A stretch of 64,000 bases of DNA from Methanothrix soehngenii GP6. Its GTDB lineage: Archaea > Halobacteriota > Methanosarcinia > Methanotrichales > Methanotrichaceae. Below the pieces are notes generated by a model. It was not told where the DNA came from. It saw nothing but the letters and a program-made list of their open reading frames with translations, and made no database searches. Both the position numbers and the translations under genes were made by a program. The stretch is from contig NC_015416.1 in assembly GCF_000204415.1 (NCBI RefSeq), forward strand, positions 868,001 to 932,000, read 5' to 3'. Positions 1-64,000 of this stretch are shown here, one piece after another; the stretch's first letter is position 1; every line of letters starts with the position of its first letter.

Positions 1-1
1 G

Positions 2-148
2 ACGGCCAAGAAAGAGATTTTGGGCTACTACAAGGCCAGAGGGGAAGCCTATCCAGATGAGGCAGCAAGGGATCTTGAGCTTGATTTTGATCTGGTGATG
101 AAAGCAACTGGCGAGCTGCGCCGGGAAGGCAGGCTGGTGGAAGCATAG
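2..148 (+). CDS. C-terminal fragment of an unidentified protein (cut by window edge)
   Basis: An open frame runs from the window edge to a TAG at 146-148, giving 48 residues of a C-terminus. It is charged and helical (GYYKARGEAYPDEAARDL, then a stretch ending RREGRLVEA), resembling the last helices of a small winged-helix or helical-bundle protein. The rest of the gene lies outside the window, so no function can be assigned. Confidence 0.55.
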   Translation, partial: TAKKEILGYYKARGEAYPDEAARDLELDFDLVMKATGELRREGRLVEA

Positions 149-153
149 CAGAC

Positions 154-303
154 TGTCATGAGATAGGCGATACTCTGCATGCCTCGAAGATCTATGCCGA
201 GGCCAGAAAGTTAGAAGGTCCGAGAGTCATTGTGAAGACTGGCAGTCATAAGGCTCTTTTGCGTAGATTTATATCTGAAAAAGGAGAAATTGAAGACCAA
301 TGA
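154..303 (+). other. Start-less open frame ending in an ATGA overlap with hicB
   Basis: A reading frame containing EIGDTLHASKIYAEARKLEG and GSHKALLRRFISEKGEIEDQ is open from before 154 to a TGA at 301-303. That stop overlaps the hicB ATG (300-302) as ATGA, a typical sign of translational coupling. No ATG start exists in the frame; the only conventional start is a GTG at about 232. It may be the decayed 3' end of a gene, a frameshifted continuation of the gene ending at 148, or a short coupled leader ORF. A TATA-like GATTTATATC lies at about 265-275, inside this frame, and could drive hicBA. Confidence 0.3.
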
Positions 304-527
304 AACGCCTTTATGACTACACTGTAATCCTTCGCCCCGAAGACAATGGTACATTTGTGGCCTATGTACCTGCAATTCCTGGCTGCCATGCCTGGGGCCA
401 GACCCCCCAGGAGGCTCAGATGGAGCTGACAAACGTCTTCGAGATGATACGGGATGAGTACAAAGAAGAAGGGCGCATGCTTCCCGCGGATATTGATGCG
501 TTGGCTACTCATGCCTGCCAAAGCTAA
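300..527 (+). CDS. hicB: HicB-family antitoxin
   Basis: 75 residues, beginning MKRLYDYTVILRPEDNGTFV followed by AYVPAIPGCHAWGQTPQEA. This is the HicB partial-RNase-H fold signature: two strands, the conserved P-x-x-x-G-C turn and an ExA helix. HicB proteins bind and block the HicA mRNA interferase and usually repress their own operon. The gene precedes hicA and overlaps it by 17 nt, the HicB-HicA order seen in some type II toxin-antitoxin loci. No DNA-binding tail is visible after about residue 55, so repression may use a short helix or be absent. Confidence 0.8.
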   Translation: MKRLYDYTVILRPEDNGTFVAYVPAIPGCHAWGQTPQEAQMELTNVFEMIRDEYKEEGRMLPADIDALATHACQS

Positions 528-726
528 AGACCTGCAAAAAGCAGCCAGAAAACTTGGATTTCGAGTGGTAAGGCAAAAGGGCAGCCATGCCAGATGGAAA
601 CATCCCGATGGCCGAGCCACAACCATTCCCATACATGGCAATAGCGAGATTGGAGGCTGGCTTTTGTACGAAATTTTAAAACAGCTTGAAATAACAGAGG
701 AAGAATTTAGAAAGCTCTTAGAATAA
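511..726 (+). CDS. hicA: HicA-family mRNA interferase toxin
   Basis: 71 residues from the ATG at 511 (MPAKAKDLQKAARKLGFRVV). It has the dsRBD-like HicA fold, with the catalytic-His segment GSHARWKHPDGR at about residues 26-37 and a C-terminal helix (YEILKQLEITEEEFRKLLE). HicA cleaves mRNA in the cytoplasm when not bound by HicB. An upstream in-frame start at 454 would add 19 residues translated from inside hicB and is rejected because HicA proteins start just before the K-D-L helix. The overlap with hicB implies coupled translation. The following 180 nt hold no gene, only the promoter of the next one. Confidence 0.8.
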   Translation: MPAKAKDLQKAARKLGFRVVRQKGSHARWKHPDGRATTIPIHGNSEIGGWLLYEILKQLEITEEEFRKLLE

Positions 727-905
727 GGCGCGATGTTCTGGAGACAGACATCCCAACAGTAATCCACGCCCTCTGAGCAGATCCAGGTGGCAATCTCCGG
801 CGCACACAAGTCTACGAGCCGCCCGCGGACACGGGAGTACCGTATGCAAACCCGAAGGTTTTTTAAATAGATCTTCCAGATAAAGACTGAGCATAAAGGG
901 ATCGA

Positions 906-1535
906 ATGAGATCGATTATAATCTTAGCGTTATCTTTGTTCCTGATAGGGCCATGCATCGCATATGCGGAAACGATGGCCGAACCTGAGAATATCAGCAT
1001 TTCAGGAGATGGCCAGGAGGCATCACAGGAGTTTTTCCTGGATGAAGGCCTGTCGATATTCTCCATGAAGCACTCCGGTTCGAGCAACTTCGCCGTCTGG
1101 CTGCTGGATAGCAGTGGTAATAAAGTCGATCTGCTGGCCAATGAGGTCGAGGATTTTGATGGCGCAAAGGCCGTGGGGATATCTCAATCGGATGACTTTG
1201 TTTTGGATATAGAGGCTGATGGTCCATGGCTGGTGGATATAAGCCAACCAAGACCCGAGACTGCCCAAAGCGTTCCAATCACATTTAGCGGAACAGGACA
1301 ACAAGTCCCCCCATTATTCGAGTTAGGCCCGGGACTGGCACGGTTCGAAATGGAGCATGATGGGAAGAGAAATTTTGCCATATGGCTGCTGGATAGCAAT
1401 GGGGAGATGGTTGATCTCCTGGTAAACGAAATTGGCCCATTTGATGGATCAAAAGCAACAGGCATAGAAGATAGGGGAATATACTGCCTAGACATCAGTG
1501 CGGACGGCAATTGGAGGATAAATATCAGCCAATGA
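906..1535 (+). CDS. Secreted protein with two duplicated ~85-residue domains
   Basis: 209 residues. A signal peptide (MRSIIILALSLFLIGPCIAY) is followed by two tandem copies of one domain. The first contains FAVWLLDSSGNKVDLLANE and ends WLVDISQ; the second contains FAIWLLDSNGEMVDLLVNE and ends WRINISQ. The copies are roughly half identical, so the gene arose by internal duplication. The beta-rich pattern suggests a small extracellular beta-sandwich; no family is recognised. The ATG at 906 has AAAGGGATC just upstream, and TTTTTTAAATAG at about 858-869 is a plausible TATA box. It lies alone between hicBA and a decayed region. Confidence 0.75.
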   Translation: MRSIIILALSLFLIGPCIAYAETMAEPENISISGDGQEASQEFFLDEGLSIFSMKHSGSSNFAVWLLDSSGNKVDLLANEVEDFDGAKAVGISQSDDFVLDIEADGPWLVDISQPRPETAQSVPITFSGTGQQVPPLFELGPGLARFEMEHDGKRNFAIWLLDSNGEMVDLLVNEIGPFDGSKATGIEDRGIYCLDISADGNWRINISQ

Positions 1536-1560
1536 AGACTCATAGATGTATGCTGCGGGC

Positions 1561-1674
1561 TGGAAAATCTCTTGTGTGTGGGTGGTGGAGAAGGTCAATC
1601 CCACAAAGAAAGGCAACCGGTCCTATCACTATTGGATGGCTATGAAAGCCACGTCCCTGGCTATTAAGATCTAA
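1561..1674 (+). pseudogene. Probable gene remnant in an 825-nt gene-poor stretch
   Basis: The 1536-2360 interval has no convincing complete gene. An open segment at 1561-1674 reads VWVVEKVNPTKKGNRSYHYW then MAMKATSLAIKI and a stop. From memory it resembles the conserved core and C-terminal helix of small archaeal proteins of the KGHKYWYASWREG type with the middle deleted; that comparison is an inference. Fragments further on (for example 1834-2016 and 1977-2213) lack ribosome sites and family signatures. The stretch reads as decayed DNA near mobile elements. Confidence 0.3.
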
Positions 1675-1700
1675 ATAGCAAGAATTACCAGGTAATATCT

Positions 1701-1853
1701 ATGTGCGAGGTTCTAGAGCGCCGGATCATAACCCGAGATCTCCCTTACAACCTGGAGGAATCTAGCGGTGAGAGAGAAATCACCAGAGGACTTATGAGAC
1801 TCTCGCAGCAGGCGCTATCTAAATATGTAGATAATGAGCCTGACATCTATTGA
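1701..1853 (+). CDS. Doubtful 50-residue ORF
   Basis: ATG at 1701, stop at 1851-1853. The sequence begins MCEVLERRIITRDLPYNLEE and continues with a helical tail containing LMRLSQQALSKYVDNEP. The polar, helix-rich composition is protein-like, but there is no clear ribosome site. It lies in a stretch that otherwise looks degenerate, so it may be the tail of a broken gene. Confidence 0.2.
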   Translation: MCEVLERRIITRDLPYNLEESSGEREITRGLMRLSQQALSKYVDNEPDIY

Positions 1854-2360
1854 TGAGAGGAAAGATCGTTGTGGTCCCATTCCCTTCTACAAAATCGATT
1901 CTGAACCCAGATACCATAAATGGAGCTTTTGGCCAGGCCAGCCATTATGCCCCATAACTCCTGAAATATCTGAAATATGGATAAGAAGGAGGGAGGCAAA
2001 AGTCAATTGGATGTAGGAGGGAAAAATAGCCATCGACTTTCGCCAACATACTATACGTTAATTGCCGATATAAAACCTTTCGCTTCAAGCTTCAAGCTGA
2101 AAAGATCATTTCCACCCCAAAGAAATCACCAAGAGAATGAGATCTCAAGTCCCAGGCAGGCCAGCGCCGAAAATCCACAGCGCCCTTGTCGGAGGAGCCG
2201 ATCACCGAAGTGATGGCCAGATCCCGACGATATTTAAGCCAGGCTTTGGTTCTTTGACATTGTCTGGAATTGATGAGAATGCACAGAGTTTCTTGCCGCT
2301 GCAGCACATCCTGCTATAATGCAGACCAAGTTGAAAAAAGGAGATGGGTATTGGCTGCGA

Positions 2361-3149
2361 TTACACGCAGGGCAGCCAATCAACGCTGATTGCGCCGCAG
2401 GTGGAATTACCCCAGAGCTGTATGAACTTTTGAATGGCGAAGACGCCGGTCAAATCCTCGACCGATCTGCCGTACTCAGCATGGCGGCCCTTGAGCAGCT
2501 TGTTGGGCGCAGGATCCCTAGAGATCCAGCCGATATGAGCAACGCCGATGACGTTGCTGTTGAGGTTTGCTTCAAGAACTCCAGTGCAACAATCCTTATC
2601 CAGCGTATAGCCCTCATGGTATGCATCAGTCAAGCAATAAGGACAAAAGCCGTATGACCTTGTCTTGACCTCGGTGGTCTTTTGCAGATGCTCGGCATGA
2701 GTATACATCTCAGTCAGCACAGCGCCGATTCTGTAGTTCTGCACGCACAGCTTCTCAATCCATTTTTGGTCGTAAGTGCCAGTCTGGTAAGAGACGGGCA
2801 TGTACTCGAACTCAGCCTCCTTGGTGAAGTTGATGTAGTCCATTGGAACAAAACCCGTTGGATAATCACAAATCGGCTCGTCTATCCACATATCCCAATA
2901 TAAGGGGAAGGACTGTCTATTGAGCTGTCTCTCAGCTTCAAGCTCTGTTCTCTCGGCGATCACATTGCCAGAGCCAGACTCCTTCTCGACAAGTTTGTCA
3001 CCGTTAAAACCTGTCTGCGTGGAGATGATCATCTCTACATTTTTGTAACCGACACCCTTGACTGATGCCTTTTCGTACATGTAGTTGGCAGCTCCAGCCA
3101 TGCCAATTAACATAACCACTAATGCAGCCAAAATCAGCATTCTCTTCAG
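2361..3149 (-). CDS. Membrane-anchored or secreted Cys-containing protein, unknown function
   Basis: About 262 residues. An N-terminal hydrophobic segment (MLILAALVVMLIGMAGAA) acts as a signal peptide or anchor. The extracytoplasmic part contains IDEPICDYPTGFVPMDY, FCPYCLTDAYHEGY and DKDCCTGVLEAN, with several cysteines that could form disulfides or bind metal. An ATG lies at 3140, but the only strong ribosome site (GGAGGG) sits about 7 nt before an in-frame CTG at 3149. Starting there gives the basic residues K and R expected before a signal peptide, so a CTG start is preferred here. A TATA-like AATTATATTTAA lies at about 3218-3229. No family is recognised. Confidence 0.6.
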   Translation of the reverse strand: MKRMLILAALVVMLIGMAGAANYMYEKASVKGVGYKNVEMIISTQTGFNGDKLVEKESGSGNVIAERTELEAERQLNRQSFPLYWDMWIDEPICDYPTGFVPMDYINFTKEAEFEYMPVSYQTGTYDQKWIEKLCVQNYRIGAVLTEMYTHAEHLQKTTEVKTRSYGFCPYCLTDAYHEGYTLDKDCCTGVLEANLNSNVIGVAHIGWISRDPAPNKLLKGRHAEYGRSVEDLTGVFAIQKFIQLWGNSTCGAISVDWLPCV

Positions 3150-3409
3150 TTCAATTCCCTCCTAACTGATGATAATTATCCTATCAATTCCTATTTGAGC
3201 TTTATGATTGATGATTAAATATAATTAGCTTGATCCATCAGAGACTTCACTCTAATTATAGCGAAGAGGCATGAAAAAGAGAGCGGATTTTCGCTGGCAG
3301 GAATTAGAAATGGCAAGCCCATATTCGGCAGAATTGCCCTCATCGCCATGAATCTGCAGCTCAAATGTAAATTAGTGCGAATCAGATGACTCTGGATGTT
3401 TGATCTCAA

Positions 3410-5140
3410 CCTAACCTCCCGAAAAGTTCAGGCGCACAGGTTTAGCGCCTGAAGTATTTCCCTCTGTTTTTTTGTCATTTCGGTGACTAATATCTGTCCG
3501 TCCGCCAAAGTGATTTTTCTCAATTTCTCCAATTGCAGAAGCAAGAGTTCAACAGAATACTTATCCAGTAGCTTCGCTTCTCTCATCATATTGATCAACC
3601 TCGTCCTAATGATTAGACTCAGGAAAGCGACGAAGATGAAGCCTCTTGTTGTCTTTTCACTATGAGTATTCAGCGGAAGGATATCGATTTCGTTCTTCAG
3701 AGCCTTAAAGCTTTTTTCGATTTCATCGCGCTCCCGATAAAGAGAAAGACAATTTAGCCAGTCGAAGTCCCCTGAGTAGAACAGGATATACTTACCCATT
3801 TTATTCATTCTTTGAGTCACAGCATTCTGTTTAATCGAAACATCAAAGCGATTATCTACCACATTCCATTCAAAGAAGTTTCCGAATCCTCGCGCTTTCT
3901 CTTTAAAAGCCACTTGAGGACTGCTGTTCTTCTTCAAGCGAACCTTGAGCAGCTCTTCTCGAATATCGTACAACCTGCTAAGAAGGGTCTGCTTCTCGTT
4001 TTGCTCCAATTTAGGATCATAATACACGTACCCGCGGACTTCCATATTATCAATATTATATGTAATTGGCTTAGCAAAAATTGGCTCGTTGTTAAACTTA
4101 TGCAGGTATTTTACGTCATCGATGTCCTTTTGCGCTTCGGTCATTAGTTGCTTCAGATCATTCAACTGCAACTTAGCAGCCATGACAAACGAAATTTTAT
4201 TGTCCAACAACTCACAGAGATTGCCCAAGCTAAAGAATCCCCGATCCATCACAGCAACATAGTTTTGGACTCCGTGAGCTTTAATCTTTTTCAAAGTGCC
4301 GGAAAGCGTACTGACATCAGAAATGCTTCCAGGGAAGATGTCATACATCACAGGGATTCCTTTGTCCTTATCCATAATCAAGGACATATTAATTTGCGGA
4401 AGATCCGCTCCATCGCGATTATATCCATACTCAAGAAGGTTGATAAGTTGAGAGTAACTTGATAGGCTTGTAATATCGTAAATGAGAGTGCTTTTGGTGC
4501 TGGTTCCTTCAATCAGTTGGGACATAAAGCGGTCAGGGATATTGCTTTCACCCACCCGGCAGAGAAGTTCACTTACTCGCTGGCTGGCAAGGTCGATTTG
4601 AGGAGATTCAAGAGCAAGAGCGGTCCCTTCGTACCATGAATCGACGTTCTTCATTGCCGTAGGTCTTATGATTCGGTTGAATGCCAATGCGCGAATCATG
4701 GACGCCTCGGTTGAGGGTAATAGGTTCTCTAGATAGCGATCTAAGTTAAGTTCTTCCATTATTGACTGGAGCACAAGTATAGAACCATAATCAAAAGATG
4801 ACTTGACTTCTGCAGTTTTCTTCTTTGTCTTCTCTTTGATCTCAGATGGAGCGGAACGCATCCGGACCGGCTGGCCATCGACATTTCTGCCTAAATATTT
4901 TGATCTATGTCTGATCTGCTTCTTCTCCTTATCATAATAGGGTGTTTCTTCATACCAATATTCGATACCATTTTTCACTTTGATTCTTCTAGTGGGTTTC
5001 ATTATGTGCCTCAATATAAGTAGGCGCATAAAGTATAAATACCTTTCGCCACGCAAGGCTAATATGAGTTATTTCTCAAAATAGAGGCTTCATAATTGAT
5101 ATTGATCGGTTTATGCTCCTATTTGATCCGGGAGGTTAGG
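3410..5140 (-). mobile_element. Complete IS1634-type insertion sequence with 6-bp target duplication
   Basis: A 1731-bp element bounded by perfect 12-bp inverted repeats: CCTAACCTCCCG at 3410-3421 and its reverse complement at 5129-5140. The flanks are identical direct repeats TCTCAA (3404-3409 and 5141-5146), a 6-bp target-site duplication. A single transposase gene fills the element. Intact ends, intact ORF and intact duplication indicate a recent, potentially active insertion. The family call rests on the transposase and on IS1634 elements being known for 5-6-bp or longer duplications. Confidence 0.92.
3428..5002 (-). CDS. IS1634-family DDE transposase
   Basis: 524 residues from the ATG at 5002 (MKPTRRIKVKNGIEYWYEE); upstream in-frame starts to 5056 are less likely. 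The DDE catalytic core is visible: first Asp in LIYDITSLSSYS (about residue 175), second Asp in YVAVMDRGFFSLGN (about 253), and Glu in LYRERDEIEKSFKALKNEID (about 435), with the YREK-like motif typical of IS4-related enzymes. A basic C-terminal tail follows. The frame is uninterrupted, so the enzyme is probably active. It moves the element by cut-and-paste between the inverted repeats at 3410-3421 and 5129-5140. Confidence 0.92.
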   Translation of the reverse strand: MKPTRRIKVKNGIEYWYEETPYYDKEKKQIRHRSKYLGRNVDGQPVRMRSAPSEIKEKTKKKTAEVKSSFDYGSILVLQSIMEELNLDRYLENLLPSTEASMIRALAFNRIIRPTAMKNVDSWYEGTALALESPQIDLASQRVSELLCRVGESNIPDRFMSQLIEGTSTKSTLIYDITSLSSYSQLINLLEYGYNRDGADLPQINMSLIMDKDKGIPVMYDIFPGSISDVSTLSGTLKKIKAHGVQNYVAVMDRGFFSLGNLCELLDNKISFVMAAKLQLNDLKQLMTEAQKDIDDVKYLHKFNNEPIFAKPITYNIDNMEVRGYVYYDPKLEQNEKQTLLSRLYDIREELLKVRLKKNSSPQVAFKEKARGFGNFFEWNVVDNRFDVSIKQNAVTQRMNKMGKYILFYSGDFDWLNCLSLYRERDEIEKSFKALKNEIDILPLNTHSEKTTRGFIFVAFLSLIIRTRLINMMREAKLLDKYSVELLLLQLEKLRKITLADGQILVTEMTKKQREILQALNLCA

Positions 5141-5437
5141 TCTCAACTTCTTGACATACTGAAGTGGATTTATGGTCAAAAAACGATGCCCAAAGCCTAA
5201 AAAATGGTTAGAATCGAGATTGATAGCGGTCGACGGCTGTAACGGGAGCATAGATGCTACTATACGGCTTGCGAAGCTATGGAAAAGTCTCCAAGAAGAA
5301 ATCCCCGGATATGGATTTGGACATGAGCTATTTACATATTGCTATCATAAAGGGACAGGGTTGTACCCTTTCCCTGGAAAAGTGTTTATCTGAAAAAGAT
5401 TACAGCAGGGTTGGAGACAAATCTAGAGGAAAGAGAA
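5141..5437. other. Intergenic stretch after the IS; doubtful ORF only
   Basis: About 300 nt between the IS and the next gene. A 73-residue frame at 5172-5393 (+) starts MVKKRCPKPKKWLESRLIAV but has no ribosome site or recognisable family. It might be the 3' part of a gene split by the IS. No clear promoter or RNA structure was seen. Confidence 0.35.
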
Positions 5438-6643
5438 ATGATCAAGAGCCCGTGGGAGGGAAAGCTCGCCCGCAACATGTATGCGGGCAGCATCCTGGAG
5501 ATATTTATAGTCACGGCCGTGACCACCGTCCTGACCATAAGGTTCTTTCTGGGAGCTACAGGTTACCCCCAAGTAAGCGGCGGCGGTTTCCATATAGCTC
5601 ATGTATTAATTGGAGGTCTCGCCATGCTGATCTCCATACTGATCCTCCTGACCTTTCTGGGCAGCTACTCAAAGAGTCTAGCTGCAGTCCTGGGAGGCTT
5701 TGGTTTTGGCGCCTTCATAGACGAGCTGGGGAAGTTCATCACCAGCGACAACAATTACTTCTTCCAACCAACCATCGGGCTGATCTACATCGCCTTCGTC
5801 CTCCTTTTTGTCCTCATTAAGAAGATAAGCAGCAGAAGCTATCTTACAGAGAAAGAGAGACAGGTTAATCTCCTTGAGATATCCAAGGAGGCGGTCCTCA
5901 AGGGCGATGAAGCTTATGGTATACAGATGGCCAGAAGCATACTGAAGAGGAGCGCAGCCCAAAAGGCATGCCTAAAGGGCTCAAATGAGACCACAGGATG
6001 CCTTGATGAGATACCTGATCTGCCTTCTCTTCTAAGTCCTGAGCCCAAAGTCTACGCCGCTGCCAAGACCAGAGCCGAGAGCCTCTATAGCTGGATGATC
6101 GGGAGGAGATGGTTTATCCAGTTCCTGATAGCCTTCTTCCTCCTAAACTCCCTGATCTCCCTGATAGAAGTGATCTACCTCACCATAGGCATACAGAATG
6201 CCGTCTTCTGGGCAATCTTCGCCCTAGCCTCCCTGGGAGTATACAGGGCCATTGTCTCGGGGACATCGACCATGAAGAAGATAGTCTATATCCTGATCCT
6301 CATGATCCTGGCCTTAATCCTTCCCTTCACCATCCTGGGCCTAACTCTGCCGTCCCTGCCCCTGGCCGACTGGCTCCGTCTGGGCTTCACAGCCCTAGCA
6401 GGCAGCTTCTCTGTGGCAGGGATTCTAACCATACGAAAAGACAGGCTCAAAGCTTACCATCTTTTCGAGAACTCGATGCTGATCTATATTTTCTTCGTTC
6501 ACGTCTTCGACTTCTTTGACATCCAGCTCTATGAACTCTTTGACCTTTTCGTCGATCTAGTAACGCTTATGGGGCTGAGATATATGATTAATCAGGAGGA
6601 GAGAAAGGAATCAGTGATAGGAAATCAGATTAATAAGGTGTGA
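5438..6643 (+). CDS. Polytopic membrane protein, unknown function; C-terminus altered by a TnpB element
   Basis: About 401 residues from the ATG at 5438 (MIKSPWEGKLARNMYAGS), which has GAGGAAAG 8 nt upstream; a TTG at 5411 would add nine residues. The N-terminal half has about four membrane segments around a conserved-looking GFGAFIDELGKFITSDNNYF motif. A cytoplasmic helical linker (about residues 140-215) follows, then about five more segments. The motif recalls uncharacterised bacterial and archaeal membrane proteins with a DELGKF signature; no function is known to me. The TGA stop at 6641-6643 lies in the right end of the downstream TnpB element, so the native C-terminus may have been longer or different. 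Confidence 0.75.
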   Translation: MIKSPWEGKLARNMYAGSILEIFIVTAVTTVLTIRFFLGATGYPQVSGGGFHIAHVLIGGLAMLISILILLTFLGSYSKSLAAVLGGFGFGAFIDELGKFITSDNNYFFQPTIGLIYIAFVLLFVLIKKISSRSYLTEKERQVNLLEISKEAVLKGDEAYGIQMARSILKRSAAQKACLKGSNETTGCLDEIPDLPSLLSPEPKVYAAAKTRAESLYSWMIGRRWFIQFLIAFFLLNSLISLIEVIYLTIGIQNAVFWAIFALASLGVYRAIVSGTSTMKKIVYILILMILALILPFTILGLTLPSLPLADWLRLGFTALAGSFSVAGILTIRKDRLKAYHLFENSMLIYIFFVHVFDFFDIQLYELFDLFVDLVTLMGLRYMINQEERKESVIGNQINKV

Positions 6644-7781
6644 CTACTCCCACCCCTTAAAAGGGGCAGGCTTCTACGGTTTTTATTCCGACAGATTGTA
6701 GTCCCAATCTGAGTATATTGATTGCCGCATTCCAATCTCGATCCAAGGATAGCCCGCACTGAGTGCAGTTATGGACGCGATCAGAAAGCGTCTTTTCAAC
6801 CAGAATGCCACACCTGGAACACATCTTAGACGTATTTCTTGGATCTACCAGTACTACCATCGAACCGGCACTTGCAGCCTTGTACGAGGTCAGAGTCACA
6901 AGCATATTCCAAGCCACGTCTGAGATGGATTTTGCCAGGCAATGGTTTTTGAGCATATTTTGAATACTAAGATCTTCAAAGGCAATCAATCCGAACCTGT
7001 TAACCAGATACCGACTAACCTTATGGGCAAAATCGCATCGCTTGTTAGTGATCCTCTCATGGACCCGCTCAACCATCCGAAGAGCTTTCTTTCTCTCTGG
7101 AGTGCCTTTCGGTGCTTTTGAGAGCTTCCTTTGGACTCTGGCGAGTTCCGTTTCCTCTTCTCGGAAGAATCGAGGATTAGCTATCGTCTCACCATTGGAA
7201 AGAGTCGCAAAGCTTTCCAGACCAACATCTATACCAACGAGAGAACCGTCTTTCCAGGGAGGCTTAAGTTGATCTTCGATCTCCACAGAAAAGCAGGCAA
7301 ACCATTTGCCTGTCGCAGCTCTCCTTACGGTCAGCCGTTTGATCTTGCCTTCTATGGATCTATGGAGCTTGATCTTGATATTACCAATCTTGGAAAGATA
7401 GAGCTTACCAGCATTGAGCTTGAACCCCTTCTGAGGATAGGTAAAAGAATCATACCAACCTCTTCCCCGAAATCTTGGATATCCAGGATTCTCTCCGGCT
7501 TTGACTCTTCGGAAGAACGCCTTCAAAGCAAGATCCACCCTTTCCTGGGCATTCTGAAGGGTTTGGGAAAAGACATCGTTAAGTTCAGGCTTCTCTTCTT
7601 TCCAAGTTGGAAGAAGATTGTGCGTCTCGTACTTGGATACGGATTTGCCTTCTTTCTCCCAAGCATCTTTTCGGTATGCTAAGGTCTGATTGTATGTCCA
7701 CCGGCATAGATCTAGGGTCCTCTCCATCTTCGTCCTTTGGGACTTTGTTGGATAGATCCTAAATTTATATGCCTTGAGCAT
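6640..7781 (-). mobile_element. IS200/IS605-group element carrying only tnpB (IS1341 type)
   Basis: The right end is recognisable on the minus strand: the tnpB stop sits in a CCCCTT-TT-AAGGGG hairpin (6653-6666) followed by GTGGGAGTAGTCAC, ending near 6640. This hairpin-plus-TCAC end is typical of the group. No tnpA transposase is present. The left end lies upstream of 7781 but could not be placed; the region to about 7900 contains a C/G-rich imperfect hairpin (7850-7872) that might belong to it. These elements leave no target duplication, so the boundaries rest on end structure alone. Confidence 0.75.
6657..7781 (-). CDS. tnpB: TnpB RNA-guided endonuclease
   Basis: 374 residues, full length. 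The N-terminal domain starts MLKAYKFRIYPTKSQRTKME. The RuvC catalytic residues are all present: Asp in VGIDVGLESFATLSNGE (about residue 195), Glu in LIAFEDLSIQNM (about 278) and Asp in GLSLDRDWNAAINILRLG (about 350). Between the last two is the zinc ribbon CSRCGILVEKTL...CTQCG. Related TnpBs cut DNA using an RNA made from the 3' end of the element, whose guide comes from the flanking DNA. Intact catalytic residues suggest an active nuclease. The gene ends with the usual VEACPF tail inside the right-end hairpin. Confidence 0.93.
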   Translation of the reverse strand: MLKAYKFRIYPTKSQRTKMERTLDLCRWTYNQTLAYRKDAWEKEGKSVSKYETHNLLPTWKEEKPELNDVFSQTLQNAQERVDLALKAFFRRVKAGENPGYPRFRGRGWYDSFTYPQKGFKLNAGKLYLSKIGNIKIKLHRSIEGKIKRLTVRRAATGKWFACFSVEIEDQLKPPWKDGSLVGIDVGLESFATLSNGETIANPRFFREEETELARVQRKLSKAPKGTPERKKALRMVERVHERITNKRCDFAHKVSRYLVNRFGLIAFEDLSIQNMLKNHCLAKSISDVAWNMLVTLTSYKAASAGSMVVLVDPRNTSKMCSRCGILVEKTLSDRVHNCTQCGLSLDRDWNAAINILRLGLQSVGIKTVEACPF

Positions 7782-7968
7782 AGATGCTTGTTATGTGGTT
7801 GATTGTGTTTATAGTTTTCTGCACAACGGTGGGGCACGATTCATTCCCTCCCCTGAAGGAGAGGGGTCTTCTCTGCCCCTACACCCCGACGTTATTAAAA
7901 AGGTTTTTATGAATATTGAAAGCATAGAGAGTTATATGATGCCATCGATATCTTTTAAGAATTTTATA

Positions 7969-8041
<73 letters not shown>

Positions 8042-8048
8042 TGATAGG

Positions 8049-8122
8049 TGGGCCCGACGCGATTCGAACGCATGACCTCCGCCATGTCAAGGCGACGTCA
8101 TAACCAGCTAGACCACGGGCCC
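8049..8122 (-). tRNA. tRNA-Val (GAC)
   Basis: 74 nt on the minus strand. The acceptor stem is GGGCCCG with CGGGCCC, the anticodon loop TTGACAT gives GAC, and the T loop is GTTCGAATC. The discriminator is A and there is no encoded CCA or intron. A TATA-like CTTTATCTG about 30 nt upstream (about 8148-8156) fits an archaeal promoter for this tRNA and the following tRNA-Phe. Confidence 0.95.
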
Positions 8123-8252
8123 GCAAGCAGGTTTCCTATCTTTCCTCGCAGATAAAGGCTTCGGTCAGGCAAAGAGAGGGCGCGCGGGGAGAGAATTCTG
8201 CAGGGACGAGAATGCATCTTACCCGCCATCCTGCCCAACTCCCCAAACCCCA

Positions 8253-11200
8253 TCAGGTGTAATAGACCTCCCGATGATACTCATCCAGGGCCTTGATGGT
8301 GACCTGATCCTTCCCGGCGAGGAGAATGGCATCGGCCGCCGCCTGCGCCGCCTGGATGGTGGTGATATAGGGCACATGATAGTCCACCGCACTCCTCCGG
8401 ATCTGATAGCCGTCTTTCACCGACTGCTTGGTGGTGGGAGTGTTGATTATCAGCTTCACCTCCCCCCGCTTCATATAGTCCAGCACATTGGGGCTGCCGT
8501 TATAGATCTTCTGCACCCTCTCCACCTTTATTCCCGATTTTGAGAGATACTCTGCGGTATTGTCCGTGGCGATGATATCCAGGCCTGCATCGACGAGCTT
8601 CCTCGCCGCCACAGCCGCTGCCGCCTTGTCCTCGTCTTTGACCGATATGAAGACCACTCCCCCCAGGGGCAGGGGATTGTAGGCGGACAGCTCCGCCTTG
8701 AAGAAGGCCAGGCCCAGCTGGTAGTCAATGCCCATCACCTCTCCCGTGGACCTCATCTCCGGGCCCAGGAGGGCATCCGCCCCGGGCAGCTTATCGAAGG
8801 GCAGGAGAACCTCCTTTACCGCCACATAGGGCACCTTAGGCTCCCTGGTGTACCCCTGCTCGGCCAATGATTTGCCGATCATCACATTGGCCGCGATCTT
8901 GGCCAGGGGCAGGCCGGTGGCCTTGGAGACGAAGGGTATGGTCCGGCTGGATCGGGGGTTGGCCTCCAGGACATAAACTGTGCCGTCCTTGTAAGCCATC
9001 TGCAGGTTGACGATACCGATCACACCCAGGCCCAGGGCAATCTTGCGCACATAATCCCGCACCACCTCTAAGACGACGCCGGGCAATGTCTGGGGCGGTA
9101 TCATGCAGGCGCTGTCGCCTGAGTGGATGCCCGCCTCCTCGATATGCTCCATGATGGCGCCGATGAGCACATCCTTTCCGTCGCAGACGGCATCCACATC
9201 TATCTCCACCGCATCCTGCAGGAAGTCGTCGATCAAGACCGGATGCTCCCTCGAGACCCGCACCGCCTCCTGCATGTACACGTCCAGTCCCTTCTCATCA
9301 TAGACGATCTCCATCGCCCTGCCCCCTAAAACGTAGCTGGGCCGGACCAGGACAGGATAGCCTATCTTTGCCGCCACCTCCCGCGCCTCAGCCGGTGAGA
9401 AGGCGATGCCCGCATTGGGCTGGGGGATGTTCAGCCTGGTCATGAGGGCATTGAACCTCTCCCGGTCCTCAGCCAGGTCGATGCTGTCGGGCGAGGTGCC
9501 TAAAATTTTCGTCTTCAGCCCCAGGCGAGCGATCTCCTTTTCCAGAGGGAGAGCCAGGTTGATGGCCGTCTGGCCGCCGAACTGCACCATCAGGCCGTGG
9601 GGCTCCTCTTTCTCAATGATGTTCATCACATCCTCCAGGGTGACCGGCTCGAAGAACAGCTTGTCCGAGGTATCATAATCGGTGGAGACGGTCTCTGGAT
9701 TGTTATTGATAATATGGGCCTCTATCCCTTGCTCTCGCAGGGCCATGACCGCATGAACGGTGCAGTAGTCGAACTCTATCCCCTGGCCGATCCGGATAGG
9801 GCCCGAGCCCAGGATGAGGACCTTCTTCCGGCCGGAGGGCACAAGCTCGCACTGGGTGTCATAGGAGGAGTAGTAATATGGAGTGGTGGCCTCGAACTCC
9901 GCAGCGCAGGTATCCACCATCTTGAAGGTGGGAATGATCTTCAGGGAGCGGCGCAGGTCAGCTATCTCCTCCCGGCTTCGTCCCACCATCGATCCGATCT
10001 GCTCATCGGTAAAGCCCGTCCTCTTCGCCCGACGCAGGGTATCCGCATCCATAACGGAATTTTCGTTTGTTCCCTTAGCCCGCCTTATCTCCTCCTCCAT
10101 CCGGACGATATTTACAATCCGGTAGATGAAGTAGGGCCCAATGCCGGTGATATCCGATATCTCCTCGGGACTCGTCCCCCTCTTCAGAGCCTCATAGATG
10201 GCAAACAGTCGGTCGTCTGTGGGATTCACTAGCAGATCCCGCAGCTCCTCGTCCGTCCAGGTGGCATACTTTCCCTTGTATCCGAAATCCTTGTCGATAT
10301 CCAAAGACCGTACGGCCTTCAAGAGCGCCTCCTCATAGCTCCTGCCGATGGCCATCACCTCGCCGGTGGACTTCATGGCGGTGGTAAGGGTCTTGTCCGC
10401 CCGGACGAACTTGTCAAACGGCCAGCGGGGGATCTTAGCCACCACATAATCCACCATCGGCTCAAAGGATGCCGGCGTCTCCCGGGTTACATCGTTTCTG
10501 ATCTCATCCAGTGTCATGCCAATGGCGATCTTGGCCGTCACCCGGGCAATAGGATAGCCGGTGGCTTTGGAGGCCAGGGCGCTGGAGCGGGATACACGGG
10601 GGTTGACCTCGATCACCCGGTACTCGCCATCCTTGACCGCGAACTGGATGTTGCAGCCCCCCTCGATCTTCAGAGCCCGGATGATATTGATGGCCGCGCT
10701 CCTGAGCATCTGAATCTCATGGTCGGTGAGGGTCTGGATGGGGGTCACCACTATCGACTCGCCGGTGTGAATCCCCATGGGGTCCATGTTCTCCATATTG
10801 CAGATGGTGATGCAGGTATCATTGCTGTCCCTCATCACCTCATACTCCAGCTCCGTCCAGCCCCCCACGCTCTCTTCGAGGAGCACCTGGCTGATCCTGG
10901 ACCTTTTCAGCCCCAGGTCGCAGATCTGCAAGAGCTCCTCCCGGGTCTTGGCTATGCCTCCTCCCGAACCGCCCAATGTATATGCGGGCCTGACCACCAG
11001 GGGCAGACCAAGCTCCTCCATAACCTCCAGAGCCTCATCCAAAGTGTTGACCGCCCGGCTCTCTGGCACCGGCTCGCCCACCTTCTGCATGGCCTGCTTG
11101 AACAGGTCCCGGTCCTCAGCCTCCTGAATGGATTTGACTGAGGTCCCAAGCACCTCCACATTGTACTTCTCTAGAATTCCCATCTCTGCCAGCTCGGAGG

Positions 11201-11495
11201 TGATGTTCAGCCCGGTCTGGCCGCCGATGCCGGCGATGATTCCATCCGGCCTCTCCTTCTCAATGATCTTGGCGACGATATCCGGCTCCAGAGGCTCGAT
11301 ATAGACCTTGTCCGCGGTGTCCGGATCGGTCATGATGGTGGCCGGATTGGAGTTGACCAGGACCACTTCAATCCCCTCCTCGCGCAGGGACTTGCAGGCC
11401 TGAGACCCGGAGAAATCAAACTCCGCCGCCTGGCCGATCTGAATGGGCCCCGAGCCTATGAGAAGGACCTTATGTATATCCGCTCTTTTGGGCAT
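8253..11495 (-). CDS. carB: Carbamoyl-phosphate synthase, large subunit
   Basis: 1080 residues, the normal length for CarB. Two homologous ATP-grasp halves are evident: the first starts [20 protein letters not shown] with the glycine-rich [11 protein letters not shown] loop (about residue 172). The second has [19 protein letters not shown] and [16 protein letters not shown]-terminal MGS-like allosteric domain (about 930-1070) follows. The enzyme makes carbamoyl phosphate from ammonia, bicarbonate and two ATP for pyrimidine and arginine synthesis, receiving ammonia from CarA. It begins 3 nt after the carA stop with a strong GGGAGGGG site, so the two are one operon. Confidence 0.97.
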
Positions 11496-11498
11496 CCT

Positions 11499-12647
11499 CT
11501 ATCCCCTCCCCGGCACAGCCCGGTCATTTTTGCCATTTTTGTCATCCTTGCCATGCTTGCCCTTCTTGTTATCCATGACCCCCACCACTGAGCTGAAGAA
11601 GTGATCGGTGGTGCAATGAGGCCCAGGATAGGCCTCAGGGTGATACTGCACCGCGATGACATCCAGGCTCTTACTCTGGATCCCCTCCACCGTACCGTCG
11701 CTGGCATTAAGCTGGGTGACCTCCAGCCCTGTCCCCTCCAGGGAGGAGGGAACTACAGCGAAGTTATGGTTCTGAGAGGTGATGTAGACGATCCCCTTCC
11801 CCAGGTCTTTGACCGGCTGATTGCCTCCATGATGGCCGAACTTGAGCTTGAAGGTCTCCGCTCCCAGGGCCAGGGATATGACCTGATGGCCCAGGCATAT
11901 GCCAAATATGGGCATCTCTCCAGCGAAATGGCGCACGGCCTGGATGGCCTTCTCCGCTCTCTCCGGGTCCCCAGGGCCATTGGACAGAAACAGGGCATCA
12001 GGTCCAGCCGCTTCTATATCCTGAATCGTGCTATGTGCAGGGAGCACCATCAGATCAAAATCCCTATCTGACAGGCTTCTCAATATCCTCCTCTTGATCC
12101 CCAGGTCGATCACCGCGATCCTCTTGCCCCGGCCTTCAATCCGGTAGGGCTTTTTGCAGGTGACATCCCTCAGGAGGTCCTGGCTGGATATGTCCGGCTG
12201 GGATCGGGCCAGGCCCACCACATCCAGATCCATTATCTCGTCCTTCTCACCCACGGCAACCGCGGCCTTCAGCACCCCTTGTTCTCTCACCTTAATGGTG
12301 AGCATCCTGGTGTCCACTTCGCACAGTCCAGGCCGGCCCTCATCCAGCAAGAACTGATTGAGGGTTTTGTTCAGGCGGTGATGAGTCGGACGGTCCCAGT
12401 GCTCCCTGCAGATCATGGCCCTGGGCCACATCCCGTCCGACTGAAAATCGTCCCCGCTCACCCCATAATTGCCCTGGAGAGGATAAGTGAACAACAGCAT
12501 CTCTCCATGATAAGAGGGATCGGTCAGCGCCTCCTCATAACCGGACATGATGGTTGTGAAGACCAGTTCGCCCGCGACAACGCCGGGCGCACCAAAACCG
12601 GTACCTATCACCCGTGTACCGTCTTCTAACCCTAAGAGCCCAATCAT
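11499..12647 (-). CDS. carA: Carbamoyl-phosphate synthase, small (glutaminase) subunit
   Basis: 382 residues from ATG 12647 (MIGLLGLEDGTRVIGTGFGA), chosen because CarA proteins start at this strand; an in-frame ATG at 12686 would add 13 residues, and neither has a clear ribosome site. The N-terminal CPSase domain covers about residues 1-130. The class I glutaminase domain has the nucleophile Cys251 in FGICLGHQV and the His/Glu pair in VQYHPEAYPGPH (about 335). It releases ammonia for CarB. The C-terminus has an unusual Lys/Gly/Asp-rich tail (KKGKHGKDDKNGKND). A TATA-like ATTAAAAAAG lies at about 12730-12740. Confidence 0.96.
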   Translation of the reverse strand: MIGLLGLEDGTRVIGTGFGAPGVVAGELVFTTIMSGYEEALTDPSYHGEMLLFTYPLQGNYGVSGDDFQSDGMWPRAMICREHWDRPTHHRLNKTLNQFLLDEGRPGLCEVDTRMLTIKVREQGVLKAAVAVGEKDEIMDLDVVGLARSQPDISSQDLLRDVTCKKPYRIEGRGKRIAVIDLGIKRRILRSLSDRDFDLMVLPAHSTIQDIEAAGPDALFLSNGPGDPERAEKAIQAVRHFAGEMPIFGICLGHQVISLALGAETFKLKFGHHGGNQPVKDLGKGIVYITSQNHNFAVVPSSLEGTGLEVTQLNASDGTVEGIQSKSLDVIAVQYHPEAYPGPHCTTDHFFSSVVGVMDNKKGKHGKDDKNGKNDRAVPGRG

Positions 12648-12763
12648 ATTATCGGGAAAACAAGACGCCAGGTCGTCTAAATACATTTCGATGATGAGTT
12701 GGACGATCAGATCGCAGCAAAGAGATCATCATCTTTTTTAATCTTGAGACCATAATTCGGTCT

Positions 12764-13108
12764 ATGGAAGTATCTGTAGAGACCACGCGCAGCTCCGAGT
12801 TCAAGCAGATCTATGCCATCGGGGCAATAGGCGGCCACAGCCCCTATGACTTCAGAATTGCTTTTTACAATGATTCGCCCAAGATCCAGAGAGATGGGAA
12901 CAAGAACATCACCGTCATGGAAAGAAAGATCGAGATGGAGATCATCTTATCCCCCCTGGCTGCCAAGGAGCTGGCCAGATGGCTGGAAGAGCATATCAAG
13001 GACTATGAGAAGAAATTTGGGGAAATCAAGAGGCCTGGTGCAGGGTCTGGCGAGAAGGGTAACACGGAAAAATCCGGAGAATCTGCCCCCATTCAGGGCT
13101 ACATGTGA
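12764..13108 (+). CDS. DUF3467-like protein
   Basis: 114 residues. The core carries the pattern of DUF3467: an N-terminal strand (FKQIYAIGAIGGHSPYDFRI), a central strand pair and the C-terminal helix ILSPLAAKELARWLEEHIKD followed by YEKKFGE. The tail (GAGSGEKGNTEKSGESAP) is disordered. The family is widespread and uncharacterised. The gene starts 77 nt from the outer carA start in the opposite direction and is 6 nt before the TPR gene, so it probably opens a short operon that may share a control region with carAB. Confidence 0.65.
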   Translation: MEVSVETTRSSEFKQIYAIGAIGGHSPYDFRIAFYNDSPKIQRDGNKNITVMERKIEMEIILSPLAAKELARWLEEHIKDYEKKFGEIKRPGAGSGEKGNTEKSGESAPIQGYM

Positions 13109-13114
13109 TGATCC

Positions 13115-13600
13115 ATGAACAGCAAAGAAAAGATTCAGCTTCACAAAGGAATGGATTGCGTCCGGAGAATGGATTTTGAGAAAGCCATAGAATACTTCCA
13201 AATTGTCACCGCCTCCAATCCGGATATGCCAGAGGCCTGGAACAACCTGGGCGTGGCCTTCTATGGCCTGGGTCGAATCGATGAGGCTCTGGAGAGCTAC
13301 GACCGATCTATTGCCCTCGATCCGAGTAATCTCGATGCTCTGCGAAACCGTGCATTTCTGCTTCGAAACCAAAAGAGGCTACCTGAGGCCCTGGAGGCCT
13401 ACGATACCGTCCTGGAAAAGGGAGGAGATGCCATAGACCTCGAGTCCACTGCGGTTGTTCTAACCGCTATGGGAAGGCTGGAGGAGGCCCTCAACTGCCT
13501 GTACCTTGCCCGGGAGAAGCTCTCTTTAAAGCGCCTGGAGGATGAGATAGAGATGGTGCAGAAAAAGATCCTGGAAAGGGACGGACAGAGCGGGGATTAG
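13115..13600 (+). CDS. Tetratricopeptide-repeat protein
   Basis: 161 residues of almost pure TPR. Repeats are visible at about residues 7-38 (FEKAIEYFQIVTASNPDM), 39-72 (PEAWNNLGVAFYGLGRIDEA), 73-105 (SNLDALRNRAFLLRNQKR) and 106-140. The consensus W/L-G-Y/F-A-P positions are present in each. TPR solenoids mediate protein-protein contacts; the partner is unknown. There is no signal peptide, so it is cytoplasmic. It follows the DUF3467 gene by 6 nt, suggesting co-expression. Confidence 0.85.
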   Translation: MNSKEKIQLHKGMDCVRRMDFEKAIEYFQIVTASNPDMPEAWNNLGVAFYGLGRIDEALESYDRSIALDPSNLDALRNRAFLLRNQKRLPEALEAYDTVLEKGGDAIDLESTAVVLTAMGRLEEALNCLYLAREKLSLKRLEDEIEMVQKKILERDGQSGD

Positions 13601-13691
13601 GCCAAATGCGAGCCGGATGGCGGGGCAGAGAGAAAAGAGTAATAGCAGGAAAGCTCTTTGAATCATCAACTGGACGGGGAGGTGAGAGGCT

Positions 13692-13925
13692 ATGAAGGGT
13701 TTTATAATGATCAATGTAGAGCCAGGGACAGAGAAAGCAGTCCATGATCGCTTGGAGAAGATCAAAGGGATCTGCGAGGTCGTTCCCGTATACGGTGAGA
13801 GGGATTTCATCGCCATAGTAGACGTGGAAGGCATCTCCGACCTCAACCGGGCAGTGATGAATGTGAGGGAGATAAACGGAGTGACCAATACTCAGACCAT
13901 TCTGGGCATGGAGCTGAAGTTCTAG
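13692..13925 (+). CDS. Stand-alone Lrp/AsnC effector-binding domain (RAM domain)
   Basis: 77 residues: MKGFIMINVEPGTEKAVHDR, then VVPVYGERDFIAIVDVEG and a final strand GVTNTQTILGMELKF. This is the alpha/beta ligand-binding half of Lrp/AsnC regulators with no helix-turn-helix. Such proteins form dimers or octamers and may bind amino acids or modulate full-length Lrp proteins. A perfect GGAGGTGA lies 6 nt before the ATG. The MFS gene starts 6 nt after it, so a linked role in sensing and export is possible but unproven. Confidence 0.85.
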   Translation: MKGFIMINVEPGTEKAVHDRLEKIKGICEVVPVYGERDFIAIVDVEGISDLNRAVMNVREINGVTNTQTILGMELKF

Positions 13926-13931
13926 GACAGG

Positions 13932-15140
13932 ATGCAAATAACCAAGGATTCCGGTTCGCTCTGGCCCCTCTATCTGGCGGTATTCGTCGCCGTCCTGGGA
14001 TTCACTCTGGTCGTACCATTCTTTCCCAGCTATGTTATGGACCTGGGGGCATCTTACACCCTGCTCGGGTTCATAATATCCATCTACGGAGCGTCGCAGC
14101 TGCTAGTCCAGGTGCCTATAGGCCGCCTCTCCGACCGGATGGGAAGAAAGAGGCTAATGCTCATAGGACTGATGACATTTGCAGTCCTCCCACCTCTGTA
14201 CATCTATGCCGAGAACGCCTATACCCTGCTATTCATAAGAGCTCTGGGGGGTGTCGGTGCCGCCTTCGTCTGGCCCACTGCCATGGCCCTGATCATAGAC
14301 CAGTCTCGTGCTCACAGCAGAGGAGCCGCCATGGGCTTTTACAATGCTGCCTTTTACTCCGCCCTGGCTTTAGGTCCATTTATGGGGGGAGCGCTCTATG
14401 ATCAGATGGGGCTTGAAGCACCCTTCTACTTCTGGACCCTCCTGGGAATAGCATCGATCATCATAGTCACTTTTAAAGTACCCGAATCCAGGGGCATAGT
14501 CCCGAAGGCTGATGAGCAGCCTCAAAGAAGAGAGGAGCCACTCATCGCCCCTGGATATGCGATCACATTTCTCGCCTGCTGCGCGGTCATCCTCTGGTCA
14601 GGGGTGGTGGGCGGCTTCAACATCACCCTTCTCCCTTCCTACGCCAAGGCTCTGGGCTTCTCCACCACCGATATAGGGCTCATCTATCTGGTCTATGGAG
14701 GAATCACTGCCATCTCCAACATTTACTTCGGCCGCCTGGCAGATCGAGGGAGGAGAAAATGGCTCATATTTCTGGGCAGCCTGGCTGGCCTGATCTCATT
14801 TGCGCTTCTCTTCATAGTCTCAAACCTCATCCAGGTACTGATCCTCTTTGCCGGCCTGGGTTTGGGCCTGGGCATATGCAGCCCGGCGGCTGCCGCACTC
14901 GTCGCCGATACCACCAATGCATCTCGGAGGGGGGAGACCTATGGCATCTTCAATACTGCCCGTATGTCCGGAGTGGTGGTGGGCCCTATCATGGCCGGGC
15001 TGGCGGCGGATATGCAGGGAATTGATGGCGCTTTGTATGCCTTCACTCTGATCGCCCTGGCAATAACTTTGGGAGCTGTTGCCATCCGGGAAGCAAAAGA
15101 GGATTCCGTAAATAGCAGGGAAGATGCCGATAGGCTCTGA
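13932..15140 (+). CDS. Major facilitator superfamily transporter
   Basis: 402 residues with about 12 predicted membrane helices. The MFS motif A appears between helices 2 and 3 as GRLSDRMGRKRLMLIG (about residue 65) and again in the second half as GRLADRGRRKW (about 260). A hydrophilic loop (about 185-205) separates the two six-helix halves. The pattern matches drug or metabolite exporters of the DHA type, but the substrate cannot be read from sequence. It is preceded by the RAM-domain gene and followed by a convergent secreted-protein gene. Confidence 0.9.
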   Translation: MQITKDSGSLWPLYLAVFVAVLGFTLVVPFFPSYVMDLGASYTLLGFIISIYGASQLLVQVPIGRLSDRMGRKRLMLIGLMTFAVLPPLYIYAENAYTLLFIRALGGVGAAFVWPTAMALIIDQSRAHSRGAAMGFYNAAFYSALALGPFMGGALYDQMGLEAPFYFWTLLGIASIIIVTFKVPESRGIVPKADEQPQRREEPLIAPGYAITFLACCAVILWSGVVGGFNITLLPSYAKALGFSTTDIGLIYLVYGGITAISNIYFGRLADRGRRKWLIFLGSLAGLISFALLFIVSNLIQVLILFAGLGLGLGICSPAAAALVADTTNASRRGETYGIFNTARMSGVVVGPIMAGLAADMQGIDGALYAFTLIALAITLGAVAIREAKEDSVNSREDADRL

Positions 15141-15225
15141 AAAGGGTGACAGAAAAGACCTATTGAGCTGCAGGAGGGGTCAACTCCCGCCAGCCCGATT
15201 TCGGCAGCGATCCGTTCCAGTATCC

Positions 15226-15618
15226 TTATTGGCTCAAATTCGTCCAGGAGCCCTGGCCACCCACTCGGAATGAGGATTTATCTTTGGCATACAGCAGATT
15301 GTTCTCTGCATGGCCGTCGAAGGTGGGAGAGGCCAGGAAAGATGCGGTCCCTTTTCCAGCGCTGGTGATCATTATAGAGTTGGTGACATTTGTATAGTTG
15401 ACCGGAATGGCACGCATATAGAAGTCCTCGCCCAGGGTGGAGTAATAGGTAAAACCAGCGATCCTGGTGAGGGCAGTGTCTGTGATATTGAAGGCGGCGT
15501 TGGCTGAATAATATTCCGATATCGGGAAGGATAGAGGATCGGTATAAAGCCAAGTCGTTCCCAGGGTGGTACTGGCCAGCATTAGGAGCACGGCAGCCGA
15601 AATGAGATGCTTTATCAT
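15226..15618 (-). CDS. Small secreted protein, unknown
   Basis: About 130 residues from ATG 15618 (MIKHLISAAVLLMLASTTLG), a clean signal peptide. The preferred start has AAGGCGG upstream and fits a TATA-like GATTTAAATC at about 15645-15654; an ATG at 15636 lies too close to that TATA. The mature part is Ser/Thr/Asn-rich and beta-like with several N-glycosylation sequons (NIT, NYT, NVT, NLS). No family was recognised. It lies just downstream of the giant surface protein gene, separated by a terminator. Confidence 0.65.
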   Translation of the reverse strand: MIKHLISAAVLLMLASTTLGTTWLYTDPLSFPISEYYSANAAFNITDTALTRIAGFTYYSTLGEDFYMRAIPVNYTNVTNSIMITSAGKGTASFLASPTFDGHAENNLLYAKDKSSFRVGGQGSWTNLSQ

Positions 15619-15678
15619 GAACCGCCTTGCTTGCATGAAAAGGATTTAAATCTAACTGACGTTTGGAAAGAAAAATCG

Positions 15679-15709
15679 GAGGTGGGCATATTTCTCCTCT
15701 GCCCACCTC
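15679..15709 (-). terminator. Intrinsic-type terminator of the giant surface-protein gene
   Basis: A perfect 10-bp inverted repeat, GAGGTGGGCA and TGCCCACCTC, with an 11-nt loop. On the minus strand it is followed by CGATTTTTCTTTCC. It lies about 100 nt past the stop of the large gene that ends at 15813. Hairpin plus T-tract supports termination of minus-strand transcription. Confidence 0.7.
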
Positions 15710-15812
15710 AAAAAGCTTCAAGCCAGCAGCCTTTGCATCCTTTCCGATCCAGAAGCTGCAGGCATTATGCTTATTTGCAGTCTCTTTGCCTTTCTATTCG
15801 ATGTGCTGGCTC

Positions 15813-18800
15813 CTACCGTCTCACCATATCCTGCAGCATATAGCCCTGGCCCATGGCACTGTCATAAGCATTGGCTGGGGCATGCTTGCCGTCTCTGACA
15901 TACACATAGACCCTATAGTTGCCAGCATCGGTGGGAGCACTGGACCAGGTCCACTGATTCTTAGCTGACCAGCTCTGCACGATCCTCCAAACATTGCCGG
16001 TGGAGGGGCCTTTCAGCCAGAACTGATAGTACAGTGGATCTTTATCTGCATCGCTAGCGGTTGCCGTCCACTTAACCGGAGTTCCAGCTCCCTGGGGGCT
16101 GGGGCGGTCGGATTTCAGAGCGGTCAGAACCGGCGGCTGATTGGAGATCAGCTGATAGGAGGAGCCCAGAGCGCTATCGTACCCGGTGTCAGGGTAATGC
16201 CAGCCGTCTCTGGCGTAGACGTAGACCGTATAGGCTCCGCCATCATTTGGCATGCTGGACCAGGTCCACTGGTTCGCCAGGGACCAGTCTTGAGCTATCT
16301 GCCAGACGTTGCCGGTGGAGGGGCCTTTCAACCAGAACCGGTAGTATATCGGATCTTTATCTGCATCGATTGCCGCAGCGGTCCACTTAACCGGGGTTCC
16401 AGCTCCTTGAGGGCTGAGGCGGTCGGATTTCAGAGCGGTCAGAACCGGCGGCTGATTGGGGGCCAGGATGAAGGGGGCCCCCACAGCGCTATCATATCCG
16501 GTCTCAGGATTATGCCAGCCATCCCGGACATAGACATAGACCGTATAGGCTCCGCCATCGGACGGCAGGCTGGCCCAGGTCCACTGATTCTTATATGACC
16601 AGTCCTGCACTATCTTCCAGCTGTTCCCGGTGGATGGACCCTTCAGCCAGAACCGGTAAAGCAGTGGCTCCATATCCGGGTCAGTCGCTATTGCTGTCCA
16701 GGTCACAGGCGTTCCTGCCTTCTGGGAGCTGGGTTTGTCCGATCCAAGGGAGATCAGAGTGGGGGGCAGATTCTGCCGCCGCACTGTGAACAGCGCACCA
16801 GCATCATCGTCCCATCCGGCTGGGCTGGAATGGAGGCCATCCCTCACCTGCACCTTGATCTCGCTGGTGCCCGCATCAGCCGGCGTTGTCGGCCAGGTCC
16901 AGGTTGGATCGGTGGACCAGTCGCGGACCATTCGCCACAGTCCGCCGGTCGATGGACCCCTCATCCAGTACCTGAAGAAGAGCGGATTGCCCTCCGGGTC
17001 GCTGGCGGTGGCCGCCCATCTGATGGTAGCTCCTACTGGCTGTGCGCTGGGCAGGTTCGTGCCCAGGCCGGTGATCACCGGAGGCAGGTTCACATTCATG
17101 ATGAAGAACCGGCCAACCTGATAGTCATCCGAGCCGGCAGGTCCGGCATGCTTGCCGTCCCTGACTGCTACCAGCACCTCGCTGTAGCCCACGTCTGCAG
17201 GAGTGGTCCTCCAGATCCACTGGTTGCTCTTGCCCCAGCCGGTCATATCCACCCAGAATCCGCGGGTGGCAGGACCGCGCAGGAAGAACCGGTACTGCAA
17301 GGGGTCTCTGTCTGGATCAGAGGCTATAGCCGTCCACTTGATCCAGCTGCCGGCATACTGCGGCTCAGGCCGGTCGGTGTAAAGGACCTGCACACTGGGC
17401 GGCAGATTGCCGCCGGTCAGGCTAAAGGAGACGGTCTTCTTGACATCGTATCCTCCTGGGCCGGAATGCTGTCCATCCCTTATCCAGACCTCAACCTCAT
17501 ACTTACCGGCAGGATAGCCGAGAGTGTTCCAGGTCCAGACGCTCCTGCTGCTATAGCCGGTGTCCAGGTTGATTCCCGGCCCTCTAACCAGGAATCTGTA
17601 CTGGAGAGGATCAAGGTCATCTGCCCTGGCCGTCCAGATGATCGGTGTTCCAGACCTCTGGGGACTGCTCTTGTCCGGGATAAGTGATGGATTGGCAGGC
17701 AATGGATTCCAGTTGCCGAAATCCTTTCCAGAAACGCTGGTAGTGGATGAATCCAGGGTGACGGTATAAGTGCCACTCGCTGGTGCCTTCTGATCCCATC
17801 CGGGCTGATGAATCTCCCGAACGGTATAGGTTCCAGAGGCAACATCCGTGAAACTGTAAGAGCCGTCAGCTTCGGTGGTTGCAACCTTTATCACCCCTCC
17901 TCCAGCCGGCTCCAGGTTGATCTTCCAGCCGCCCATTCCTGGCTCGCCGGGATCTCTGACCCCGTTGCCGTTGATATCGTTGTACTTCACTCCAGAGATG
18001 GATTGAGCTGCCAATCTATTCCCAAAGTCGTTGTCCTTTGCCTCTCTGGGAGGTGTTCTCACATCGAAGACTATGCTGTGGCTCCCCCCCGCTGGAGCGG
18101 TCTGCGTCCAGCCGGTTCTTGAGGTCTCGCTAACCTTGTATGTGCCGGGAAGGAGCCTCTCGAACTTGTAGTTGCCGTTGTTGTCCGTGGTGGCGGTAAG
18201 GGTGGGAAGCGGCTTGCCAAACCAGGTGCTCCCGGTCAGGACCATCTCCCAGCCGGAAAGGCCCTTCTCACCGGGATTCTTGGTGCTGTCGCTATTCAGA
18301 TCCTCGTACTTCATTCCGGATATGGAATTAGATCCGCGTATTCCGAAGTTGACGTTGGTCACCACTACCGTTTTGATGGTCACTGTGACCGTGGAAGAGG
18401 TGGTGAGGACCATGCCCGTCGGGACGGGATCGTTTATGGTGTAGGTCCCAGGCAGGACGTTCTCGAAGCTGTAGAGTCCGTTCTCATCGGTGGTGGTATT
18501 GGCCACTACCTTGCCGTTCTCGACCAGGCTCACTTCCCCGCCGGGAATGCCAGGCTCATCCTCGTCCTGCAGGCCGTTGCCGTTGATGTCATAGTACTTC
18601 TGGCCGGAGATGGAAAGACCGCCGCTGTTGGCGAAATCCTTGTCGGCCACATCGGCATCCTTAAGCTCAACCGTCCAGGGGCCTTCAGGTGCTATCTGAT
18701 TGATGCCCTCTGCAGCGACCTGGCTTATGCTGTAGGTTCCAGGAGACAGATTGCGGAAGGCATAAGAGCCATCTTCAAGCGTGGTGGTGGCATTTATGAC

Positions 18801-21800
18801 GCTACCGTCGCGGGATAGCTGAATGGCCACTCCAGCCCTGCCCGGCTCGCCCTCATCCTTGACGCCGTTGCCGTTGCTGTCCAGGAAGCTGGTTCCTGAT
18901 ATGGCAAAGGAGCCGTGGTTGCCGAAGTTTATGTCTGCTACATCCCCATCCGTCAGCTCCACGGTGTAGGAGCCTTCAGGAGGTGCAGTCCTGGTCCAGC
19001 CAGCCTGCTCGACCTCGGATACGGTGTAGCTTCCGGGGGATAGCTCTGCGAACTTATAGGATCCGTCCTTTTCCGTGGTGGCAGTGCTGATCAAACTGCC
19101 GTCTCTAGAGAGCTCAATCGTCCAGCCCTCCATTCCCGGCTCGCCGTCGAAGGCACCGTTGCCGTTCAGGTCGTTGAACTTCCTGCCGGAGATGGTGTAC
19201 TGGACGAGCTTGTTGACGAAGTCCAGGCCTTCAACGTCTCCTTCGGAGAGATCGACGTTATGAGATCCGCCTTCGGGAATTGCTGCTACCCAGCCAGATG
19301 GCAGAGTCTCGCTGATGGTGTAGCTTCCAGCATCAAGATCCTGGAAACTATAGGTTCCATCCTCTCGGGTTAAGACGCTAACCTGGCTTTGATCCGGTTT
19401 GGTTATCTGTACCGTCCAGCCGGATAAGGCCTCGCCGCTGTCAGACACGCCATTTCCGTTCTTGTCCTCATATACCAGGCCCGAGATGTTCATCTTCGGC
19501 TCGGCGAGGGTGAAGTAGCCGGAGTACTCGGAGTCAAAGCCGTCTTCGCCAGAGTGCTGTCCATCTCTAACCTGAACTTTAACCTGATTCTCTCCCCGAT
19601 CTATTGAGGATGTCACCCAGGCCCAGGTATCATCTGAAATCCATTCTGTCTTTGGCTCCCAGGCTCCATTTGTTGCCGGTCCATTGAGGAAGAACCGGAA
19701 GAGCAACGGATCCATGTCCACGTCAGTGGCATTGGCGGTCCAGGTTACAGTCACCCCTGGCTTCTGGGGGCTTATGATATCCGGAATCAGAGAGTTCAGC
19801 ACAGGGGTCTGATTCTCCACAACAGGAGCTACGACCTCTGCATCCTCTTCAGATACCTCTTCGGTCAGGTTCTCGGTGATGTTCTCCGGTGCAATGGGAG
19901 TGGTGATGTTCTCAGTCACTGGAGGGGCCAGAGTATCCTCTGGGATCTCCACCACTTCAGTCACATTCTCCGCCTCAGCGGTCATATTGGCCTGAGCGGT
20001 GGCATTCTCTTCATCTGTGATATTGGCGGGAGCTGTCACATTGACCTGGTCAGTGACATTTGTCTCAGCTGGAGCGATCTCCTCCGCAGGTTCCTCTGCA
20101 AAGGGAGCTTCTTCATCGAGCGGCATTATGACGAACTCGGAGCTTCTATTTCCGCTCTCGCCCTCCGGCCCCTCATGCTGATCGTCCCTGGCCTGGGCTG
20201 TGATCAGGAATGATCCGGCCTCAGATGCAGTCCAGATGAACTTGTTTTCTGCCTGCCAGTCGGTGACTGCAGTCTCGTTGACCAGGAAGCGATAAGATAT
20301 GGGATCATCTTCCGGATCGCTGGCAACTGCTGTCCAGTTGACACTGCTTCCCAGAACCTGGGGGCTTCCCAGATCGGCTGAAAGCTCTGTGATGCTTGGT
20401 GATTCATTCGGCTCAGCAGCGGCCTCTTCGACCGGTTCTGCTTCTGCGACCTCCTCAACAGCTTCTTCTGCCAGAGGCATTGTTATGGCGAACTCAGAGC
20501 TTCTGTTTCCGCTCTCGCCTTCGGGTCCATCGTGCTGATCGTCTTTGACCTGCACGGTGACCAATGCCGTTCCGGCCCCTGTTGCCGTCCAGGCGAACAG
20601 ATTCTCAGACTGCCAGTCGGTGACTGGAGTATCGTTGACCAGGAAGCGGTAGGATATGGTATCATTTTCCGCATCGCTGGCCGTTGCCGTCCAGTTGACA
20701 CTGCTTCCCAGGACCTGGGGGCTCTCCAAATCTGGAGCCAGGCTTATAATGCTCGGAGACTCATTGAGCTCGACGGGCAGGATCTCCTCTTCTGCCTCCT
20801 CAGCTGCTGGCTCAGGAGCGGTTATGACAAATTCGGTGCTTATGCTTCCGGTTTCAGCTGCAGGCTCATCGTGCTGATCGTCTTTGACCTGCACGGTGAT
20901 CAATGCCGTTCCGGCCTCTGTTGCCGTCCAGGGGAACAGATTCTCGGGTTGCCAGTCGGTGACTGGGGTATCGTTGACCAGGAAGCGGTAGGATATGGTA
21001 TCATTTTCCGCATCGCTGGCCGTTGCTGTCCAATTGATCCTGCTTCCCAGAAGCTGTGGGCTTGCCAGATCAGCGGCCAGATCCATTAGCTCTGGCGGAT
21101 TGTTTGGAGCAGCCTCAACCACGAATTCCGCTGTCCTGGAGCTATCTCCTTCCGGATTGTGGTTGTTGTCCCGAGCCCTGACCTCGATGGTATGGGAGCC
21201 GATCTCCTGCTCGGTTGTCGTCCAGGTCCAGCTCGGGCTGGAGGTGAACTCAGTCTGAGCCACGTCATCCAAGAGGAACATGAACTCCAATGTATCATTT
21301 TCCGGATCGGATGCCGCCGCAGTGAATGTTACTGCTGTCCCGGCTATCTGGGGGCTGGCTAGATCTGAAGCCAGATCAAATACCTCAGGCGGATTGTTTG
21401 GAGCAGCCTCAACCACGAATTCCGCTGTCTGGGAGCTATCTCCTTCCGGATTGTGGTTGTTGTCTCTCGCCCGAACCTCGATGGTATGGGAGCCGATATC
21501 CTGCTCGGTTGTCGTCCAGGTCCAGCTGGGATTATTAATGAAATCCGTGCGAGCCTGGCCATCAACCAGGAACATGAACTCCAATGGATCGTTCTCGGGA
21601 TCGGATGCTGCCGCAGTGAATGTTACTGCTGCTCCGGCTATCTGGGGGCTGGCTAGATCTGAAGCCAGATCAAATACCTCAGGCGGATTGTTGGGAACCG
21701 CCTCAACCACGAATTCCGCTGTCTGGGAGCTATCTCCTTCTGGATTGTGGTTGTTGTCCCGAGCCCTGACCTCGATGGTATGGGAGCCAATATCCTGCTC

Positions 21801-24800
21801 GGTTGTTGTCCAGGTCCAGCTCGGGATGGAGGTGAACTCAGTCTGAGCCACGTCATCCAAGAGGAACATGAACTCCAATGTATCATTTTCCGGATCGGAT
21901 GCGGCCGCAGTGAAGGTCACTGCTGCGCCAGCAATTTGGGGGCTGGCTAGATCTGAAGCCAGATCAACTACCTCTGGTGGATTGTTGGGAACTGCTTCAA
22001 CGACAAACTCCGCTGTCTTGGAGCTATCTCCTTCTGGATTGTGGTTGTTATCTCTCGCTCGAACCTCTATAATGTGCGATCCAATGCTCTCAGTGGTGGT
22101 TGTCCAAGTCCAGCTCGGGCTGGAGATGAACTCGGTCTGAGCCACGCCATCCAAGAGGAACATGAACTCCAATGGATCGTTCTCTGGATCGGATGCCGCC
22201 GCAGTGAATGTCACTGCTGCGCCAGCAATTTGGGGACTGGCCAGATCTGAAGCCAGATCAACTACCTCAGGCGGGTTGTTGGGAACTGCTTCAACGACAA
22301 ACTCCGCTGTCTTGGAGCTATCTCCTTCTGGATTGTGGTTGTTGTCTCTCGCTCGAACCTCTATAATGTGCGATCCAATGCTCTCAGTGGTGGTTGTCCA
22401 GGTCCAGCTCGGGCTGGAGATGAACTCGGTCTGAGCCACGCCGTCCAAAAGGAACATGAACTCCAATGGATCGTTCTCAGGATCAGATGCGTCTGCAGTG
22501 AAGGTCACTGCTGCGCCAGCAATTTGGGGACTGGCCAGATCTGAAGCCAGATCAACTACCTCTGGTGGATTGTTGGGAACTGCTTCAACGACAAACTCCG
22601 CTGTCTTGGAGCTATCTCCTTCTGGATTGTGGTTGTTGTCTCTCGCTCGAACCTCTATAATGTGCGATCCAATGCTCTCAGTGGTGGTTGTCCAGGTCCA
22701 GCTCGGGCTGGAGATGAACTCGGTCTGAGCCACGCCGTCCAAAAGGAACATGAACTCCAATGGATCGTTCTCAGGATCAGATGCGGCTGCAGTGAAGGTC
22801 ACTGCTGCGCCAGCAATTTGGGGGCTGGCCAGATCTGAAGCCAGATCAACTACCTCTGGTGGATTGTTGGGAACTGCTTCAACGACAAACTCCGCTGTCT
22901 TGGAGCTATCTCCTTCTGGATTGTGGTTGTTGTCTCTCGCTCGAACCTCTATAATGTGCGATCCAATGCTCTCAGTGGTGGTTGTCCAGGTCCAGCTCGG
23001 GCTGGAGATGAACTCGGTCTGAGCCACGCCGTCCAAAAGGAACATGAACTCCAATGGATCGTTCTCCGGATCGGATGCGGCTGCGGTGAATGTCACTGCT
23101 GTCCCGGCTATCTGGGGGCTGGCTAGATCGGCAACCAGATCCACTAACTCTGGCGGGTTGTTGGGAACTGCTTCAACGACAAAATCCATCGTCCTTGAGC
23201 TGTCGCCCTCAGGGTTGTGGTTGTTGTCCCGGGCCCGAACCTCGATGGAATGGGAGCCGATATCCTGCTCGGTTGTCGTCCAGGTCCAGCTGGGATTATT
23301 AATGAAATCCGTGCGAGCCTGGCCGTCAACCAGGAACATGAACTCCAATGGATCGTTCTCTGGATCGGATGCCGCTGCAGTGAATGTCACTGCTGCGCCA
23401 GCTATTTGGGGGCTGGCTAGATCGGCAACCAGATCCACTAACTCTGGCGGGTTGTTGGGAACTGCTTCAACGACAAAATCCATCGTCCTTGAGCTGTCGC
23501 CCTCAGGGTTGTGGTTGTTGTCCCGGGCCCGAACCTCGATGGAATGGGAGCCGATATCCTGCTCGGTTGTCGTCCAGGTCCAGCTGGGATTATTAATGAA
23601 ATCCGTGCGAGCCTGGCCATCAACCAGGAACATGAACTCCAATGGATCGTTCTCTGGATCGGATGCCGCTGCAGTGAATGTCACTGCTGCGCCAGCTATT
23701 TGGGGGCTGGGCTGATCGGCAGAGAGATCGACCATCTGGGGTGGATTGTTTGGCACCGGCTCAATGGCAAACTGAGTCGCCTGAGAGCTGTCACCCTGTG
23801 GATTGTGGTTGTTATCTCTGGTCCGTGCCTCGATGGTATGGGAGCCAATATCCTGCTCGGTTGTCGTCCAGGTCCAGCTGGGATTATTAATGAAATCCGT
23901 GCGAGCCTGGCCATCAACCAGGAACATGAACTCCAATGGATCGTTCTCTGGATCGGATGCCGCTGCAGTGAATGTCACTGCTGCGCCAGCTATTTGGGGG
24001 CTGGGCTGATCGGCAGAGAGATCGACCATCTGGGGTGGATTGTTTGGCACCGGCTCAATGGCAAACTGAGTCGCCTGAGAGCTGTCACCCTGTGGATTGT
24101 GGTTGTTGTCCCGGGCCCGAACCTCGATGGAATGGGAGCCGATATCCTGCTCGGTTGTCATCCAGGTCCAGCTGGGATTATTAATGAAATCCGTGCGAGC
24201 CTGGCCGTCAACCAGGAACATGAACTCCAATGGATCGTTCTCCGGATCGGATGCTGCCGCGATGAAGGTCACCGCTGCACCAGCAATCTGGGGACTGGCT
24301 AGATCGGCATTAAGGCTCAGCACTTGAGGAGGCTGATTTACCGGCGCTGCTATCTGCTCAGGGGCCTGCACTATCGGCTGTTCAATCACAGGAGCCTGTT
24401 CCAATTCGGGAACGGCTGCAGGCGCACTGACCTCTGCCGGGACCTGGGGAGCTGTTATTTGATAGTCTATTATCCTCTCATCGAGCTTGAAGTCCCCACT
24501 GGTATGCATTGGATCTCTCACTAAGACTCTGATCTGGTAGTTTCCCGGCTCCAATGCAGCCGTGTTCCATGTCCAGGTGTTCTCATCTATCCATTGCGTC
24601 AATGGGACCCATGTAGCAGAATCCTTTAGCTGGAACATATACGATATTGGATCGTTCTCAGGGTCCTCCGCCCGAACCGTCCATTTTATAGCGGTGCCCA
24701 TAGGCTGGGGGCTGGGCTTGTCTGGCTCGACGCTTCTGATCGATGGCGGTTGATTTGCAATATCTGAAAATGCAGAATCAACCTGCTCAGGGAAACCTAT

Positions 24801-24971
24801 CCCCTCGGGAAATCCCCCAGGCTGTTCCTGCGCATAAGCGAACGCACTCAAGAGCACGCTCACAGACAGGATCATAGCAAGAACAAGAAATTGCTTCTTG
24901 TATCTATGATTCAGCACTTTTTTTAATTTAACATTAACTGTATACTCACTATCCTTATCCCTTTTACGCAT
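15813..24971 (-). CDS. Giant repeat-rich surface protein (Ig-like and SdrD_B-like repeats)
   Basis: About 3052 residues from ATG 24971 (MRKRDKDSEYTVNVKLKKVL); a TTG at 25007 is less likely. A hydrophobic export segment (FLVLAMILSVSVLLSAFAYA, about 27-48) is followed by Ig-like domains of a PKD/cadherin-like kind (N-x-P-P, S-P-Q, D-P-E-N-D-P). There is one divergent copy, eleven near-identical 98-residue copies, three further copies with Glu/Ala-rich linkers, a Thr/Asn/Glu linker and one more copy. Next come six SdrD_B/CNA-B-like domains (ISG-x-x-Y-x-D-x-N-G-N-G) and six C-terminal Ig-like copies. No C-terminal anchor is visible. A role in the sheath, adhesion or cell contact is inferred. Confidence 0.85.
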   Translation of the reverse strand: MRKRDKDSEYTVNVKLKKVLNHRYKKQFLVLAMILSVSVLLSAFAYAQEQPGGFPEGIGFPEQVDSAFSDIANQPPSIRSVEPDKPSPQPMGTAIKWTVRAEDPENDPISYMFQLKDSATWVPLTQWIDENTWTWNTAALEPGNYQIRVLVRDPMHTSGDFKLDERIIDYQITAPQVPAEVSAPAAVPELEQAPVIEQPIVQAPEQIAAPVNQPPQVLSLNADLASPQIAGAAVTFIAAASDPENDPLEFMFLVDGQARTDFINNPSWTWMTTEQDIGSHSIEVRARDNNHNPQGDSSQATQFAIEPVPNNPPQMVDLSADQPSPQIAGAAVTFTAAASDPENDPLEFMFLVDGQARTDFINNPSWTWTTTEQDIGSHTIEARTRDNNHNPQGDSSQATQFAIEPVPNNPPQMVDLSADQPSPQIAGAAVTFTAAASDPENDPLEFMFLVDGQARTDFINNPSWTWTTTEQDIGSHSIEVRARDNNHNPEGDSSRTMDFVVEAVPNNPPELVDLVADLASPQIAGAAVTFTAAASDPENDPLEFMFLVDGQARTDFINNPSWTWTTTEQDIGSHSIEVRARDNNHNPEGDSSRTMDFVVEAVPNNPPELVDLVADLASPQIAGTAVTFTAAASDPENDPLEFMFLLDGVAQTEFISSPSWTWTTTTESIGSHIIEVRARDNNHNPEGDSSKTAEFVVEAVPNNPPEVVDLASDLASPQIAGAAVTFTAAASDPENDPLEFMFLLDGVAQTEFISSPSWTWTTTTESIGSHIIEVRARDNNHNPEGDSSKTAEFVVEAVPNNPPEVVDLASDLASPQIAGAAVTFTADASDPENDPLEFMFLLDGVAQTEFISSPSWTWTTTTESIGSHIIEVRARDNNHNPEGDSSKTAEFVVEAVPNNPPEVVDLASDLASPQIAGAAVTFTAAASDPENDPLEFMFLLDGVAQTEFISSPSWTWTTTTESIGSHIIEVRARDNNHNPEGDSSKTAEFVVEAVPNNPPEVVDLASDLASPQIAGAAVTFTAAASDPENDTLEFMFLLDDVAQTEFTSIPSWTWTTTEQDIGSHTIEVRARDNNHNPEGDSSQTAEFVVEAVPNNPPEVFDLASDLASPQIAGAAVTFTAAASDPENDPLEFMFLVDGQARTDFINNPSWTWTTTEQDIGSHTIEVRARDNNHNPEGDSSQTAEFVVEAAPNNPPEVFDLASDLASPQIAGTAVTFTAAASDPENDTLEFMFLLDDVAQTEFTSSPSWTWTTTEQEIGSHTIEVRARDNNHNPEGDSSRTAEFVVEAAPNNPPELMDLAADLASPQLLGSRINWTATASDAENDTISYRFLVNDTPVTDWQPENLFPWTATEAGTALITVQVKDDQHDEPAAETGSISTEFVITAPEPAAEEAEEEILPVELNESPSIISLAPDLESPQVLGSSVNWTATASDAENDTISYRFLVNDTPVTDWQSENLFAWTATGAGTALVTVQVKDDQHDGPEGESGNRSSEFAITMPLAEEAVEEVAEAEPVEEAAAEPNESPSITELSADLGSPQVLGSSVNWTAVASDPEDDPISYRFLVNETAVTDWQAENKFIWTASEAGSFLITAQARDDQHEGPEGESGNRSSEFVIMPLDEEAPFAEEPAEEIAPAETNVTDQVNVTAPANITDEENATAQANMTAEAENVTEVVEIPEDTLAPPVTENITTPIAPENITENLTEEVSEEDAEVVAPVVENQTPVLNSLIPDIISPQKPGVTVTWTANATDVDMDPLLFRFFLNGPATNGAWEPKTEWISDDTWAWVTSSIDRGENQVKVQVRDGQHSGEDGFDSEYSGYFTLAEPKMNISGLVYEDKNGNGVSDSGEALSGWTVQITKPDQSQVSVLTREDGTYSFQDLDAGSYTISETLPSGWVAAIPEGGSHNVDLSEGDVEGLDFVNKLVQYTISGRKFNDLNGNGAFDGEPGMEGWTIELSRDGSLISTATTEKDGSYKFAELSPGSYTVSEVEQAGWTRTAPPEGSYTVELTDGDVADINFGNHGSFAISGTSFLDSNGNGVKDEGEPGRAGVAIQLSRDGSVINATTTLEDGSYAFRNLSPGTYSISQVAAEGINQIAPEGPWTVELKDADVADKDFANSGGLSISGQKYYDINGNGLQDEDEPGIPGGEVSLVENGKVVANTTTDENGLYSFENVLPGTYTINDPVPTGMVLTTSSTVTVTIKTVVVTNVNFGIRGSNSISGMKYEDLNSDSTKNPGEKGLSGWEMVLTGSTWFGKPLPTLTATTDNNGNYKFERLLPGTYKVSETSRTGWTQTAPAGGSHSIVFDVRTPPREAKDNDFGNRLAAQSISGVKYNDINGNGVRDPGEPGMGGWKINLEPAGGGVIKVATTEADGSYSFTDVASGTYTVREIHQPGWDQKAPASGTYTVTLDSSTTSVSGKDFGNWNPLPANPSLIPDKSSPQRSGTPIIWTARADDLDPLQYRFLVRGPGINLDTGYSSRSVWTWNTLGYPAGKYEVEVWIRDGQHSGPGGYDVKKTVSFSLTGGNLPPSVQVLYTDRPEPQYAGSWIKWTAIASDPDRDPLQYRFFLRGPATRGFWVDMTGWGKSNQWIWRTTPADVGYSEVLVAVRDGKHAGPAGSDDYQVGRFFIMNVNLPPVITGLGTNLPSAQPVGATIRWAATASDPEGNPLFFRYWMRGPSTGGLWRMVRDWSTDPTWTWPTTPADAGTSEIKVQVRDGLHSSPAGWDDDAGALFTVRRQNLPPTLISLGSDKPSSQKAGTPVTWTAIATDPDMEPLLYRFWLKGPSTGNSWKIVQDWSYKNQWTWASLPSDGGAYTVYVYVRDGWHNPETGYDSAVGAPFILAPNQPPVLTALKSDRLSPQGAGTPVKWTAAAIDADKDPIYYRFWLKGPSTGNVWQIAQDWSLANQWTWSSMPNDGGAYTVYVYARDGWHYPDTGYDSALGSSYQLISNQPPVLTALKSDRPSPQGAGTPVKWTATASDADKDPLYYQFWLKGPSTGNVWRIVQSWSAKNQWTWSSAPTDAGNYRVYVYVRDGKHAPANAYDSAMGQGYMLQDMVRR
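21105..24338 (-). repeat. Tandem array of eleven 294-bp units inside the surface-protein gene
   Basis: Measured from the codon for the first Asn of N-Q/N-P-P in unit one (24338) to the same codon after the array (21104), the span is 3234 bp, exactly 11 x 294. Neighbouring units are nearly identical over long stretches, especially units 5-8. Units alternate between two sub-types, one with VDGQARTDFINNPSW and one with LDGVAQTEFISSPSW. The preserved reading frame and near identity point to recent tandem duplication and gene conversion. Confidence 0.9.
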
Positions 24972-25252
24972 ATCCTCACTCTCCTCTCCTATCCCACTTC
25001 CTTCCAACGGCCTTCATGGCCGAGAACTATCATCCGATTTATCATTTCATCAACCATCTGATCCCTATCTGGACCCCTATTCTGATTCTTGCTCTGCATT
25101 CCATCTAATGGCTCATTTGATATCTCACAGATCTTCCATCAGGAGATTATGAACTTATTTTTCACATAGAGGCTCTATCAAGATCTCTTCGGGGATCAAT
25201 CTCATGTGAAACCTCTGTGATTCCCGTATAGATCTAGAGCAGATGGATGATT

Positions 25253-25759
25253 TCAAGCAAAGGGGTGCTTCGCAGTGCTCTTCGCGGCCAGAATATCCCC
25301 TGGCTTTGGCTCTCTATTCGCTGCGCGTTCTATGGCAATCTTCGTGGCCTGATAATTATATTCATAAACCTTATCTTTATCTTTTGCATCCCACTCCACA
25401 AATACAGACACTATTATAAAAAGATCGTCCGCCAACTCCTCGGGCAGTACTCCCGACTCGACGCAATCCATCACAGCTCGTGCCACTGCTGCCTGCACAG
25501 GGCCAAAGACCATTATTGCCTGCTGGGCATTCTTTATGGTGACCTTGTTGACCATCAGGGTCGAGGGCTTAACCGGCAGATTGGGGGCAAGGACGGCCAA
25601 CAATGGCGTATGGCCCCGGGATGGCGATGCAAGTGCCCTCACAAATGCCTTTTCCACCGGGCTATCCCTTGGTCCCATAACCAGATCTATATGCGCTACC
25701 TCGGGCCCCTCTCCGACCAGTGCTTCACCAACAAGTACCCTCTGAAAAGATTGCGACAT
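25253..25759 (-). CDS. fae: Formaldehyde-activating enzyme
   Basis: 168 residues from ATG 25759 (MSQSFQRVLVGEALVGEGPE). The Fae hallmark GEALVGEG-x-E-V-A-H-I-D-L with its active-site His is present. HTPLLAVLAPNLPVKPSTLM, the KVTIKN strand, a GPVQAAVA helix and VYEYNYQATKIAIERA follow. Fae condenses formaldehyde with tetrahydromethanopterin or tetrahydrosarcinapterin to methylene-H4MPT. It is a stand-alone Fae, not the Fae-Hps fusion known in several methanogens. A TATA-like AATTTATATG about 27 nt upstream suggests a leaderless or near-leaderless message. It is divergent from guaA. Confidence 0.93.
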   Translation of the reverse strand: MSQSFQRVLVGEALVGEGPEVAHIDLVMGPRDSPVEKAFVRALASPSRGHTPLLAVLAPNLPVKPSTLMVNKVTIKNAQQAIMVFGPVQAAVARAVMDCVESGVLPEELADDLFIIVSVFVEWDAKDKDKVYEYNYQATKIAIERAANREPKPGDILAAKSTAKHPFA

Positions 25760-25849
25760 AACCAACCTTTTGGTCTTTTTCATATAAATTTGTAATCTAA
25801 GCAGTGGGCCAAAAATTATATCATCATAATGCAATGCATTGTTGCATTA
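25760..25849. promoter_or_regulatory. Divergent fae/guaA promoter region with palindrome
   Basis: For fae, CATATAAATT (25781-25790) read on the minus strand is a TATA box about 27 nt from the ATG. For guaA, AAAAATTATA (25811-25820) is a TATA box about 33 nt before the ATG at 25850. Between that TATA and the guaA start lies CAATGCATTG (25832-25841), a perfect 10-bp palindrome nested in AATGCAA...TTGCATT (25828-25834 and 25842-25848). It would overlap the transcription start, a classic place for a repressor site. Confidence 0.5.
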
Positions 25850-26395
25850 ATGCGAGTGATCGTAATCAACAACTATGGACAGTTCAATCACCTCATCAGG
25901 CGCAGCATACGGGATAAGGTGGACTGTGACCTCGCCTCCAACCAGACGCCACCAGAAGATATCGATGCCGACGGCTTGATACTTGGAGGAGGACCATCCT
26001 TGGATCGCGTCGGAAACTGTCGCGATTATCTTTTGAAGCTTGACATTCCCATCCTGGGGATATGCCTGGGCATGCAGATCATGGGCACCACCTTTGGTGG
26101 TCAGGTTACGGCAGGAAGCATTGGAGGCTATGCCCAGGTGGATGTGGAGCTGATCGATGAAGACGACATCCTGAAAGGCTTTCCGGCAAAGTTCAAAACC
26201 TGGGCATCTCATGCCGACCAGGTGTCACTGCTTCCTTCTCAGTTCCAGAGGCTCGCCACCTCCAGGATCTGTGATATCGAGGCCATGAAGCATCGCAATA
26301 GGCCTCTGTATGGAGTGCAGTGGCATCCAGAGGTGGTGCACACTGAGCATGGTGAAGAGCTTCTGGATAATTTTATAAACATATGCAAAAAATGA
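25850..26395 (+). CDS. guaAA: GMP synthase, glutaminase subunit A
   Basis: 181 residues from ATG 25850 (MRVIVINNYGQFNHLIRRSI). It is a class I glutamine amidotransferase with the nucleophile Cys in PILGICLGMQIMG (about residue 72) and the His-x-Glu pair in YGVQWHPEVVHTEHGEEL (about 160). In archaea GMP synthase is split into this glutaminase and a separate ATP-pyrophosphatase subunit. The short single-domain length fits the archaeal subunit. It supplies ammonia for converting XMP to GMP. The partner subunit is not in the window. Confidence 0.93.
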   Translation: MRVIVINNYGQFNHLIRRSIRDKVDCDLASNQTPPEDIDADGLILGGGPSLDRVGNCRDYLLKLDIPILGICLGMQIMGTTFGGQVTAGSIGGYAQVDVELIDEDDILKGFPAKFKTWASHADQVSLLPSQFQRLATSRICDIEAMKHRNRPLYGVQWHPEVVHTEHGEELLDNFINICKK

Positions 26396-26479
26396 TTCCG
26401 ACGGAGTCCCGGGGGGATGACTGCACGCCCAGAACCGTTTCTTAAGTGACGGGACGTCCAATATGGATGTGTGATCTTC

Positions 26480-27100
26480 ATGCCCGATAAGAATCTTTTG
26501 TTAGCAGATCTTGAGCAATCATACGCAGCAGCTAGGCGCCTCTCGGCCCGGTCCCTGGCCGGCCAGATCGAGAGGATCGGATTTCAGTGCCTGGGCTGCG
26601 GCCAATGCTGCCGGGGCGATGATAACAGCGTGGTTGTCTTTCCCTTTGAGGTAAGGCGAATCATGGCGAAGAGGGAGCTGGATTGGCTGGAGGTAGCCCA
26701 GCCGCCGGAAGAGGGTGAATGGGACAACAACGGCAACTTCCATACCCTGGAGTGGAGGCTCAAAAAAGAGGGATTGCGCTGCCGGTTTTATGATGAGGGG
26801 CAATGCACTATCTATGGCCAGCGCCCCCTTCTCTGCCGCACCTATCCATTCTACCTGGTGGAGGGCGAGCTACGCTGCTCGGAATGCCCCGGCCTGGGGA
26901 TGAGAATAAATGAGGATGCTGCCCAAGAGATCGCCGGGCAGCTCATCTTGCGCCATATCACTGAGATTGTGGAGGCAATAGCGCTCACCAAAAAATACCA
27001 GGACTTCCAGCGGGGCGGGTACAAAGAGGGCAACTGCTGCATCATACATGATAGCGAGGGAGAGCACAAAATCCCCCTTTTCACTGCACCGCGCTCTTAA
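26480..27100 (+). CDS. YkgJ-family CxxCxxCC metal-binding protein
   Basis: 206 residues from ATG 26480 (MPDKNLLLADLEQSYAAARR), with a GTG at 26471 as the alternative. The signature CLGCGQCCRG (about residue 39) is followed by CRFYDEGQCTIYGQRPLLC and RTYPF. These are the conserved Cys residues of the UPF0153/YkgJ family, thought to bind Zn or an Fe-S cluster. The function is unknown. Two extra Cys (CSECPG) and CC near the end add ligands. Its last 20 nt overlap the 3' end of dnaJ on the other strand. A second family member lies downstream of mtrH. Confidence 0.85.
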   Translation: MPDKNLLLADLEQSYAAARRLSARSLAGQIERIGFQCLGCGQCCRGDDNSVVVFPFEVRRIMAKRELDWLEVAQPPEEGEWDNNGNFHTLEWRLKKEGLRCRFYDEGQCTIYGQRPLLCRTYPFYLVEGELRCSECPGLGMRINEDAAQEIAGQLILRHITEIVEAIALTKKYQDFQRGGYKEGNCCIIHDSEGEHKIPLFTAPRS

Positions 27101-28238
27101 CCTCGTCTACGATCTTATCGATGAGGCTTTTCTCCTTCTCAGTGGAAGATCGCTTCGCCTCGCCGAACTCCTCTGCCAGCTCCTCCAATAGCTGCCTTTG
27201 CCTGGCGGTGAGAGAGGCGGGAGTGTTGATCTTGACCCGTACATGCAGATCGCCTGAGCCGGTGCCATGCAGCCTGGGCATGCCTTTTCCTCTCAAGCGG
27301 AAGACCGTTCCGGTCTGAGTTCCTGCAGGCACCTTGATCCTGGCCCGACCGTTCAGGGTGGGAACCTCCAGATCCGCTCCCAGGGCAGCCTGAGTGAAGC
27401 TGATGGGAGTCTCCATGATCAGATCGCTATCCAACCGCTGGAAGAGTCTGTGAGGCTGGATATTTATGACCACATAAAGATCGCCGGAGACGCCCTTGGG
27501 GCCGGCAGAATCCCCCTGGCCGCGGAGCTTGAGGTGCTGGCCGTCCTCCACACCCGCCGGGATCTTGATATTGATCTTGCGAGCCTTTCTTGCCCGTCCC
27601 GTGCCGCTGCAGTCCTCGCAGGGGCTGGTGATGAGCTCTCCCCTACCGCCGCACTTGGGACAGGTGGAGGAGGTGACCATCTGGCCGAAGGGGGTGTTTT
27701 GGGCCCGGGTAACCTGGCCCGAGCCCCGACAGGTGCTGCAGGTCACGGGACTTGTGCCGGGCTTAGCCCCGCTCCCCTGGCACTTGGGGCAGTTTTCCGT
27801 CCGCGGAACCTCTATAGTCGTCTCCAGGCCGCGTGACGCCTGCTCCAGGGTAAGATCGATATCATAGCGCAGATCCCGGCCCCTGGCCGGCCCCCGCCGT
27901 CCTCCCCCTCCGCCGAAGAACATATCAAAGATGCTCTCTCCGCCCGCGCCAAAGCCCCGAAGAAGATCCTCGAAGTTCACTCCGCGGAACAGGTCCTCCT
28001 GCGAGTACTGACTGTTGATTCCTGCATGGCCGAACTGGTCGTACTTCTGCCGCTTATCCGGATCGGACAGGACCGCATAAGCCTCAGAAAGCTCCTTGAA
28101 CATCTCCTCCGCCCCGGGATCGTCTGACCGGTCGGGGTGGTGTTTCATGGCGAGCTTGCGGTAGGCGGTCTTGATATCCTTCTCGCTGGCATCCTTGGAT
28201 ACCCCAAGCACATCGTAGTAGTCCTTCTTATCCGGCAT
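27081..28238 (-). CDS. dnaJ: Co-chaperone DnaJ (Hsp40)
   Basis: 385 residues, type I DnaJ. The J domain starts MPDKKDYYDVLGVSKDASEK and has HPD in KHHPDRSDD (about residue 33). A Gly/Phe-rich region with GGGGGRRGPARG follows. The zinc-finger domain (about 145-215) has four CxxCxGxG units: CPKCQGSG, CSTCRGSG, CPKCGGRG and CEDCSGTG. The substrate-binding beta domains follow. It stimulates DnaK ATPase and delivers unfolded clients. Third in the grpE-dnaK-dnaJ order, 73 nt after dnaK. Its 3' end overlaps the convergent CxxCxxCC gene. Confidence 0.97.
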   Translation of the reverse strand: MPDKKDYYDVLGVSKDASEKDIKTAYRKLAMKHHPDRSDDPGAEEMFKELSEAYAVLSDPDKRQKYDQFGHAGINSQYSQEDLFRGVNFEDLLRGFGAGGESIFDMFFGGGGGRRGPARGRDLRYDIDLTLEQASRGLETTIEVPRTENCPKCQGSGAKPGTSPVTCSTCRGSGQVTRAQNTPFGQMVTSSTCPKCGGRGELITSPCEDCSGTGRARKARKINIKIPAGVEDGQHLKLRGQGDSAGPKGVSGDLYVVINIQPHRLFQRLDSDLIMETPISFTQAALGADLEVPTLNGRARIKVPAGTQTGTVFRLRGKGMPRLHGTGSGDLHVRVKINTPASLTARQRQLLEELAEEFGEAKRSSTEKEKSLIDKIVDEVKSAVQ

Positions 28239-28311
28239 GGTACAGTCAGTTCCTTCTTCTGGTTTCCCTGTCTTCCAGCACCCTTTTCTTCCTTATAGTT
28301 TATTCTCCAAT

Positions 28312-30180
28312 TTACTTCTTATCGTTTACTACCTCGTAATCTGCGTCCACCGTCTGATCCTGCCCTGTGGAATCCTGACCCGCCTCCGGGCCTGAGCCCT
28401 GGCCTGCCTGTCCCTGCTGGGCCTGCTGATCCTGCGCCGCCTTCTGGTACATGGCGGCAGACAGCTCGTAGATTGCGTTCTGCAAGCTCTCCGTCTTGGC
28501 CTTGATCTCGGAGATCTCTCCGCCGGTCTGGGCGTTCTTCAGGTCGCTGATGGCCTTCTCGATCTTCTCCTTCTGCTCGCTTGTGGCTATGTCGCCTGCC
28601 TCTTTGAGCATCTTCTCCGAGGCATAGATCAGAGATTCAGCAGCATTCTTGACCTCAATCTCCTCTTTTCTCTTCAGGTCGTCGGCGGCAAACCTCTCAG
28701 CATCCTTGATCTTGGCGTCGATATCCTCCTGGCTCAGCTTATGGGGAGCGGTGATGGTGATCCTCTGCTCTTTCTTGGTGGCAAGATCCTTGGCTGAGAC
28801 ATGAATGATGCCATTGGCATCGATATCGAATGTGACCTCGATCTGAGGTATGCCTCTTGGCGCAGGAGGGATGCCGACCAGGGTGAACCTTCCCAATGAG
28901 ACATTATCCTGGGCCATGGGCCTCTCTCCCTGAAGGACATTGACCTCAACGCTGGTCTGGTTATCGGCAGCGGTGGTGAATATCTGGCTCTTTCTGGTGG
29001 GAATGGTAGTGTTCCTCTCGATCAGCTTGGTTGTGACGCTTCCCAGGGTCTCTATACCCAAAGAGAGAGGCGTTACATCTAATAGCAGTAGATCCTTGAC
29101 CTCTCCACCCAGGACGCCCGCCTGAATCGCTGCCCCCATAGCCACGCATTCCATGGGATCCACTCCTCGTTCGATATCCTTTCCAAGGAAGTTCTTAACG
29201 AACTCCTGGACCATTGGCATCCTGGTCGGTCCGCCCACCAGGATGATCTTGCCGATATCGGACTTCTCCAGCTTGGAGTCTTTAAGAGCCTGGATCATGG
29301 GACCACGGCAGCGCTCCAGCACATCTGCTACCAGCTCCTCCAGTTTGGAGCGGGCTATGGTCATGCTCAGATGCTTGGGGCCGCTGGCATCGGCGGTGAT
29401 ATAGGGCAGATTGAGGTTGGTCTGCAGGACGCTGGATAGCTCTATCTTCGCTACCTCCACTGCTTCCCTCAGACGCTGCATGGCCATGGAGTCGCCACGC
29501 AGATCGACTCCAGATTCCTGCTTGAACCTGTCCAGCACATAGTTGGTCAGCCGGTCATCCATATCCCGACCACCCAACTGGGTGTCGCCCGATGTGGACA
29601 GGACCTCGAAAACTCCTTCGCCGATCTCCATTATGGTGACATCCAGCGTGCCTCCGCCCAGATCGAAGACCATGATCTTATGCTCGCCCACCTTATCCAG
29701 GCCGAAGGCGAGGGCGGCTGCAGTAGGCTCATTTATTATGCGAACGACCTCCAGGCCAGCGATGGTTCCAGCATCCTTCGTCGCCTGCCTCTGGTTGTCA
29801 TTGAAGTAGGCGGGAACGGTGATCACCGCTTTATCCACGCTGTCAGCCAAATAGGTCTCGGCGTCGGTCTTGATCTTTCGCAAGACCTGGGCGGAGATAT
29901 CCTCAGGGGTGTACTCCTTGTCGAAAACCCTGACCTTGTAGTCCGTGCCCATCTTCCTTTTTATTCCCTGGACGGTTCCATCTGGATTGGTTACAGCCTG
30001 CCTCTTTGCCGGCTCGCCGACCAGAACCTGACCATCTTTGGTGAAGGCGACATAGGATGGAAAAGCCTTGCCACCGATGCTTGTCCCTTCTGCGCTGGGA
30101 ATTATTGTGGGCCGGCCGCCGATCAGAACTGCTGCTGCCGAGTTGCTGGTTCCAAGATCAATACCAATAATTTTTGACAA
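28312..30180 (-). CDS. dnaK: Chaperone DnaK (Hsp70)
   Basis: 622 residues. The start is a TTG at 30180 with GGAGATGA 5 nt upstream; the protein opens [20 protein letters not shown]. ATPase motifs [25 protein letters not shown] and [15 protein letters not shown] are present. The substrate-binding domain begins after [13 protein letters not shown], and the C-terminal lid ends in a Gln/Gly-rich tail with [11 protein letters not shown]. It folds proteins in the cytoplasm with DnaJ and GrpE. Hsp70 is present in mesophilic archaea but missing from most hyperthermophiles, which supports a moderate growth temperature. Confidence 0.97.
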
Positions 30181-30268
30181 GATTTCATCTCCTGAACTTA
30201 GTAAATGCTACTACTCTGTAAATATTTAAACCTATCATCATATCTTTCCAATTGTATCTCAACCCGCC

Positions 30269-30790
30269 CTATTTACAGCCTTCTGCCTTCAGGGGCTTAT
30301 TCACAGCGACCTTGGAGAAGCGAATGACCCGAGAGTTGAAGAGATAGCCTTTCTGTATCTCTTCGGCCACTATGTCCTCTTCCAGATCATCCTTCTTCAC
30401 CTGAAACAATGCTTCATGCCGGTAGGGATCGAACTTCTTGCCAACCGCTTCAATGGGAACGAGACCTTCCGTAAAGAGCACTCCCAGAAGCTGCATATGG
30501 AGCACCTTTTGGCCCTCGTCATGCTTTGCCGCCTGCTCGAGGCTGTCGAGCACGGGGAGAAGCTTTTGGACGAGCTTTTCTGATGCATATTTAACTGTAT
30601 CCTCCTTCTCCCGAACAGATCGCTTCATCAGATTGTCGAGATCTGCACGGCAGCGCATCAATTGATCGAGGCGCTCCTCAGACAGGATCTGCATCTCCAC
30701 CAGCTTCCCTTCCAGCTCATCTATTCTGGCAGTTAAGGAGCTTTCATCCTCCTCTTCATCCTGAGCGCTCACTGCTGTATCGTCATCCAT
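30269..30790 (-). CDS. grpE: Nucleotide exchange factor GrpE
   Basis: 173 residues from ATG 30790 (MDDDTAVSAQDEEEDESSLT), which has GGTGGAG 4 nt upstream; an ATG at 30811 adds seven residues. An acidic N-terminus leads into a long dimerising coiled coil (about 20-75). The GrpE head contains KFDPYRHEALFQVKKDDLEE and ends with GYLFNSRVIRFSKVAVNK. It releases ADP from DnaK. First of the Hsp70 genes, followed 88 nt later by dnaK; a TATA-like GGTTTAAATATTTAC in that gap could give dnaK its own promoter. Confidence 0.94.
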   Translation of the reverse strand: MDDDTAVSAQDEEEDESSLTARIDELEGKLVEMQILSEERLDQLMRCRADLDNLMKRSVREKEDTVKYASEKLVQKLLPVLDSLEQAAKHDEGQKVLHMQLLGVLFTEGLVPIEAVGKKFDPYRHEALFQVKKDDLEEDIVAEEIQKGYLFNSRVIRFSKVAVNKPLKAEGCK

Positions 30791-30858
30791 TTGCTCCACC
30801 CAAAGTATCATTGTTCATTTGATCAAAAGGGAGGATAGGCAAAAGCCGCCTGGTTCCC

Positions 30859-32499
30859 TCAATAGTGAGGCATTGGCATCTGGGGCATGGTGTAGTCATG
30901 CGGGCTCTGACCGGGTTTGGGCGTCATCTCCTCCCTTTTGGCGGCTATGACGTCATCCACCCGAAGGACCATGGTAGCGGCTTCCGCTGCAGACTTAATG
31001 GCCTGGGTCTTCACCTTTAAAGGCTCCACCACGCCCTGGGCCATCATATCCGCTGGCTTGCCGGATGCGATGTCCAATCCATAGATCTTGCCCTCACCTT
31101 GATTGGCTCTCAGAGCGGCAAGAGAATCCACAGGATCGAATCCTGAGTTCTCGGCCAGGGTAAATGGAATGGCCTCCACGGCATCGGCAAAGGCTCTGAT
31201 GGCCAGCTGCTCCCTCCCTTCCAGAGTGGAAGCGTACTGCCTCAGATTCTCAGCCACCAGGATCTCCGGGGCTCCTCCACCAGGGACGATCTTTCCGGAC
31301 CGAATGACATCCATGACCACATTGAGCGAATCGTCCAGAGCCCTTTCCATCTCTTCTAAGAGCTGATCCGAGACCCCATGAAGGATGATTGATATCGCTC
31401 TAGCCTTCTCGCAGCCTTCAACGAAGATCATCTGCTTTTCCTTGCCCACCCGTCTCTCCTCTACCAGGGCTGCAGATCCCAAATCCTCTGGACGCAGCTG
31501 CATTACATCTCCCACCAGCTTCGCCCCTGTTGCCAGGGCCAGCATCTTCAAATCCTCTCTCTTTACCCGACGGGCAGCCAGGATTCCGCGATTAGCCAGA
31601 TAGCCCTGGGCGAATACTCCAATTCCCTTCTCACAGAAGACCACATTGGCTCCAGTAGCTATAATGGCGTCGACTTGCTCCTTGATGATCTTCTCCTCGC
31701 CCTCCTTGAAAGAGGATAGATTCTTGGCCTCAGTTATGGTAATCTTGGCATCAGTTCCCAGCTTTTTCAGCTCTAAGGTGCCCTCAAGAAGCATAATCCT
31801 GGCATTTTTGATTGACTTCGGCATCTGAGGAGAGGTTCTCTCCTTTTCCAGCACAATGCCGTAGTTTATGGATGATTCCTCAATTCTGCCTCCAGGAATA
31901 TGGACCATTTTGATATTCTCTTCAATGTCCTTGCCCTCAAATCCCACCACGGCCCGCGCGGCGTCCACGGATATCTGAGAGAGCCTATCTAGGGCCATCT
32001 CAGTGCCTTTTCCCCTGATAGAGGTCCGGGCGATCTTCAGAAGCATCTCCTGGTCTCCGGAGACATCTATTGCCATCTTCTTCAAGACTTCCTGCGCCTT
32101 GGCGGCCGCCTGCTTGTATCCCTGCACAATAACCGTGGGGTGGACATCCTGCTCCAAGAGTGCTTCCGCCTTCTCCAGCAGCTTTCCGGCAATTATCACT
32201 GCGGTGGTGGTTCCGTCCCCAATCTCATCATCCTGGGCTTTTGCCACCTCTACGATCATCTTGGCCACAGGATTTTCTATATCCATCTCTCTGAGGATTG
32301 TAGCTCCGTCATTGGTTATAGTAGCATCACCGCTGCCATCGATGAGCATCTTATCCATGCCCTTAGGCCCAAGAGTAGTCCGCACAGCCTCTGCGACTGC
32401 CTTTGCTGCTAGAATATTCCTGTGCTGAGCATTCTTTCCGCTCTCACGCTCGCTTCCTTCCTTCATTATGATTACTGGTACTCCGCTCAAACCTGCCAA
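30859..32499 (-). CDS. thsA: Thermosome (group II chaperonin) subunit
   Basis: 546 residues. The TTG start at 32499 has GGAGGA 8 nt upstream and gives MAGLSGVPVIIMKEGSERES, the usual thermosome N-terminus. ATP motifs TTLGPKGMDKML, ITNDGATILREM and GDGTTTAVIIAGKLLE are present, with GGGAPEILVAENL late in the equatorial domain. The C-terminus is Met/Pro-rich (YTMPQMPMPHY) rather than the common Gly-Gly-Met tail. Subunits form a double-ring ATP-driven folding chamber. Located directly upstream of grpE on the same strand, it may be co-regulated with the Hsp70 set. The letter of the gene symbol is arbitrary. Confidence 0.96.
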   Translation of the reverse strand: MAGLSGVPVIIMKEGSERESGKNAQHRNILAAKAVAEAVRTTLGPKGMDKMLIDGSGDATITNDGATILREMDIENPVAKMIVEVAKAQDDEIGDGTTTAVIIAGKLLEKAEALLEQDVHPTVIVQGYKQAAAKAQEVLKKMAIDVSGDQEMLLKIARTSIRGKGTEMALDRLSQISVDAARAVVGFEGKDIEENIKMVHIPGGRIEESSINYGIVLEKERTSPQMPKSIKNARIMLLEGTLELKKLGTDAKITITEAKNLSSFKEGEEKIIKEQVDAIIATGANVVFCEKGIGVFAQGYLANRGILAARRVKREDLKMLALATGAKLVGDVMQLRPEDLGSAALVEERRVGKEKQMIFVEGCEKARAISIILHGVSDQLLEEMERALDDSLNVVMDVIRSGKIVPGGGAPEILVAENLRQYASTLEGREQLAIRAFADAVEAIPFTLAENSGFDPVDSLAALRANQGEGKIYGLDIASGKPADMMAQGVVEPLKVKTQAIKSAAEAATMVLRVDDVIAAKREEMTPKPGQSPHDYTMPQMPMPHY

Positions 32500-32678
32500 A
32501 CCTTAGTCCTCCCCGACTTTTTCTTAGTACGAGTTTAAAGTTCTATATAAAGAATTCGCGTGATTGATATCTTCATTGTTATTTAGCTCAGTTAACATAT
32601 AGTCTATATAGGAAGAACTATATAGCGAGTCCGCAATCAAGGATGCACATATGCAGATAACGCTAAAAGGGATATGCT
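32500..32678. promoter_or_regulatory. Divergent thermosome/pstB promoter region
   Basis: On the minus strand TTATATAGAA (about 32541-32550) is a TATA box about 47 nt from the thermosome start. On the plus strand the palindrome CTATATAG occurs twice, at 32604-32611 and 32618-32625, 14 bp apart, upstream of pstB. These could be tandem TATA boxes or a repeated operator. The pstB TTG start has AAAAGGGAT about 8 nt before it. Confidence 0.5.
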
Positions 32679-33425
32679 TTGACCTCTAAGATAGTCTCGG
32701 AAAACCTGAACCTCTGGTATGGGGAGAAGCAGGCTCTCAAGGACATCTCCCTGAAGATACCGGAAAAGCAGATAACTGCTCTCATCGGCCCATCAGGCTG
32801 CGGAAAGTCGACATTTATTCGCTGCCTGAACCGGATGAACGATCTCGTGACTAGCGTTCGAATCGAAGGCAAGGTCTTTTATGATGATATGGACATCTAT
32901 GGAAAAGATACAGACGTGGTAGAGCTGCGCAAGAGAATAGGTATGGTATTCCAAAAGCCTAATCCATTTCCCATGTCCATTTATGACAACATCGCCTACG
33001 GCCCACGGATTCATGGACAAAAAAATGTTAGCAAGATAGTGGAGCGCAGCCTGAAGGAGTCCGCCCTCTGGGAGGAGGTCAGCGAGAGGCTGGACCAGCC
33101 TGCTCTGGGCCTATCAGGTGGCCAACAGCAGAGGTTATGCATCGCCAGGACCCTGGCCATGCGGCCTGATGTTATCTTGTTCGATGAACCCTGCAGTGCA
33201 TTAGATCCGATCTCAACCGGCAAGATCGAGAGCCTCATGGAGAGCCTCAAGGAAGAGTACACCCAGATAATAGTCACTCACAACATGCAGCAAGCTGCCA
33301 GGATCTCTGACATCACTGCTTTCTTCCTTCTCGGCGAGCTGATCGAGGTAGGAGAGACAAAGCATGTCTTTGAAATGCCCGAGATGAAGAGCACCGAGGA
33401 TTATATCACCGGACGGTTTGGATGA
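32679..33425 (+). CDS. pstB: Phosphate ABC transporter ATPase PstB
   Basis: 248 residues; the TTG start at 32679 is forced because the upstream ATG frame stops. Walker A is GPSGCGKST (about residue 38), the signature is [17 protein letters not shown] and Walker B is [13 protein letters not shown]. The full-length match to PstB includes the typical CLNRMNDL segment. It powers high-affinity phosphate import with PstSCA. No pstS, pstC or pstA lies in the window; upstream is the divergent thermosome gene. It is followed directly by two PhoU-type genes, so it is part of a phosphate-signalling operon whose channel genes are elsewhere. Confidence 0.94.
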
Positions 33426-33446
33426 GTCCTGGTGGGGAAGGAGCGA

Positions 33447-34100
33447 ATGATCCCTTATAGACAGCGGTATCGCAAAGATCTTTCAGATCTAAAAAGCTTG
33501 ACAAAGGATCTCGCCGATCATGTGGGCGAGGCCATAGAAAAATCCGTTATCGCCCTGTCCGATTCAAATGTTGACCTGGCACGAGAGATCATAAAGAATG
33601 ATCAGGAAGTGGACGACCTGAGCATCAAGATCGAGAACCTATGCATGGAGCTCCTGGTGCTTCAGCAGCCCATGGCCAGGGATCTGAGGAGGATCATAGG
33701 AATCCTGAAGATAGGCATAGATTTGGAGAGAATAGGAGATCTGGCTGTGGACATAGCTCGAGTTGCCGCCCAGTCCCATAACGAGATAACCAAGCTGGAG
33801 TTCATACCGCGCATGGCGGAGATCAGCAGAAAGATGCTCAGGGAATCGATGGAGGCCCTGATGAACGACGACGCCGATACGGCCCGGCAGATCACCAAGT
33901 GGGATTATGAGATCGATGGGCTGTATGTCAAGGCAAGGGATAAGCTTCTGAAAATCATAATCGATCGGCCTGAAGTGATAAAGGAAGGGACCTCGCTGCT
34001 CATGGTGAACAGGCATCTGGAGAGGACGGGAGACCACATCTGCAACATCTGTGAGACAATCGTCTACATAGTGGAAGCAAAAAGGGAACACCTGAATTAG
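33447..34100 (+). CDS. phoU: PhoU phosphate-signalling protein
   Basis: 217 residues from ATG 33447 (MIPYRQRYRKDLSDLKSLTK), with AAGGAG just upstream; a GTG at 33432 is the alternative. Two PhoU three-helix repeats are visible with the metal-binding signatures LERIGDLAVDIA (about residue 97) and LERTGDHICNICE (about 195). PhoU proteins sit between the Pst transporter and downstream regulation and limit phosphate uptake. It lies 21 nt after pstB and 7 nt before the AbrB-PhoU fusion, all in one operon. Confidence 0.93.
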   Translation: MIPYRQRYRKDLSDLKSLTKDLADHVGEAIEKSVIALSDSNVDLAREIIKNDQEVDDLSIKIENLCMELLVLQQPMARDLRRIIGILKIGIDLERIGDLAVDIARVAAQSHNEITKLEFIPRMAEISRKMLRESMEALMNDDADTARQITKWDYEIDGLYVKARDKLLKIIIDRPEVIKEGTSLLMVNRHLERTGDHICNICETIVYIVEAKREHLN

Positions 34101-34107
34101 GAGGTTC

Positions 34108-35112
34108 ATGGACACCAGAAAGGTGCAGAGGACCGGCAAGTCCACATTCATCGTATCCCTCCCCAAAATCTGGGCCACGAAGAACGGGATTGCCGCTGGC
34201 TCAATAGTCTACATCAATCAGGGGGATAACGGGGCTTTAACCCTATCCACCGATCGCTCGGAGAGGGATCTGCGAGTGAAGCTGGATATAGGGGAGAAGA
34301 CGGGAGATGATCTGATCAGGGACATCATCGGATGCTATGTTGGCGGCTACAGGATCATTGAGGTCACAAGCCCTCATATGTCATCTGCCCAGAAGAAGGA
34401 TCTGCATCAGATCGTAAACAAGCTCATCGGGCCTGAGATTTTAGAGGAGACCATCAATAAGGTGGTAATTCAGGACCTTTTGAGCTCAGAGGAGCTTCAG
34501 TCCGAGAAGGCCTTAAGGAGGATCCGGACGGTGGTCAAATCCATGATTCATGATTCTTTTACCAGCCTCTTGAACAACAACCAGGATGAACTGGCAATGG
34601 ACGTGATTCAGAGGGATGATGATGTGGACCGGCTCAACCTCCTCATCTCCCGCCAGTTCACCGAGATACTCCGGACCGGTTCGGTTAAGCAGGAGACACA
34701 AAACCCCATCCATGCGTTCAACTACATGCAGGCGGCTTCAAACCTGGAACGCATTGCCGATCACGCCCATAGGATTGCCCAGATCGCCAGAGAGTATAAT
34801 TGCACTCTGGCTGATGACCTGAAAGAGGAGCTGATGGATATGGAGGTTCAGCTGTGCGGATTTATCGACGACGCCATATCTTATCTACTGCAGACCAACT
34901 CAGACAAGGCCAATGAGATGATAGATCTGATCCGAGAGATCCAAAAGAGCGCCGCGAGGATAACAGTAACCTCGGACAGCCTGGGAAAGTCGGAGATGCT
35001 GGAGCGTCTTGTCCTGGCTGCCAGCCTGGAGAGGATGTTCGACTATATCATGAACATCGGTGAGCTGACCATCAACCTCAGTCACTCTACGAAGCAGGCG
35101 GAGAAGGGTTGA
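34108..35112 (+). CDS. AbrB/SpoVT-domain PhoU-like regulator
   Basis: 334 residues. The N-terminus (MDTRKVQRTGKSTFIVSLPK, about 1-45) is a SpoVT/AbrB swapped-hairpin DNA-binding domain. It is followed by two PhoU repeats with LERIADHAHRIAQIARE (about 213) and LERMFDYIMNIGE (about 310). This fusion is common in archaea and is often annotated as a phosphate uptake regulator. The DNA-binding domain suggests it directly controls pst or phosphate genes in response to PhoU-domain signalling. The ATG has GGAGGTTC directly upstream, and the gene follows phoU by 7 nt. Confidence 0.9.
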   Translation: MDTRKVQRTGKSTFIVSLPKIWATKNGIAAGSIVYINQGDNGALTLSTDRSERDLRVKLDIGEKTGDDLIRDIIGCYVGGYRIIEVTSPHMSSAQKKDLHQIVNKLIGPEILEETINKVVIQDLLSSEELQSEKALRRIRTVVKSMIHDSFTSLLNNNQDELAMDVIQRDDDVDRLNLLISRQFTEILRTGSVKQETQNPIHAFNYMQAASNLERIADHAHRIAQIAREYNCTLADDLKEELMDMEVQLCGFIDDAISYLLQTNSDKANEMIDLIREIQKSAARITVTSDSLGKSEMLERLVLAASLERMFDYIMNIGELTINLSHSTKQAEKG

Positions 35113-35140
35113 TTGCGGAACAGATCGCTCTGCTTCGTTT

Positions 35141-35596
35141 TCATTTCGTCATTTCCGCTGCATCATTCCTCTCCAGGGCCAGCATCCTCTCTTTGACCTC
35201 CAGACCCCAGGCAAAGCCCCCCAAGCCTTTCCGGGCAACGACACGATGGCAGGGAACGAGTATGGCGAATGGATTTGTGGCCATGGCACTTCCCACAGCT
35301 CTTGCGCCTTTCGGGCATTGGGCAAGAAAGGCAACCTCCCCATAGGTCAGAGTCTTTCCCCGCCCTATCCCCCGCACCACTGAGTATACCCTCTTTTGAA
35401 AATCAGTGCTTCTGGAAATATCCAGATCCGGAGAGGGACAGGGCGCACCCTTCTCCAAATGAGCGGCAATTCTCTCCGCAAGGTGAGAGGGCTCGTCCGG
35501 GCTCCCTTGGGAGAGATAGATTCGTTTGACCTTCTGCCCCGAGCATTCCACAATGATGTAGAGGTCAAGGGCAGTGACAAAAGCGCCTTTAGTCAT
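35141..35596 (-). CDS. ogt: Methylated-DNA-[protein]-cysteine S-methyltransferase
   Basis: 151 residues. The C-terminal alkyltransferase domain has the helix-turn-helix around GKTLTYGEVAFLAQ and the active site NPFAILVPCHRVVARKGLGG, whose Cys accepts methyl groups from O6-methylguanine. An N-terminal domain of about 70 residues precedes it. The protein repairs alkylated DNA once and is then inactive. Its ATG overlaps the stop of the preceding phosphodiesterase gene (ATGA), so the two are translationally coupled. Convergent with the phoU operon. Confidence 0.94.
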   Translation of the reverse strand: MTKGAFVTALDLYIIVECSGQKVKRIYLSQGSPDEPSHLAERIAAHLEKGAPCPSPDLDISRSTDFQKRVYSVVRGIGRGKTLTYGEVAFLAQCPKGARAVGSAMATNPFAILVPCHRVVARKGLGGFAWGLEVKERMLALERNDAAEMTK

Positions 35597-36123
35597 CCCT
35601 TGATGATCTCCCTGTAGGTCTTAAACCGGCCGAGCTCCACCCGCTCCACCTCCCTGCTGGTGGTGTCGAAGATGGCGACGGTAGAGTAGCCAGTGAGGTG
35701 GCCCCAGATCTCTCCCGGATTGACCAGCAGGGTCCTGCCATGGCTGGATACCTCAAAGATGTGGTTATGCCCACGGACGAGGACGTCATAGAGCTGGGAT
35801 GCCAGGACTGCCCTCACCAGAGGCTCTTCTGTGCCATGCATAAGGGCGATCTTCAAGCCATCCACTTCAACCTCTCCGAAGTCTCCCAGATACTCACCGC
35901 CCACCCGGGCAAACTCCTTGGCCAGGCCCACCCGGTCCCCATCGTTGTTGCCATACACCAGCTTTATGGGGATATTCAGGCCCTCGAAGGTATAGCAGTT
36001 GCCTGAGCCGATCATATCTCCGGCGAAGAGGATCATAAAGACACCTCTGGAGGAGAAGACCCTCAGGGCATCCTTGACGCCCTGAAATCGGTCATGGGCA
36101 TCGGACATAATACCAATCAACAT
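35593..36123 (-). CDS. YfcE/MJ0936-type metallophosphoesterase
   Basis: 176 residues, a compact calcineurin-like phosphoesterase. The metal-binding motifs are MSDAHDRFQGV (D-x-H), LFAGDMIG (GD), YGNNDGDR (GN-x-D), ALMHGTEE (H) and RGHNHIF (GH-x-H). Family members such as MJ0936 hydrolyse phosphodiesters with Mn or Ni; the physiological substrate is unclear. All ligands are intact. The gene is coupled to ogt by a 4-nt overlap. Confidence 0.92.
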   Translation of the reverse strand: MLIGIMSDAHDRFQGVKDALRVFSSRGVFMILFAGDMIGSGNCYTFEGLNIPIKLVYGNNDGDRVGLAKEFARVGGEYLGDFGEVEVDGLKIALMHGTEEPLVRAVLASQLYDVLVRGHNHIFEVSSHGRTLLVNPGEIWGHLTGYSTVAIFDTTSREVERVELGRFKTYREIIKG

Positions 36124-36236
36124 AAGATCCCTTTATGCCACAATTGGAGCATTCTTATCAGTTGCGCTCATGCTCGCAGTCGCATCTGGGCCAGCCCGAA
36201 AGATCTAAGTACAAGAACTAACCTGGTAGCGAGAGG

Positions 36237-36344
36237 CCCGCCTTAACTCAGCCTGGTAGAGTGCGCGGCTGTAGTATGTCTCGCACCGTAGAGGTGCTAC
36301 GCGCAGTCACCGCGATGTCCCCGGTTCGAATCTGGGAGGCGGGA
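36237..36344 (+). tRNA. tRNA-Tyr (GTA) with a 34-nt intron
   Basis: The acceptor stem is CCCGCCT with AGGCGGG; the C1-G72 pair is the hallmark of archaeal tRNA-Tyr. The anticodon stem CGCGG/CCGCG encloses loop CTGTAG-A with anticodon GTA at 36271-36273. The intron runs from about 36275 to 36308, at the canonical position 37/38. The T arm CCCCGGTTCGAATCTGGGA and discriminator A complete it. tRNA-Asp starts 8 nt later. Confidence 0.92.
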
Positions 36345-36352
36345 TCTGTTGT

Positions 36353-36425
36353 GTCCGGATGGTGTAGTGGCCCATCATGAAGGCCTGTCGAGCCTTCGAC
36401 CCGGGTTCGAATCCCGGTCCGGGCG
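36353..36425 (+). tRNA. tRNA-Asp (GTC)
   Basis: 73 nt. The acceptor stem is GTCCGGA with TCCGGGC (one U-G pair). The anticodon loop CTGTCGA gives GTC, flanked by stem AAGGC/GCCTT. The T arm is CCCGGGTTCGAATCCCGG and the discriminator is G, as expected for tRNA-Asp. A T-rich tract (GTTTTATTTC) follows and probably ends the Tyr-Asp transcript. Confidence 0.94.
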
Positions 36426-36607
36426 TTTTATTTCCTGTAAGAATTAGCCTAAGAAAACGATTTCATTTGGCTATTCTCTGAGATCTGAACACACTTTCCT
36501 TGATTTGCCCATTTGTATCTTATTCATACATTCTATTATGTAAAAATGGTTTGTTGATATTGTTTTCTGGCAAATCTACTTAATCTTGCACGCAGTACAA
36601 GTTATCT

Positions 36608-36826
36608 ATGGCAGGAGTCCTTGAGCAGCTAATCAGGCAGCAAAATAGGGTAGTGCACCGTGATCTGAAGGCTATGGAGCTGGAAGCCGCCAAGGAGATT
36701 CTGGCAGAGGTCTTTAGGGTTCCGCTCTCGGAGGTTGATGAGATGATCCGATGCCGTTTCGAAGTTGAAGGCGTGGACCCTAAAGAAAAAGGGCTATGGC
36801 CTCAGGAGTTCTGCCTGGAAGGGTAG
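36608..36826 (+). CDS. Small helical protein, unknown function
   Basis: 72 residues, MAGVLEQLIRQQNRVVHRDL then a long helix (MELEAAKEILAEVFRVPLSE) and a C-terminal LWPQEFCLEG. It is soluble, with no signal or known motif beyond one Cys near the end. The codon pattern and helical design look real, and similar short proteins are, from memory, found in other Methanosarcinales. No strong ribosome site precedes the ATG; an A/T-rich stretch about 30 nt upstream may be a TATA box for a leaderless message. Confidence 0.55.
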   Translation: MAGVLEQLIRQQNRVVHRDLKAMELEAAKEILAEVFRVPLSEVDEMIRCRFEVEGVDPKEKGLWPQEFCLEG

Positions 36827-37215
36827 GATAATTTCAGGCTCTTCGCTGAATAATGTGGGTGAGTTCAGGCAGAGAATATGGCCTTTTGTTCCTCTGCGCC
36901 TCTGTGGTTGATTCAGTGCATAGCGGTTCACCACAGAAGGCACGGAGACATAGAGTTTTTCCGATTCAAGTCCACCCATGCCAAATAGCAGGGAGCCCAA
37001 TTTCAAGCTTCTATCCTGCCTTCCCTTCACAACCACGGACAAACACCTGCTGAGATCTTTTTCTAAAGAACGAAAGACTGATATCTATCTTATAATCATT
37101 AGGATCTGAAGAATAATTTGCTGCCAGGTCTATGGAAAAAAAACAGAATCAACTTACATAGACTCCTTGCTGCAATGTCTAAATTGCAATGTCTAAATAG
37201 AAGGGTGTATCACTA
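36827..37215. other. Non-coding stretch with a dispersed-type hairpin repeat
   Basis: 389 nt without a gene. CTCTGCGCCTCTGTGGT (36892-36908) and ACCACAGAAGGCACGGAG (36930-36947) form an imperfect inverted repeat of about 17 bp with a 21-nt loop. This matches the general pattern of the CTCTGTGxCTCTGTGG/CCACAGAG elements scattered through many environmental genomes (from memory). Near the end a 14-bp tandem direct repeat precedes the next gene. Confidence 0.5.
37171..37198 (+). promoter_or_regulatory. Two adjacent copies of TGCAATGTCTAAAT upstream of a secreted-protein gene
   Basis: TGCAATGTCTAAAT occurs at 37171-37184 and again, with no gap, at 37185-37198, ending 17 nt before the ATG at 37216. 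Exact tandem 14-mers at this distance could be an operator that includes a TATA-like CTAAATA, or a recent slippage duplication. Confidence 0.4.
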
Positions 37216-37713
37216 ATGAAAAGAGGAATAGCTGCTCTAGGCATAATCATGCTGCTGGTCCTGGCAGCAAGCGTCGCTGGCGGGTATCCTGCGCCAGGTT
37301 TCCGCCAGGTATCTGTTAAAAAACCAGATCCGCAGCTCTTTGCGCCCACCATCAGCATCAGTCAAATAAAAATAGCTCCTGCGGCTCCGGGCAATAGCGA
37401 GCCGGTGACTGTTGGGGTGAAGGTAAAATCCGTAGCGAATCAGGAAGACATCTGCGGACTGAATGAGACTAATTTTAAACTGGAGACCATCACGGTGCCG
37501 CCCGGCGGGGCTGCCGTAATTATTGAAAACGTCTTTGCCACGTCTTCGACGGCGGTAAATCAGCCTATTGACTGCAATTTCTGGCTGAACCTGGCCCCCA
37601 CTTGGTTTCAGGGACAGCAATATACCTGGCTGACAGGAACATATACCGTCAAGCTGTGGTATGTTAAAGATGGAAAACAAATCTCCAGCGAGATATTCAG
37701 CTTCAGAGTCTGA
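37216..37713 (+). CDS. Secreted Ig-like beta-sandwich protein, unknown
   Basis: 165 residues. A signal peptide (MKRGIAALGIIMLLVLAASV) is followed by a beta-rich domain with SISQIKIAPAAPGNSEPVTV and a terminal GTYTVKLWYVKDGKQISSE, the look of a CARDB-like or Ig-like extracellular domain. Two Cys (DICGLNE and PIDCNFW) could pair outside the cell. The family is only suggested by pattern. It is convergent with the protease-propeller gene, separated by a hairpin at 37786-37822. Confidence 0.7.
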   Translation: MKRGIAALGIIMLLVLAASVAGGYPAPGFRQVSVKKPDPQLFAPTISISQIKIAPAAPGNSEPVTVGVKVKSVANQEDICGLNETNFKLETITVPPGGAAVIIENVFATSSTAVNQPIDCNFWLNLAPTWFQGQQYTWLTGTYTVKLWYVKDGKQISSEIFSFRV

Positions 37714-37785
37714 TCCGCGTCATCTACACTGAGCTGTAGCCTCATTTGGAGCTAGAAGTTGATATCCTCGGGTGCTGCAAATAGG

Positions 37786-37822
37786 AGGAGGGACCAAAGA
37801 CTCAAACCTCTGGATCCCTCCT
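37786..37822. terminator. Hairpin between convergent genes
   Basis: AGGAGGGACCA (37786-37796) pairs with TGGATCCCTCCT (37811-37822), an 11-bp stem with one bulged base and a 14-nt loop. It sits between two convergent genes (stops at 37713 and 37869) and could end both transcripts. No strong T-tract follows, so termination is inferred from position. Confidence 0.4.
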
Positions 37823-37868
37823 GTCCATTCCCAGCCATGCAGGATGGTTCTCATTCACCATGAAGGCT

Positions 37869-40673
37869 TCAGTGGTAGAACGATCTCCAGGCGCTCCATC
37901 CTCCGGATCGATCATGGGTGGTATAGTATATGTTACCCTTGTTATCGGTGGCAAATACGACCGGCACTATGTCTCCGCCGGTCTCCTCCTGCCACCGGCT
38001 GGCCGTCAGAGAGACGATGCCCTCCGGTTGAGGCTGAAGGGATTTGGCTGAGGGAGCATAAAGGTTGGTGGCCCATGGTTGCCAGTCTCCCCAGCCTTGC
38101 GAGGAATCCTTTGAGACCATCGCTCTGACCCAAAGTGCTCCTTTCTCATCCACTGCAAAGATCCAGGTTTGCTCGTCTTCCGTCCAGGCCGCATCGATAT
38201 CGATAATGGCTGATTTTGAAGGGTTCTCGAAATTGCCTGGCGCCGTCCATGAGGAGGAGGGCTTTGCCTCCATCTGCCAGAGCGTGGCCAGCCCGCCGGC
38301 CGAGTCGATCAGGAAGGCCTGCTCGGTTCCGTCCGCCCTGCGCAGTGCAGTCACCTTACGAATGGATCCAGATGCGGTGAGCTTCTCCCAGCCCTTCCAG
38401 GCGGAGTCGGGCTCTTTGTTAATCCGGCCGCGAGTGTAGAGATTGCCGTCATCCCCCACCACAAAGATCTGGTTGTTGCCCTCAGAGTCGTAGGCGGCAT
38501 CCACATCGAGGGCCTCCGTCACTCCAGCGGGAAGATCGATGGTTGTCCATCCATTCCAGCTGTCGCTGCTCTTGGACACTGCCCGAGTATAGAGCTTGCC
38601 CGCTTCGCTTGTGACTACCACTTGCGGCTTGGCATTGGTCTGGATGAAAGCTGCAATCTGTCTGGGGCTGGTGATCGATCCCAAGGAACTGAATGCAGAG
38701 AAACCGTCAGCAACGCTATTGCCATTTCGGCTTCTGGTAACCACAAGATCATTGTCGGAATCAATGACAAAAACTTCAGTTCGAGCGCTTCCGTCAACAT
38801 GGCGGGCTATGGCCACGTTCTTGGCAAACCTGGGTGCATATTGGAATCTCTTGGCGCTTGGTCCCGCATTCAAATGATCGAGAGCTGGACCCTGATCGCC
38901 GCATGCTTCACAGGTGAACGCCGGATTCCAGGCGGCGGTGTAGACATTCGAATCGACGCTCGCCGCAAAGACGTCTAGCCAGTCGCTGCTTCTTGATATG
39001 GCTCCCAGGCAGGAGCCAGGCTTAAAAGAAGCATCCAGGACGTTTTGCCAGCCCTTCCAGCCGCATGGAAATTTGGGCTCCCATCCGTTTGCTTGAACCT
39101 TGCCATCAGGACCGACCACAAAGATATCAAGCTTGTCAGTGCCCCTGGATACGGCTGCGATGTAAGACTCCGGATCCGCGGCTAGATCGCCGATTCTCGA
39201 CCATCCATGCCAGCCGTCTGTGAATCCGGGCTCCCAGGCTGCGGTGTAGATGCCCCCGTCCGAGCCGGTAACAAAAACATCGAGCTTATCGGCACCCCTG
39301 GATACAACGCTCACCGGTGAGCCGGGATCGACTGCATTGTTGCCTATCCTCCACCAGCCGTGCCAGCCGTCCTCAAATCCGGGCTCCCAGGCTGCGGTGT
39401 AGATGCCCCCATCCGAGCCGGTAACAAAAACATCGAGCTTATCGGCACTCCTGGATACAACGCTCACCGGTGAGCCGGGATCGACTGCATTGTTGCCTAT
39501 CCTCCACCAGCCGTGCCAGCCGTCCTCAAATCCGGGCTCCCAGGCTGCGGTGTAGATGCCCCCGTCCGAGCCGGTAACAAAAACATCGAGCTTATTGGCA
39601 CTCCTGGATACAACGCTCACCGGTGAGCCGGGATCGACTGCAATATCGCCTATCCTCCACCAGCCGTGCCAGCCGTCCTCAAAAGCGGGATTCCAGGAGG
39701 CAGTATAGATCCCACCGTCATTGCCGACGACAAATATATCCAGCCAATCCGCACCTCTGGATGTGACAGACACTGAAGATCCCGGTTTTGCCTCCAGATC
39801 GGAAATCCGCCACCAGCCCTTCCAGGTAGAGTCCGTCTGCGGTCCCCAGGCAGCCGTATAGATTCCGCCGTCCTTTCCGACGACAAAGACATCTAGATTA
39901 TTGGCGCCTCTTGAGGCAACAGATACTGGCGATCCGGGCTCGACCTGGAGATCGGCTATGCTCCACCAGCCATGCCATTGCACGGGATTCCCTGGACCGT
40001 GGATCACCCCGGCCAGGAAGTGGTTATTTCCTATTTTGTAAAGCACTGGGGAGCCTGAGTTGCCGCCCACCGTGGCACAATCAAAGAATAGCTGGTCCTG
40101 GTCAATCTTGTAAACCTTACATTCAGGGTCCACGAGCGCAGGCTGCCACCAGACATTGCATCCCATCTTGCTCGAGCCTCCGGGCGGAGCTTGTCCCATA
40201 CCGAAGAAGGATAGATCGCGACCGTACCCGGATGAATTTACGTTTGCAGGAACAGTCAAGATGCAAGCTATCGGCAGAGCCGGAAAGTCTGTCACATCTT
40301 TTGCCAGATGCCCTATCCCCCAATCCGATGCCTGAAATTCGCCTCCTGTCTCTACGCGGGTTCCTACGACTGCGCGGTCTATGGCAAATGACTGCGTATT
40401 GGTTCTATTGGGATTAAAGTTGGGGTAGAAGAAGAGATTGTTTTGCCAAGAGCCAGTATCATCGTAGCAGAAACAGTGTGCAGCAGCCACTATATGCCTG
40501 GAATCTATCAGAGTCGCCGTGCAGCCGTTATCCATGTAGCCGACAGCTCCCCACGGAAGCGAGTTGCTCATGGGCATAAGAAAGCGATCGTCGGGGCAGA
40601 ATACCACGGCGCTTCCGGGCGTCAAATCATAAATTAGGAATAATAATATAAATAGTAAACTAATTTTATTCAA
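37869..40673 (-). CDS. Secreted trypsin-like protease fused to a PLL-type beta-propeller
   Basis: About 934 residues if started at TTG 40673 (then NKISLLFILLFLIYDLTPGS, a signal peptide); the frame is open back to 40853 without a better start. The protease domain has CTATLIDSRHIVAAAHCFCY (His), ASDWGIGHLAKD (likely Asp) and ATVGGNSGSPVLYKIGN (Ser). The remainder is many copies of a ~51-residue repeat, WHGWWRIG, then a D-P-G-S-P-V-S-V turn and GSDGGIYTAAWEPGFEDGW. This matches the PLL/DUF346 lectin-like propeller. The repeats may bind sugars and target the protease to cell surface or sheath. The start codon is uncertain. Confidence 0.8.
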   Translation of the reverse strand: MNKISLLFILLFLIYDLTPGSAVVFCPDDRFLMPMSNSLPWGAVGYMDNGCTATLIDSRHIVAAAHCFCYDDTGSWQNNLFFYPNFNPNRTNTQSFAIDRAVVGTRVETGGEFQASDWGIGHLAKDVTDFPALPIACILTVPANVNSSGYGRDLSFFGMGQAPPGGSSKMGCNVWWQPALVDPECKVYKIDQDQLFFDCATVGGNSGSPVLYKIGNNHFLAGVIHGPGNPVQWHGWWSIADLQVEPGSPVSVASRGANNLDVFVVGKDGGIYTAAWGPQTDSTWKGWWRISDLEAKPGSSVSVTSRGADWLDIFVVGNDGGIYTASWNPAFEDGWHGWWRIGDIAVDPGSPVSVVSRSANKLDVFVTGSDGGIYTAAWEPGFEDGWHGWWRIGNNAVDPGSPVSVVSRSADKLDVFVTGSDGGIYTAAWEPGFEDGWHGWWRIGNNAVDPGSPVSVVSRGADKLDVFVTGSDGGIYTAAWEPGFTDGWHGWSRIGDLAADPESYIAAVSRGTDKLDIFVVGPDGKVQANGWEPKFPCGWKGWQNVLDASFKPGSCLGAISRSSDWLDVFAASVDSNVYTAAWNPAFTCEACGDQGPALDHLNAGPSAKRFQYAPRFAKNVAIARHVDGSARTEVFVIDSDNDLVVTRSRNGNSVADGFSAFSSLGSITSPRQIAAFIQTNAKPQVVVTSEAGKLYTRAVSKSSDSWNGWTTIDLPAGVTEALDVDAAYDSEGNNQIFVVGDDGNLYTRGRINKEPDSAWKGWEKLTASGSIRKVTALRRADGTEQAFLIDSAGGLATLWQMEAKPSSSWTAPGNFENPSKSAIIDIDAAWTEDEQTWIFAVDEKGALWVRAMVSKDSSQGWGDWQPWATNLYAPSAKSLQPQPEGIVSLTASRWQEETGGDIVPVVFATDNKGNIYYTTHDRSGGWSAWRSFYH
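39189..39647 (-). repeat. Three near-identical 153-bp repeats in the propeller region
   Basis: Copies start at 39189, 39342 and 39495, exactly 153 bp apart, and differ at only a few bases; more divergent copies flank them. Each encodes one 51-residue propeller blade. The near identity indicates recent duplication or gene conversion in this gene. Confidence 0.8.
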
Positions 40674-40899
40674 TTTCTGACCGTTGCCTCTGTCTGTGAT
40701 ATGATGATTATGCCTGATAAAGAGAGATTTTCTCTCCCCACCGGAGTTTTCGGATTTGACTGCAAATGGAATAGTATACCCCTCCCGAATACCAAATTGG
40801 CTGCCTGTCGATCTGTTACACATTTGATCATTACTATATTGGGGTGGGCTCATTCACATTCAAAGATAAATACTTTTACCCAATAAGAAAACAAAATCC

Positions 40900-40907
40900 T
40901 TTTATCT
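40900..40907 (+). promoter_or_regulatory. TATA box of a probably leaderless mtd message
   Basis: TTTTATCT is centred about 27 nt before the mtd ATG at 40930, the usual TATA-to-start-site distance. No ribosome-binding sequence lies between. Transcription would start at or next to the ATG. Confidence 0.45.
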
Positions 40908-40929
40908 TCCCCATGACTTCCCTACCGGC

Positions 40930-41754
40930 ATGTTCAAGATCGGCTTTGTGAAGCTGGGAAACATAGCCACATCTACGGCTATCGATCTATCCCTGGATGA
41001 GATCGCAGAGAGAACGGATATAGAGTTCAAGATCATCAGCTTCGGGCCCAAGATGACTGAGAAGGAAGGGAAGGGTGCAGAAGAGCTGAAGGCCTGGCAG
41101 CCTCAACTGGTGGTTATCAGCAGCCCCAATGCTGCTACCGCAGGCCCCACCGCCGCCCGGGAGGCGTACCGTGGCATTCCAACTATCATCATCTCCGACG
41201 GTCCGAGCAAAAAGGAGGCAAGAGAGGCTCTATCAGCCGAAGGCTACGGCTACATCATTCTTCCCATGGATCCCCTCATCGGAGCGAAGAGGGAGTTCCT
41301 TGATCCAGCGGAGATGGCACTCTTCAACTCCGATGCCCTGCGCGTCCTGGCCGCCTGCGGAGCCATCCGTCTGGTGGAGGAGGAACTGGACAGGACCATA
41401 GCCAGCATCATCTCCGGACAGGCCAAGCTGCCCACAATTCTTGCCACCCCGGAGAAGTGCGCCGAGAGAATGCACTTCTCTAATCCCTATGCCCAGGCCA
41501 AAGCGATGGGCGCCCTTTATATGGCTCAGACTGTTGCCAGCATAGATGCCGCAGCCTGCTTCCGCTTAAAGGAGCTGAAGCCGATCGCCCTCACCGCTGC
41601 AGCAGGGCACGAGGTCATGCGGGCTGCTGCCCGTCTGGCTGATGAGGCCAGAGAGTTGGAAAAGTCGAATGATACCGTTTCTCGCCAACCCCATGCCAGA
41701 ACGGGAGAGCTCATGCAAAAGCTGAGCCTATTGGATAAGCCGGAGAAGATCTAG
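40930..41754 (+). CDS. mtd: F420-dependent methylene-H4MPT dehydrogenase
   Basis: 274 residues, the family length. It begins MFKIGFVKLGNIATSTAIDL and contains SFGPKMTEKEG, VISSPNAATAGPTAAREAYR and IIISDGPSKKEAREAL, the Mtd cofactor-site segments. It interconverts methylene- and methenyl-tetrahydro(sarcina)pterin with coenzyme F420, a soluble step of the C1 pathway. In an acetate-using methanogen it serves the oxidative branch or biosynthesis. It appears monocistronic: the protease gene is divergent and 185 nt follow before the next gene. Confidence 0.96.
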   Translation: MFKIGFVKLGNIATSTAIDLSLDEIAERTDIEFKIISFGPKMTEKEGKGAEELKAWQPQLVVISSPNAATAGPTAAREAYRGIPTIIISDGPSKKEAREALSAEGYGYIILPMDPLIGAKREFLDPAEMALFNSDALRVLAACGAIRLVEEELDRTIASIISGQAKLPTILATPEKCAERMHFSNPYAQAKAMGALYMAQTVASIDAAACFRLKELKPIALTAAAGHEVMRAAARLADEARELEKSNDTVSRQPHARTGELMQKLSLLDKPEKI

Positions 41755-41939
41755 GCAAATACTTTCGCCCCGCGCGGGTTGAGGATAAATAGCCATATGA
41801 GAAAGCTTCATTTCAGTAAAGGAAGAAACGCAGCCCTGCCCCTACACGCTTCTGGGATGGAAGGCTGCCTTCCCCTTGATTTGCTCACCTGTCTTCTCTA
41901 TGGAAAGAGATAAAGCATCCTACTGCCTGTTCCCAGATA

Positions 41940-42698
41940 ATGGCTCTGCTGCAGATCAAAGGGGTATACAAGCACTTTTTCGCAGATGGCAAGGAGATGG
42001 AGGCTCTGCATGACATCAACCTGACCATCGAAGAGAATCAATTCGTCTGCTTCATAGGACCGTCGGGATGCGGAAAGACAACGCTGCTTCGCATAGTGGC
42101 CGGCCTGGAGGCGCCCACCTCTGGCGCCGCCACAATAGATGGAGAGCCCATAGTAGGCCCTTCGCCTGAGAGGGGCATGGTCTTCCAGGAGTACTCCCTC
42201 TTTCCCTGGCGGACAATCCTGGATAACACCGTATTCGGCCTGGAGCTCAAGGGCATCGATAAGGCCAAGAGAGAGGAGAGGGGAAGACAGTATCTGAAGA
42301 TGGTCGGCCTGGAGGGATTTGAGAAGCGCTATCCTCATGAGCTTTCCGGGGGAATGAAGCAGAGGGTGGCCATCGCCAGAGCTCTGGTCAACGACCCCAA
42401 GGCCCTGCTCATGGATGAGCCTTTTGGAGCCCTGGACGCTCAGACCCGAAATACCATGCAGTCTGAGCTGCTCAGAATTTGGGAGGAGGAGAAGAAGACG
42501 GTACTATTCGTCACTCACAGCGTTGACGAGGCCATATATCTGGCGGATGCAATAGTGATCATGTCTGCCCGGCCGGGAAGGATAAAGGATATAATTCAGA
42601 TCCCCCTCCCCAGGCCCAGGACTAGGACCAGCACTGAGGTCAACCAGATAAGGGATCGCATCCTCTGCGACCTGCGCACTGAGATTGCCAGCTGCTGA
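41940..42698 (+). CDS. NitT/TauT-type ABC transporter ATPase
   Basis: 252 residues. Walker A is GPSGCGKTTLLRIVAGLEAP (about residue 38). The Q-loop region reads MVFQEYSLFPWRTILDN, the signature SGGMKQRVAIARALV and Walker B LLMDEPFGALDAQTR. The closest subfamily by motif is SsuB/TauB/NrtD, which powers import of sulfonates, nitrate or related anions. No permease or binding protein is next to it, and it lies alone between mtd and egsA. The substrate cannot be assigned; it may serve a transporter encoded elsewhere. Confidence 0.85.
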   Translation: MALLQIKGVYKHFFADGKEMEALHDINLTIEENQFVCFIGPSGCGKTTLLRIVAGLEAPTSGAATIDGEPIVGPSPERGMVFQEYSLFPWRTILDNTVFGLELKGIDKAKREERGRQYLKMVGLEGFEKRYPHELSGGMKQRVAIARALVNDPKALLMDEPFGALDAQTRNTMQSELLRIWEEEKKTVLFVTHSVDEAIYLADAIVIMSARPGRIKDIIQIPLPRPRTRTSTEVNQIRDRILCDLRTEIASC

Positions 42699-42760
42699 GA
42701 TATGGTTTTATATCGCCAAAGAGCACTAATTCTAACCTCATTTCTAAGCGGGTGAGTCGG

Positions 42761-43810
42761 TTGACTGGATCGAGATGGATGGAGCTGCCGCGGATAGTGG
42801 CCGTGGGAAACGAGGCGATATTGGAGCTGCCCCAGATCTGCTCTTATCTGCATCTGGAGGGGCCCGGACTCATCGTCACCGGGCCTCATACCGATGATGT
42901 GGTGGGAAAGACCATCTTAGAGCTGCTGAACTCAGGAGGTTTCGAGCCCCAAACCCTCATCTGCACGGCATCAAAGCTTGAGGAGGTGGATCGCGCAGAG
43001 GCCAGGGCAAGGGAGATTGAGGCCGGCTTTCTCATCGGCGCTGGTGGGGGCAGATCCATCGATATAGCCAAGATCGCCTCCATGAGAACGAATATTCCCT
43101 TCCTCTCCCTGCCCACCGCCGCTTCGCACGATGGCATCTGCTCCTCCCAGGCCTCATTGACGGTTAACGGAGAGGCGGTGTCCCTGCCCGCCCAATCACC
43201 CCTCGCCATCGTCGCTGACACCGGGATAATAGCTCGGGCTCCGGCCAGGCTTCTGGCCGCCGGCTGCGGAGACATAATCTCCAACTACACCGCCATCCTG
43301 GACTGGCAGCTTGCTCACCGACTGAGAAGCGAGGAGTTCAGCGAGTATGCCTCCGCCCTCTCCGGCATGACCGCTAAAATGATCGTCGAGCGTGCTTCTG
43401 ATATCCGGCCAGGGCTGGAGGAATCGGCCAAGATCGTGGTAAAGGCTCTGATCTCCAGCGGGGTGGCGATGAGCATTGCCGGATCCTCCCGGCCGGCAAG
43501 CGGCTCGGAGCATAAGTTCGCCCATTCGATCAACCGCATAGCACCGAGAAGGGGCCTGCATGGTGAGCTCTGCGGCCTGGGAACCATAATGATGATGTAT
43601 TTGCACGGCAAAGACTGGAAGATGATAAGAGAGGCACTGGCCCAGGTGGGAGCTCCCACCTCAGCCGACCAGATCGGGCTGGATGCAGAAACCGTGGTAG
43701 AGGCCCTGGTCAATGCCCATAGGATCAGGCCGGAGCGCTATACCATCCTGGACTCAGGACTGAACCGGGATGCAGCCGCCAGAGCGGCCGAGGCAACGGG
43801 AGTGATTTAG
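42761..43810 (+). CDS. egsA: sn-Glycerol-1-phosphate dehydrogenase
   Basis: 349 residues from TTG 42761, which has GGTGA 6 nt upstream; GTG 42752 and ATG 42779 (MELPRIVAVGNEAILELPQI) are alternatives. The nucleotide-binding GAGGGRSIDIAKIAS (about residue 90) and SLPTAASHDGICSSQASLTV are present. The zinc ligands are around GCGDIISNYTAI and SGSEHKFAHSINR, with the late His in LHGELCGLGTIMM. It reduces dihydroxyacetone phosphate to G1P, the backbone of archaeal membrane lipids. carS, for a later lipid step, lies about 12 kb away. Confidence 0.95.
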   Translation: MTGSRWMELPRIVAVGNEAILELPQICSYLHLEGPGLIVTGPHTDDVVGKTILELLNSGGFEPQTLICTASKLEEVDRAEARAREIEAGFLIGAGGGRSIDIAKIASMRTNIPFLSLPTAASHDGICSSQASLTVNGEAVSLPAQSPLAIVADTGIIARAPARLLAAGCGDIISNYTAILDWQLAHRLRSEEFSEYASALSGMTAKMIVERASDIRPGLEESAKIVVKALISSGVAMSIAGSSRPASGSEHKFAHSINRIAPRRGLHGELCGLGTIMMMYLHGKDWKMIREALAQVGAPTSADQIGLDAETVVEALVNAHRIRPERYTILDSGLNRDAAARAAEATGVI

Positions 43811-43879
43811 TATGGTAAACCGACCTCAATGAAATATATAATAATTGGATAATAATGATTAATAAAAGGAGAATGAAAT

Positions 43880-44329
43880 ATGTCCGAAGCATCTACCCAA
43901 ATCACATTGATTGGAACAAAGCTTGCCAGCATTGGCATGGAGTTCACCTTCATGGGCCCCACTCCCGAATGCGAATCCTGCAAGCTGAGGAATACCTGCA
44001 TCAATCTGGAGCCGAGGAGGCGCTACCGGGTGCTGGGAACGCGCGGAGAGCTGGTGCATGAGTGCCCCATTCATGAGGCAGGAGTCAGGGCAGTGGAGGT
44101 AGCAGAAAGCCCAATAATTGCGGCCTTCGATGCCAGAAAGGCATTCCCCGGATCCAAGATCGTATTTGAGGCCATGAAATGCGATGACTATAATTGCAGC
44201 ATGTACGATATATGCCATCCCATCGGGCTGAAGGATGGAGAAAAGTGCACCATTGTAGAGGTGGTGGGTGAGGCGCCGGAGGACTGCCCCCGGGGGAATA
44301 TCTTGAAGCTGGTGGAGTTTCGCCGATAG
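43880..44329 (+). CDS. UPF0179 family protein
   Basis: 149 residues. Two Cys clusters, [15 protein letters not shown] (about residue 34) and [16 protein letters not shown] (about 97), plus CPIH and a late DCPRGN, fit an Fe-S or zinc protein. The family is conserved across euryarchaeota with unknown function. The ATG has AGGAGAATG 6 nt upstream. cofG starts on the next base after the stop, so a role linked to F420 or Fe-S metabolism is possible, by context only. Confidence 0.85.
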
Positions 44330-45331
44330 ATGAAGCTGATAACTTACAGCAAAAATATTTTTTTGCCCGTCACCAACCTCTGCCGCAACCGCTGCCAATA
44401 CTGCTCTTTTCGAAGAAACCTGGATGAGGCCCATCTGATCAGCCGGTCTGCTGCCCAGCAACTTTTGGAAGAGGGGCGAGATCATGGCTGCTCCGAGGCC
44501 CTATTCACCCTGGGAGAGAGGCCGGAGGAGGTGGAAGGCTTTCATCTGATGCTGGCAGGAGAGGGCAGAGAGGACCTTTTGGGCTACCTGGTAGAGCTTT
44601 GCGAGCTGGCGATAGAGCATGATCTTCTGCCTCATACCAACGCCGGGCTCCTCTCAGAAGAGGACCTGGCCACCTTGCAGCCCTATAATGCCTCCATGGG
44701 GCTGATGCTGGAGAGCTGTGCCAAACTCGACGCTCATGAGCAATCTCCCGGCAAGAATCCGGAGCTGCGCCTTAAGCATATTGCCAGGGCGGGCAGGCTG
44801 CATATCCCCTTTACCACCGGCATTTTAGTGGGCATAGGAGAGAGCTGGCAGGACAGAATCCAATCCATTCAGGCCATATCCCGACTTCATGATGAGCATG
44901 GCCATATTCAAGAGGTCATTGTGCAGCCCTTCGACCCCAAGCCGGGAACTGCCATGTCAACCCATCCCCGGCCCGAGCGGGAGGATCTGGTCCGGACGGT
45001 AAGACTTGCCCGCGAGCTACTCCCTCGAGAGGTAGCGGTCCAGGTCCCGCCCAACCTGGCTGACCCTCTGCCCCTGATAGAGGCAGGAGCGGACGATCTG
45101 GGGGGGATCAGTCCCATAACCCGAGATGAGATAAATCCAAATAGCTCCTGGCCGAGGGAAGAGGAGCTGAAAAGGAGCCTTTTCGCCTATGAGCTGAAGG
45201 AAAGGCTGCCCGTATACCCAAGGTTCATAAGGAGAGGGTGGCATGGCTCAAAGACCCGAAGGCTGACTGCTGCCCTGGCCAGCGAGGACGGTCTGCGGCG
45301 AAAAAGTATATCTTCCAGGGAATGGTGGTGA
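44330..45331 (+). CDS. cofG: FO synthase subunit CofG (radical SAM)
   Basis: 333 residues. The radical-SAM cluster motif is [10 protein letters not shown] (CxxxCxxC, about residue 17), followed by [24 protein letters not shown] and [20 protein letters not shown]. With CofH it builds 7,8-didemethyl-8-hydroxy-5-deazariboflavin (FO), the chromophore of F420. The partner cofH is not in the window. It abuts the UPF0179 gene and overlaps no essential part of the next small gene. cofD, which attaches the phospholactate group, lies 1.2 kb downstream in the same run. Confidence 0.95.
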
Positions 45332-45336
45332 GTTTT

Positions 45337-45516
45337 GTGAATAAGAAATATCTTGAGATAGGGCTGAGCACAGGTCTGGTGCTCTTGATGATCATCCTCA
45401 TTTTGGGGGCGCAGATGACCCTCCCCACAGAGGAGAGAGGATCAAGCTTTGCCATAATAATCCTGCTCTTCATCGTGGCCATGGGCATCGTGGGATTGAA
45501 GCTGGATGATATGTAG
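45337..45516 (+). CDS. Small two-helix membrane protein, unknown
   Basis: 59 residues from GTG 45337 (MNKKYLEIGLSTGLVLLMII), chosen because GGTGAG lies 5 nt before it; ATG 45322 would overlap cofG. Two membrane helices (about 9-26 and 37-53) flank a short polar loop (TLPTEERGSSF). It is co-directional between cofG and sepF. Function unknown; its position next to sepF suggests a link to envelope or division, by context only. Confidence 0.6.
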   Translation: MNKKYLEIGLSTGLVLLMIILILGAQMTLPTEERGSSFAIIILLFIVAMGIVGLKLDDM

Positions 45517-45568
45517 CTGCGTTAAATATAAATATAATAATACACATTTTCCTTTGAGGGATTCTTAA

Positions 45569-45934
45569 ATGGCAGGATTTCTGGAAAAGCTCAAGCTCAT
45601 TGGAAAGTCCAGCGAGCAGGATTACATAGAGGTGGATTTAAGCCAGTTCGAAGAGCCCAGGGGCTCGAATGAGATCATCCTGCGGGTGGCGGAGATGGGA
45701 CGGATTGAGGTTCTGCCTGAGGTTAAGCAGGAGATCTACAACGGCAATATAGTCCTTGCGGACATCGCCGGCCTGAAGAGGGATAAAGCCGCCCTGGACA
45801 GAGCGATCGGTGAGCTGAAGAAGGCAGTCGAGGATGTATCCGGAGATATTGCTGGCATCGGCGACGACCTGATAGTTCTGGTTCCAAAGGGCATAAAGAT
45901 TGACCGAGAAAAAGTGGTCGGAGGAAAGGATTGA
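45569..45934 (+). CDS. sepF: Archaeal SepF cell-division protein
   Basis: 121 residues. The N-terminal helix MAGFLEKLKLIGKSSEQDYI fits the membrane-targeting segment of SepF. The core follows the SepF fold: IILRVAEMGRIEVLPEVKQE, GNIVLADIAGLKRDKAALDR, a helix (AIGELKKAVEDVSGD) and GDDLIVLVPKGIKID. Archaeal SepF anchors FtsZ to the membrane at mid-cell. The next gene starts within its stop codon region. Placement inside an F420 cofactor run is unusual. Confidence 0.9.
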   Translation: MAGFLEKLKLIGKSSEQDYIEVDLSQFEEPRGSNEIILRVAEMGRIEVLPEVKQEIYNGNIVLADIAGLKRDKAALDRAIGELKKAVEDVSGDIAGIGDDLIVLVPKGIKIDREKVVGGKD

Positions 45935-46500
45935 ATCTCACGACCAATGCCAACTGCCCTGTATGCTCTGCCCAGATGCAGTTCTCTTGGGAGACGCAGG
46001 ATATACCATATTTCGGCGAGGCCATGCTTATCGCCGGGGTCTGCGAATGCGGCTTTCGGCATAGCGATACCATTCTTTTGACCCAGAAGGAGCCGGTGAG
46101 AAATACCCTGGTGGTGGAGACAATAGAAGATCTGAACGTCAGGGTCATTCGCTCATCAAGCGGAACGATTCGAGTGCCAGAGCTTGGGGTGGACGTAGAG
46201 CCGGGGTATGCCTCCGACTCATATGTCTCCAACGTGGAAGGGGTGCTGGACCGAATCGAAGAGATAGTCTGTTTTGCCACCTCCCAGGCCCGGGCGGCAG
46301 ATAACCAGGATGGCGCTCGGAGAGGAGAAGAGATCCTGGAGAGCATCGCCCTCGCTCGCAAAGGAGAGTTTCCCATAACCCTGATCATCGAGGATCCACT
46401 GGGGAACAGCGCCATAGCCTCAGAAAAGGTGAAAGTATCGCCCCTGACGGATGAGGACATGGCCCGCCTCCAGACAGGCATCATGCTTTTGGAAGTCTGA
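45931..46500 (+). CDS. ZPR1 zinc-finger domain protein
   Basis: 189 residues from TTG 45931, which overlaps the sepF stop and has GGAGGAAAGGA upstream. The zinc finger CPVCSAQMQF...CECGFRHSD (about residues 9-47) and the following double-psi-like domain (VRVIRSSSGTIRVPELGVDV, then EPGYASDSYVSNVEGVLDR) match archaeal ZPR1-like proteins. Eukaryotic ZPR1 binds eEF1A and aids its folding; a similar role here is a guess. Probably translated by coupling to sepF. Confidence 0.87.
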   Translation: MNLTTNANCPVCSAQMQFSWETQDIPYFGEAMLIAGVCECGFRHSDTILLTQKEPVRNTLVVETIEDLNVRVIRSSSGTIRVPELGVDVEPGYASDSYVSNVEGVLDRIEEIVCFATSQARAADNQDGARRGEEILESIALARKGEFPITLIIEDPLGNSAIASEKVKVSPLTDEDMARLQTGIMLLEV

Positions 46501-46501
46501 T

Positions 46502-47395
46502 ATGCTGGTCTTAAGCGGAGGCACAGGAACCCCCAAGCTCCTGAGAGGCTTAAAGGAGCTCGTTTTGCCCCAAGAGCTCTCTGTTGCGGTGAACACCGCC
46601 GAAGACCTCTGGATTTCTGGAAACTATATATCGCCAGATATTGATTCCGTCCTTTATACCCTGGCGGATATGATCGATGAGAAGCGATGGTGGGGCATTA
46701 AGGGGGACCGGACATTAACCCACGACTTCCTCCTCATGATGGGAGTGGACGAGAAGCTGACCATTGGGGACAAGGACCGGGCAGTGCACATATTTCGCTC
46801 CAATCTCCTCCGCCGGGGAGTCAAGCTCAGCCTGACCACAGAAGCCATAGCCAATGCCCTGGGGGTCATGCAGAGGGTGGTCCCCATGACCGATGACATC
46901 GTATCCACGGTTATCGGCACTCCAGAGGGGATGATGCACTTTCAGGACTTTTGGGCGAGCCTCAAGGGAAGGCCGAGGGTCGAATCCGTGACCTTCACCG
47001 GATTGGAAGAGGCCCTCCCCTGCCAGGGATTCCTGGATCTCTTGGAGAGGGAGGAGACCGTCATCATCGGTCCAAGCAATCCGGTCACCAGCATCGGTCC
47101 AATCCTCGCCCTTGCCGGGGTGCGAGATCGCCTGAAGAAAAAGAAGGTAGTGGCCATAAGCCCGTTTGTAGGAAATAAGCCCGTTAGCGGCCCGGCAGCA
47201 AAGCTCATGGAGGCCCGGGGAGTTCCGGCCAGCGATGAAGGAGTGGCAGCACTTTTGGGCAAGGTAGACATCTTTGTGGTCGACGGAAAGAGCGACTACA
47301 CTGGGGACTGCGTGCGCATGAAAACCCTTATGAGGACAAAAAATGAGAGTCTGGCAATGGCGAAAGGCTTGCTGGATTTGATCGGATGTTCTTAG
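46502..47395 (+). CDS. cofD: 2-phospho-L-lactate transferase CofD
   Basis: 297 residues from ATG 46502 (MLVLSGGTGTPKLLRGLKEL), just after the ZPR1 stop; the longer frame from 46451 is unlikely. The GGTGTPKLL nucleotide loop, VAVNTAEDLWISGNYISPDI and IIGPSNPVTSIGPILAL identify CofD. It transfers the phospholactate group from its GDP- or guanosine-type donor to FO to give F420-0. The gene overlaps the next one by 10 nt. It completes, with cofG, two of the F420 steps in this run. Confidence 0.95.
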   Translation: MLVLSGGTGTPKLLRGLKELVLPQELSVAVNTAEDLWISGNYISPDIDSVLYTLADMIDEKRWWGIKGDRTLTHDFLLMMGVDEKLTIGDKDRAVHIFRSNLLRRGVKLSLTTEAIANALGVMQRVVPMTDDIVSTVIGTPEGMMHFQDFWASLKGRPRVESVTFTGLEEALPCQGFLDLLEREETVIIGPSNPVTSIGPILALAGVRDRLKKKKVVAISPFVGNKPVSGPAAKLMEARGVPASDEGVAALLGKVDIFVVDGKSDYTGDCVRMKTLMRTKNESLAMAKGLLDLIGCS

Positions 47396-48345
47396 GCGTA
47401 GACCACGGCACCACAGCTATCAGGTTTGCCAGTGAAAAGGGCTCAATCTATGAGCTCTCGCGCAGCTCGGCCGCTGATCTTTCTTACGAGCAGATATTAT
47501 CCCGGATTGAAGAGAGCCTGGGACCGGAAAGGGTGGACCTGGTTGCCCTCTCCTACTCCATGGGCGACGGCCTGACCAGGATCGTCCGGCTCGAGGACGC
47601 ACTTAACCGGGGGCTGATAAGTCAGGATGGTGCGGGCTTGCACCAGGGTGGTGGGACCCAGGTCTTCGAGGCCATCAGGGCCTCAGGCTGGCCGGCCATA
47701 CTTCTGCCCGGAATTCATCGCGCAAGCAGAATAGATCCCAGATTTCGGGTATTCAGCCACGGCATGAGCCCGGAGAAGGTGGGCCTCGCCTATGGGGTTT
47801 TCCGGCAGGGCAGCTCCAGCTTCATCGTATGCGACGCCAGCTCCAATACCGTCAGCTTCGCCGTGCTGAGGGGCGAGATCGTGGCAGCCATAGATGCACC
47901 TATCTTCGCACCCGGCCTCTTGCAGGGTCCCCTGGACGTTCAGGCGATAAGAGATGTCGACTCCGGAAAGCTGACCGCAAACCAGGCCTTCAACTGGGGG
48001 GGGATCCTCTCCAAGATGAAAAGGATGGGGCTTGATCAATGCTCCCCGGAGGAGCGCCATCTGGCCATGGAGACCCTCGCCCTCTTCGCTGCCATGGAGA
48101 TGGCTGCCCTTCTGGTCCTCTGCCGCGACCGGGGTCTTGAGTGTCCCCAGCTCTTCCTGGCCGGAAGCCCGGCAAGGGAGATCGAGCCCCGGGTATCCGC
48201 CCATCTGGATAGAAGGGTCGTCCCTCTGGAGAGATCGGCGGCTGCTCAGGGCTGCGCCAGGATAGCAGAGGATGTATTCGCCGGAAAGGAGAATATCCTG
48301 GGAATTGCCGTCGATGAGAGGGTCAGGGCAGGAAAGGAAGGTTGA
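47386..48345 (+). CDS. Methanogenesis marker protein 12
   Basis: 319 residues. MFLGVDHGTTAIRFASEKGS opens an ASKHA (actin/Hsp70/sugar kinase) ATPase-type fold. SSFIVCDASSNTVSFAVLRG gives the second phosphate loop and LFLAGSPAREIEPRV the late adenosine-type motif. The protein is one of the methanogenesis marker set, found with few exceptions only in organisms with methyl-coenzyme M reductase. Its function is undefined. It overlaps cofD by 10 nt, supporting a common transcript. Confidence 0.9.
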   Translation: MFLGVDHGTTAIRFASEKGSIYELSRSSAADLSYEQILSRIEESLGPERVDLVALSYSMGDGLTRIVRLEDALNRGLISQDGAGLHQGGGTQVFEAIRASGWPAILLPGIHRASRIDPRFRVFSHGMSPEKVGLAYGVFRQGSSSFIVCDASSNTVSFAVLRGEIVAAIDAPIFAPGLLQGPLDVQAIRDVDSGKLTANQAFNWGGILSKMKRMGLDQCSPEERHLAMETLALFAAMEMAALLVLCRDRGLECPQLFLAGSPAREIEPRVSAHLDRRVVPLERSAAAQGCARIAEDVFAGKENILGIAVDERVRAGKEG

Positions 48346-48372
48346 TCCGTCCGGCGGACAGAGCTCTAATTT

Positions 48373-48618
48373 ATGGAGACGATTACCGAGAAAGAGATAC
48401 GGGATCTAGAGGAGCGTGCTTCATACATCAAGGGCGAGAAGGCTAAAGTTCTAAAAGAGGAGGTCGAGGTTGCCATGGCCAGAGCAGAAGCTGCTGGATT
48501 GGGGTCAGAGTTGATCGACCGCCTTGATATCCTTCTGCTCAATCTCACCGAGGCATCGCGTGATGTCTGCACCAACACCAGATGCCCTCATTACGGCAAG
48601 AAGTGCAAGATGAGATGA
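48373..48618 (+). CDS. Small Cys-motif protein
   Basis: 81 residues. A coiled-coil-like N-terminal helix (METITEKEIRDLEERASYIK and onward) ends in DVCTNTRCPHYGKKCKMR, a compact C-x5-C-P-H-Y-x3-C motif that could bind zinc or a cluster. No family name is certain. It follows the marker-12 gene by 27 nt and ends the long co-directional run begun upstream of cofG. A hairpin follows at 48637-48660. Confidence 0.7.
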   Translation: METITEKEIRDLEERASYIKGEKAKVLKEEVEVAMARAEAAGLGSELIDRLDILLLNLTEASRDVCTNTRCPHYGKKCKMR

Positions 48619-48636
48619 GCATCTGAATGATAATTA

Positions 48637-48660
48637 TAGTCCTGACAGATGCCAGGACTA
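48637..48660. terminator. Hairpin terminator between convergent genes
   Basis: TAGTCCTG (48637-48644) pairs perfectly with CAGGACTA (48653-48660) around an 8-nt loop. It lies 18 nt after the stop of the Cys-motif gene (+) and 22 nt past the stop of the mini membrane protein (-). It could serve both strands. Confidence 0.5.
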
Positions 48661-48682
48661 TGCAATAAAAGCAATCATATCT

Positions 48683-48790
48683 TTACCTGACTCCTGACCT
48701 GCTATCAGACCACTTGTTCAGGAGCGTAGGTAGGGCGACGACAAGCACACCAAATAGAATAATGGCGTATATCTGAGACATCATATCCAT
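48683..48790 (-). CDS. 35-residue single-pass membrane protein
   Basis: ATG at 48790 with a perfect GGAGGTGA 7 nt upstream, stop at 48683-48685. The product is MDMMSQIYAIILFGVLVVAL followed by PTLLNKWSDSRSGVR: one membrane helix with a basic C-terminal tail. A TATA-like AGTTTATCA about 60 nt upstream fits a promoter. Ideal ribosome site, promoter and terminator make it convincing despite its size. Function unknown. It may be an accessory subunit of a membrane complex, or a toxin-like or regulatory miniprotein. Confidence 0.65.
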   Translation of the reverse strand: MDMMSQIYAIILFGVLVVALPTLLNKWSDSRSGVR

Positions 48791-49151
48791 CTTTTCTCAC
48801 CTCCGGAAATTGATTATTATCCCAAATAGGTTTAGGTACAGACCATGATAAACTTTTTGCTGCTAGATGTTGGGCAGCTAGAGGATCTTCCGCCCAGTGC
48901 AGCATGGATTTGGGGCTCAAACGGACTTTGGGTGAAAAGTAAAAAATGGTAAAAATGGTAAAAAGCAATTTAACCTTTTTGTTAAATGGATATTTACTAT
49001 TTGGTGGCATCAATGAAAAATTCAGATCGATAGATTAATTCATAAATTGGAAAATTGTCTGTTATCTGAAAAACTTTAAATAACCGGAATGCATGCCTCG
49101 TAATTGTGAACTGGCCCGGGAGAAGATTGGTCCAGAGCACAGGAGATGAAT
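48791..49151. promoter_or_regulatory. Divergent control region between two mini membrane-protein genes
   Basis: 361 nt with no gene. It contains short direct repeats AAAAATGGTAAAAATGGTAA (about 48945-48964) followed by TTTAAC-N6-GTTAAA (48969-48974 and 48981-48986), a perfect operator-like palindrome. CTTTAAATAA at about 49073-49082 is a TATA box for the rightward gene. The clustering suggests a regulated divergent promoter. Confidence 0.45.
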
Positions 49152-49301
49152 ATGACGGGCTTTACGCAGAATGAACCACCCAATGTGGGAAAGGACGTAC
49201 AGGTCAAGGGATCTTTAACATCAGAGGACGGCGGATTTTACGCCATCATCATATCCGCAATCATATTCTTGATTGCCGCACTATCCGGTCATCTGGCATA
49301 G
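49152..49301 (+). CDS. 49-residue single-pass membrane protein
   Basis: ATG 49152, stop TAG 49299-49301, with GGAG about 6 nt upstream (an ATG at 49146 is too close to it). A polar N-terminal half starts MTGFTQNEPPNVGKDVQVKG. A helix DGGFYAIIISAIIFLIAALS follows, then SGHLA. The hydrophilic side is probably cytoplasmic. A TATA box lies about 70 nt upstream. No family is recognised. It is divergent from the 35-residue protein. Confidence 0.6.
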   Translation: MTGFTQNEPPNVGKDVQVKGSLTSEDGGFYAIIISAIIFLIAALSGHLA

Positions 49302-49454
49302 ATGAGTCCATCCATCCAGATCTGACCTCCCGGCCTGGGATCGGATTGGCTGTATTCTCCAATCCGAACCCAAGGCCGAACGATCTTCTTCGTCCTTCTA
49401 TGCTGCCACCCTCAAGCTCCAATTCTCAACTGAGCAGAATGGGGCGATAATAGG

Positions 49455-50102
49455 TCAAATCGAAGAGGATCTCTTTCTCCCTCTGCCGGGCAGAGTTCTG
49501 TAAATCCGTGCCCCGGAGGCGATCTCTCCGGAGGAATTAAGCTTCTGGATATGAGGCGAGATATCCTCGGTTCTCAGCAGGAACTGCTCTGCCACCAGTC
49601 CCTCCAGCTTCTTTCTGTCCACCATCTTCCCCTTTCCAATCCCGGGACAGGTGGGATTGTAGCTGATGTTGAGAAGGATATCACCATTGTCCAGCGTCTC
49701 CTCCTCCACCCGAAAGGGAAAGAGCCGGCAGGCAATCGGCCGCACGGAATAGATGCTGCAGCCCTCCTGGTAGAAGACGCAGGTGGTATCCTCTTTGCTT
49801 TTCAATACCGGCAGGTCGAGGATCACCCTTCTGCCCTCGTCCTCGATTTTCACATAGCATTCACTGTAATCGTAAAGAGTATCCACAAAGTCCGGGGGCC
49901 TCATGCCAGTCCTATTGCTGATGGCATGGACATCCTTCTCAGTGAGATAAATCAGGTTGGAGCTTCTCCAAAAATCCTCTATCTGCTCTGCAGGGATGAG
50001 ATCATCAAACTCCAGAGGCCTTTTATGGTGGCAGCATGAGCCGCACCTCTGGCACTGGAATCGTATATTGCCAAATATGGCTTTTACCACAACCCGGGGC
50101 AT
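49455..50102 (-). CDS. YkgJ-family CxxCxxCC metal-binding protein
   Basis: 215 residues from ATG 50102 (MPRVVVKAIFGNIRFQCQRC), which has GAGGGG 5 nt upstream; TTG 50114 is the alternative. The signature is CQRCGSCCHHKRPL (about residue 17), then CVFYQEGCSIYSVRPIACRL and FPF, and a further Cys in YNPTCPGIGKGK. These match the Zn/Fe-S UPF0153-type family. The gene starts 36 nt after mtrH on the same strand, beyond a T-tract, and might be partly co-transcribed with the mtr operon. A link to methyltransfer is speculative. Confidence 0.85.
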   Translation of the reverse strand: MPRVVVKAIFGNIRFQCQRCGSCCHHKRPLEFDDLIPAEQIEDFWRSSNLIYLTEKDVHAISNRTGMRPPDFVDTLYDYSECYVKIEDEGRRVILDLPVLKSKEDTTCVFYQEGCSIYSVRPIACRLFPFRVEEETLDNGDILLNISYNPTCPGIGKGKMVDRKKLEGLVAEQFLLRTEDISPHIQKLNSSGEIASGARIYRTLPGRGRKRSSSI

Positions 50103-50110
50103 AAATCCCC

Positions 50111-50126
50111 TCAAAAAAAAGAAAAG
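50111..50126 (-). terminator. T-rich tract after mtrH
   Basis: Read on the minus strand the sequence 12 nt past the mtrH stop is CCTTTTCTTTTTTTTGA. Archaeal RNA polymerase often terminates at such U-rich tracts without a hairpin. It separates mtr from the following CxxCxxCC gene, whose ATG is at 50102. Confidence 0.5.
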
Positions 50127-50137
50127 GAGAAGGCGAC

Positions 50138-51073
50138 CTAGAGAGTCGTCTTCAGTGGATGCTTCTCTGCCAGAACTTCCAGTCCCAGCTCCTGGGCGGA
50201 CTCTGCCTTCATGATATCCACCATTGCCGCAGCGGGGAAGATCATGGGGGCGTTCTCAATGGGCCCGTAGAGGTAGTAGTCAGCACCGACGATTCCGGCC
50301 ACCAGGTTCGAGCCGATATCGACAGGAGCAAAAGCCTCCTTATGCTGCTTTTTCCACTTCTTCATCCAGTCCCAGGCAGAAGCGCCGTTGTGGAATCCTC
50401 CGCCCACCGGCAGGCCGTACATAGCCTTGACTGCGATGCAGGCACGGTAGGTTGCACCGGATCCAGCTCCCAGGGGCATGGCTGCGGTGTCGATGAGAGG
50501 CCTGGTGATGCCGCACTCTTTTGCGTAATCCATCAGGGGCTTCTGAGCGCCGCCTGCTGCCTTGTTCATCATTTCCATTTTGCCCTTGGTCCCCTTCTCA
50601 ATGGCATTGAAGATGAGCACGATCGCTGAGTCCAGATCGCTCTCTTTGACTGCTGCCAGCTCCTCGGGGGTGATGGAGGCATTGATGGAGTTATGGATGG
50701 CCCTGTCAGCCACTCCGATCTCAGTGGCATGCTTGACGCCGAAAGCCCGCACCTCTGGGGCAGAGGAATCGATGAGGAAGGGATAGTCGGATATGCCCAC
50801 GAACCAGTCTATCTCTTTGGCCATGGCCTCATTGCTCTCGGCCACGATCTGGTTCATGCAGCTGTTTCCAGTAACCTCGCTCATCTCTACCTGTGTATTC
50901 CAGAGCCGCTCTGCGGCTGCTACGTCAAAGACACCGTGCTCGGGGTCAGAGACTATCTTATGCCTGGCATAGAACATGGTGCCAATGCAGCATGTGGGGT
51001 ACTCGCCAGGCTGGCCCCCTAACTTGAATTTACCGAAATCGAAGACTTCTTGCTTTCTATCAAATCTGAACAT
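50138..51073 (-). CDS. mtrH: Methyl-H4SPT:coenzyme M methyltransferase subunit H
   Basis: 311 residues, opening MFRFDRKQEVFDFGKFKLGG. MtrH is the peripheral catalytic subunit that moves the methyl group from methyl-tetrahydro(sarcina)pterin to the cobamide on MtrA. Family segments GEYPTCCIGTMFYARHKIVS, FVGISDYPFLIDSSAPEVR and ITRPLIDTAAMPLGAGSGAT are present, in a TIM-barrel fold like MetH-type methyltransferases. It is the last mtr gene, one base after mtrG's stop, with GGTGATT before the ATG. Confidence 0.97.
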   Translation of the reverse strand: MFRFDRKQEVFDFGKFKLGGQPGEYPTCCIGTMFYARHKIVSDPEHGVFDVAAAERLWNTQVEMSEVTGNSCMNQIVAESNEAMAKEIDWFVGISDYPFLIDSSAPEVRAFGVKHATEIGVADRAIHNSINASITPEELAAVKESDLDSAIVLIFNAIEKGTKGKMEMMNKAAGGAQKPLMDYAKECGITRPLIDTAAMPLGAGSGATYRACIAVKAMYGLPVGGGFHNGASAWDWMKKWKKQHKEAFAPVDIGSNLVAGIVGADYYLYGPIENAPMIFPAAAMVDIMKAESAQELGLEVLAEKHPLKTTL

Positions 51074-51331
51074 TCAAATCACCGCCGTCCAATTGCCTGC
51101 GTAAACGAACAGTACGTATGCTAAGACCAGGATCAATCCTGCGCAGATACCATAGGCCATGCCTAGATCTCTGCCGATGGATTTGCCGGCTCTCATGTAC
51201 TTCTCTGAGGAGTAGAACTCTATCTTCTCCTCTATCTTCTCCAGCCTTGCCATCACATCCCTGAGCTGATCAGGATCGACCACGGCAACGGGTACTACCG
51301 GCTTGGTATCTTCTGGCATATGTTCTGGCAT
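51074..51331 (-). CDS. mtrG: Mtr subunit G
   Basis: 85 residues. A cytoplasmic helix (DQLRDVMARLEKIEEKIEFY) leads to SEKYMRAGKSIGRDLGMAYG and a single C-terminal membrane helix (ICAGLILVLAYVLFVYAG). MtrG is a small structural subunit of the membrane Mtr complex. GGGAGGG lies 9 nt before the ATG. It abuts mtrH and follows mtrF by 3 nt. Confidence 0.95.
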   Translation of the reverse strand: MPEHMPEDTKPVVPVAVVDPDQLRDVMARLEKIEEKIEFYSSEKYMRAGKSIGRDLGMAYGICAGLILVLAYVLFVYAGNWTAVI

Positions 51332-51334
51332 GGT

Positions 51335-51562
51335 TCAAATCCCTCCCATAAAGGCAAATGGCCCCAGCATCATCACAATAGCAAGGACAAAGCCTATGGC
51401 AAATCCTACGGAGACCGTGGACATAACGCCAGAACTCAGCTTGGTCTCTCTGGCCAGAAGCTGGCCCTTGTACCGGACATCCTCCACTATTGCGTCGATC
51501 ATAGGCATATTCGGCTCTATCACCGCGGGCAATCCCTGGCCATATGCAATCTCTTCTGCCAT
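51335..51562 (-). CDS. mtrF: Mtr subunit F
   Basis: 75 residues, with an N-terminal segment MAEEIAYGQGLPAVIEPNMP and a C-terminal membrane helix (VGFAIGFVLAIVMMLGPFAF). The middle DAIVEDVRYKGQLLARETKL is shared by the MtrF family and related to the MtrA C-terminus. It is a small anchor subunit of Mtr. GGAGGAG lies upstream and the mtrA stop is 1 nt away. Confidence 0.94.
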   Translation of the reverse strand: MAEEIAYGQGLPAVIEPNMPMIDAIVEDVRYKGQLLARETKLSSGVMSTVSVGFAIGFVLAIVMMLGPFAFMGGI

Positions 51563-51563
51563 T

Positions 51564-52295
51564 TTACACTCCTCCTGCCACTCTGAGAATCAATCCGAAG
51601 ATGACAAGGACCACGGTCATGCCTAGGGCGATGCCTTCGATCTTGCCGACATATATGCCCGCCTGGAGCTTATTGAGGAGGCCGACGTTGGTCACGGCGG
51701 TGTCTATGCCGCGCATCCTTCCCCTTACCTCCACCATCTCAGCCGCCATGGGCTTGAGGCCGCCTGCCTCTTCTTCTTCTCCGCCCTCTTTGATCTCAAT
51801 GGCCATGGGCTCGACATCAAGAGCACCTGGATCCTTGCTGGCCAGCTCCTTGACCTTGCCGGCTATAGCTCCGATGTCCTCGGTGTTCAGCATCATGACC
51901 GCTTCGACCTGATTCTTCCAGCGCTCAATGGCCTCAGGGGTCAGGTTCTGGATGAAGGGAATGGCTCCCTTGGCTCCGATGATCCTGCCTTCCTTGTCAA
52001 TTCCGCTCTGGGTGAAGGCCTCGACCGCCTGCCCGGTGATGTGCCCCTTGACCTCCATTCCCGTGACCAGGACAAATCTGATATTGGGATTGGAGATGAC
52101 ATTGGCCACCATCTTCTCTATGCCGATGTTCTCGGTCTTGCAGGGCCCGGCCAGGGCTGCTCCTGCCTTGATCAGATCGGCATTGTGAAGGTGCGATCCG
52201 CAGGTGCATACTGCAACCGGACTCTCTGGATTTCCTACCTCATACTCGCCGGTGATCGTCGGCCAGGGGTCGGAAGGCTTCTTTTTAAGCACCAT
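51564..52295 (-). CDS. mtrA: Mtr subunit A (corrinoid protein)
   Basis: 243 residues. The cytoplasmic corrinoid domain contains DPWPTITGEYEVGNPESPVA, the CTCGSHLHNADLIKAGAALA segment that includes the cobalt-ligating His region, and VLVTGMEVKGHITGQAVEAF. A linker rich in Glu leads to a C-terminal membrane helix (GIALGMTVVLVIFGLILRVA). MtrA carries the methyl group on its cobamide between MtrH and coenzyme M, coupled to sodium export. It starts 2 nt after the mtrB stop. Confidence 0.97.
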   Translation of the reverse strand: MVLKKKPSDPWPTITGEYEVGNPESPVAVCTCGSHLHNADLIKAGAALAGPCKTENIGIEKMVANVISNPNIRFVLVTGMEVKGHITGQAVEAFTQSGIDKEGRIIGAKGAIPFIQNLTPEAIERWKNQVEAVMMLNTEDIGAIAGKVKELASKDPGALDVEPMAIEIKEGGEEEEAGGLKPMAAEMVEVRGRMRGIDTAVTNVGLLNKLQAGIYVGKIEGIALGMTVVLVIFGLILRVAGGV

Positions 52296-52297
52296 CT

Positions 52298-52648
52298 CTA
52301 AGCACCTCCGAGAGCTTTCTTGACGATCTCAAATGTGGCCGGATTGGTGAACGCCATAGACAGCAGCAGCACGAAGGACAGCACCAGTCCGATGATGAAT
52401 CCTACCCAGATGTTGGTGTATAGGCCCGCTATGTACGATGCCTTTCCTCTTCTGGCGTAAGACGACAGGAGCTCATTGTCCGGCACAAGCTGATTCACGA
52501 GGTCGTCAGCCACTTTGTCCATCTTTTCTATTCTCTCATAAACTGGGTCGAAGGTGAACAAGACCACGTCCGCCCTTTGCTCCGAGACCACCCCTTTCAT
52601 GGGGTCGAAGATCAGGCCCAGTTCCGGTGAAACTCTAACAAATCCCAT
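52298..52648 (-). CDS. mtrB: Mtr subunit B
   Basis: 116 residues from ATG 52648 (MGFVRVSPELGLIFDPMKGV); the frame upstream to 52753 lies in mtrC and is not used. A soluble N-terminal part with FDPVYERIEKMDKVADDLVN is followed by a C-terminal membrane helix (NIWVGFIIGLVLSFVLLLSM). It is a small Mtr subunit that anchors near MtrA. It lies 11 nt after mtrC. Confidence 0.95.
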   Translation of the reverse strand: MGFVRVSPELGLIFDPMKGVVSEQRADVVLFTFDPVYERIEKMDKVADDLVNQLVPDNELLSSYARRGKASYIAGLYTNIWVGFIIGLVLSFVLLLSMAFTNPATFEIVKKALGGA

Positions 52649-52659
52649 TTTAGAACACC

Positions 52660-53487
52660 TCACTGCACCGTTGGCGGCAATAATCCTGTTCCGACAACCG
52701 CGGATGCATCCCTCTTCACCAGCTTGTAGTACATCTTGAAGAAGTAGTACCATATGGCAAAGCCGATGATGATCTGCAGCAGTCCTGCACCCAGGCCCTG
52801 AGTCAACAAGGCCCCAATTCCAGTGGCAGTCATGGCCAGTCCACCCACCATTATCGCATTGACCAGGGTCCTATCCTGCTTCTCATCCGGGCCGAGATTG
52901 GCATTGAAGGGATGCAGGATGGCCAGACCTCCAGCGATGAAGATGATGGCGATGTAGCCGGTCATAAGAACATCATTCACGATATCGTCATATCCGAGGG
53001 TGCCAGATATGGCAAAGCTCCAGCCTAAAATGGCCAGTGCACCCGCCATGGACAGATCGGCATTGCCCTCCTCCATCACCGGGATGTTGAACTTGATGAC
53101 CTTATTGGCGATGACGCCTATAATGTAACCGAAGACACCGGCATAGATCAGGGTGATGATCGGACCGAGCATCCCGAATCCCAGTGTTTCCGCTACGGAG
53201 AGTCCGAACATAACGGCGATGATTCCCATGCCCAAAGCGAGCATGCCGATCGATGGAACTCCTGTACCAATACCGTAAGCGCAGACTCTTCGCACTGAAT
53301 TAGCTCCCATGACCACGGCGAATATAGCAGCCACCGCTCCGATAAAGGAGAACACCTCAGTGTTAAGGGCGGAATTGAGTATTGAGCCCAGATAAATTCC
53401 CACAATGGAGCCCACCAGGCCGTACATTCTCAGCTTCTTGGGCTCATATGCAGACGGCGCTCCGCCTGCACTTCCTCCTACAGACAT
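52660..53487 (-). CDS. mtrC: Mtr subunit C
   Basis: 275 residues from ATG 53487 (MSVGGSAGGAPSAYEPKKLR), which starts right after mtrD; the longer frame to 53571 overlaps mtrD. It is an integral membrane protein with about seven helices (for example IVGIYLGSILNSALNTEVFS and ALGMGIIAVMFGLSVAETLG). MtrC, with MtrD and MtrE, forms the membrane globe thought to conduct sodium ions. Ends with SAVVGTGLLPPTVQ. Confidence 0.96.
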   Translation of the reverse strand: MSVGGSAGGAPSAYEPKKLRMYGLVGSIVGIYLGSILNSALNTEVFSFIGAVAAIFAVVMGANSVRRVCAYGIGTGVPSIGMLALGMGIIAVMFGLSVAETLGFGMLGPIITLIYAGVFGYIIGVIANKVIKFNIPVMEEGNADLSMAGALAILGWSFAISGTLGYDDIVNDVLMTGYIAIIFIAGGLAILHPFNANLGPDEKQDRTLVNAIMVGGLAMTATGIGALLTQGLGAGLLQIIIGFAIWYYFFKMYYKLVKRDASAVVGTGLLPPTVQ

Positions 53488-53489
53488 TT

Positions 53490-54179
53490 CTAGGCACCTC
53501 CGGTGATCAATACTGATGCTAAAGCGAGCAGTACGCTGGCGATGAGACAGGCTCTGAATGCGAAGGGCCATTTCTTGAACTTCGGATCATGGAAGCCCTC
53601 GATTGTACCCTGGATGTTCCAGGAGGCAATCACAGCGTTCACCATGAAAATACCAATGGCGAACATGGCGCTCAAAGCGGCATTGCCGTTGATCAAATAG
53701 AGTGCATAGTAGATCATGGCTCCGCCAAGACCCCCCATCATGCCGCCGATTAGGCCGCTGACAAAGCAGACCGTGGGTATACCATGGCCGACTGTTCCCG
53801 GTGCGATATAAGGCGGCTGGGAGAATCCGGTTATGGGATCATATGTCACCTTGGCCGAGACAAAGGGCACTCCTACTGCATAAGCGTATATCCAGGAGCC
53901 AGTAAGCATGGTGGAGCCCACCATAATTCCTGCGCCGACAGCTCCAGAAGCTAAGACGAGCCAGATGTTATCTGTGACCGACATCATCAGGCCCGCAGCC
54001 AAGAGGCCAGTGAGACCCGATCCGGCTGCCAGCTGCACAGTTCCCGTACCGATGCCGGTAGCCTGGGCCATGGCCGCAGGTGCACCGCCCACAGGGACGA
54101 AGTGAACGCCGACGCCTACCAGAAGCCCTCCCACGACGATCTCCAGGATGTATACAATGGTAGTTGCATCAAATATCAT
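53490..54179 (-). CDS. mtrD: Mtr subunit D
   Basis: 229 residues, about six membrane helices (VYILEIVVGGLLVGVGVHFV, GSGLTGLLAAGLMMSVTDNI, GLIGGMMGGLGGAMIYYALY and others). The loop TYDPITGFSQPPYIAPGTVG is typical of MtrD. It is part of the sodium-conducting membrane core. Its ATG overlaps the mtrE stop (ATGA), so it is translationally coupled. Confidence 0.96.
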   Translation of the reverse strand: MIFDATTIVYILEIVVGGLLVGVGVHFVPVGGAPAAMAQATGIGTGTVQLAAGSGLTGLLAAGLMMSVTDNIWLVLASGAVGAGIMVGSTMLTGSWIYAYAVGVPFVSAKVTYDPITGFSQPPYIAPGTVGHGIPTVCFVSGLIGGMMGGLGGAMIYYALYLINGNAALSAMFAIGIFMVNAVIASWNIQGTIEGFHDPKFKKWPFAFRACLIASVLLALASVLITGGA

Positions 54180-55081
54180 GCTGCTACATCCCCCTTATAC
54201 TCTGGATATGGTCCATACTTTCTCCTGGTGGACCTCTCTATATAGTGGTTATAAGAGACCTCAACAAGAATGAAGAAGACTCCCATGAGAATGGCATAAG
54301 AAGCCTGGGTTACGGGATCGAATACCGTTGTCCGCCAGTTGTCCAGAAAGACCGTCAGGCCGAATCCCATCCCAGTGGCCGGCCCGCCGAACTTGGTGCA
54401 GAACCAGGCGTTGTCTATGGAGTTTCTCAGACCTGCCTCTGCCTTCCTCACAATCTGGCCGGAGAGCATGGTGTTCAGACCGCAGCCGAATGCCCGGTTC
54501 TGGAACTCCCTCTCGCCGCCATAATGAATATCTCCCACCGAGGAGCCTATGGCACCCACAGCCAGTCCCCAGATCAGAGCGATGATGGGCATTGGGAAGG
54601 GATGTGGCGTTGGCAGCATATATACCATGATATACGATATAGTTGCAATACAGAATGATGTTATCCAGGCATGCGCCATAATCGATGGCGTGGTGTACCT
54701 GACGATATCCAGATAAATCCACTGGTTGAACCTGGCCTGGCTGGAGTTCCTGCCAAAGTAGGAGCTCATTGAAAAGACACCGTTGAATAGTGCAGCAACG
54801 GATGCGCCTGCTACCAGGGCCATCAATGCGGGCATCTGGAAGGCGGTAATAAGCGTATAGGCTACTATAGCAGCTGTGGCACACCACAGGGCATTGGCCG
54901 GCGGTTCGCCCGAGATGGCCTTATTATAAATCCTGTGGGGGTTGCCAACCTGGGCAGCCAGCTGAACTTGCGAGTTGGGATTGCTCTGAGATCCTACATC
55001 GGATTCTATATCTTCAGAGGCACCAGCAACCGTCGCAAGGGCTCCCATTGCGGCTATAAGCCCCATGCTAAATGCGTCCAT
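54176..55081 (-). CDS. mtrE: Mtr subunit E
   Basis: 301 residues, first gene of the operon. The membrane segments include MGLIAAMGALATVAGASEDI at the start and helices around ALIWGLAVGAIGSSVGDIHY. Conserved loops are SQSNPNSQVQLAAQVGNPHR and FGGPATGMGFGLTVFLDNWR. With MtrC and MtrD it forms the transmembrane core of the Na+-translocating methyltransferase. AGGAGGAGG lies 5 nt before the ATG, giving strong initiation for the whole EDCBAFGH set. Confidence 0.97.
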   Translation of the reverse strand: MDAFSMGLIAAMGALATVAGASEDIESDVGSQSNPNSQVQLAAQVGNPHRIYNKAISGEPPANALWCATAAIVAYTLITAFQMPALMALVAGASVAALFNGVFSMSSYFGRNSSQARFNQWIYLDIVRYTTPSIMAHAWITSFCIATISYIMVYMLPTPHPFPMPIIALIWGLAVGAIGSSVGDIHYGGEREFQNRAFGCGLNTMLSGQIVRKAEAGLRNSIDNAWFCTKFGGPATGMGFGLTVFLDNWRTTVFDPVTQASYAILMGVFFILVEVSYNHYIERSTRRKYGPYPEYKGDVAA

Positions 55082-55180
55082 TTATTCCTCCTCCTTTTCA
55101 TTTTACCAATTTCATAGTTTTCCACTATAAAATTGGCTATGACGCTCTTGGTATCAATTACCCAAACTTATAAACCTTTC
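55082..55180 (-). promoter_or_regulatory. mtr operon promoter and leader with a 13-bp hairpin
   Basis: On the minus strand GAAAGGTTTATAAG (about 55168-55181) is a BRE/TATA pair. A start site near 55145 gives a leader of about 64 nt. Within it, CCAATTTTATAGT (55136-55124) pairs with ACTATGAAATTGG (55118-55106) around the loop GGAAA: 13 continuous pairs including one U-G. The opposite strand would have an A-C mismatch there, so the structure is selective for mtr mRNA. It ends 24 nt before the mtrE ATG, leaving the ribosome site free. Confidence 0.65.
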
Positions 55181-55230
55181 GCGATCTCTGGCAGGCAAAA
55201 ATTTCTCAGGCGGATATCACCAGGAAACCT

Positions 55231-55767
55231 CTACCAGGGCTCTCTCTTTGCGCCGATCTTGTAGCCAATGATATTGGTTATGCGGTGGAGAATGGGGGTG
55301 ATGATCAGCACTATTATCATTATCAAAGGTGTGAAGTTATGCCAAAACCACAGCGGCGCAATTAACATAGTGAGAAGCCATGCCCCTATCACAAAATCGA
55401 TCTGATCTATTAGAACGAGAGGAGCACCGCGTTTCATCCTCAGGCGGCGCTTGAAGAAGGCAGCCACGATATCTCCCAGCATTGCCCCCAGGGAGAGGCC
55501 GAGGAGAATGGGGAGCTGCTCGAAGCCTGTGCCAAAGACCGGCAGGCCGAAGAACGGCGCGATCTGGTTTTGCACCAGACCCATCAGGACGCCGCAAACC
55601 GTCCCGGCGATCGTCCCCCGAAAGGTCTTGCCATCGCCCAAGGTTCTCTCCCCATCCTGGAAGACCCGGCCCATGTCCAGGGGCGTTCCGCCCCCAAAAA
55701 TGGCTGCGAAGTTGTTTGGCACATAGGCAGGCAGCATCAGCCAGAAGGCGACGATAAGGGCAATCAT
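55231..55767 (-). CDS. carS: CDP-archaeol synthase
   Basis: 178 residues with about five membrane helices. The CarS/CdsA-like signature is present: [38 protein letters not shown] and [20 protein letters not shown]. It activates digeranylgeranylglyceryl phosphate with CTP to CDP-archaeol, the branch point to polar head groups. It follows the mtr operon start upstream in the same direction as mtr but 150 nt apart with the mtr promoter between. Not to be confused with carAB. Confidence 0.94.
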
Positions 55768-55998
55768 TCTTTTTCCTATTTTCCGGTTTATTCTTCTTTT
55801 CTATTTTTTCCCTTCGCGGTCACCCCCATATATCAAATTATCTGATGCTCAGCATTAGATCGGTGGGCATGTTCATTCAGCCAGCAAATATAAGCAGGTG
55901 AGATATGATGTAGCATATCCTTTATTTGAGGGCGAATGCGCTTCATGATTGCTCGATAAAAGCAAAAGAGAGGAGAGCATTACCAAGGAGGCATCTAT

Positions 55999-56358
55999 TT
56001 GAGCAGGAGATTCAGCGATCTGACGGCAAAAGAGCTGGCCAGGCTCCCCAGCCTGTGCTTCGATCACAGCCGGATTGGTGAGGAGATCATCCATCTGCAC
56101 CTTTTCAACGATGAGAAGATGCACTGGTATATAGCGGAGTGGGGGCCAATAAACAAGAGGTTCTTTGGCTTTTATTTGAATAAGGCCGATGGAATCGCCT
56201 CGGGATTCTGCGGCCTGGATGATATCCTCGTCTATGAGAGGAGAGGGACGAGTTGGACTCCGATGGTGGATGAGGATTGGAGGCCAGTGGTCGCTCGGGA
56301 GATTCCGATACTGGTAGAGTACATCAAGTTGATGATCATTCAGCCCGATCTCACCTGA
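55999..56358 (+). CDS. DUF2958-like small protein
   Basis: 119 residues from TTG 55999, which has AAGGAGG 7 nt upstream. The N-terminus MSRRFSDLTAKELARLPSLC is followed by IIHLHLFNDEKMHWYIAEWG, FFGFYLNKADGIASGFCGLD and a W-T-P-M-V-DEDWRP segment. The order of strands and the W-Y-x-A-E-W/FFGF pattern resemble DUF2958, which is often plasmid- or phage-associated. The family assignment is tentative. There is no export signal. It has no operon partner. Confidence 0.6.
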   Translation: MSRRFSDLTAKELARLPSLCFDHSRIGEEIIHLHLFNDEKMHWYIAEWGPINKRFFGFYLNKADGIASGFCGLDDILVYERRGTSWTPMVDEDWRPVVAREIPILVEYIKLMIIQPDLT

Positions 56359-56425
56359 TCGCCCAGCTCGTGCAGCGCATAATATTTTGCCGATAGCTTT
56401 TGTCGATAGCTTGCACCCGCCAATT

Positions 56426-56460
56426 CCCGGATCTGAAGAGGCGGAGAGCGCCTATCCGGG
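56426..56460 (+). other. Bulged RNA hairpin downstream of the DUF2958-like gene
   Basis: CCCGGAT (56426-56432) pairs with ATCCGGG (56454-56460), and AGGCG (56439-56443) pairs with CGCCT (56449-56453) directly inside. The result is a 12-bp stem with one 6-nt bulge (CTGAAG) and a GAGAG loop. It may be a transcript end or a structured RNA element; no T-tract follows. Confidence 0.35.
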
Positions 56461-56582
56461 CCGCAGCATTCGCGACTGATGCATTTTTCTCCGGCTCCGA
56501 TCGACAGGGCCCGTCCTTGCCCTGGATGGAAGAGGATTCGGATCGAAACAGTTAAGTTCAAGTTGTGAGACTAGATGGGCGG

Positions 56583-56680
56583 GCGTCGATGGTCTAGTGG
56601 TTATGACTTGGGCCTTCCAGGCAGATCAATAGAATCTGCGAAGCAAGCCTACAACCCGGGTTCGAATCCCGGTCGACGCA
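56583..56680 (+). tRNA. tRNA-Gly (TCC) with a 26-nt intron
   Basis: The acceptor stem is GCGTCGA with TCGACGC, discriminator A. The anticodon stem TGGGC/GCCTA encloses loop CTTCCA-A, giving anticodon TCC at 56616-56618. The intron runs from about 56620 to 56645 at position 37/38 and itself folds (GCAGAT...ATCTGC). The T arm is ACCCGGGTTCGAATCCCGGT. It stands alone. Confidence 0.92.
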
Positions 56681-56785
56681 TTATTTGGCCTCATTCCTCT
56701 GGATTTGCCTATTCTGGTAGCCAATACGTTAAATGCCGAATATTTTTCGCTACATTTATATCCTAGTTTCACCAGTTAATATTTC

Positions 56786-57505
56786 ATGAATTCTGGTGGG
56801 GAGATCTCCAATGCACGAGGATTGCTGGCAGAGAAGATTGCAGGCGAGATCACCTTATCCCAAAATCCTGGCGAGACATTGAGAAAGTGGCGGCGCAACT
56901 TCGGCATAACCCAGACCGACCTCTCCAATCACCTGAAAATATCTCCTTCGGTAATATCCGACTATGAGAGCGGCAGGAGGAAGTCCCCAGGCATAATGAT
57001 AGTCAGCAAGATAATCGATGCCCTGCTCAGGCTGGATGAGAGCCGGGGCTGCAATGTCCTGCGCGCCTATGAGGATATGTGGGGAGATATCCTGGGGCTG
57101 GACTCCATCTGCAGCGTCTGCGAGTATCAAGAGCCCCTTCCTCTGAACGATATCGCCAAGAAGCTTGATGCTGAGGTCGTCTACGGCCGGACGGATATCA
57201 CCATCTGGGGTTATACGCTGATAGACAGCCTGAAGGCCATTGTGGAGATGCTCCCCGACCAGTTCCAGAAGATCTATGGGCGGAGCACCGCCAGGGCTCT
57301 GATATTCACCGGCGTTCACACCGGCCGATCGAGCATGGTTGCGGTGAGGGTGAGCAATCTAAAACCAGGGGCAGTGGTCCTGCAAGGAATGGAGCCAGTA
57401 GATGTGGACCCCATTGCGGTCAGGATCGCAGAGGTTGAAAATATCCCTCTTTTGACGACACATTTTTCCGTGGATGAGATCACCAGTGCTCTGAGCAAAG
57501 GGTGA
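56786..57505 (+). CDS. XRE-type transcriptional regulator of the mevalonate operon
   Basis: 239 residues. A helix-turn-helix of the XRE/Cro type spans about residues 30-80 (GETLRKWRRNFGITQTDLSN, then KISPSVISDYESGRRKSPG). The C-terminal half (about 115-239) is an alpha/beta domain with DAEVVYGRTDITIWGYTLID and GVHTGRSSMVAVRVSNLKPG, probably sensing a small molecule. It matches the archaeal predicted-regulator group often found beside HMG-CoA synthase. It precedes hmgS by 6 nt, so it likely controls isoprenoid synthesis, possibly by sensing an acyl-CoA or isoprenoid. Confidence 0.85.
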   Translation: MNSGGEISNARGLLAEKIAGEITLSQNPGETLRKWRRNFGITQTDLSNHLKISPSVISDYESGRRKSPGIMIVSKIIDALLRLDESRGCNVLRAYEDMWGDILGLDSICSVCEYQEPLPLNDIAKKLDAEVVYGRTDITIWGYTLIDSLKAIVEMLPDQFQKIYGRSTARALIFTGVHTGRSSMVAVRVSNLKPGAVVLQGMEPVDVDPIAVRIAEVENIPLLTTHFSVDEITSALSKG

Positions 57506-57511
57506 AATCCA

Positions 57512-58549
57512 TTGGTCTCGGGAATTGTCAGCTATGGGGTCTATATTCCCCGATTCAGGATAAGGGCAGATGAGATAGCCAGGGTATGGGGGGGTGGTGA
57601 TGACATCTCTTCGAGCCTGAGGGTCTTCGAGAAATCCGTGCCTGATCTTGATGAGGACGCAGTGACCATAGCGGTGGAGGCAGCAAGGAACGCTCTGGAT
57701 CGCGCCGACGTTGATCCTAAGCGAATAGGAGCCATCTATACGGGCTCGGAGAGCCATCCATATGCGGTCAAGCCTACGGGGACCATCGTCGGCCAGGCGG
57801 TATGCACCTCATCCTCCTTCACCACTGCGGATTTTGAGTTCGCTTGCAAGGCGGGGACCGCGGCGATTCAGGCCTGCCTGGGCCTGGTAGGCTCCGATAT
57901 GATCGATCTGGGTTTGGCCATCGGCGCAGACGTCAGCCAGGGAGCGCCAGGTGATATGCTGGAGTACACCGCAGCTGCCGGAGGAGCGGCTTATTTGATC
58001 GGAAAGAGGGATCTGGCGGCTCAGATCGAGGGCTTTTATTCCTTCACCACCGATACCCCGGACTTCTGGAGAAGAGAGGGGATGCCATACCCAGAGCATA
58101 GCGGCAGGTTCACAGGGGAGCCCGCCTATTTCAAGCATGTCACCAGCGCCGCCACTGGGTTGATGGAGAGGATGAAAACCAGGCCGGAGGACTACGACTA
58201 TGCAGTCTTCCACCAGCCCAATGGCAAGTTCCCGGTGCGAGTGGCCAAGATGCTGGGCTTCTCCAAAAAGCAGATCGAGCCGGGGCTGGTCGTGCCCATG
58301 ATAGGGAACACTTACTCTGCATCCTGCCTCATCGGCCTGGCCGCTACTCTGGACATCGCCCGGCCGGGTGAGAGGATCTTCGTCACCAGCTTTGGCTCCG
58401 GTGCGGGCAGCGATGCCTTCAGCATCAAAGTATTGGACAGAATTGAGGACATCCGCTGCAATGCTCCGAGCGTTCGCGACTATATCGGCGATGCTGAGTA
58501 TCTTGATTATGCAATGTACGCCAAGCACAAGGGCAAGCTGAGAATATGA
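57512..58549 (+). CDS. hmgS: Hydroxymethylglutaryl-CoA synthase
   Basis: 345 residues from TTG 57512 with GGTGAAA upstream. The archaeal HMGS/ACAT-type thiolase fold has catalytic Cys in [19 protein letters not shown] (about residue 113), the Glu-containing region near [15 protein letters not shown], and the catalytic His region [19 protein letters not shown] (about 235). It condenses acetyl-CoA with acetoacetyl-CoA to HMG-CoA, the mevalonate entry step for archaeal lipids. It overlaps the thiolase gene by 4 nt. Confidence 0.95.
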
Positions 58550-59709
58550 GGTCTGTATCTATTATTGGTGTAGGTTGCACCAAGTTCGGGGAGAGATGGG
58601 ACTCTTCCCTGCGCGACATGATCGCCGAGGCAGGGGTCCTGGCGATTGAGGACGCAGAGATCACCGGTGAGCAGATAGACGCCCTCTATGTGGGCAACAT
58701 GAGCGGCGGGCGGTTCATAGAGCAGGAGCATATCGGAGCCCTGATCGCCGACTGCGCCGGCCTGTCGCGACTGCATGTCCCCTCCACCCGGGTAGAGGCC
58801 GCCTGCGCCTCAGGAGGTCTGGCCCTCCGCCAGGCGGTCATGGCTGTGGCCAGCGGCTACTGCGATATCGTCATCGCCGCCGGGGTGGAGAAGATGACCG
58901 ACGTCTCCTCAGGCACCGCCGCCGACGCCCTGGCAGCAGCAGCAGACAGGGAGTGGGAATGCTTCTTTGGCGCCACATTTCCAGCGCTCTATGCCATGAT
59001 GGCCAAGATGCATATGCGCCGCTACGGCACAACCCACGACCAGATGGCCCAGGTGGCAGTGAAAAATCACCATCATGCCTGCATGAATCCCATCGCCCAG
59101 TATCAGATGGAGATCGGCATTGATGATGTGAACCGATCCTCTATGGTAGCCGATCCCCTGCATGTGCTGGACTGCTCTCCCATATCCGATGGCGCATCGG
59201 TGGTGGTTCTGGCTCCCACCGAGACCGCTCGCAGGTTCTCCGACACTCCTATCAAGATCGTGGGCTGCGCCCAGGCCAGCGATACCCTGGCCCTGCACGA
59301 CCGCCGCGACCTGACCACCCTGGATGCCACCGTCCATGCTGGACGTTCTGCCTTCCGCCAGGCAGGGATCGAGCCCCGTCAGGTGGATGTGGCCGAGGTC
59401 CACGACTGCTTCACCATCGCTGAGATCCTGGCGATTGAAGATCTGGGATTTGTGGAGAAGGGGCATGGTGGCAGAGCAGCCGAGGAAGGGCTGACCGCAC
59501 TGGATGGAGAGGTTGCGGTCAACACCTCTGGCGGGCTGAAGGCCTGCGGCCATCCGGTAGGGGCCACCGGGATCAAGCAGGCCTATGAGATCGCTCTGCA
59601 GCTGAGAGGAGAAGCAGGACGCCGCCAGGTCGATGAGGTGGAGATCGGCCTTGCCCATAATGTGGGTGGGTCAGGGGGAACTGCCTTGGTCCATATATTC
59701 ACGAGGTAA
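58546..59709 (+). CDS. Acetyl-CoA C-acetyltransferase (thiolase)
   Basis: 387 residues. Nucleophilic Cys in [20 protein letters not shown] (about residue 86), His in [20 protein letters not shown] (about 285) and the C-terminal [15 protein letters not shown] (about 340). It makes acetoacetyl-CoA from two acetyl-CoA and, in archaea, forms a tight complex with HMGS and the DUF35 protein that channels the intermediate. That complex is established for related archaeal proteins; the identical gene order here supports it. Confidence 0.95.
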
Positions 59710-59711
59710 AG

Positions 59712-60155
59712 ATGACGACCCAAGCTCCCAGATTCTGGCGAAGCATACCTCAGAGATACAATCTCTTGGGAACGCACTGCAATAGATGCAACGAATACTT
59801 CTTTCCTCCCCGAAACCTCTGCCCTAACTGTCGCAGAGGCGCTCACTTGGAGAGCCATGCCTTCAAGGGAACGGGGACCATCATCACCTACACCACCATT
59901 CACAATGCCACCGATGACTTCGAGAGGCTCACCCCCTATAATCTGGCAATAATCCAGCTGGATGAGGGGCCCAAGATCACCGGCCAGATCGTATCCAGCC
60001 AAGAAGAGGTGAAGATCGGGATGAGGGTCCGGGCGGTCTTCAGAATCCTGGGAAAGGAGGGTGACAGGGGCATAATCTATTATGGCACGAAGTTCGCCCC
60101 ATTGATTGAGCCGGGCTGCCAGGAGAGAGAGGAGAAGAAAAACGACTCCGCCTGA
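59712..60155 (+). CDS. DUF35 OB-fold/zinc-ribbon protein of the thiolase-HMGS complex
   Basis: 147 residues, 2 nt after thiolase. A rubredoxin-like zinc ribbon CNRCNEYFFPPRNLCPNCRR (about residue 22) is followed by an OB fold with GTGTIITYTTIHNATDDFER, LTPYNLAIIQLDEGPKITGQ and VRAVFRILGKEGDRGIIYYG. In archaea this protein bridges thiolase and HMG-CoA synthase and shares their CoA site. The C-terminal tail is highly charged. Last gene of the mevalonate operon. Confidence 0.93.
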   Translation: MTTQAPRFWRSIPQRYNLLGTHCNRCNEYFFPPRNLCPNCRRGAHLESHAFKGTGTIITYTTIHNATDDFERLTPYNLAIIQLDEGPKITGQIVSSQEEVKIGMRVRAVFRILGKEGDRGIIYYGTKFAPLIEPGCQEREEKKNDSA

Positions 60156-60334
60156 GAATGGTCCGGTAGTATCTTCGGGCTTCCCCACCAGGAAGAAATC
60201 GTATTGGCCGAAGAAGCGATAGATGTCCTTTACTCCCAGCTTTTTTTGCAGATAATCATCGGTCGATGGTTCTCAGATTTCATTTTAATATCAGAGGGAA
60301 GTGCATAAATACTTTATAAATGTTATTAGGAACT

Positions 60335-61432
60335 ATGAGGATGATATCGCTTTTGATATGCCTATTTATGCTTCTCATCAGTTCCTTGGGAATGAATTGC
60401 ACGGCAACGAATGAATCCCAATTGGACAGAGCATCAGTGGGCACAGCATCAATGGACAACGCGACAGCAGGCGCAGAGATAGTGGACTATGTACAGATGA
60501 ACATCTCATCACAGGAAAGCTCTGAGAATGCTGAAGCCTTCTGGAGCCTAGAGGGATACGATCGGATTCAATTGCCTAGAATTGGCCGTTTACTGCAAGA
60601 GAACCAGACCTCTCAGGACCTGCTATTGCCAGAGGAGCTCGCCGTCTATTCTCGAGGGATGCCGATACAGGGGAGGATAGAATTCTCCAGAGAACAAGTC
60701 CCATTCCAGATCCCTTCCGAGTCGGGAATCAACATCTGTATAGCTCCTCTCAGCCTGGCAGGATATCTGGCTGGAGATCTTGGCAACGTACAGTTATCTG
60801 AGGAAGCGATCTGCACAGAGGCCGTGGTAATGGATAGCGCGGAGAATGATGGCGCAGCAAAGAAGGCCAATCTATCTTTCAGCATCGCTTCAGATAGAAC
60901 GGCCGAGAGGAGAAGCGGCTTTTATTCGCTATATGCTCTTGATGGAAATCGATCGTCTATTGCCCCCGCTCAGGCCTTCATCTTTACGGAAGGAGAGGCG
61001 GTCCTGCAAATGGAAGATAGCATCCCTTCAGAGAATGAATTCATTAAGATCAATCTGAGCACAGGGACTGAAGACAACCGGTCTAAGATATTCGCAGCAG
61101 CTATTATGCCGCGCAAAGAGTATGATAATGCCACAATGAGACTGGTCGCGAATGAATCAAAAACCTGGCCGGTTGTCGCTCTTTCCATAGGCAGCAGATC
61201 CACTGAGATCGAGGTCAATCCCGCCACTGCTCAAGACCAGCTTATGAGTATGATCTCCCTTCTGCCGGATAATGGCGCCATCAGCTTGCAGGAGGCCACT
61301 CTATCCGCAGTTGATCTCATCTTTCAGACGGATGGATCATGGGAAAAGGGGGAGTATGTGATCGTATGCGCCATCTATTCCCCGGAAGTTGGGCTGCAGG
61401 GTTTGAAGCAGAAAATTGTAGAGGTGATTTAA
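60335..61432 (+). CDS. Secreted protein, unknown
   Basis: About 365 residues from ATG 60335 (MRMISLLICLFMLLISSLGM), a signal peptide; ATG 60320 and 60341 are alternatives. ACTTTATAAA (about 60311-60320) is a TATA box, so translation may start at the later ATGs. The mature part is Ser/Asn/Glu-rich with several N-glycosylation sequons (NCT, NES, NAT, NIS). A Cys pair appears (GINICIAPL and EEAICTE). No family was recognised. It ends before a palindrome-rich stretch. Confidence 0.65.
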   Translation: MRMISLLICLFMLLISSLGMNCTATNESQLDRASVGTASMDNATAGAEIVDYVQMNISSQESSENAEAFWSLEGYDRIQLPRIGRLLQENQTSQDLLLPEELAVYSRGMPIQGRIEFSREQVPFQIPSESGINICIAPLSLAGYLAGDLGNVQLSEEAICTEAVVMDSAENDGAAKKANLSFSIASDRTAERRSGFYSLYALDGNRSSIAPAQAFIFTEGEAVLQMEDSIPSENEFIKINLSTGTEDNRSKIFAAAIMPRKEYDNATMRLVANESKTWPVVALSIGSRSTEIEVNPATAQDQLMSMISLLPDNGAISLQEATLSAVDLIFQTDGSWEKGEYVIVCAIYSPEVGLQGLKQKIVEVI

Positions 61433-61738
61433 TCCGCCAGCACCCTTGATTAGTATTTATAATAAGACGTTATAATTTTTTCTAAAATTTTTTGCTTTGG
61501 ATATATTTTATATCAATTATATATATATATATTGAGGTAATTCCTATCTTTTTCAGAATGATGAATCAAATCATTCTGGGCAATTGTGGCGTGAGGTTTT
61601 TATCTGATATCAGATTCAATAGAATTGAGCATTAGAACAATCTCCAAAAGAATCAACTATAATCTTGAGGAGAAAAGCTGAATTAAATGATATGACTCAG
61701 GAATAGATCCCTGAATATCTCTAGAGGTGACCAAGCAT
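61433..61738. promoter_or_regulatory. A/T-rich non-coding stretch with palindromes; candidate small RNA
   Basis: 306 nt without a gene. It holds a TA-rich run (about 61515-61533), then CAGAATGAT (61554-61562) and ATCATTCTG (61570-61578), a perfect 9-bp inverted repeat. GTTTTTAT follows at about 61596-61602, then ATCTGATATCAGAT (61602-61615), a perfect 14-bp palindrome. A TATA-hairpin-T-tract order spanning about 60 nt looks like a small RNA unit. The palindromes could also be operators for the next gene. Confidence 0.4.
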
Positions 61739-62611
61739 ATGTTAAGAGTTAAGAAGGCAATAGCCTGGATAATCAGCTTGAGCATTCTGAGACTGAAGGA
61801 AGGGAATATGGCAAAGAAACCAGAATGGATGAGGAATGCAGGCAGGGGCCTGGCTATCGCCATGGCGATCAATTTGATGCTGATCTTCATATTGATATCG
61901 CCAGGAATCTCATTTGAGCTGTCTGCTGACAGCGTTACCGCCGGAGACAATTTGATCATAACCGGGACGAGCGAGCCGAACAGCGAGAACACGTTCATCT
62001 CCAGCTTCACAATGAATCTGCCTGTGACCTCTGAGAAGTACAACTACGAGACCGAGATCAAAGTCCCCAATAAGCCAAACCGCTTTTCGGTTACGGCCAG
62101 AAACGTACAGAACCTCGATGCAGGGATGAAGATGGGAATCTGGATCACCAAAAGCTTTGAATCACACGATGGGGTGGTGCATCTCTCTGTAGCGGATATC
62201 CCCCCGGGAATGTACAGGCTCAAGGTATCCGGCAACGCTATGCCGGGAGCAAATGAGGTTCCCATAACCATTGAGGCCGAGACGGGGGTATTGGCCGACT
62301 CCAGTGGAAGCTACAAGCTGGTCATCGACACCACTGGCATACCGGAGAGCGATTACCTGATCGAGGGAGATGGCGATGCGAAGACCGTGCGCATAATGAG
62401 CAAAGAAGAAAACCGCTCATCTGCTTCAGATGTCAGTGTGGCTGAGAAAAAGGTAGCAACAGATAAGGATGAGAATGAAACAAAGCCCAGCGTAGCTGCC
62501 AGCGAATCCGCGGGGGAAGAATCGGTCAAAGAGGAGAAAGCCACCCCGCCAGCAGAATCCGGTGATACTAAGGATGTGATCTCCAAGCTGACAGAGTGGT
62601 TGGGGCTATAG
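61739..62611 (+). CDS. Membrane-anchored extracellular protein, unknown
   Basis: About 290 residues from ATG 61739 (AGAGGTGA lies 9 nt upstream); ATG 61808, with AAGGAAGGG before it, is an equally good start (MAKKPEWMRNAGRGLAIAMA). A hydrophobic segment (AMAINLMLIFILISPGISF) is the export signal or anchor. Ig-like strands follow (ELSADSVTAGDNLIITGTSE), then a region with GDGDAKTVRIMSKEE. A long acidic Ser/Glu/Lys tail ends ISKLTEWLGL. The layout resembles methanogen surface proteins with repeated Ig-like domains such as DUF3821; this is tentative. It precedes the DUF1616 gene by 25 nt. Confidence 0.65.
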   Translation: MLRVKKAIAWIISLSILRLKEGNMAKKPEWMRNAGRGLAIAMAINLMLIFILISPGISFELSADSVTAGDNLIITGTSEPNSENTFISSFTMNLPVTSEKYNYETEIKVPNKPNRFSVTARNVQNLDAGMKMGIWITKSFESHDGVVHLSVADIPPGMYRLKVSGNAMPGANEVPITIEAETGVLADSSGSYKLVIDTTGIPESDYLIEGDGDAKTVRIMSKEENRSSASDVSVAEKKVATDKDENETKPSVAASESAGEESVKEEKATPPAESGDTKDVISKLTEWLGL

Positions 62612-62636
62612 GCAGCGAACTCGAGGGGAACTAAGG

Positions 62637-63704
62637 ATGGAGAGGGATCTAGAGCAGATGCCAGCTGATCTCCTGGCAGCGGTGGTGCTTGCCCTGGCGG
62701 TTCTGCTCTTCACCCTCACCCCTTTGAGCAGCCTGTTCCTGCGAATCCCCATCGGCCTTTTGATGGTGCTCTTTGTGCCAGGGTATGTGCTCATAGCCGC
62801 CCTCTTTCCAAAAAAGGGAGACCTTGATGGGATTGAGAGGATAGCTCTTAGCTTCGGCTTGAGCATCGCCGTTGTCCCCCTGATCGGTCTGGGCCTCAAC
62901 TACACCCCCTGGGGAATCAGGCTGATACCGGTTGTTTTATCCATTGTGGCCTTTACCCTGCTGATGGCTGCAGTTGCCTACTGGCGGCGGATCTCTCTTT
63001 CTCCAGAGGAGAGGTTCTCCCTTAATCTTCGCCAGTGGATAGGCTCATTGAAAGATGAGATCCGAGCAGAGGGAGAGAGGGGTTGGGTGGACAAGGCCTT
63101 AACCATAATTCTGATACTATCCATAATCGCTTCCATCGTCGCCCTTGTTTATGTGGTGGTCACTCCCAAGGAGGGAGAGAAGTTCACGGAGTTCTATATC
63201 CTGGGCCCAGGAGGGAAGGCCTATGACTATCCGACAGAGGTCAGAGCAGGAAACAACAGCACAGTTATCGTAGGGGTGGTCAACCATGAGTACAGGCTCA
63301 CCAACTACACTATGGAGATTCTGCTGAACAATACCCCCGCAGTTGATATTCAGCTGAATGATACCGCCATTGCATTGAGCACATTTGAACACGACCGATC
63401 GGCTCCTATCATCCCTATAATGAGCATGAACCTCAGCCTGCAGCACAACGATACCTGGGAGCAGCCCTTAACCTACGTCCTGGATGAAACAGGAGACCGG
63501 CAGAAGCTGCAGTTCCTCCTATACAAAGAGGGAAATTTCACTGCCCCCTATAGGGATTTGCATCTCTGGGTAAATGTGACCGATATGAACAGAAGGCCAT
63601 CAAAGGATCTGGGCAATGATGGGAATCAGGATTGGACCCAAGATTGGCAGGATTTTCCAGATCGTTTAATCAAATTCAGGGGCAATCTCCCTCCGGAGAG
63701 GTAG
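62637..63704 (+). CDS. DUF1616-family membrane protein
   Basis: 355 residues. Four N-terminal helices (for example LLAAVVLALAVLLFTLTPLS and PIGLLMVLFVPGYVLIAALF) are followed by the DUF1616 segment GIERIALSFGLSIAVVPLIG. A fifth helix (about 155-177) leads to an extracytoplasmic beta-domain from about residue 178 (VTPKEGEKFTEFYILGPGGK) with many sequons (NNST, NYT, NDT). The family is common in methanogens and thought to act in envelope glycan or surface-protein processing, though unproven. Its 3' end overlaps a doubtful opposite-strand ORF. Confidence 0.85.
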   Translation: MERDLEQMPADLLAAVVLALAVLLFTLTPLSSLFLRIPIGLLMVLFVPGYVLIAALFPKKGDLDGIERIALSFGLSIAVVPLIGLGLNYTPWGIRLIPVVLSIVAFTLLMAAVAYWRRISLSPEERFSLNLRQWIGSLKDEIRAEGERGWVDKALTIILILSIIASIVALVYVVVTPKEGEKFTEFYILGPGGKAYDYPTEVRAGNNSTVIVGVVNHEYRLTNYTMEILLNNTPAVDIQLNDTAIALSTFEHDRSAPIIPIMSMNLSLQHNDTWEQPLTYVLDETGDRQKLQFLLYKEGNFTAPYRDLHLWVNVTDMNRRPSKDLGNDGNQDWTQDWQDFPDRLIKFRGNLPPER

Positions 63705-63815
63705 GTCTCCGGATGCACCTTTTTTGCCTTTTAGCGGATCTGGGCGGTTCTTCTGATTGATTTTGATCTTTTCTAACTCTTCGCGAAACTCCATATAGCT
63801 CTCAAAGCAGCCCAT
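63666..63815 (-). CDS. Possible 49-residue basic protein
   Basis: ATG 63815 with GGAGGAAG 6 nt upstream, TAA 63666-63668. The product starts MGCFESYMEFREELEKIKIN and continues with a Lys/Gly-rich stretch ending REIAPEFD. It overlaps the end of the DUF1616 gene by 39 nt. The ribosome site supports it, but there is no family match and the C-terminus lies in another gene's frame. Confidence 0.35.
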   Translation of the reverse strand: MGCFESYMEFREELEKIKINQKNRPDPLKGKKGASGDLPLRREIAPEFD

Positions 63816-63914
63816 ATCTTCCTCCGGATGGATTCATCGTGACCTATCATTATTTATCCGTTCTCATTCACAATGCTCCATTACGATATCGAGTGGCATT
63901 TTCGGGGAAGAGAC

Positions 63915-64000
63915 ATGCTGGAGATGAGAATGAGGGCAGTGCAACTGGCCGCCAGGGAGGAGATCTTCCTGGCGATTGCTCAGGGGGCGCTGAAGGCAAG
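63915..64000 (+). CDS. N-terminal fragment of an unidentified protein (cut by window edge)
   Basis: ATG 63915 with GGGGAAGAG just upstream. The visible 28 residues are MLEMRMRAVQLAAREEIFLA then IAQGALKA, an amphipathic helix. The gene continues past the window, so no function is assigned. Confidence 0.45.
   Translation, partial: MLEMRMRAVQLAAREEIFLAIAQGALKA

Follow-up and report, generated by a model that had tools for sequence, protein, structure and literature searches.

The closest described systems are the Periscope Proteins, among them Sgo_0707/SHIRT, SasG and Rib. Each is a single chain with an N-terminal array of tandem, highly similar, individually folded domains of 50–165 aa, whose number varies between strains with recombination as the mechanism. 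They have been described for bacterial surfaces, mostly of pathogens facing hosts, and archaea are not mentioned in these accounts (PMC8201768, PMC9704523). Among archaea, halomucin HmuI of Haloquadratum walsbyi is a giant secreted protein with direct repeats. Its length differs between two strains (9,159 against 7,837 aa); this is attributed to repeat recombination and is described in terms of a few deletions rather than a change in a regular Ig-unit array (PMC3119063). VARTIG modules of Thermococcales involve a large Ig-domain protein shaped by recombination, whose hypervariable C-terminal Ig domain is swapped between species and has variable neighbour genes (PMC8416519). Sheath adhesins of the Methanotrichales are Ig-like chains with a proposed role in adhesion (PMC11576556). 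Serial SdrD_B domains are found in the SdrC/D/E MSCRAMMs of staphylococci.

We analysed a 64,000-nt stretch of the Methanothrix soehngenii GP6 chromosome (NC_015416.1, positions 868,001–932,000), here called the window, whose own numbering is used throughout. The ORF map and translation give a giant protein on the minus strand at 15813–25007, 3064 codons when read from a TTG. The likely start codon is the ATG at 24971, preceded by the ribosome-binding stretch GAGAGTGAGGAT, whose reading (ESEDM) recurs in orthologues. Hydropathy and sequence motif mark an N-terminal Sec-type signal peptide (24828–24971), a hydrophobic stretch followed by AYA-QEQ. Hydropathy revealed nothing else in the protein that resembles a membrane segment, nor a membrane anchor at the C-terminus. 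The preliminary description called the protein exposed; the signal peptide and domain types fit this, and from them we infer a surface location.

The domain order is signal peptide, 16 Ig, six SdrD_B, six Ig. The first Ig-like domain (24450–24749) is orthologous by position across the genus, and a Pro/Ala/Glu-rich linker (24336–24449) separates it from an array of 11 Ig-like units (21108–24341). A divergent twelfth unit (20814–21107), with about 50% DNA identity to the array, lies outside the homogenised block. Two further divergent Ig-like domains with linkers follow (20118–20759), then a 104-aa Glu/Asn/Thr-rich linker dense in N-glycosylation sequons (19806–20117) and an Ig-like domain immediately before the SdrD_B block (19503–19805). 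The six SdrD_B-type domains (17700–19490) mostly open with ISGxx[YF]xDxNGNG, and the six C-terminal Ig-like domains (15816–17699) measure about 95–105 aa. Pfam matches were to Big_9, Big_7, Y_Y_Y and SdrD_B. The protein has a pI of 4.15, and no cysteine occurs in the five regions tallied. The last C-terminal Ig domains contain a 315-bp repeat of 2.3 copies at 80% (15940–16658), and the fourth and fifth of the C-terminal domains (GP6_C4 and GP6_C5) group together in the unit tree, a hint of slower homogenisation in this zone too.

Genes around the giant protein are housekeeping genes: fae upstream, with DnaK/DnaJ/chaperonin genes beyond it, and genes for an MFS protein, a TPR protein and carbamoyl-phosphate synthase downstream. 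We found no report of this giant protein in the literature on Methanothrix. The same genome has a paralogue with related Ig units (G000:C1 369695–370996, a 986-aa frame). Elsewhere in the window, in a 994-aa protein (37869–40853, minus strand), a trypsin-like protease domain precedes tandem repeats of 51 aa (153 bp) that are almost identical; these repeats (39189–39719, about 3.5 copies, 93% match) form a second in-frame array some 15 kb from that of the giant protein. An IS605-type OrfB/TnpB-like protein with OrfB_IS605 and Cas12f1-like TNB domains is encoded at 6657–7781 (minus strand).

An exact array of 11 repeats of 294 bp had been noted before, and it is real. TRF returned a single array at 21058–24305 with period 294, 11.0 copies and 0% indels; identity at lag 294 was 0.90 over 21105–24338 and fell to 0.27 at lags 291 and 297. 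The bounds first assigned, 21105–24338, were right to within one codon, the protein register being 21108–24341. We number the units u1 to u11 in protein order, u1 being at the high-coordinate end. Adjacent units had been described as nearly identical, which holds for u6 and u7 (two codons differ); other adjacent pairs fall to as low as 80% DNA identity, from a maximum of 99%, and distant pairs to 70%. With units 70–99% alike, much of the GP6 array is not recent. Both sub-types reported earlier recur in protein order, VDGQARTDF in u1–4 and u10 and LDGVAQTEF in u5–8, and a variant, LDDVAQTEF, is present in u9 and u11. The array occurs at one locus only in the genome. One 19-bp stretch is common to all units; a search for it in viral contigs gave no match.

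Each array unit is predicted to be an individually folded Ig-like beta-sandwich domain. An AF2 model of two units reached a pLDDT of 95.5 and a pTM of 0.67, and Foldseek matched it to tandem Ig and cadherin chains, generic matches that point to no specific function. Short Pro-rich linkers lie between units, and with this two-unit pTM the array may or may not form a rigid, extended rod.

The units carry clear footprints of recombination. Tracts identical at lag 294 cross unit borders, with lengths of 260, 212, 242 and 216 bp between adjacent units. They form a staircase: the left part of the unit is common to u2 and u3, the right part to u3 and u4, the left part to u4 and u5, and the right part (nearly) to u5–u8. 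A one-unit tandem duplication by misaligned exchange, that is, unequal crossover, leaves such a pattern. Unit identity also decays with distance along the array, from 0.902 to 0.860 and 0.821 and then about 0.78 (Mantel r = −0.58, p = 0.0013). The preliminary description had read the mixing of sub-types as ongoing gene conversion. A mosaic is indeed present: PHI gave 0 of 2,000 permutations, so that site order is highly non-random, GENECONV-like runs among units were significant, and Rm = 18 indicates at least 18 recombination intervals. Most of the pattern, however, is that of unequal crossover. The exception is u10, whose flanks resemble u9 and u11 but whose middle has 111 bp identical to u3, seven units away, and 101 bp identical to u2. 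This island does not fit single crossovers and calls for a conversion-like event, although two crossovers could also make it. Phase (on/off) variation, previously raised alongside size variation, is unlikely: every unit is a multiple of three, and gain or loss stays in frame.

We compared the locus with its orthologues in Methanotrichaceae, one genome per species. Nearly all orthologues whose contig extends that far have fae upstream, and several have the TPR-MFS-carbamoyl-phosphate synthase order downstream. The SdrD_B and C-terminal blocks are kept, at 60–62% identity across the genus; 4–6 Ig domains follow SdrD_B in all orthologues complete at that end, and the first three of these group by position in the unit tree. 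By contrast, GP6 has 16 Ig domains before SdrD_B, Ch14 has 12 and the closed genome G046 has 11; five genomes have 8, and the remaining counts are 7, 6, 5 and 2. Most of these genomes are draft MAGs, whose assembly may have merged near-identical repeats, and the two closed genomes (GP6 and G046) are among those with the highest counts.

Unit phylogeny agrees with repeated, independent amplification at one shared slot. All eleven units of GP6 fall in a single clade (100/99), whose sister comprises the five units of G024 and a single unit of GL140. Ch14, GoSlDig, JPMR/G044 and G046 each have their own groups of near-identical units, with different founder units and with periods across lineages of 282–297 bp; units from outside the arrays mostly cluster with those at the corresponding position in other species. 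In closed G046 there are ten array units, several with 0 nt differences, and a repeated 573-bp dimer period; its relatives, at 87–92% DNA identity over the conserved part, carry between 1 and 4 such units. The copy-number change by recombination that had been predicted from the array is thus strongly supported between species, by the range of 2–16 N-terminal Ig domains, the lineage-specific unit clades and the staircase tracts, and further by the identical units of closed G046. The fae-like gene upstream of the orthologue in G046 (L149 9374–9912) gives a two-part alignment interrupted by about 40 bases, which may be an insertion or a frame change. The orthologue is broken into two ORFs in three draft genomes, through a frame overlap in L054 (9344–11365 and 10930–15711) and through a single stop in L059 (9029–14704 / 14708–15763) and L067 (499–2298 / 2302–3765); these may be assembly errors or real disruptions.

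Judged from its sequence, the GP6 protein is best classed as an archaeal tandem-Ig stalk of periscope-like type, one that would work like a periscope protein rather than a proven member of that class. Like the Periscope Proteins, it has highly identical tandem repeats longer than 50 residues in what the sequence gives as a single chain (11 x 98 aa, N-terminal); the repeats fold individually by prediction; and unit number varies between related genomes. A signal peptide is present with no C-terminal membrane segment, and attachment to the surface is presumed. Unlike them, it is archaeal, has no cell-wall motif, has adjacent-unit identity down to 80%, and carries extra SdrD_B and C-terminal Ig blocks with no known ligand-binding head; its variation is between species (87–92% DNA identity and beyond), whereas theirs is between strains. 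HmuI, compared here by its published description, differs in its domains. VARTIG membership was rejected: the C-terminal part is conserved across the genus, as are the downstream genes where contigs reach, and exchange lies within the array. The SdrD_B block matches Pfam PF17210 at E = 3.6e-86, like that of the staphylococcal MSCRAMMs. Assignment to MSCRAMM SdrD itself was rejected, as the protein scores 160 bits against an NCBIfam full-length cut-off of 2500; neither an SD-repeat nor an LPXTG-type anchor was seen in it.

Our preferred explanation, to which we give a probability of roughly 70%, is a secreted, probably sheath- or surface-associated protein with an N-terminal tandem-Ig stalk whose unit number is changed by recombination, length being the main evolving trait. 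Alternatively, the repeats could be structural filler of a long secreted matrix or sheath glycoprotein, expanding and contracting with little effect and with their number untuned. Sequence under purifying selection together with very different unit numbers between species would suit this, as would the failure of Pfam to recognise any known adhesive domain. Yet one slot has been amplified again and again in separate lineages, whereas within this gene the C-terminal Ig zone, whose units are fairly similar (up to about 80% DNA identity), keeps 4–6 copies, and we regard filler as rather unlikely. Less probable again is that sub-type mixing is mainly gene conversion diversifying a ligand face, for antigenic or recognition diversity. 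Sub-types do differ in a 99–210 nt cassette with common flanks, the u10 island is double-ended, and between-type pN is highest, at 0.30, in codons 42–56. But pS in those codons, at 0.75, exceeds pN, and the pN/pS ratio, 0.19 for the array as a whole, stays under 1 in each segment. The units are thus conserved rather than diversified, and we reject diversifying selection on them; moreover, both the distance decay and the staircase are expected from unequal crossover.

A sheath adhesin as published, with Ig-like domains added to a two-sheet amyloid sheath (SH) core, has precedent in Methanotrichales SH proteins with several Ig-like domains (PMC11576556), and we consider it very improbable for GP6. 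SH proteins without Ig domains measure 150–350 aa (PMC11576556), and here nothing longer than the Asn/Thr-rich linker, roughly 104 aa, lies outside the Ig and SdrD_B domains; we reject this identity on the domain map, which leaves no longer unassigned stretch in the mature protein and no room for such a core. Least probable of all is mis-assembly as the source of the unit number. Assemblies are known to go wrong at tandem repeats (PMC6868369), and u6 and u7 are only two codons apart. Against this, 116 variable positions make nearly all GP6 units distinguishable, the genome is in 2 contigs, and similar arrays occur in several MAGs and in another genome assembled as a single contig.

The reading we prefer, a stalk with a changeable number of units, combines two processes that are well supported: in-frame gain and loss of units by recombination, and purifying selection on their sequence. 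Neighbouring units have nearly identical DNA, so that homologous recombination, presumably RadA-dependent, would misalign the array and add or remove whole 294-bp units in frame. Continued exchange among units would keep them alike, as in concerted evolution, while purifying selection would restrain change within units, so that mainly length evolves. The conserved C-terminal part and the analogy with periscope proteins suggest an orientation in which the SdrD_B and C-terminal Ig domains most likely remain close to the cell, with reach or spacing set by the N-terminal array. Gain or loss of units would then most likely alter how far this extracellular Ig stalk reaches, or the spacing that it sets.

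We also entertain, more tentatively and at somewhat below even odds, that this is an archaeal periscope in the full sense: polymorphic in length within living Methanothrix populations, fast-changing, and with its array rebuilt from different founders because adjustable reach is selected. If true, the selected reach would serve in forming granules or in making contact with partners that donate electrons. Such a protein in a free-living methanogen, with independent amplifications at one site in several lineages, would allow the tuning of length to be told apart from the evasion of immunity. Counting its units in long-read metagenomes from digesters would also provide a ready marker for relating surface-protein length to granulation or syntrophic contact in Methanothrix.
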